IMG/VR virus record: IMGVR_UViG_3300020404_001624
Span: 1-23,812 of that record
Origin: a virus
Reading direction: 5' to 3' (one strand)
DNA: 23,812 nt
This document shows, in pieces, positions 1 through 23,812 of the stretch. Position 1 is the stretch's first letter. Every line of letters starts with the position of its first letter. The notes under the pieces were generated by a model. That model saw only the letters and a program-made list of their open reading frames with translations, did not search any database and was not told the DNA's origin. A program made the position numbers and the translations under genes.

Positions 1-155
1 GTGAATCCTGTAACAATAACATTACCTCTGACATCAAGAGCCTCATTAGGAATCGTAGTCCCGATGCCGACCAGACCAGTATCAGTTACTAACAGGTTGT
101 CATCATCGACCTGAACACCGTTACGAAAATTAAAATTCTTCTTGATATTTGCCAT
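1..155 (-). CDS. Partial fibre-like virion structural protein (N-terminus only)
   Basis: Only the first 51 codons are in the window; the gene runs off the left edge. The ATG lies at 155-153. The peptide opens MANIKKNFNFRNGVQVDDDN and continues with a G-[IL]-G-T-T-x-P-x-x-x-L-D-V-R-G type segment, a short beta-rich motif frequent in fibre and other virion proteins of marine T4-like phages, often ahead of an S74 chaperone domain. It lies 15 nt downstream of the 1919-aa fibre-like gene on the same strand, so it is probably another tail-fibre or baseplate-associated protein. A late-promoter-like octamer overlaps the stop codon of the upstream gene. The family assignment is inferred from the N-terminal style only; the C-terminus is not visible. 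Confidence 0.75.
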   Translation of the reverse strand, partial: MANIKKNFNFRNGVQVDDDNLLVTDTGLVGIGTTIPNEALDVRGNVIVTGF

Positions 156-170
156 CAGTTATTTTTTTAG

Positions 171-3100
171 TTATTTATTTGATTCAAGTGATTTAACTTT
201 AGCAGTCAATTCCTTAACTGCTTCAATTAAAACTGGAATTAATCTATCATAACGAACTGCTTTTACACCATCACCTCTTGTGGTTGTAACGCCAGGTAAT
301 CCAAGTGCCTCAACCTCTTGTGCAAGAATACCAGTATCTTTAGTTCCATTATCATATGGTGTTAAATCTGTTAATCCTGCATTCCAAGTAAAGGTATTAC
401 CACTAAGTCTATTAATCATATCAAGTGCATTTTGGATAGGTGATATATCTTTCTTGAGGTTTATATCAGATGAGCTAAATGCAACTAAATCACCACCTGC
501 ATGAATGTTACCCTCAACTCCAAGACCACCAGCAGTAATAATCAATGCACCTGTGTCTTTACTTGTTGAGTTTGTGCCACTATCAACTGTTAATGTTCCA
601 TCGACTTCTGCGTTCGCTGTAATGTGAACTTTATTGTTTGATGAATCTAGAACTAAATCACCAGTTGTGGTGTTTATAGTTGTACCAGCAGTAAGTCCAA
701 GTGTAATGTTATTTGCTCTAACGTTGTTAGTAACATTAAGTTGAGTTCCATTGAATGTAAGTGCAGCAGATGTTGTGGTTGTATTAGTGTTGTTATTAAA
801 TAGAACTCTATTCTGTGCACCAACCACATTTGTTGCTAAAGTCGCTGTATCAGCGTTACCACTCAATCCACCACTTACACTTAGATTTGGAATATTTAAA
901 GTATTAGTAGATGCATTAAATGTAAAGTCAGCATCTGTTGCGGTGGTTGTCATTTGACCAGTTGTTAAACTGGTTAACACAACTCTTTGGACTCCTGATG
1001 CTGCTGTTAATGTGGAACCAGTATTTAATAATCCAGTACCATCACCAAAGAATGTTGAAGCAGTAATAGAACCAAAACCAACTATATCGGGAACTCCAGA
1101 AAAACCTGTGTTGTTACCAACTAAGTCACCACCAATATGAACACTCTTAGCAATACCAACTCCACCATCTATAACAACTGCACCATTTGTCGTTGCAGTA
1201 GAATTAAGTGTACTTCTAAACTTGGCATCTTGTGCACGAATCTCTGCTTCAGTAATAAGTTGTTTAGTGTTATCTGATAGTCTTAAATCACTATTAAATG
1301 TTACAGGACCATCAAACTGTGATAGTATTTGTTTTGATGAACCACCTTCAACTAGTAGTCTTTCTTTAACAACAACTTCATCTGCAACTATACTTAATCT
1401 ATTTGGATCTTCACCAGTTACAGTTGAAACGGGTATATCAAATGTTTTCTGTTGTCCACTTGCAGATTCAATCTTAGTATTACCAATATAGAAATCACCC
1501 TTATCATTCATACCTGTGTAAACAACATTACCACAAGATGTTTCCTGTGCTTGATTAAGAAACTCTTCTCTTTCAGTTAATGTTCTATTCTGTAATTGTG
1601 GTAATGCAGTAGAATAGTTACCTGGACCAAAACCAACGTATTCAAATGTATGTCCTGATGACCTTAATATCGATGGTCTACGAAGTTCAATCGGTAATGG
1701 TTTTACTTTTTTAATTCTTGAATTAATCAGGTGTGTTTGAGTATTTGTTCCAAGTGAACCACGAATAACTGTGATTTCATCACCACCTCCACCACTTAAA
1801 GTGCTAGATGCGACACGCATTATCTCTGCACCTATCTGAATATATGAACCAAGTGGGAATCTCGATGTGATAGAAGTAGCATTTGTTGTTCCGTCAGGAA
1901 GTTTAACTTTAAATGCTGCATCACCTGTCCCTACTGCTTCATTAAGAACCAGTGTTTCGTGGTCAAATATATTAAATCCTCTTACATCTATGTTCTCTCC
2001 AGCTTTTCCAGAGATAGATTCATTATCTGATAAACCATGCTTCAGAATATATTTTGCATCAGTTAATGATGATGTTGTGACTGCACTAAATTGTGTAATA
2101 CCAACAACTGAAGTTACTACAAAGTCTCCAAGTGATGCATCACTGCTATTCAATACTCTAAATTTATTACCAACTGATAATCCGTGGTCAACTGGTGTTG
2201 TAAATTGTGTTGTACCAGAGGTTGTAGACGCAGATCCAACTGCAACCCAAGGACCCATATCATGAATCTGTTGACCATCAAGTATAGTATCCGCAGCAGA
2301 TTTTGCAACAGTAATTTGCTTATTGCTATTAATGCTTGAAATACGATGGTATGAATCAGTTCCAGTTGTAATACCAGTAACTTGAACATAATTTCCAGTT
2401 GCAGTTGAGATACCAGCAGTTGCAATTGTTATTCTGGCATTTGGTGATCCACCAATACCACCCAATGCAACTGTTTGACTATCAAAGAATAATGTTTCAC
2501 CATCTGTATAAGCAGAACCACCCTCTGTAATTTCAACTGATGTAACTGCACCACTAGATACAACAACTTTCGCAGTTGCACCATCCCAAGGAGCAGTCGC
2601 TGGAGTTGCATTTGAATTTAATAATCTTACGTTGTGATATGTTCCATCTACGTGTCCAGAACCACCATTCAATGTTGCATGAAATTTAAGTGATTGGAAA
2701 CTATGCTCTTGATCAAGATTAATTACAGAGTTTGTACTATTATTAGTTACAGATGTAATACCAATTGACCCATCAAAATTCTTTAAGAATTGGTTTGTTG
2801 TCTCCCTAGTAATACTTTTCTTTAAATCATTAGTTACAACATCACCGACTGGAAATCTCTTTGCATAAGATACAGCAGCAGGTGGGTTTGCATCTACATT
2901 ATCACGGTCATATTGTGGAAATAAATTAACAATATTTTGATTGTACTTATTTTCAGAAAATTCATTGGATACCTCGTCCATTGAATTATTACTATTCAAT
3001 ACAAATAGATGGAATACACCATCTTGGACATCTTGAATGTAAGGAGTAATTACTTCAGTTCTGTAGATAAAGAAGTTACCACTATTATTATTACGATCAA

Positions 3101-5930
3101 ATCTTGGTAGTAAAGTTGAACGAGTTTGTGTATTGTTTGTAAATGTACCAGTTGAATGTGTAACTCCTAATGTATCTACAGGTGAATATCTAAACTCTTT
3201 ATCATTCGTTATCTCAGCAACGATAAATGTACCATTATATCCCTTGTCATTGAGAGCATTAGAGTTAGTAGAACTTTGAACGTTTTTAACTATGACTTGA
3301 TCACCCACACCTAAATTATGTGGTTTGTCTGAACGAATCTTAACTAATTGTTGTGTGCTATCGAAACTTGCTTGTGATATGAATCTAGTATTTCTATCGA
3401 AACCATAATCACTTGAAGAGATTGTAGTCTTACTAAAATCAGTATTAGCTAATACGTTAGTTGAACTAGAATCTTGAATTACGAATCCATCTGTTGGATC
3501 TTTAGCGTTTGATAATTCTTTAGGAACAACATATCTCAATTTGTATATTTTCTCATCTAAACTTCTATCATCATCAGTTCTTAAAACATATGTTATGTCA
3601 TCATCAGTTGCATTTGCATATATTGATGAACCATTATGTATGGTATTTCCTGTTGCACTTGTATGAACAAACCATTGACCAGCACTTGCATCATATTGAA
3701 TTGGATGTCCAGCATCATTTGGTTTCTTATCAGACACCCTACTGATGATACGGAATTTATCAGATGTACTTGCAACAGTTTTTACGAATACAGGAACCGC
3801 TAAATCTGCGTTTGTTTTCGATGACGCAATTCTTATTTGATTCGCTCCAAGTGCAGAATCTTGAGCATTTGTAATTGCAAAGTAAACTGTATGTTCATCA
3901 ATATTTTCAGGTAAGTTACCGTCATCAGCGATGATTCTAATTGATTCTCCATTTGCCAATTCATGTCCAGTTCCTATTGTGAATACAGATTTAACTGATG
4001 CACTTGCGTCAGAATGAATTGCTTCATAATTTTTCTCACCAATATTTGTTGTTCCTGATGCACCATTTGGCATCACAACAGTTGCTTGGAAAGTACTTCC
4101 ACCCCTATCAACAAACAATTTTTCATCAGACCTAGCACCAATACGGAAACCTTGAGCAATGTGTGCGGGAGGTAAACTTAGTGTTGGTTGAGCAAATAAG
4201 AATAATTTAGTTGGTGTTGTTTCTGAAACGTCAATTTGTAAAAACTCTATCTGTTGCTCATCATTAACAACTGAACGTGGTGTGATGATAGATGTGATAA
4301 ATCCTTTATTATCTTTTTCAAATGCTTCTTTCTTAAATCCTTCTGCAACTAATGAGAATGAACCAAAGTTAGAGTTAGAGTTGGTTATAGATGCGTCAGC
4401 ACCATTTATCATTTCAAAGTGTGCATGGAAACCAATCGCAAACACGGATACAATTTGAACAACAGAGTCGTTTGATACTTTAATATGAGTTGTTCTAAAA
4501 CCCTTTCTATAGTTTGCTTCTTGATCTAAGTGAAATACTGTATTTGGGTTTGTAGATGATGATTCAGAAGCTAATAGTGCACCTGTCTGTTTAGAGAAAG
4601 CAATACCACTATATCTTCTATTTGTCTTATCATACTTAACAAATGCTCTGTCATCTTTTTGAAGTGATACTGCTGTAAACTGAGCAGTAACCATTGATTT
4701 GAAACCAGTAGCCTTTGCACCATCAGCGTGTAAACCCTGCATACCATATACAGAACGCATTGATACGTTGAAGATATAAGGAGATGCACCTGTAACTGTA
4801 TCAGTTTCAACCAATACTTGTGCGTTTGCAGAACTTAATCCACCAGCAGCACCTGCTGGTAAGTTTGGTCGAACGAATGGTAATGAATATTGAAATCTAG
4901 TATCGTCAATTACATTTGAAACTTTTGTGGATATATTATAGTCTGCTACATTCACACCACGAACCTTAATCGGTGTTCCACCTGTAAGATTATGATCGAC
5001 TTGTGTAGTAACGGTTACGACTTGACCTGGTGTTGCTCCATCACCAGATTCAATGTTTGTTATATTAAGTGGGTCAGTTGCAAACGCACCAACGATTTCA
5101 AATTCTGGTCTTTGTGGTGAAAATGCAGCTTCAGCAGATGGATATTTTTGGTCAATCTCACGGTTTGATGCTCGGTTGAAAGCATTACTTAATTTACTAT
5201 AATATATGTCAAGATCAGTAAGATTACTAAAATTATCAAGAGTGTTGACTCCATCTGCGTATTCAAAAGCAGTAATCTTATGGTGAGAAAATGTTGGTTT
5301 TGATTGATTATTAGCACTAAAGTCAGATGGATCTGTATATACTAATCCTGATTCATCACCGTCAAAGAATGTAAATTGCCAGAAATAACAAGCACCAGTA
5401 ATTCTAAAAATAGCAGTGTTTGTAACGTTGTTGTCAGTTGGGTTTGGAACATATAACGGTCTTATTTTTGTTTTTCTTAAATCTAAACCTACGATTGATG
5501 TACCTCTTGGAACAACAACACCACCATTGACACTATTAAATTTGTAAAGTATATTATCTTCTTGTGTTAAATCAAAGTTTGAATTAAGAGTCAGAGTTAA
5601 AGTATTCTGTGCTCCACTCGCTGAACCACTTGGACTAATTGCTTTCGCAATACCTGCTTCATTTCTTATTCCAAATCCTGGTCTATTATCTATTAAATGG
5701 TCACCAGGAAATATAAGTATTGTGGTTCTTTCTACTAGGTCATTATCGTTACCACGAAGATATGAGAATCTAGCAGCCTCAATAAGTGCTCTTTGGATCG
5801 TTTTAAATGGTTTGGTTAATGAATTACCTTGATTTTCGATACCATCGGTTGAATCAAGATCATTTGGATTTACATAAAGAACACGACCCTCAGTATTCTT
5901 TATAAAATTCTCTAACTTATTAAGAGGCAT
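171..5930 (-). CDS. Large fibre-like virion protein (1919 aa) with C-terminal S74 intramolecular chaperone
   Basis: A long beta-rich virion protein, probably a tail-fibre or baseplate-attached adhesin. Residues about 18-55 (YVNPNDLDSTDG followed by KPFKTIQRALIEAA) look like the start of a pectin-lyase-type beta-helix. The middle is Ser/Thr/Asn/Gly-rich beta sequence. Two related segments, about 1580-1603 and 1789-1814, share a G-A-[VL]-[VI]-I-x-x-G-G-[VL]-G pattern ending GGDLV. From Ser1821 (SDINLKKDI) to the end is an S74-type domain with GILAQEVE, RYDRLIPVLIEAVKEL and a terminal helix. In this family (endosialidases, T5 L-shaped fibre) the domain trimerises the fibre and then cuts itself off at the Ser of the S-D motif, so the mature protein would be about 1820 residues. 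The receptor and the exact position on the virion cannot be told from sequence. No clear Shine-Dalgarno precedes the ATG. Confidence 0.85.
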   Translation of the reverse strand: MPLNKLENFIKNTEGRVLYVNPNDLDSTDGIENQGNSLTKPFKTIQRALIEAARFSYLRGNDNDLVERTTILIFPGDHLIDNRPGFGIRNEAGIAKAISPSGSASGAQNTLTLTLNSNFDLTQEDNILYKFNSVNGGVVVPRGTSIVGLDLRKTKIRPLYVPNPTDNNVTNTAIFRITGACYFWQFTFFDGDESGLVYTDPSDFSANNQSKPTFSHHKITAFEYADGVNTLDNFSNLTDLDIYYSKLSNAFNRASNREIDQKYPSAEAAFSPQRPEFEIVGAFATDPLNITNIESGDGATPGQVVTVTTQVDHNLTGGTPIKVRGVNVADYNISTKVSNVIDDTRFQYSLPFVRPNLPAGAAGGLSSANAQVLVETDTVTGASPYIFNVSMRSVYGMQGLHADGAKATGFKSMVTAQFTAVSLQKDDRAFVKYDKTNRRYSGIAFSKQTGALLASESSSTNPNTVFHLDQEANYRKGFRTTHIKVSNDSVVQIVSVFAIGFHAHFEMINGADASITNSNSNFGSFSLVAEGFKKEAFEKDNKGFITSIITPRSVVNDEQQIEFLQIDVSETTPTKLFLFAQPTLSLPPAHIAQGFRIGARSDEKLFVDRGGSTFQATVVMPNGASGTTNIGEKNYEAIHSDASASVKSVFTIGTGHELANGESIRIIADDGNLPENIDEHTVYFAITNAQDSALGANQIRIASSKTNADLAVPVFVKTVASTSDKFRIISRVSDKKPNDAGHPIQYDASAGQWFVHTSATGNTIHNGSSIYANATDDDITYVLRTDDDRSLDEKIYKLRYVVPKELSNAKDPTDGFVIQDSSSTNVLANTDFSKTTISSSDYGFDRNTRFISQASFDSTQQLVKIRSDKPHNLGVGDQVIVKNVQSSTNSNALNDKGYNGTFIVAEITNDKEFRYSPVDTLGVTHSTGTFTNNTQTRSTLLPRFDRNNNSGNFFIYRTEVITPYIQDVQDGVFHLFVLNSNNSMDEVSNEFSENKYNQNIVNLFPQYDRDNVDANPPAAVSYAKRFPVGDVVTNDLKKSITRETTNQFLKNFDGSIGITSVTNNSTNSVINLDQEHSFQSLKFHATLNGGSGHVDGTYHNVRLLNSNATPATAPWDGATAKVVVSSGAVTSVEITEGGSAYTDGETLFFDSQTVALGGIGGSPNARITIATAGISTATGNYVQVTGITTGTDSYHRISSINSNKQITVAKSAADTILDGQQIHDMGPWVAVGSASTTSGTTQFTTPVDHGLSVGNKFRVLNSSDASLGDFVVTSVVGITQFSAVTTSSLTDAKYILKHGLSDNESISGKAGENIDVRGFNIFDHETLVLNEAVGTGDAAFKVKLPDGTTNATSITSRFPLGSYIQIGAEIMRVASSTLSGGGGDEITVIRGSLGTNTQTHLINSRIKKVKPLPIELRRPSILRSSGHTFEYVGFGPGNYSTALPQLQNRTLTEREEFLNQAQETSCGNVVYTGMNDKGDFYIGNTKIESASGQQKTFDIPVSTVTGEDPNRLSIVADEVVVKERLLVEGGSSKQILSQFDGPVTFNSDLRLSDNTKQLITEAEIRAQDAKFRSTLNSTATTNGAVVIDGGVGIAKSVHIGGDLVGNNTGFSGVPDIVGFGSITASTFFGDGTGLLNTGSTLTAASGVQRVVLTSLTTGQMTTTATDADFTFNASTNTLNIPNLSVSGGLSGNADTATLATNVVGAQNRVLFNNNTNTTTTSAALTFNGTQLNVTNNVRANNITLGLTAGTTINTTTGDLVLDSSNNKVHITANAEVDGTLTVDSGTNSTSKDTGALIITAGGLGVEGNIHAGGDLVAFSSSDINLKKDISPIQNALDMINRLSGNTFTWNAGLTDLTPYDNGTKDTGILAQEVEALGLPGVTTTRGDGVKAVRYDRLIPVLIEAVKELTAKVKSLESNK
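172..179 (-). promoter_or_regulatory. Possible late promoter (AATAAATA) for the partial fibre gene
   Basis: On the minus strand this reads AATAAATA, one mismatch to the T4 late octamer TATAAATA. It overlaps the stop codon of the 1919-aa gene and ends 16 nt before the ATG at 155. AT-rich sequence makes chance matches likely, and the spacing is shorter than at the best late promoters here. Confidence 0.35.
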
Positions 5931-5980
5931 CTTTTTTAACTACTATAAATGTGATCGATTAGACCAATACATACTAGGTC

Positions 5981-5988
5981 TATTTAGC
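5981..5988 (-). promoter_or_regulatory. Possible late promoter (GCTAAATA) for the 1919-aa gene
   Basis: The minus-strand octamer GCTAAATA lies 50 nt before the ATG at 5930. It matches TATAAATA at six of eight positions and shares CTAAATA with three better-placed sites in this window. It competes with the GATAAATA site further upstream. Confidence 0.3.
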
Positions 5989-6010
5989 TGGTTGCAATAG
6001 TCCTAAAAAA

Positions 6011-6208
6011 TTATTTATCTGTTGTTACTGCCAAATCTGCATACTTTATGTTTTCTGGGTCAAGCATTCTATCACACACATCTAAAACCCTCATAAACTG
6101 GTCAGTATCTTCACAAGCAATTATCTTGTGTTTTCCATTTTCACTCTTTAATTTGAAGGTCTTAGCACAAATGTCTACTACAACCTCTAACATGAAATCT
6201 TCTGGCAT
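6011..6208 (-). CDS. Small hypothetical protein (65 aa) with its own sigma70-type promoter
   Basis: The product starts MPEDFMLEVVVDICAKTFKL and looks like one small alpha/beta domain: a first beta strand (LEVVVDI), a Lys-rich segment (KLKSENGKHKI), then a helix containing the acidic stretch EDTDQFMRVLDVCDRMLD. There is no signal peptide or membrane segment and I do not recognise the family. It lies between virion genes but has a strong host-type promoter just upstream (6229-6256), so it may be made early and have a regulatory or host-interaction role. That role is inference from the promoter only. Confidence 0.8.
   Translation of the reverse strand: MPEDFMLEVVVDICAKTFKLKSENGKHKIIACEDTDQFMRVLDVCDRMLDPENIKYADLAVTTDK
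6012..6019 (-). promoter_or_regulatory. Possible late promoter (GATAAATA) for the 1919-aa gene
   Basis: The minus-strand octamer GATAAATA matches TATAAATA at seven of eight positions. It sits at the very end of the 65-aa gene, about 80 nt before the ATG of the fibre-like gene, giving a leader longer than at the other late promoters here. Confidence 0.4.
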
Positions 6209-6228
6209 TTAATACATACATATTCAGT

Positions 6229-6256
6229 ATTATAGCATATGTATAAAATCAGTCAA
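6229..6256 (-). promoter_or_regulatory. Sigma70-type (early) promoter for the 65-aa gene
   Basis: On the minus strand: TTGACT (6256-6251), a 16-bp spacer, then TATAAT (6234-6229) preceded by TG one base away (extended -10, TGCTATAAT). It begins right after the stop codon of the 70-aa gene. The 12-mer ATATGCTATAAT is identical to that of the gp32 promoter at 19494-19522, which argues against chance. Confidence 0.7.
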
Positions 6257-6469
6257 CTATGATAGAGTGAGACTTGTACTTCCAATACCAGCAACAGTAA
6301 ATGTAAGAGTTGACCCGACCACGCTTATCTCTACATTATTAAATGATTGTGCGTATACATCGCTGTAAATGAATACATCTTCTGTAAACTCTGTCTTTTG
6401 ATTTATAGAGTTTATATCATCTATATCATAATCTGGTGCGGGCACACCACCTGTTTTAAAATCGCTCAT
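6257..6469 (-). CDS. Small hypothetical virion-cluster protein (70 aa)
   Basis: The product starts MSDFKTGGVPAPDYDIDDIN and ends in a beta-rich stretch with SVVGSTLTFTVAGIGSTSLT. Its ATG overlaps the stop codon of the upstream beta-helix gene by 4 nt (ATGA), so the two are probably translationally coupled. Position and beta-rich composition suggest a small baseplate or fibre-linked part. It does not have the Pro-Ala-Ala-Arg repeats of the T4 gp5.4 spike tip. I do not recognise a family. Confidence 0.75.
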   Translation of the reverse strand: MSDFKTGGVPAPDYDIDDINSINQKTEFTEDVFIYSDVYAQSFNNVEISVVGSTLTFTVAGIGSTSLTLS

Positions 6470-7047
6470 ACGTATTTACCTAATGATGCAGCTGCAGGGG
6501 TATTTTGAAATACTTGTGACATCCAATCAACGTCCCTAGCAAAAACTTTTACACCAATTTGTCCTCTCGTTCCAGTTACAAATAAACTTTTACCACTAAT
6601 GGACGTTTTTCTAGCACTAATTCTAGTAGTGTTCTGTGTTGTTGCCATCAATTGAGCAGAGTCAATCTCGACTTTTCCTCCAGTGCTTAACTCAATATTT
6701 TGCTCGGCATCCAATATAATATTTCTTCCCTTAATTCTAACATCACCATTACTCTCAGCTGATATTGCTATATCACCCTTTGTTCCGACAATGTTAACAC
6801 ATAATCCTCCACCGTCAACACTAGCACCACCCGCAATGGTTATACACTGGTCTGCTAATATTTTTAATTGTCCATCACCCATCATCCCAATATTACTTAC
6901 ATCTTTTGAGTCTGAATAACCGTAAAGATTATAAGCAATATTTCCGCAAACTCCCAACTCTGGGTTTGCAGTCTCGATTCTAAAATGAGGACCAAAAGAG
7001 TCATATTGCCTCTTCTGCCAATTTTGGTCTGTTGCTGGTTTTGTCAT
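6466..7047 (-). CDS. Beta-helical spike/needle-type baseplate protein (193 aa)
   Basis: After an N-terminal part with DSFGPHFRIETANPELG, residues about 65-150 are short beta repeats (GQLKILADQ, GDIAISAES, GDVRIKGRNIILDA, NIELSTGGKVEID). This is the repeat style of the triple-stranded beta-helix of T4 gp5 C-terminal and VgrG spikes. It lies directly downstream of the gp5-like hub gene, which has no such repeats of its own. I infer that the membrane-puncturing needle is encoded here as a separate polypeptide rather than as the gp5 C-terminus. The ATG is 11 nt after the hub stop codon. An alternative is a non-needle baseplate protein with a similar fold. Confidence 0.7.
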   Translation of the reverse strand: MTKPATDQNWQKRQYDSFGPHFRIETANPELGVCGNIAYNLYGYSDSKDVSNIGMMGDGQLKILADQCITIAGGASVDGGGLCVNIVGTKGDIAISAESNGDVRIKGRNIILDAEQNIELSTGGKVEIDSAQLMATTQNTTRISARKTSISGKSLFVTGTRGQIGVKVFARDVDWMSQVFQNTPAAASLGKYV

Positions 7048-7058
7048 AAATTTATTTA

Positions 7059-9740
7059 TTAGTAACCGCCATAACCGCCACCTCCTCCACTACTTGGTGG
7101 TGGTGAACTAGGTGGTGGTGAACTAGGAGGAGGTGAACTGGGTGGTGGTGAACTTGTGCTTGGACTTGGTGATGAAGTTGAACCATAATTTATTGTACCA
7201 TCACCTTCTGTAGAGTCAACCATAGATGATGTATCACTCTCCATACTTGTCATTTGTTCACTTGGTTCGTAAGTCACCTGACCATCAGACGAAATTGTTG
7301 TAAACGAAGTGGATGGAACAACCACACTTCTTGAGGTTCGACTTTCTTGTGGTGTATCATATATGACTGCGTGAGGTGTTGTCGTATGTGCAGACCCAAC
7401 CATTCTCCTACCTGTTGGAACGTGAACATGAAATGGTCCGTAATATGGTTCACCATTAACGAATCCCACAATACCTGTATTTCTAGGAGTAATACAATCA
7501 ATAACTTGCTTGACTCTACCTTGGTAGGACGGTCTGGGTGCCAATTGTGCTTTTAATAATGCTCCACTGCCAGTTGGTGAAATTATCTCAACCTCTGGTA
7601 ACGTATTATGAGTTTGTAAATTATTGACAGCGGGATTAGGGGGAATTACATTTAAAATTCTTCCTTGTTCATCTAAAAACTTTTCATAAATATTACCCTT
7701 GTCATCAACTACAATATCAGATTGTGTATAATTTTTACCAGGTTTAACGACTACAACGTGATCAACTGTATATACACCTTCATCCCCTTCTTCAGGTTCG
7801 ATTACAGGATAGTTTTCACCAGAACTTACAACGTAAACGTCAGTCACTTGTTGGAATGTAGGAGATGCTGGATCATAATCAATAACTGATCTTGCTATAG
7901 CTCCATAACCCTTACGACAAGTATCAGTAATTTCAACAAATGGAGGTGACTTATATCCACTACCTGGATTTGTTACTCTCATTCCTATAAGACTTGCAGT
8001 TTGAACTGCAAATGCGTCAGATACAATTGAACCAAGAATAGGTGATACTTGTGCTCCTTCTCCTCCACCACCAAATAAATTAATTTTAATTCCTGAACAA
8101 TTTAATGGTGGTCCTGTATAACAATTACTCAATGTGCTACTAAATCCAGGTGTACTAACATCAGGTCTCATAAAATCAAATAACCCAAGATTACCTAATA
8201 CACCACCTGGACTTGCTGATGCCTCTTTTAATTCCTGTGCTGCGTTTGCGATATCTAAAACTTTGCCAGCGATGTTTTCTAAACTCAATGATGCAGGACC
8301 TAAACCAAGAATCCATTTATTTGTTTTTTCACCTAAAGCTGCTGAAGGAACTTCACACTCACTAAATGCACTTGCTATTCCAAGTAATCCTTCTGCCTTA
8401 CCTCTCAACATCCCCTCTATATCACCATTGAATATATTTGACACACCTGACATTACATCTGCCATTTCAGTATTAATTCCCTTTATCACATCATTAAATA
8501 ACGCACCCACAAATTGATCACCTATACAGTCGGTAAAGTTGTTTACGTTATTTGTAAAATCTGCTAGTAGATTTGACACATCCCCAAATAATTTATCAGT
8601 AATATTCTTGACCAAGCAAGGCATTTTATCTTGTATTTTAAGAACATTTGGAATCATTCCCTCCTGTGCTTTCTGTGCTGCCTTTTTTGCAAGAGAGAGA
8701 TCACCTGTTTTTTTGAATACTTTACCAAATTCATCCTTTCCAAGTTTAATTATTCCACCATTTAAAGATGGAGCTAAATCATCAAAAGTTGTATTCACCA
8801 TATCTTTTATCATTGGTGCTGCTGCCGATACTATATCTCTTGATGATTGAGCTAATCCCTTTAATTTTTCAGTTGGAACAGCATTTTTAACGTTTAAGGC
8901 ATTTTTGACTTTATTTTTAATATTATTGATTGTCTTTGAATTACTACTTGATGCTGCGATTCCTTGTGCTAATATAATTTCCTGACCTATCGCACTAAAA
9001 GCTTGAGTATCAATATCAGCAAACTGTCTTTTTAGACCCTCAATTATTGGTTTTGCATTTTCTGCTGAATTTTTTAATCCAGTTTGTATTGCACCTGAAT
9101 CAAGCATATCTTTTAACTCTGATGCAGCAACAGGACCACCTAATAAATTACCGAGTATATCATTAGGTTGAATTAGTTGGTCTAGTTTTGCTTTTCCTTC
9201 TTCTAATTTTTTATTTAAATCGTCAATAATTTCTGTTGTTAAAAATCTTGGTGACTTTTGACTCTTATTAGAATCATCCCCACCTTCATTTTTTGATATA
9301 AATTCATTATTTGGTTTTATTTTACTTGTGTATCCTGTAAATGGTTGAAATGGTGATTTATATTCTTCATCACTTGCATAATATGAACCTGTATTCGCAA
9401 AAATACCTAAAATAACAGGCAATTGTGCATCATCACCATCAAGGAAAAATCCCATTACAGTATCGCCTGGTGATATACGAATTGATCTTGCTCGATTTGC
9501 TTTTCCTGAACCACCCTGTGCAGAAAGTAATACTTGAGCCCAAGGCAAATCATCGTCTGCTAACTCAGTTATATCTGCAGGATGATATCCGTAAATACGA
9601 ACTTTCATCCTACATCCCCAAGTATTTCCTATTTGGTTAATTTGATTCCCCTGTGCAGCTTCTGGTGCAACCTGACCAATCCACCAACGGAATCCATCCT
9701 TACCTAAAAAATTTGTTTTGAGTAAATTATTTTCTATCAT
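7059..9740 (-). CDS. 5: gp5-like baseplate hub/spike protein (893 aa), no lysozyme domain visible
   Basis: Residues 1-120 match the gp5 N-terminal OB-fold in style: FRWWIGQVAP, MKVRIYGYHP, DDDLPWAQVLL, ISPGDTVMGFFLDGDDAQLPVILGIF. Residues about 170-500 are helix-rich and Lys/Asn-rich, without a recognisable T4-type lysozyme. Residues about 560-740 are beta-rich with G-x-G-Y and G-x-N-Y repeats (NPGSGYKSPP, KPGKNYTQSD). Residues 770-795 are His-rich (FHVH, then H785 and H790) with MVGSAH and IYDT. The C-terminus (856-893) is low complexity: four PPPSS units and a Gly/Tyr tail. Its ATG overlaps the gp27-like stop codon by 4 nt. T4 gp5 is 575 aa, so this protein is much longer but lacks the visible lysozyme and C-terminal beta-helix. 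The role as central hub is well supported; the function of the C-terminal half is unknown. Confidence 0.8.
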   Translation of the reverse strand: MIENNLLKTNFLGKDGFRWWIGQVAPEAAQGNQINQIGNTWGCRMKVRIYGYHPADITELADDDLPWAQVLLSAQGGSGKANRARSIRISPGDTVMGFFLDGDDAQLPVILGIFANTGSYYASDEEYKSPFQPFTGYTSKIKPNNEFISKNEGGDDSNKSQKSPRFLTTEIIDDLNKKLEEGKAKLDQLIQPNDILGNLLGGPVAASELKDMLDSGAIQTGLKNSAENAKPIIEGLKRQFADIDTQAFSAIGQEIILAQGIAASSSNSKTINNIKNKVKNALNVKNAVPTEKLKGLAQSSRDIVSAAAPMIKDMVNTTFDDLAPSLNGGIIKLGKDEFGKVFKKTGDLSLAKKAAQKAQEGMIPNVLKIQDKMPCLVKNITDKLFGDVSNLLADFTNNVNNFTDCIGDQFVGALFNDVIKGINTEMADVMSGVSNIFNGDIEGMLRGKAEGLLGIASAFSECEVPSAALGEKTNKWILGLGPASLSLENIAGKVLDIANAAQELKEASASPGGVLGNLGLFDFMRPDVSTPGFSSTLSNCYTGPPLNCSGIKINLFGGGGEGAQVSPILGSIVSDAFAVQTASLIGMRVTNPGSGYKSPPFVEITDTCRKGYGAIARSVIDYDPASPTFQQVTDVYVVSSGENYPVIEPEEGDEGVYTVDHVVVVKPGKNYTQSDIVVDDKGNIYEKFLDEQGRILNVIPPNPAVNNLQTHNTLPEVEIISPTGSGALLKAQLAPRPSYQGRVKQVIDCITPRNTGIVGFVNGEPYYGPFHVHVPTGRRMVGSAHTTTPHAVIYDTPQESRTSRSVVVPSTSFTTISSDGQVTYEPSEQMTSMESDTSSMVDSTEGDGTINYGSTSSPSPSTSSPPPSSPPPSSPPPSSPPPSSGGGGGYGGY
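7096..7155 (-). repeat. Four tandem 15-bp repeats encoding (SSPPP)n
   Basis: Four consecutive 15-bp units on the plus strand (GGTGGTGGTGAACTA twice, then GGAGGAGGTGAACTG and GGTGGTGGTGAACTT). They encode the Pro/Ser-rich tail of the hub protein. The units differ only at synonymous positions, which suggests slippage expansion with the frame kept. Confidence 0.9.
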
Positions 9741-11077
9741 TTTCTTCCAAAAGAGTCTCTAACAATTTTTAATTTTGAGTATGAACCTTTGCCATCAAAA
9801 TAATGTGCTAGTTCCTTTATCATATATAGTCCACTCATCTCAGGATCACTTGTTTTTCTATCAACATCTGATAACTGAGGAAATTCACATCTTATTATAA
9901 TACCAGCATTGAGTTGTGTATTAAGGGGTACTGTAATTTCAACGACCTGAGTGAATATTTGATTATATCTCATCATAGATTGAGCATGTATTCTTTGTGG
10001 ATCTGCGTTTCTTTTTACTGGATCATTCCATCCTTCATCTTCCGCATCTTTTTCAAGAGTTCCTACATCAAGCATACTAACGAATATACGACTTGGCAGA
10101 TCACCTAAAGTTTTATCACTATCATCATCAATTCTTGGTAATTCTATTTCTTTATCACCTAAATTATTAGCTTTACCGATGTAATTATTTGAATTAAATA
10201 CTGAAATAGATGGTTTGAATGAAACAGGATTTATATAATATCTCTGACTACTATAAGCACCTCTTTCTAGTTTTCCAATCAAATCTTGATTTCTATTTGT
10301 ACTATAAGTTAGTATTTTAAAATCTTTATTCGGATCATCTTCTTTAATAACTCCTGGTGTGTAAAGGAAATCTCGTTCAAAAGGTTCTGATTCCATAATT
10401 TGATCAAGAGATCTAAAATTAAACCCCTCTTTTGTCTCATAAAATACATATCCAGCAGACGAATCCTCACCAGGTTTTGCCTTTCCAGAAACAGATTTAG
10501 ATGCTAACCAAGTTATGATTGTGAATGGTTTTTTCATATTTCCTATGAATCCATACGTATTTTGTGTTTCCTCAATTTCACCAATTTTATCACCATCAAC
10601 TCGTAGATATTTTTTCAAAATATCATCCACAGATCCTGATATTTTTTGCGAAGTTGGAAATTTCTTACCAACTCTACTAGTTTCATTTGTTATTGCTTCT
10701 CTTGACACAAGATTCAATGTAAAACTTTCTGTGCCTTCATCTATCAAAACATTTGTTATTGAGGCTACATAAAAATAATTTAAAGGACTTTTAGAGAAAT
10801 CTAATCCATCATTAAGTTCTGAATTACCTGCTATTTTAATTAGAACTCTCTCACCTCCTCTTAAAGGTAATCCATTGTATACTGATTGTAAATTACCATC
10901 TTCACCCTCAATCGCACCACTTGTATTAGTTACGATTACTCTAGCAGTCAAATATGGTGAAAATATGTTTTCAAAATATGTGAACGCTATGACACCCTCT
11001 GATATATCAGCAGTCCTTGTTCCGTCTGCGGATTCAACTATAAACTTTTCGTAAATTGATTTATCTATTGATGCCAT
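9737..11077 (-). CDS. 27: gp27-like baseplate hub protein (446 aa)
   Basis: Likely the trimeric hub ring that joins the tail tube to the gp5 spike. The sequence is beta-rich at the N-terminus (DISEGVIAFTYFENIFSPYL, then ARVIVTNTSGAIEG), with LRGGERVLIKI. A mixed alpha/beta centre follows (DDILKKYLRVDGD, KKPFTIITWLASK, SAGYVFYETKEGFNFRSLD), then a C-terminal beta part ending YMIKELAHYFDGKGSYSKLK and VRDSFGRK. This order is typical of gp27/gpD hub proteins. Length is close to T4 gp27 (391 aa). It overlaps the gp5-like gene by 4 nt and the upstream gene by 1 nt (TAATG), so hub proteins are translated in assembly order. The assignment rests on fold-like motifs and gene order, not on strong identity with T4. 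Confidence 0.7.
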   Translation of the reverse strand: MASIDKSIYEKFIVESADGTRTADISEGVIAFTYFENIFSPYLTARVIVTNTSGAIEGEDGNLQSVYNGLPLRGGERVLIKIAGNSELNDGLDFSKSPLNYFYVASITNVLIDEGTESFTLNLVSREAITNETSRVGKKFPTSQKISGSVDDILKKYLRVDGDKIGEIEETQNTYGFIGNMKKPFTIITWLASKSVSGKAKPGEDSSAGYVFYETKEGFNFRSLDQIMESEPFERDFLYTPGVIKEDDPNKDFKILTYSTNRNQDLIGKLERGAYSSQRYYINPVSFKPSISVFNSNNYIGKANNLGDKEIELPRIDDDSDKTLGDLPSRIFVSMLDVGTLEKDAEDEGWNDPVKRNADPQRIHAQSMMRYNQIFTQVVEITVPLNTQLNAGIIIRCEFPQLSDVDRKTSDPEMSGLYMIKELAHYFDGKGSYSKLKIVRDSFGRK

Positions 11078-12468
11078 TATGTGCTAAGTATGATTGTTTG
11101 AATTTTTTTAGTGACAATTTTTTCATTATCAAAATTAAACCCACCAATATTATTTAATCCAGGTTTACTACCAACAGTCGTGGTAGAGGGTATTTGTTTA
11201 TTCATTGATACAGCTTTTTCAACTATAATAACAGTATCTCCAGATTTTTTCTTTGATTTCATATCATCTCTTACCTTTAAAGGAGGTATGATTGAAGCAA
11301 CATCTTTCTTATCACCAGTCATTGTGACCTCATTTACCGCATTTATTGTTTCTTTAATTTGTGCAATACCTGCAGTAACTCCAGTATTTACATCCTTATT
11401 TTGTGCACTCTGAATTTCTTGCGATTCAGTTTCTTGTTTTCCTTTACTACCAAAAAGATCTTCAAAAAAGTTATTTAATCTTGCTGTAACACCACCTGAT
11501 TCTTCTTGTTTTTTTTCTAATTCATTATCAGCGTTCCTATTCTCTATAGTTTCACCCTGACTTTGTGCATTTTTTGAAGCAATCTCTTTAAACTCTTCTG
11601 TATCTTTGATACCACTTATCAAATTTTGATTATTAGGGTCTGAATCTTTTTGTGCTATTGTTGTGTTTCCTGATGTGTCAACGGCAGTAAACTCCGTTGC
11701 TACTTTTTCATCCTTCAAATCTACTTTTGTATCCGTTGCATTATTTTCAGTTTCATTTGCATTAGTTTTTGTTTCAACGAGATTAAAATCATTCTCATTT
11801 AAAATTTCTTCATTACCTTGATAGTCTTCAAGATTAGCATTTTTAGGATCATTAAATTTATTTCCGACTGCAATCAAATCTTTTCTTATTCTGCCTAAGT
11901 TAGCATTTGCACCGTCAAGTGCATCTTCATTCTGTTTCTGTAATTGTAGTAAATCTTGTATCGGAAGACTTTGAAATAAACTAACAATTCCATTTTTTAA
12001 GCTGATGAAAAAATCACCAACATCATTTACAAAATTTGTCAAATAACCAATAAGATCTCGTATACGATTTATTACACCTGTAATACTTTTTATAATTTGT
12101 GGTAAGTTATTAACAAACCACCCTATCAATACTATACCAAAGAAATCTAAGATTCTTCCAAGAAAACCTTTCGTGCTCCTAGAGATTACATTACCTTGTT
12201 TTTTTGCAACTCCAGTTACACTTGATGACTCTAATTCATCCTCTCTCTGTTTTCTTCTTACGTTTTCCCTTCTCTTTTCAAAATAATTATTATCATTACT
12301 TATCAAAGTTCTTTTAAATTTATTATTTTCGTTTGTTAATTGAGCAATTTCAGATGCAGTTTGTCTAGCACTTGCCAAACCCTTTGTGAAATTTGTAACT
12401 GAACCTCTTATTGTGTTGAGACTGATAGATGATTTCAGTACTGCGTTTCTTCTATCCTTTATTGACAT
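11077..12468 (-). CDS. Hydrophobic coiled-coil tail/hub protein (463 aa), tape-measure-like
   Basis: Residues 1-80 are charged helix (KRRENVRRKQREDELE). Residues 98-117 are a hydrophobic motif STKGFLGRILDFFGIVLIGW, followed by amphipathic helices to about 175 (SITGVINRIRDLIGYL, FFISLKNGIVSLFQ). The rest is long, polar, acid/Lys/Asn-rich, probably extended or disordered sequence. The 98-117 motif lines up with residues 129-148 of the upstream 531-aa protein (about 9 of 20 identical), each after a charged coiled coil, so the two are likely paralogues in part. Start and upstream stop overlap as TAATG. Position between the tape-measure candidate and the gp27-like hub suggests a hub component or second tape-measure-type protein (role of T4 gp28/gp29). 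Exact function is not known. Confidence 0.65.
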   Translation of the reverse strand: MSIKDRRNAVLKSSISLNTIRGSVTNFTKGLASARQTASEIAQLTNENNKFKRTLISNDNNYFEKRRENVRRKQREDELESSSVTGVAKKQGNVISRSTKGFLGRILDFFGIVLIGWFVNNLPQIIKSITGVINRIRDLIGYLTNFVNDVGDFFISLKNGIVSLFQSLPIQDLLQLQKQNEDALDGANANLGRIRKDLIAVGNKFNDPKNANLEDYQGNEEILNENDFNLVETKTNANETENNATDTKVDLKDEKVATEFTAVDTSGNTTIAQKDSDPNNQNLISGIKDTEEFKEIASKNAQSQGETIENRNADNELEKKQEESGGVTARLNNFFEDLFGSKGKQETESQEIQSAQNKDVNTGVTAGIAQIKETINAVNEVTMTGDKKDVASIIPPLKVRDDMKSKKKSGDTVIIVEKAVSMNKQIPSTTTVGSKPGLNNIGGFNFDNEKIVTKKIQTIILST

Positions 12469-14063
12469 TATACCACCACATTATACATTGATTCAGAGAG
12501 TCCGATAAAATTATTCGCAAAATCTGATGAGGGGATGTTAGGTATATAATCACTTGGTGTTTTTGAACTCGTCGCCATGTTTGCCATCGCTGATGTGTCT
12601 TGTTTATCGTTATTACCTAAAGGAATTAATTGAATATTTGGTGATTCTGTGAAAGATGAAATGAGTTCTGAGACTTTTGAATCTTTTTTTAACGTAGGTG
12701 TAATAGCAGAAGCATTTTTTGTATCGACCAGTTCATAACTTAGGGTTTCATCTACATTAGTGGGTTTTACTTTTTCATTATTGTCAGATGATACTTTTGA
12801 TTCTTCTCTCCTTCTTTCATTTAAACCTGATGCCTCATCAGCAATTTTTCCACCAGTCATAGCACCAATTGTTCCACCAGTGAGTCCTGCTAATAAACTA
12901 GTTCCGATTGCACCAATCACAGTTGAAATTGGTTCTGGTATAAGCGTCATCGCTATAAAAAAACCAGCGAGTCCACCTAAAGCTGTTCCAGTGGCTCCCA
13001 TTCCAGCCTCTTTATTACTTTGACCTTCTTTTTTTCTACCTCGGAAATCAAGAAAAGCAAAAAGTGTATCCAATCCAAGAGTACCTTTACTCAATGTGGC
13101 TTTTTTAGCAGCAACTAAACCTGAATTTTTAGGTTTAACACCCTCAAGGGATTCAGTAACTACTTTTTTTCCAGTTACACTCTTAAAGAAATTTGCTATT
13201 CGTTCTCTAAATCCAGGTTGACTAACAGTAATACCAGTACCAGCTGTTATTCCTACTCCTGATGTTATATTTTTAGCATTAAGTAACTTTTTTCCTTGTT
13301 TTGATAATGCTTCTGGACCTTCCTCTACTAATTTTTTTGCAAACTTAACAAAATTCTTTCTAAAACTATTTACATTATTTTTAATAAAGTTTAAGGCACC
13401 TGTAAATGGTCTTGCTAGTAAAGCAGAAAATGCAAATTTGACTGCTAAACCTGCAATAGAACCCACTGATGTTACTAGAGCACCGACACCAATAACCATA
13501 GTAGTGGCAATTGCTGCTAAAACACCCAAGTCTCTTAAAAATTTTTCTTTGAATTTCTTCAGTTCATCAATATTACCTTCCGATTGTAATCTAAGAAATG
13601 ATAAAGATTTATCGGTTAACCACCCACTAGCTAATATGAATAAAAATTCGGAAAGTCTACCTAATATACCCTGTGTCTTTGCTGCGACTCTTCTTACTGG
13701 TGACAATAATGCGTTTTGTATTTTTCTTTCTAAGTCAGATTCTTTTCCCTCTCTAAGTCCTTGCTCTGCTAATATTGCTTCTCTTTTTTGTTTAGATGCT
13801 TCTCTCTGTCTATCTAACTGGTCACTTATCTCTAAATTTGATTTTAAAACTCCAAGAGAATTATTTAATGTTGATACTTGTTCAGATATATTTGTTAATT
13901 GTACTGCGACACCTGATATAGCAAGTGAATTTTGACTAAGTAAGTTGGTAGTTTGTGGATCTGGTTGTGGTGGTAAAATCGAACGACCAGTAAAGACATT
14001 AGAAGATATACTTCTCCTAATACCTCTAAGTCCTCCAGCTATCGGTGATCCAAACTCATCCAT
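12468..14063 (-). CDS. Tape-measure candidate (531 aa)
   Basis: Layout: residues about 50-120 are a predicted coiled coil with repeated charged residues (LDRQREASKQKREAILAEQ); 129-148 is the KTQGILGRLSEFLFILASGW motif; 179-222 is a Gly/Ala/Val-rich hydrophobic helix pair; 280-345 is basic; 354-405 is a second Gly/Ala-rich hydrophobic block; the C-terminus is polar. Long helical proteins with hydrophobic Gly/Ala stretches are typical of tail tape measures, which set tail length and later enter the host membrane. T4 gp29 is 590 aa, so length is compatible. It follows directly after the frameshifted chaperone-like pair, the usual place for a tape measure, and its ATG overlaps the short frame by 8 nt. 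Assignment is by architecture and position. Confidence 0.6.
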   Translation of the reverse strand: MDEFGSPIAGGLRGIRRSISSNVFTGRSILPPQPDPQTTNLLSQNSLAISGVAVQLTNISEQVSTLNNSLGVLKSNLEISDQLDRQREASKQKREAILAEQGLREGKESDLERKIQNALLSPVRRVAAKTQGILGRLSEFLFILASGWLTDKSLSFLRLQSEGNIDELKKFKEKFLRDLGVLAAIATTMVIGVGALVTSVGSIAGLAVKFAFSALLARPFTGALNFIKNNVNSFRKNFVKFAKKLVEEGPEALSKQGKKLLNAKNITSGVGITAGTGITVSQPGFRERIANFFKSVTGKKVVTESLEGVKPKNSGLVAAKKATLSKGTLGLDTLFAFLDFRGRKKEGQSNKEAGMGATGTALGGLAGFFIAMTLIPEPISTVIGAIGTSLLAGLTGGTIGAMTGGKIADEASGLNERRREESKVSSDNNEKVKPTNVDETLSYELVDTKNASAITPTLKKDSKVSELISSFTESPNIQLIPLGNNDKQDTSAMANMATSSKTPSDYIPNIPSSDFANNFIGLSESMYNVVV

Positions 14064-14235
14064 TACGTTCTTGTTGTGCTTTTAAATTTTCCTCTTCAAT
14101 ATACTGTTGTAAAAGCGAAATGTAAATTTCTCTTTCCCAAGGTATCATATTCTCAAGTTCAGTTAAACTATATTTATGATGTTGCATCAAAGAAAAATTC
14201 AACTTATAGTATGACACGAGATCTTCATGTGCCAT
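14056..14235 (-). CDS. Short -1 frame (59 codons), probable frameshift tail of the gp26-like chaperone
   Basis: From the ATG at 14235 this frame encodes MAHEDLVSYYKLNF, then SLTELENMIPWEREIYISLL and a terminal acidic helix ending QQERNG. The IPWERE..Y core, an acid-aromatic helix, resembles the T part of G/GT-type tail chaperones. The frame is open without interruption from the slippery site at 14244-14250, so a -1 shift would add Arg-Ile-Ser plus these 59 residues to the first 238 residues of the gp26-like protein, giving about 300 aa. The ATG lies inside the predicted hairpin stem, which disfavours free initiation. It overlaps the following 531-aa gene by 8 nt. Whether the 59-aa protein is also made alone is unknown; I favour expression as a fusion. 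Confidence 0.75.
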   Translation of the reverse strand: MAHEDLVSYYKLNFSLMQHHKYSLTELENMIPWEREIYISLLQQYIEEENLKAQQERNG

Positions 14236-14250
14236 ACTTATCCGAAAAAA
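14208..14250 (-). promoter_or_regulatory. Probable programmed -1 ribosomal frameshift signal
   Basis: On the minus strand the heptamer T TTT TTC (14250-14244) is in the right phase (codons TTT and TTC, Phe-Phe) three codons before the gp26-like stop. After a 5-nt spacer (14243-14239) comes a hairpin: AGTATGGCAC (14238-14229) pairs with GTGTCATACT (14217-14208), 10 bp with one G-U pair and an 11-nt loop. Both parts match the classical X XXY YYZ plus stem design. Confidence 0.85.
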
Positions 14251-14957
14251 CTCTGTAACCCCTCTAGTTTAATTTCACTATCTACCTTAGTATTTGGATT
14301 TGTTACCTTTACAATATGAGATAATTTTGGCATAGTTGTAAAGAAATTTTCAACCATCTTAAATTGATTTGAATTTAGTGATTCAATAAAATCGGATAAT
14401 TCTTTCTTTGTACATTCTTGATGTGACCATGTTTCTTCTTCTGAATAAACTTGATCAATACAAGATGAAATTAAATCAAAAGTATCATCAACCTTCATAT
14501 TTTCAACTTGGTCGAAATTTGTTTTTATAAACTCATTCAATGATGGATATTTCATTCTCAAAGTATAAGTATCATCCAACTTGATATCAGTTTGATGATT
14601 TTCATCTTTTTGAACTTTTATATCATCAATATTGATTGACATAGGCACTTGTGTCTTCCCATCATCAGGACAAGTGACCATCACTTCAATTTGCTCTCCT
14701 ACAGATTTACCTCTTATATTCAAGAACAAATATTCAATGTCAAACGTTGAGAGTTTATCAACTTTTGTTCCCTTTGTTAAAATACATTTTGCTAGAACAT
14801 CTTTTACTGCTCTTGCTATTTGTTTTGTATCTTGGGATTCCATCGCTAAAATCAATATTTTTTCCTCCTTTACTAAAAAAGGTCGATATTTGATTTTTCT
14901 ATTAGACGATGGCAAATTCAACTCATAAGTAGGAGTTGTTATGGTTGGTAATGGCAT
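14238..14957 (-). CDS. 26: gp26-like baseplate/tail-assembly protein (239 aa)
   Basis: The protein resembles the T4_baseplate family (T4 gp26 type): N-terminal LPSSNRKIKYRPFLVKEEKI, then ILILAMESQDTKQIARAVKD with a helical DVLAKCILT. A beta centre has GEQIEVMVTCPDDGKTQ, and C-terminal helices include WSHQECTKKELSDFIESL. In T4, gp26 is assigned to hub assembly. Here it lies after the tube-initiator-like gene and before the tape-measure candidate and ends in a probable -1 frameshift site, so it may act as the short form of a tail-assembly chaperone pair. A T4-type late promoter (14983-14990) precedes it by 25 nt. Whether it stays in the virion is not known. Confidence 0.75.
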   Translation of the reverse strand: MPLPTITTPTYELNLPSSNRKIKYRPFLVKEEKILILAMESQDTKQIARAVKDVLAKCILTKGTKVDKLSTFDIEYLFLNIRGKSVGEQIEVMVTCPDDGKTQVPMSINIDDIKVQKDENHQTDIKLDDTYTLRMKYPSLNEFIKTNFDQVENMKVDDTFDLISSCIDQVYSEEETWSHQECTKKELSDFIESLNSNQFKMVENFFTTMPKLSHIVKVTNPNTKVDSEIKLEGLQSFFG

Positions 14958-14982
14958 AATAATTATAGCACTTCAGTACAAT

Positions 14983-14990
14983 TATTTATA
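14983..14990 (-). promoter_or_regulatory. Late promoter (TATAAATA) for the gp26/tape-measure/hub operon
   Basis: A perfect T4-type late -10 octamer on the minus strand, 25 nt before the ATG of the gp26-like gene and within the 42-bp gap after the gp54-like gene. The same octamer with the same spacing precedes the DUF1825-like gene. Confidence 0.8.
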
Positions 14991-14999
14991 GGGGTTATT

Positions 15000-15818
15000 T
15001 TAATCGAACAGCGTGGATTGACTACCAAATCTTCTATTAACTCCCCCTTTTATTAAGTTGGCAGGTAAGTCCCTATAATTTGTTCCTTCATTAAGAAGTG
15101 CTAAATCATCTCTCATAATTCGACTTAAAGAATCAGCATTATCTCTTTGTTGTTTTCTTGTTCTTGAAGCATCTACACGACCTTGATTATTTAAATCTAA
15201 ACCTAAAGCTCTTGCTAATGAACTTGATTCACCACATACATACCTATCAAAACTAAATGATACACTTGCTTTTAAGACTTGTGAATTATTATATGATACT
15301 CTTGTAGAATTAAGTGCTAAAGGGAATAATCCAATAAATCTATATTCAATGAATTGGAAATGATTTTTTTCAAATTTAACGACCCTTGTATCATTTGATT
15401 TATATTCATCTGGATATTTCATTTTAAAATGATATGTGTCAGATGATGGGTCAGCCACTGAACCACTAGAAATAAATTCAATCCAATGCTCTAAAAACTT
15501 CAAAGATTTATATTCATTATCAACATAAAAATCAAAATTAACTTGAGTAAAATTTCTTGTATGTGCAAATCTTTCAATAACACCTTGATAATCACCAGCA
15601 GTATTTAAAGTTGCCATTGCACTGCCTGGCAAAACTGCATCACTACATAGTAATCCTACGTTATCTGATATAAAACGATCATTTACTCCTTTTCCTCTTA
15701 AAAATTTTCGACAGTCTCCTCGTGGTAAAACAAATTTTACTAAAAATTGAGATGTCTGAGCTACATTTTGTAACTTAGGCATTATATCTGATATTTGTCT
15801 CGGTCTTGGTGCTGGCAC
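15000..15818 (-). CDS. 54: gp54-like baseplate tail-tube initiator (272 aa), GTG start
   Basis: The product starts (GTG)PAPRPRQISDIMPKLQNVA, followed by TSQFLVKFVLP, then LLCSDAVLPGSAMATLNTAGDYQGVIERFAHTR (residues about 57-88). It continues with FDFYVDNEYKSLKFLEHWIEF and KMKYPDEYKSNDTRVVKFEK. This succession is that of tail-tube-fold proteins (gp19/gp54 family); the long C-terminal extension after SFSFDRYVCG favours the tube initiator gp54, on which the tube polymerises, over the major tube protein gp19 (163 aa in T4). The start is GTG because there is no in-frame ATG upstream in the 30-bp gap. It is divergent from gp4. The gp19/gp54 choice is the main uncertainty. Confidence 0.7.
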   Translation of the reverse strand: MPAPRPRQISDIMPKLQNVAQTSQFLVKFVLPRGDCRKFLRGKGVNDRFISDNVGLLCSDAVLPGSAMATLNTAGDYQGVIERFAHTRNFTQVNFDFYVDNEYKSLKFLEHWIEFISSGSVADPSSDTYHFKMKYPDEYKSNDTRVVKFEKNHFQFIEYRFIGLFPLALNSTRVSYNNSQVLKASVSFSFDRYVCGESSSLARALGLDLNNQGRVDASRTRKQQRDNADSLSRIMRDDLALLNEGTNYRDLPANLIKGGVNRRFGSQSTLFD

Positions 15819-15826
15819 TCTAAATA
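15819..15826 (+). promoter_or_regulatory. Late promoter (TCTAAATA) for gp4-gp53 operon
   Basis: Seven of eight positions match TATAAATA. It begins directly after the GTG start codon of the divergent gp54-like gene and ends 22 nt before the gp4 ATG. Confidence 0.6.
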
Positions 15827-15841
15827 CTTCTATAGTATAGT

Positions 15842-15849
15842 TATTTAGA
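15842..15849 (-). promoter_or_regulatory. Late promoter (TCTAAATA) for the gp54-like gene
   Basis: Same octamer as at 15819-15826 but on the minus strand, ending 23 nt before the GTG of the gp54-like gene. Its first base pairs with the A of the gp4 ATG, so the two divergent promoters cross each other in a 31-bp block. Confidence 0.6.
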
Positions 15850-16283
15850 TGGCTTATAAAGGAAAATACTATCCATCTTTTCCTAAAAAATATAAAGGTG
15901 ATCCTACTAATATAATTTACAGGTCACTTTGGGAAAGAAAATTTATGGTATATTGTGATAAGAATAACAAAATACTAGAGTGGGGAAGTGAAGAGATTGC
16001 TCTCCCATATATTTCACCTCATGATAGACGTATCCATCGTTATTTTCCAGACTTTTATATTAAAGTTCAAGAGAATACAGGAAAAATAAAAAGATATCTG
16101 ATTGAAGTTAAACCACTCAAGCAAACTGTAAAACCAAAGAAACCAAAAAGACAAACCAAAGGTTATATCCGTGAAGCATTTGAATATGCAAGGAATCAAG
16201 CAAAATGGAAAGCAGCAAGAGAGTATTGTGCTGACCGTTTGTGGGAATTTAAAGTAATCACCGAAAAAGAATTAGATATATGA
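15849..16283 (+). CDS. 4: gp4 head completion protein (nuclease-like, 144 aa)
   Basis: Strong T4 gp4 (gp50/4) character. It starts MAYKGKYYPSFPKKYKGDPT like T4 MAYSGKW..KNISKYRGDP, followed by IIYRSLWERKFMVYCDKN, ILEWGSEEIALPY, HRYFPDFYIKV and YLIEVKP. It ends in the WKAAREYC and FKVITE motifs also seen in T4. Length is nearly the same (150 aa in T4). The PD-(D/E)xK-like residues Asp68, Glu86 and Lys88 are present; the family is related to TnsA-type endonucleases. In T4 it finishes filled heads before tail joining. It is the first gene of the rightward block and overlaps the next gene by 4 nt (ATGA). Confidence 0.9.
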   Translation: MAYKGKYYPSFPKKYKGDPTNIIYRSLWERKFMVYCDKNNKILEWGSEEIALPYISPHDRRIHRYFPDFYIKVQENTGKIKRYLIEVKPLKQTVKPKKPKRQTKGYIREAFEYARNQAKWKAAREYCADRLWEFKVITEKELDI

Positions 16284-16627
16284 GTAGACTAGATCCTATA
16301 ATGAAAAATTTAATCGGTACAGAGAGTCCCGATGATTTAGCAACAGAAATATTGGGTGTATTAACTGAAGGAAGTAATGTCCCAGAGGCAGGAAATTATT
16401 ATGTTTTTGTTTACCGTGCGAAAACTCCTGGCATTGCATATGATTCGCACCCACTTGTTGCTGTCACCGATGTATTTCAATGGGGATTCAAAGGATTAAA
16501 TTATCATTGGGGTGAAATGAGACAATATACATTTCAAGAAGTGGTTGGTGGATTATACAAAATAGATGAAATGGAGTTAAGAGATTTAAGAACTCTACCT
16601 TTTGTCAAAATCGTACTAAATACTTAA
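16280..16627 (+). CDS. Hypothetical protein (115 aa) between gp4 and gp48
   Basis: No family recognised with certainty. N-terminal MSRLDPIMKNLIGTESPDDL is helical, then YYVFVYRAKTPGIAYDSHPL leads into VAVTDVFQWGFKGLNYHWGE and MRQYTFQEVVGGLYKIDEME. The core pattern (YD..PLV, then G-F-K-G-L-N-x-H) looks like a compact SH3-like or barrel domain with aromatic residues; this reading is tentative. Its ATG overlaps the gp4 stop codon (ATGA), and it shares the late transcript with gp4, gp48 and gp53, so a head-completion or baseplate role is likely. Confidence 0.85.
   Translation: MSRLDPIMKNLIGTESPDDLATEILGVLTEGSNVPEAGNYYVFVYRAKTPGIAYDSHPLVAVTDVFQWGFKGLNYHWGEMRQYTFQEVVGGLYKIDEMELRDLRTLPFVKIVLNT
16615..16622 (+). 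promoter_or_regulatory. Weak late-promoter-like site before gp48
   Basis: ACTAAATA matches the late octamer at six of eight positions and ends 15 nt before the gp48 ATG, overlapping the end of the 115-aa gene. Low confidence because the spacing is short and the region is AT-rich. Confidence 0.25.
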
Positions 16628-16637
16628 AAAAAGTCAT

Positions 16638-17813
16638 ATGGCTAAAGGAGAAACTTACTATAATCATAATATTTCATCAGATAGCACCGATAGAGCTCTT
16701 GAGACTAATGGTAAGTCTACAGAAACTGATGTAGAAAATAAGAAGAAGCCAGGTACAAAAACTACTTCAAGAAGAGGGAGAGGGAGTCTTAATTTATCAT
16801 ATCCACTAGCAACAGGTCCAAGTCAAAGGACTGGAGATAGACTTGTTATTAAATGTATACAATTTAAGAAACCACCTATGGGTGGAGGAGCATCAATTAA
16901 TATACAAAATTTATTGAAAAAAGATAGTGCAGGAAATGTATCTGTTATAAGTAGAAACGCAATAAGAGAGAAAAAATATACGGTCAATGGTTTTGATCTG
17001 AAAAGTAAAGTTAAGTTTGATTTTGAGGTGGAAGATGCAACAACAAGACATAGAAAATCACAACAAATAAAATATAGAATTGAATTACCAATACCACAAG
17101 ATGTAAGTGATTCAAATTCAGTTACTTGGGGTGAAGATAGGGCAAACGCACTTGAACTCGGTGCTCTCGCAGCAGCAGGTGCAATAATGGGTAGTAATGA
17201 TCTCACAACAAGCACTGTTCAAGCTGCACAAGCAGCAGTTGAGACATTCAATGCAGGAATTAGTTTTGATAAAATAAATCCTGAAACTCAAGGTGCGATA
17301 AGGGCAGCACTATCAGGTGCTGCGATTGGTGCATTAGGTTCAAATATAACTCCACAAAGTGTTATATCACGTTCTACAGGTCAAATTCTGAACAATAACT
17401 TAGAGTTACTTTTTTCAGGAGTTAATCTAAGAACTTTTCCATACAGCATAACATTTTCTCCAAGAAGTTCTGCAGAGGGTGAAGTGGTAAGAAAAATTAT
17501 AAGGCAATTAAAAGCATCTATGGCACCAAAAGCTGGTGATGCAAATGGAGGTGCACAAGGTATTTTTATAAAATCACCTGATGTATTTCAGTTGAAATAC
17601 TTAAAAGATGATACAGACCACCCTTTCTTGAATACTTTTAAAATGTGTGCATTGACAGGAATGAATGTTAGTTATACAAATTCAGGAACTTATTCAACTT
17701 ATGAGAACGGAGTTCCAGTAAATATTAGAATGAGTTTAACATTTAAAGAACTCAACCCAATATATCATGAAGATTATCAAACAACAGCCGCAGGACCAGG
17801 AGTTGGATACTAA
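16638..17813 (+). CDS. 48: gp48-like baseplate tail-tube cap/initiator (391 aa)
   Basis: The N-terminus is polar and basic (KKPGTKTTSRRGRGSLNL). Next come YPLATGPSQRTGDRLVIKCI and an Ala/Gly-rich helical centre (ANALELGALAAAGAIMG, IRAALSGAAIGALGSN). The C-terminal half has LELLFSGVNLRTFPYSITF, SPRSSAEGEVVRKIIRQLKA, IFIKSPDVFQLKYL, MCALTGMNVSYTNSGTYSTY and VPVNIRMSLTFKELNPIYHE. The LFSG...LR.F.Y...F.PR...E...V..II core and the final beta strand EL..I are typical of gp48 in T4-like phages (364 aa in T4). gp48 caps the hub and starts the tube with gp54. It shares the A of TAATG with gp53. Confidence 0.8.
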   Translation: MAKGETYYNHNISSDSTDRALETNGKSTETDVENKKKPGTKTTSRRGRGSLNLSYPLATGPSQRTGDRLVIKCIQFKKPPMGGGASINIQNLLKKDSAGNVSVISRNAIREKKYTVNGFDLKSKVKFDFEVEDATTRHRKSQQIKYRIELPIPQDVSDSNSVTWGEDRANALELGALAAAGAIMGSNDLTTSTVQAAQAAVETFNAGISFDKINPETQGAIRAALSGAAIGALGSNITPQSVISRSTGQILNNNLELLFSGVNLRTFPYSITFSPRSSAEGEVVRKIIRQLKASMAPKAGDANGGAQGIFIKSPDVFQLKYLKDDTDHPFLNTFKMCALTGMNVSYTNSGTYSTYENGVPVNIRMSLTFKELNPIYHEDYQTTAAGPGVGY

Positions 17814-18538
17814 TGGGATTTTTTAACGAACTACCAGATATAGCATACCAATCACCGCTATCACATAAAAATTCATCAACGGATTATATTATTATTAAAA
17901 ATATATTTCGTAGTGCAAAATTAATGGATTATGTGAGGGGAGGAGCGATTGCAAATCAAAAATTTGTATTAAGAGATGGTGATAGACCAGATACAGTTGC
18001 AGAATTTTTATATGGAGATGCAACTCTAGATTATATTGTTATATTAGTTGCAGGTATTACAAATATTCATCACGAATGGCCACTTCAAGATTACCAAATA
18101 TATGATTATGCTTTAGACAAATATGGTTCAGAGGCAAAAATGAATGAGGTACATCACCACGAAACTTTTGAGATAAGGGATGACAACAATCGACAAATTT
18201 TACCACCAAATTTAATTGTAGATAGTGATTTCAAACTCTATGGTTCAGCTACCCAATTTGGTGGTACTAGATATAATTTATTTTCTCAAAGTGGTAACAG
18301 GCAACTTGATGATAAATCAGAGTATTCTGTTGTAACAGATAATATAGCTAGACCAGTTACAAATTTAGAGTTTGAGTATACAGTCAATGAAAAGAAAAGA
18401 GAAATTGATGTGTTAAAAAATGGTTATGTGAACACATTCATTAATGATTTAAGAGATATTCTTAGATACGATAGAAATTCTCAGTATATTACATCAAGTT
18501 TAGTTGGAAGTGAAAATACTGAAAATGTAAATCCATAA
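17813..18538 (+). CDS. 53: gp53 baseplate wedge protein (241 aa)
   Basis: T4 gp53-type N-terminus with IIIKNIFRSAKLMDYVRG, FVLRDGDRPDTVAEFLYGD, then ATLDYIVILVAGITNIHHEW and PLQDYQIYDYALDKYGSEAK, matching the LRTYYIKGSPRPEELA.AIYGNPQLYWVLLM arrangement in T4. A His patch (EVHHHETFEI) precedes a more variable region, and the C-terminus has FINDLRDILR like the T4 INSFMNDLIRIM segment. It is longer than T4 gp53 (196 aa). gp53 links wedges during baseplate assembly. The stop codon abuts the A-tract of the gp32 terminator. Confidence 0.88.
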   Translation: MGFFNELPDIAYQSPLSHKNSSTDYIIIKNIFRSAKLMDYVRGGAIANQKFVLRDGDRPDTVAEFLYGDATLDYIVILVAGITNIHHEWPLQDYQIYDYALDKYGSEAKMNEVHHHETFEIRDDNNRQILPPNLIVDSDFKLYGSATQFGGTRYNLFSQSGNRQLDDKSEYSVVTDNIARPVTNLEFEYTVNEKKREIDVLKNGYVNTFINDLRDILRYDRNSQYITSSLVGSENTENVNP

Positions 18539-18561
18539 AAAAAGGGGGTCGTTTGACCCCC
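18537..18561 (-). terminator. Intrinsic terminator after gp32
   Basis: GGGGGTC (18544-18550) pairs with GACCCCC (18555-18561) around a GTTT loop. Seen from the minus strand, the stem is followed by seven U residues (A-tract 18537-18543), so it ends gp32 transcription. It overlaps the stop codon of the convergent gp53 gene and may also slow rightward polymerase. Confidence 0.88.
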
Positions 18562-18567
18562 GTATAA

Positions 18568-19455
18568 TTATTCTTCTGCAAGTTTTGCAAAGTACGATAG
18601 TGCATCGTCCTCCTCTTCTGCAACTGCAGGAGTTGGTTTGGATACAGCAGCAGTTACTAACTCTTCTGCTTCTCCACGATCAGTATCTTCCTCTTCAAAC
18701 TGTGGTGCAGCGGACTTCTTATTTCCAAGAACATAATCTAGACGAGTCTTTAACTCTTCATATGTCTTGAACTGGTCTGGTGCAACAATCTCAGCAAGTG
18801 AGAACTGTTTCTTCCAGAGTGATTCCATTGCGTCATCGTCATCAAGTAAAGGTGTTGGTGCAGCAAATTCAGAACTATCATAGTTTCTGTAACCTGCAAC
18901 ATTCTTTGCCTTTAACTTAAAGTTTGCACCTTGCCAGAAATCGAATGGATCGATTGCTTCTTCATCCTCAAACTCAGGTTGCATTGCTGCAGTAAGTTTG
19001 TCAAAGATTTTCTTTCCATACTTGTATAGAAATACTCTACCTTCGTTTTCAGGATTCGCAGGGTCTTTTACAACATAGATGTTACTAACGTAAGTTAATT
19101 TACGTTTTTGTTTTCTTGCAGTTTCTTTTCCTGCATCTGTACCATTATTCCAGAGTAATGAATTGTACTCGGAAACAGGGTCTTTCTGCCCTAGTGTAGT
19201 GAGTGAGTTTTCGATAAACCAACCACCAGGTCCTTGGAATGCGTGTGAATATAGTTTTACAAATGGTAAATCTTCACCTTCGGGTGCAGGTAGAAATCTG
19301 ATAACAGCATAACCGTTACCTCCTTTGTCTACATCTAACTTCCAGATACGGTCATCAGCGTTACCGCCCGTGTTATTCATCTTCTCGACTTCTTTAACTA
19401 ACTTTGCAGTAAGTGAGCCAAGTTTAGATTGTTTTTTAAGGTCTTTAAAAGACAT
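18568..19455 (-). CDS. 32: gp32 single-stranded DNA-binding protein (295 aa), no zinc ligands
   Basis: Clear gp32. It has DRIWKLDVDKGGNGYAVIRF then LPAPEG (T4 [20 protein letters not shown]), WFIENSLTTLGQKDPVSEYN, NIYVVKDPANPENEGRVFLY, KYGKKIFDKL, WQGANFKLKAKNVAGYRNYD, then FKTYEELKTRLDYVLG and a strongly acidic tail (EEEDDALSYFAKLAEE). It coats ssDNA in replication and recombination; the acidic tail recruits partners. T4 gp32 binds zinc through His64, Cys77, Cys87 and Cys90; this protein has no cysteine at all, so the zinc site is lost. A good Shine-Dalgarno (GAGG, 19466-19463) lies 7 nt before the ATG. It has its own sigma70-type promoter and terminator, thus a probable monocistronic unit. 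Confidence 0.95.
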   Translation of the reverse strand: MSFKDLKKQSKLGSLTAKLVKEVEKMNNTGGNADDRIWKLDVDKGGNGYAVIRFLPAPEGEDLPFVKLYSHAFQGPGGWFIENSLTTLGQKDPVSEYNSLLWNNGTDAGKETARKQKRKLTYVSNIYVVKDPANPENEGRVFLYKYGKKIFDKLTAAMQPEFEDEEAIDPFDFWQGANFKLKAKNVAGYRNYDSSEFAAPTPLLDDDDAMESLWKKQFSLAEIVAPDQFKTYEELKTRLDYVLGNKKSAAPQFEEEDTDRGEAEELVTAAVSKPTPAVAEEEDDALSYFAKLAEE

Positions 19456-19493
19456 TTAGATACCTCGGATAATTTGGATATTTGGATAATTGG
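19456..19493 (-). promoter_or_regulatory. gp32 mRNA leader with tandem AU-rich repeats, possible autogenous operator
   Basis: The untranslated leader contains an exact tandem 8-bp repeat (TTTGGATA at 19473-19480 and 19481-19488 on the plus strand; TATCCAAA in the mRNA) and two more AUCC units, then GAGG. T4 gp32 represses its own mRNA by binding unstructured AU-rich repeats in the leader, so this may be the equivalent; that function is inferred. Confidence 0.45.
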
Positions 19494-19522
19494 ATTATAG
19501 CATATCAACTCTTAAGAGTCAA
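19494..19522 (-). promoter_or_regulatory. Sigma70-type promoter for gp32
   Basis: On the minus strand: TTGACT (19522-19517), 17 bp, TATAAT (19499-19494) with an extended -10 TG (TGCTATAAT). It overlaps the last codons and stop of the DUF1825-like gene. The predicted start is near 19487, leaving a leader of about 30 nt. Confidence 0.8.
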
Positions 19523-19844
19523 TACCCTTCTTTAGATTCTCAATAGTATTTGACATTCCAGAGAATAATAAACACATATCAGTTCCCTCTGGAAATCCCA
19601 TAAGTTCAACTGATTTCTGTAAATGATTCTTTAGGTCTATCGCTTCTTGGTCATCAGATAGACTAATACGTGTATACATCACTTTTTGTCTTTCTAATAA
19701 TTCAGTAAGTTTTTCAATGTGTTCAATTTTATCTTCACGACTAAAAGTACCAAACTTCACTGCATTACGATAAATCGTCATTTGCAATTCGTTTATCTCT
19801 TGTAGTTCTTCACGAACTATATCGGAATCAAAAAAATCACTCAT
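19512..19844 (-). CDS. DUF1825-like protein (110 aa)
   Basis: Resembles the DUF1825 family of cyanobacteria and their phages: it starts MSDFFDSDIVREELQEINEL (family pattern .FFDS.IVQ.E), then AVKFGTFSREDKIEHIEKLT, LLERQKVMYTRISLSDDQEA, and a C-terminal NTIENLKKGI helix. It is all-helical and acidic, with no catalytic motif. Function of the family is not known. It lies between gp59 and gp32 but has its own T4-type late promoter (19870-19877), and the gp32 promoter is embedded in its 3' end. Confidence 0.75.
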   Translation of the reverse strand: MSDFFDSDIVREELQEINELQMTIYRNAVKFGTFSREDKIEHIEKLTELLERQKVMYTRISLSDDQEAIDLKNHLQKSVELMGFPEGTDMCLLFSGMSNTIENLKKGIDS

Positions 19845-19869
19845 ATATTTTTTAAATTAAACACATAGA

Positions 19870-19877
19870 TATTTATA
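19870..19877 (-). promoter_or_regulatory. Late promoter (TATAAATA) for the DUF1825-like gene
   Basis: A perfect late octamer on the minus strand, 25 nt before the ATG, the same spacing as before the gp26-like gene. It lies in the 51-bp gap after gp59; I see no terminator hairpin there. Confidence 0.75.
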
Positions 19878-19895
19878 TTAACCAGAAATAAATCT

Positions 19896-20498
19896 TTATA
19901 CATTAATTAATTTTCGTAGTATTTTCTTAAATTGAAAAACATTAATACTAAGAAATGGTTTATACTTACTTATTTTTAAACTTACAGTTTCCCATACTGG
20001 GTCAAAAAGTTTTTCATCAAATTTTTCTGAAAAAGAAAATATAATATCAAATATGACAAATGTTTCTAGTGAAATATCTCCACCTAAGAATCTTTTTAAT
20101 ATAATGGGATGACCCTTTCCACAATGGAATAAATTATCTAACTTATTATTTTCTAATAACTTTTCTGATTCTTCTTTAAAGAGATATGAAATACTTTGTT
20201 GTCTTCTTGTCCAATCTGCATATGTTCTCTCGCCAGAGTTGATTATTTCACCTATCCATAAATTTTTTGGATTATCAGATGTAACAAAATTTGCTAATAA
20301 AAAATCAACTATCTGGTCATCAGAATATTTTCTCGATGTTTTTTCAAACCAATACTTATCTTTTCTTTTATTAAAAGATGTCACGGTTGCACGAGATTTA
20401 CCACCATATCTAAAAAAGTCATACTTACGATTAGTAAAATGACTTTTCATTGATAGATATGATTGATAAGTTTCAAATGGTGTCACTTTCATCTTCAC
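19896..20498 (-). CDS. 59: gp59 helicase loader (200 aa)
   Basis: Matches T4 gp59 (217 aa) in motif order. It has YLSMKSHFTNRKYDFFRYGG (T4 LYLMIKQHMNGKYDVIKYN), KRKDKYWFEKTSRKYSDDQI (T4 KRRDKYFFQKLSEKYKLKEL), NLWIGEI (T4 DAWIGDI), GGDISLETFVIFDIIFSFSE (T4 NIISFETFILLDSFLN), then VWETVSLKISKYKPFLSI. gp59 binds fork DNA and gp32 and loads the gp41 helicase; gp32 is encoded nearby. Two start codons are possible (20498 or 20492, MKMK); the first is used here. It overlaps the upstream 68-aa gene by 26 nt. Confidence 0.88.
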   Translation of the reverse strand: MKMKVTPFETYQSYLSMKSHFTNRKYDFFRYGGKSRATVTSFNKRKDKYWFEKTSRKYSDDQIVDFLLANFVTSDNPKNLWIGEIINSGERTYADWTRRQQSISYLFKEESEKLLENNKLDNLFHCGKGHPIILKRFLGGDISLETFVIFDIIFSFSEKFDEKLFDPVWETVSLKISKYKPFLSINVFQFKKILRKLINV

Positions 20499-20679
20499 TC
20501 TCTTCAGTATCTAATTCTGTAATTGCATCAACAGGAACTTCAGCTTCTCCTATTCGATACCAGTGTTGGTCAACACCAATACTATCAGGTCGTACACCTA
20601 AGTATTTTAAATCAGGGAAAGAATGCTCACGAAGCATCGCTTGCAATCTCCAATGTATTAATTCAGTTTTGGAAGGCAT
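20473..20679 (-). CDS. Hypothetical protein (68 aa) between gp33 and gp59
   Basis: MPSKTELIHWRLQAMLREHS opens with a helix, followed by a short strand region (KYLGVRPDSIG, DQHWYRIGEAEVPV) and a very acidic tail (TELDTEESEDESDTI). No family recognised. It shares the A of TAATG with the gp33 stop codon and runs 26 nt into gp59, so it is firmly within a coupled operon. The acidic tail could bind basic proteins, which is speculation. Confidence 0.8.
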   Translation of the reverse strand: MPSKTELIHWRLQAMLREHSFPDLKYLGVRPDSIGVDQHWYRIGEAEVPVDAITELDTEESEDESDTI

Positions 20680-20942
20680 TATAAAGGTAGTTTTGCTCTT
20701 GATGTGGGTTTCATAAAGTTAAGACGGGTCGCATCCCATTTCAATCTTTCCTTCAAAGGTTTAGATATTAACTTCGATACTGATTCTACCTCAATATTAT
20801 TAGTTTCGCAATAGTAACAGATTGCATCAATATAATTGAAGTCCTGTTCTTCGGCAACAATCTTTTCAATCTCGATTGCAAATTTTGAAGGTGTCAAGAA
20901 TTTATTCTCGATTGCCTGTTCTAATTCTTTATTTGGTTCCAT
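20679..20942 (-). CDS. 33: gp33-like late transcription co-activator (87 aa)
   Basis: I start it at 20942 (MEPNKELEQAIENKFLTPSK); a longer open frame to 21047 would lie inside the nuclease gene and adds only Asn/Ser/Thr-rich sequence. The core FAIEIEKIVAEEQDFNYIDA followed by ICYYCETNNIEVESVSKLIS follows the T4 gp33 core (GFIIEKMVEEFGMSYLEATT, AFLEENSIPETQFAKFIPS), then KPLKERLKWDATRL. T4 gp33 (112 aa) bridges RNA polymerase and the sliding clamp for late transcription, consistent with the late octamers in this window. The extreme C-terminus (SRAKLPL) resembles the hydrophobic clamp-binding end LDFLL only weakly. It overlaps the nuclease gene by 14 nt. Confidence 0.75.
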   Translation of the reverse strand: MEPNKELEQAIENKFLTPSKFAIEIEKIVAEEQDFNYIDAICYYCETNNIEVESVSKLISKPLKERLKWDATRLNFMKPTSRAKLPL

Positions 20943-21612
20943 AGAGTTCCAGTTTATCTTGAATAAATTTGTTAATGTATTCTCCGAGGAGTTTGATGTA
21001 CTTTGCTTTGTTGTATTCTTCATAGACGACGCATTCTCCATTTTCACAGGACATAATGATTACTAATTTTTTAACAGAAATACCTGTTATTTCGTAAAGC
21101 ATACAACCGTATGCCATACACTGGACAAAGTAATGTTCAATCCAGTTTCTTGGTTTTGGTTTTTTTGAAGTTTTGAAATCTATTATTGCTAACTCACCGT
21201 TATATTCAGCAATGCAATCGACTGTTCCAGCAATTCCTAGTTGCTTACTATAGAGTGAACCCTCTAAAGCGTAAATATTATTTATATTACCAATTTTTTC
21301 TTTCGCAACACTAAACAAAAAATTGGATATTGGAAGAACCTTCTCAGGTTTTTCCTCATTCAATAAATGATGTTCAGTTAAAGTGTGAAAGTCAGTGCCA
21401 CGACTTGTAGCTGCTTTGGTAACACGGTCTGCTTCTTCATTACCAACTCTCTTTCGCCATTCAACAAATATTTGTTTGTTGAAATGACTTGTGACAGATG
21501 TAATCGAAACTAATTTAAGTAATTCATCTTCATCGGGAACAGAATAGTAGCGTACACCATCTATCGTTTCCCTTGTTAATTTTGGAAGATCTATATCTAC
21601 ATGATTAAACAT
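20929..21612 (-). CDS. RecB/Cas4-like PD-(D/E)xK exonuclease (227 aa)
   Basis: The nuclease motifs are complete: GTDFH with His76, an acidic residue near Glu117 (ALEGSLYS), GTVDCIAEYNGELAIIDFKT giving Asp132 and the D-x-K pair Asp145/Lys147, and the Q-x3-Y motif Gln164/Tyr168 (VQCMAYGCMLYE). N-terminal VSITSVTSHF and FVEWRKRVGNEEADRVTKAA also fit RecB-like phage exonucleases. It probably acts in recombination or host DNA turnover. It shares the A of TAATG with the phoH stop codon and overlaps gp33 by 14 nt. I see no four-cysteine Fe-S cluster motif as in true Cas4. Confidence 0.82.
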   Translation of the reverse strand: MFNHVDIDLPKLTRETIDGVRYYSVPDEDELLKLVSITSVTSHFNKQIFVEWRKRVGNEEADRVTKAATSRGTDFHTLTEHHLLNEEKPEKVLPISNFLFSVAKEKIGNINNIYALEGSLYSKQLGIAGTVDCIAEYNGELAIIDFKTSKKPKPRNWIEHYFVQCMAYGCMLYEITGISVKKLVIIMSCENGECVVYEEYNKAKYIKLLGEYINKFIQDKLELYGTK

Positions 21613-22370
21613 TAAAGTCCAACTTCAAGTTTTGCAATAATATACTCTTTGACAAGTCCAGAACGAACTATATCATCAATACCAAACTCTATTATATCAA
21701 AAGATGGCATTTTACGCAATATGTTAAGAAAATCGTGTATGCCATTCCTGTCATTTGTTTTGACTAAATCTGTTTGACTTGCATCTCCACAAAAAACAAT
21801 TCTACTGTTCTCACCTACACGAGTTATGATTGAATCTAATTCGTGAAAATTAAGATTTTGAAATTCATCAACAATTACGATAGCATTATCTAAAGTAGTG
21901 CCTCGAATAAAAGATGTACTCCAAAATTTAATAGTATCTTGTGCTTTTAGATTACCATATAACATTTCAAAATCTGCGTCTGATGGCATTTGAAACATAT
22001 ACTTTACCATATTTTTATATGGTATCTGGTAAATATCAGCTTTATCTTCGTGATCACCAGGTAAAAAACCAATCTCACGAGTTGAAACTAATGAACGAAC
22101 AAGATAGATTTTTTCGTACGGAGTGGTCTCATCTAAAACATCTGTAATAGCATTATATAAAGTGATAAAAGTTTTACCTGTACCTGCTGTACCATATGTC
22201 ACAATATGTTTATGTTGTGAATATGATTCAAAGAATTTTTTTTGATTCTCTGTAATAGGTTCAATATCAAGAAGGTATGTTGTACTAATCGGTTTTTTCC
22301 TCTTCATTTGTTTAGTGGTTAAACCGATACCAATGGGATTATCCCCATTAGTCTTCTTTTTTCTTGGCAT
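21612..22370 (-). CDS. phoH: PhoH-like P-loop ATPase (252 aa)
   Basis: Walker A is G60TAGTGKT67, Walker B is IVIVDEFQN (164-172, with the PhoH-typical DE-x-QN), and a later GDASQTDL (195-202) is the sensor loop. Other PhoH features are VTYGTAGTGKTFITLYNA, IYLVRSLVSTREIGFLPGD and FIRGTTLDNA. Marine T4-like phages very often carry phoH. Its function is unclear; links to phosphate stress or RNA metabolism have been proposed. The N-terminus (MPRKKKTNGD) is basic and probably unstructured. It follows the 82-aa gene by 4 nt and precedes the nuclease gene with a TAATG overlap. Confidence 0.93.
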   Translation of the reverse strand: MPRKKKTNGDNPIGIGLTTKQMKRKKPISTTYLLDIEPITENQKKFFESYSQHKHIVTYGTAGTGKTFITLYNAITDVLDETTPYEKIYLVRSLVSTREIGFLPGDHEDKADIYQIPYKNMVKYMFQMPSDADFEMLYGNLKAQDTIKFWSTSFIRGTTLDNAIVIVDEFQNLNFHELDSIITRVGENSRIVFCGDASQTDLVKTNDRNGIHDFLNILRKMPSFDIIEFGIDDIVRSGLVKEYIIAKLEVGL

Positions 22371-22374
22371 TTGT

Positions 22375-22623
22375 CTAAAGCGTTTTTACTCTCGAACCTG
22401 GTGATTTTTGTGCCTTTCTAAGCACATCATTCCAACCTGGTTTAGTCTTTCTCAACTTATCTTTCCACTCACCTACTTCACCAACACCTGGCATTGTAGA
22501 GGGATCGGAATAATCCCTTGACCAATCAGGGTTGTCTATTGTCCACTGATCCCATTTTGTGACACTCATCACAACTTCTTTTTGTTCACCAGTTTTCGTA
22601 TTAATTACAGGATAAGTTGCCAT
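22375..22623 (-). CDS. Conserved-type hypothetical protein (82 aa)
   Basis: MATYPVINTKTGEQKEVVMS followed by VTKWDQWTIDNPDWSRDYSD resembles the N-terminal beta-hairpin layout of FmdB-like zinc-ribbon proteins found in T4-like phages, but there are no cysteines, so no zinc site. The C-terminal half has GVGEVGEWKDKL and KPGWNDVLRKAQKSPGSRV. It is Trp-rich for its size. A late octamer precedes it and phoH follows after 4 nt, so it may lead a late phoH transcript. Function unknown. Confidence 0.8.
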   Translation of the reverse strand: MATYPVINTKTGEQKEVVMSVTKWDQWTIDNPDWSRDYSDPSTMPGVGEVGEWKDKLRKTKPGWNDVLRKAQKSPGSRVKTL

Positions 22624-22644
22624 AAATTATAAAGTTATGTGTAT

Positions 22645-22652
22645 TATTTAGA
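22645..22652 (-). promoter_or_regulatory. Late promoter (TCTAAATA) for the 82-aa gene and phoH
   Basis: The minus-strand octamer TCTAAATA is identical to both sites in the gp54/gp4 gap. It overlaps the thyX stop codon and ends 21 nt before the ATG at 22623. Confidence 0.6.
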
Positions 22653-23283
22653 CCCATTCCAGAGCCTCAGATACAGTTGGAAACTGTTCGGTAAATATGG
22701 ATTTACAAGCATTTGCAATCTCCATATGTTCTTTTTGCGTTCCGTGACCAGAACGTAAATCAATATAATGCACCCAAGAACGAACACTACCAGACATATA
22801 GATACGAGTTGGAGTTGCTAAAGGAAGAACAAATCTTGCACATTCCTTTGCGATACCCTCTCTCAGTAATTCATTATACAAATCAAGACCTTCGTTAAAA
22901 TAATTCTGAATTCTACCAAGTAACATTTTTGATTGTTTCTCTGGTATATCATCAATACTATTTTGACGATTTTTGGTATCTTGTCTTCTTAATTCTGGTA
23001 ATGGTATATTAGTTTCTAGTAAATTTGTATCTGCATATCTTTGACTAAATTCTTGAAATGTAAAGGAACGATGCCTTAAAATTTGTGCAGCTAATCCTCT
23101 TGTAGTATTAATTTCAAGAGTCATAAATGCTTGTTCAAAAATTGACCAATGTTGATGCTTAATACAATATCTTAATAATCCCGCATAATTATCATTATTT
23201 TGATTGTTAGGATTACTTACACGAGCACAATATGCCATTAATTTTTCGGCATCTGGAGAGACACTAATAAGTGATACGTTCAT
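22648..23283 (-). CDS. thyX: ThyX flavin-dependent thymidylate synthase (211 aa)
   Basis: The ThyX signature RHRx7S is at residues 70-80 (RHRSFTFQEFSQR), followed by YAD. C-terminal residues ECARFVLPLATPTR (147-160) and LRSGHGTQKEHMEIA (176-190) match the substrate-binding Arg and the Q-x-E motif of the family. It makes dTMP from dUMP using FAD, NADPH and methylene-tetrahydrofolate, supporting phage DNA synthesis. Length is slightly shorter than many cellular ThyX proteins. Its ATG overlaps the upstream stop codon by 4 nt (ATGA), and a late octamer for the next gene lies over its own stop. Confidence 0.95.
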   Translation of the reverse strand: MNVSLISVSPDAEKLMAYCARVSNPNNQNNDNYAGLLRYCIKHQHWSIFEQAFMTLEINTTRGLAAQILRHRSFTFQEFSQRYADTNLLETNIPLPELRRQDTKNRQNSIDDIPEKQSKMLLGRIQNYFNEGLDLYNELLREGIAKECARFVLPLATPTRIYMSGSVRSWVHYIDLRSGHGTQKEHMEIANACKSIFTEQFPTVSEALEWV

Positions 23284-23450
23284 TTAAATCCTTTTGATGT
23301 TTTTTCTTCAATAAGTGCTAATTCATTTTTAGCAACTTTTAATTGTTCTTTGATTAGTTTGTATTGTTCATCATCAAAAAGTTCTCTTTTTCTCAAGAGT
23401 CTTTCTAATAACTTTACTAATCTTTTTGCTCTACTAGTCTGGGTAGCCAT
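23280..23450 (-). CDS. Small helical protein (56 aa) upstream of thyX
   Basis: I start it at 23450 (MATQTSRAKRLVKLLERLLR); a frame extending to 23480 adds only MIMMSYTMTM and lies inside the upstream gene. The peptide is nearly all helix with heptad-like Leu/Lys spacing (LVKLLERLLRKRELF, LIKEQLKVAKNELALIEE) and ends TSKGFK, so a short coiled coil is likely. Function unknown. It overlaps the upstream gene by 17 nt and thyX by 4 nt. Confidence 0.75.
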   Translation of the reverse strand: MATQTSRAKRLVKLLERLLRKRELFDDEQYKLIKEQLKVAKNELALIEEKTSKGFK

Positions 23451-23601
23451 CATCGTCATCGTGTAACTCATCATAATCACTTACCTCTTTAAAGGCATGT
23501 GAATTTTTGTACAAGTCAACATCTGAATAAATTTCTGCTTTTATAGCGTCTACTGATAATTCTAGTTGACGAACTAATAGTTTAAGTTTTTCTTTGTCCA
23601 T
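23434..23601 (-). CDS. Very small acidic protein (55 aa), first gene of the thyX cluster
   Basis: MDKEKLKLLVRQLELSVDAI is a helix, then KAEIYSDVDLYKNSHAFKEV, and the end is acidic (SDYDELHDDDDGYPD). It is open from ATG 23601 to TAG 23434, directly after a sigma70-type promoter (23621-23649). The neighbouring 56-aa protein is basic and helical, so the two could interact, which is speculation. Family not recognised. Confidence 0.7.
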   Translation of the reverse strand: MDKEKLKLLVRQLELSVDAIKAEIYSDVDLYKNSHAFKEVSDYDELHDDDDGYPD

Positions 23602-23620
23602 AAAACTATTCTTTCATCTA

Positions 23621-23649
23621 ATTATAACATAAAAAAAGAGGGGTCGCAA
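23621..23649 (-). promoter_or_regulatory. Sigma70-type promoter for the thyX cluster, nested in a terminator
   Basis: On the minus strand: TTGCGA (23649-23644), exactly 17 bp, TATAAT (23626-23621) with extended TG (TGTTATAAT). The -35 box lies in the loop and edge of the terminator hairpin at 23631-23657. Confidence 0.65.
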
Positions 23650-23657
23650 CCCCTCTT
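23631..23657 (-). terminator. Intrinsic terminator after the DUF4278-like gene
   Basis: AAGAGGGGT (23636-23644) pairs with ACCCCTCTT (23649-23657) around a CGCA loop; on the minus strand the stem is followed by U residues from the A-tract at 23631-23637. It begins 6 nt after the upstream stop codon. Confidence 0.9.
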
Positions 23658-23663
23658 GTTTTG

Positions 23664-23807
23664 TTAGCTACAAGGTGATGCCTTGCTTTTAACTTTTAGA
23701 CCACGATACATTAAATCGTGTCTTTCACGCTTTGTTGCTTCCGCAACAACTTTTGCGTTGTACTCTTCAGTGTCATACTCGACACCACGGTAAGTAACTG
23801 TTGCCAT
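23664..23807 (-). CDS. DUF4278-like small protein (47 aa)
   Basis: MATVTYRGVEYDTEEYNAKV then VAEATKRERHDLMYRGLKVK carries the TYRG[VS].Y core and a later YRG of the DUF4278 family, which is found in cyanobacteria and cyanophages. The function of the family is not known. It is complete in the window and is followed closely by a strong terminator; its promoter is off the right edge. Confidence 0.8.
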   Translation of the reverse strand: MATVTYRGVEYDTEEYNAKVVAEATKRERHDLMYRGLKVKSKASPCS

Positions 23808-23812
23808 TTGCT

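Follow-up and report, generated by a model that had tools for sequence, protein, structure and literature searches.

A marine T4-like myovirus very likely produces short and long tail assembly chaperones from gp26 and gp51 by a programmed −1 frameshift

The DNA analyzed here, referred to below as the window, is a 23,812-nucleotide (23.8-kb) IMG/VR virus record (IMGVR_UViG_3300020404_001624) of a marine T4-like myovirus, in which genes for gp48, gp53, gp4, gp32, PhoH, thymidylate synthase and tail fibres were recognised. The gp4 head-closure gene (15849–16283) was found to match a TnsA-like nuclease domain (PF08722, E=1e-23). Our analysis concerns the 3' end of the gp26-family gene and its neighbours, whose features are as follows:

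15000–15818, minus strand: tail-tube family protein, upstream of the gp26/gp51 pair (phrog_45, E=3e-29; PF23849, E=2e-14)
14238–14957, minus strand: gp26-family gene, the predicted short form (TAC-N), 239 aa (PF12322 T4_baseplate, E=4e-75; phrog_150 baseplate hub, E=3e-78)
14244–14250, minus strand: slippery heptamer T_TTT_TTC, in phase, with one sense codon between it and the 0-frame stop
14239–14243, minus strand: spacer of 5 nt between heptamer and stem, read from the sequence
14238–14240, minus strand: TAA, the 0-frame stop codon of the short form
14208–14238, minus strand: stimulator-like hairpin of 10 bp (5' arm 14229–14238, 3' arm 14208–14217)
14233–14235, minus strand: ATG of a free 59-aa gp51 frame, within the 5' arm of the hairpin
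14056–14244, minus strand: −1 frame with the gp51-family C-terminal domain (TAC-C), 62 codons plus stop (phrog_634 "baseplate hub assembly catalyst", E=1e-27)
12468–14063, minus strand: candidate tape measure protein of 531 aa, so labelled from its position; it overlaps the end of the −1 frame

On the minus strand the gp26 gene ends in CAG AGT TTT TTC GGA TAA gtATGgcacat, in which T_TTT_TTC takes in codons 237–238 of 239 and, read in the 0 frame, has the form X_XXY_YYZ a short way ahead of the stop. A ribosome slipping by −1 here would read S-F-F-R-I-S-M-A-H (product ...SFF-RIS-MAHEDL...) and would continue for 62 codons to a stop at 14056, giving a predicted gp26–gp51 fusion of 300 aa. In-phase heptamers of the type XXXYYYZ were found 68 times in the genes of the window (6,848 codons); for none but the one in gp26 does the −1 frame stay open for >38 codons, and the structure downstream of the gp26 site is among the strongest at the 68 sites. 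Each element of the site that the initial annotation had proposed for the end of gp26 (in-phase heptamer, 5-nt spacer, 10-bp hairpin and open −1 frame) was read directly from the sequence. The "chaperone-like tail" that it had described does exist as an open frame, but it belongs to the known gp51 family and is not an anonymous ORF. In the gene order that it had likened to that of lambda-like phages, a tube-family gene does lie upstream, but the tape measure label comes from position and from tape-measure-like features only, and the profile comparison of T4 gp29 with the ORF at 12468–14063 gave no match. We consider that ORF a candidate tape measure protein based on its place, its length variation and its hydrophobic segments, given that in close relatives the ORF next to the pair has hydrophobic segments and lengths anywhere between about 425 and 730 aa. 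This variation might be used to ask how the length of the tape corresponds to that of the tail in marine T4-like phages.

The junction between the two reading frames was then compared across the 80 closest IMG/VR loci, named phages and more distant IMG/VR sets. Among the 80 closest loci, TTTTTTC was present in 78 of 79 readable junctions, and over the whole set T_TTT_TTN was in phase in 212 of 230 distinct gp26–gp51 junctions, the last base being C in 149, T in 40, A in 20 and G in 3. The codon ahead of the heptamer was AGT, GAT, AAT, TCT, GCT or ACT, ending in T in all cases, and the last heptamer codon was TTC, TTT, TTA or TTG (Phe or Leu). Since the nucleotides are kept while the amino acids vary, selection acts on the nucleotides and not just on the residues. 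The arrangement GAT TTT TTC/T/G (X) stop recurs in pf16, Moby, Milchi, AsFcp_1, LPCS28, PhiW-14, Rhizobium and KVP40-like phages. When gp26 codon usage served as the null and each identity cluster was counted once, the chance of a codon-final T followed by TTT was about 10^-5 for the 16 clusters formed at 50% identity and 10^-10 for the 30 formed at 60%; at 40%, which leaves 7 clusters, it was 10^-2. All of the 171 scored relatives had their gp51 profile match in the −1 frame, and the length of this frame was 56–68 codons in each of the 202 complete junctions. Aligning the junction across T4-like relatives, as had been proposed together with the initial annotation, therefore upheld the suggested signal in its heptamer and −1 frame and, in at least two clades, in its hairpin, where compensatory changes were seen. 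The contrary pattern that had been named, a lost heptamer with a free ATG retained, was not seen in most relatives, given the heptamer counts above and the frequent lack of an early ATG.

It has to be asked whether gp51 might instead be a gene of its own, translated from the ATG at 14233–14235 by coupling to gp26 termination, with the terminating ribosome melting the hairpin and frameshifting being trivial or not occurring at all. Of 202 readable junctions, 108 (the window among them) do have an ATG in the −1 frame, and in some lineages it forms a stop–start overlap (TAATG or TGATG); public records annotate separate CDSs (e.g., P-SSM2 gp26 and gp51), and burial of the ATG by a hairpin is as expected for translational coupling. 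However, 94 of the 202 are without an ATG in the first ten −1-frame codons, although the conserved domain begins directly behind the slip site (e.g., RISLSHNSLEAYF), which makes a separate gp51 gene untenable in those junctions. Nor does such a gene agree with heptamer nucleotides that are kept while amino acids change, with the −1 placement of gp51 in every match, or with the fact that both the L074 product described below and T4-type gp51 are fusions, and a separate gp51 of 59 aa would be without the ~200-aa domain of T4 gp51 (PMC3037559). We regard two separate genes as a very improbable account of the locus, although a free gp51 peptide could be made where the ATG exists. The missing Shine–Dalgarno sequence before the gp51 ATG was dropped as evidence, as gp26 itself is without a clear one here. 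In ACG-2014i, ACG-2014d and LPCS28 (L120, L121 and L086) the gp51 frame is unannotated, and all three are without an early ATG there.

The fusion could also arise in the mRNA, if RNA polymerase added or dropped a U on the run of six T so that some transcripts encoded the fusion in frame. Conservation of six successive T with any base after them would agree with such slippage, but polymerase slippage usually needs runs of nine or more, for which six is short. Moreover, the run is of six T in most junctions and seven in 40 of 212, its phase relative to the codons is fixed, and a hairpin at 5–6 nt that covaries in at least two clades fits a ribosomal signal; we consider transcriptional slippage extremely unlikely. 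Taken together, the ATG-less junctions, L070 in the clade of the window among them, and the L074 fusion make a fusion product the simplest reading, and on the comparative sequence evidence as a whole a programmed −1 frameshift at the end of gp26 is very likely.

The 37-nt hairpin element of the window has a folding energy of −13.3 kcal/mol (z=−4.2, with 0 of 200 shuffles as good) and its 10 bp include one G–U pair; over 66 nt, z was −2.7. In 67 sequences of the window clade, 94% of stem cells were paired vs 21–51% for slid partners, and the pair of columns 21 and 35 was UA in 29, GC in 17 and AU in 16. This covariation ties a synonymous position, the third of an Ala codon, to a non-synonymous one, the second of a V/E/A codon, for which an RNA-level constraint is the natural reading. 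A second clade (in the range L166–L224), which has no ATG, carries its own GCCTCT/AGAGGC stem at the same spacing with one compensatory change, and this speaks for a stimulating role. In many other lineages the heptamer is present without a strong stem. In L166, L181 and L193–L220, the stop of the 0 frame comes 8 codons beyond the slip site and falls within the 3' arm of the GCCTCT/AGAGGC hairpin.

It had also been claimed from the sequence of the window that the hairpin hides the ATG of the short frame. The ATG does lie inside the 5' arm, and a masking role may be suggested by what is seen in about two lineages. Of 99 junctions with an ATG after the stop, 92 had it fully paired in the stem, and the mean downstream MFE was −13.4 in junctions with such an ATG vs −6.1 in those without ATG; a strong stem is mostly absent from lineages that have no ATG. 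When counted by lineage, this association reduces to ~2 clades, the window clade and the S-H34 clade, and we have given it up as strong evidence. The hairpin may have been selected to silence a free gp51 start and not to stimulate slippage, which would be compatible with frameshifting. The paired ATGs and the difference in MFE favor this, as does L070, which is nested in the clade of the window itself and has lost both ATG and stem with the heptamer still there, but the small number of lineages and the ATG-less clade with its own covarying stem speak against it, and we consider silencing as the selected role possible but somewhat unlikely. Both roles may apply. We suggest only tentatively, and with some doubt, that the hairpin is a two-purpose switch that stimulates the −1 slip and buries the sole free gp51 start, so that the C-terminal domain would occur solely within the long form.

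Two kinds of variant junction depart from the frameshift arrangement. L074 has lost 2 nt at the slip site, which puts gp51 in frame with gp26 (L074:3001–3891); the resulting fusion could be a real variant with the long form only or an assembly error. The fusion is located in a 236-kb contig whose flanks are otherwise closely similar to L055. In an Ackermannviridae-type minority of 17 junctions, gp51 is kept in the −1 frame and the heptamer is absent: the gp26 end is ATT TTC ATT or ATC TAA throughout in L095:3007–3971 and L126–L143 and in the EP75 group, and K452, D503 and BX-1 likewise have the −1 frame without the heptamer. Few of these junctions have an ATG able to start gp51, and most are without an early start codon in the −1 frame. 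A T TTY tetramer is possibly the only slip site left in these relatives, judging from their sequences, and it is a possibility that Ackermannviridae-type phages reach the same fusion by a different, heptamer-less route.

In T4 itself, gene 26 and gene 51 are divergent, and no frameshift can therefore join them. T4 gp51 (249 aa) consists of a PF12322 domain at residues 1–201 (E=4e-52) with the gp51 tail behind it; the phrog_150 match runs from one end to the other (3–248) and covers both parts. The PF12322-type N domain is thus common to gp26 of the window, T4 gp26 and T4 gp51. Profile comparison of marine gp26 gave E=3e-30 with T4 gp26 and E=4e-14 with T4-type gp51, and the T4 gp26 and gp51 families matched each other at E=1e-17. 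T4-type gp51 and the L074 fusion can be aligned over their whole length, and their structure models, which are confident (pLDDT 91 and 93), have their structural elements in the same order; models were made for long forms and gp26 only, as gp51 fragments misaligned with full proteins. In a gene tree of gp26 and T4 gp51 N-domains, each T4-type set formed a clade, with support of 85/69 for their joint placement, too weak to date the duplication. In one T4-type gene 51 homologue (L118:2501–3246) there is a frame change near codon 120, probably an indel or a sequencing error.

Based on these domain assignments, T4 has the short form (gp26) and the long form (gp51) as two divergent genes, and the phages studied here have one frameshifted gene. 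The initial annotation had set T4 apart as having separate hub-assembly genes, but had missed that these are the short and long forms, T4 gp51 having a gp26-type domain. It was reported in 2010 that gp51 of cyanophages and of a marine vibriophage is without ~200 N-terminal residues and that Aeh1 has no gp51 (PMC3037559). Frameshifting, which would supply ~200 residues from gp26, explains the short cyanophage gp51, and the "missing" gp51 of Aeh1 may be an ATG-less state like that of Aeromonas phage AsFcp_1. A review of T4 describes gp26 and gp51 as hub assembly chaperones, with gp51 not in the particle (PMC3004832).

We conclude with high confidence that the locus encodes the tail assembly chaperones (TACs) of a marine T4-like myovirus, in a short and a long form related by −1 frameshifting. 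Most ribosomes would end gp26 at 14238 and yield the 239-aa short form, and a minority, paused by the hairpin, would slip by −1 on U_UUU_UUC and yield a long form of ~300 aa with the C-terminal gp51 domain. By analogy with lambda gpG/gpGT, many short and few long forms may coat the tape measure protein, with the C-terminal domain recruiting tube subunits, and neither form would be expected to stay in the virion. Slippage, its efficiency and the chaperone role are what we infer for this phage. That gp26 has a long and a short chaperone form, as the initial annotation had it, is supported by the domain identity of T4 gp51 and by the L074 fusion. A Foldseek search of the PDB with the L074 and T4-type gp51 models gave no significant match, solved TACs (HK97 gp13, YqbN, Rbstp2171) included. 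The nearest solved TAC for the L074 model was 3FGX, which PMC9603447 calls a TAC, with a weak local match (probability 0.41, E=2.9), no TAC was among the top 50 Foldseek matches listed for the T4-type gp51 model, and nothing was found when the family profile was compared with PDB sequences.

The TACs of T4-like phages were identified by Vladimirov, Gautam & Davidson 2022, Virology 566:9-15, as related in PMC10885494 and PMC12846349. The PRFect paper takes from that work that in some T4-like phages the short and the fused product have a gene each (PMC10885494), and the phage Adele paper gives it as a source for poly-T frameshift signals in TAC genes of T4-like phages (PMC12846349). The T4-like TACs have the same two parts as the window, a short form and a long form that consists of the short domain plus a C-terminal domain. 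Judging from the sequences, the T4 genes meant there are probably 26 and 51. To the extent that the citing papers convey the work, the recasting of gp26 and gp51 as tail assembly chaperones is prior art, and what is apparently additional to it is the covarying hairpin with its proposed masking of the ATG, the natural fusion and the heptamer-less Ackermannviridae-type variant. These findings also fill a gap in the annotation of a phage group that is among the most abundant in the ocean and whose records give gp51 as a tiny separate gene or omit it. One protein pair occurs in three encodings, namely a frameshifted gene, two divergent T4 paralogues and an in-frame fusion, which offer a clean natural comparison of why the ratio of short to long form matters in tail length control.

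By profile, the products of the window are direct homologues of T4 gp51 (phrog_634) and gp26 (phrog_150). The difference is in their encoding: T4 has divergent genes 26 and 51, each with a PF12322 domain, so that its 249-aa gp51 has a gp26-type domain of its own, whereas the window has one gp26 gene and a −1 frame, with a gp51 part of only 59–62 codons and the rest supplied by gp26. The Adele TAC (Vandenendeviridae/Andersonviridae) resembles that of the window in having an invariant poly-T where TAC-N ends and a −1 frame without interruption, and was approached by the same comparative logic, but its motif is GTTTTT, compared with T_TTT_TTN in relatives of the window, and the phage families differ (PMC12846349). 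In common with lambda gpG/gpGT, the window has a heptamer near the end of the upstream gene, a −1 extension and an expected minority long product, and its pair has the lambda-like placement between a tube gene and a tape measure candidate. Unlike that of lambda gpG/gpGT, the window heptamer is U_UUU_UUN, and we know of no sequence relation between the two pairs. The tail-assembly frameshift was reportedly described as conserved in long-tailed phages by Xu, Hendrix and Duda in 2004. In a later account, the G–T frameshift is conserved among long-tailed phages "except T4" (review PMC5009743); the T4 relatives described here fit that rule.
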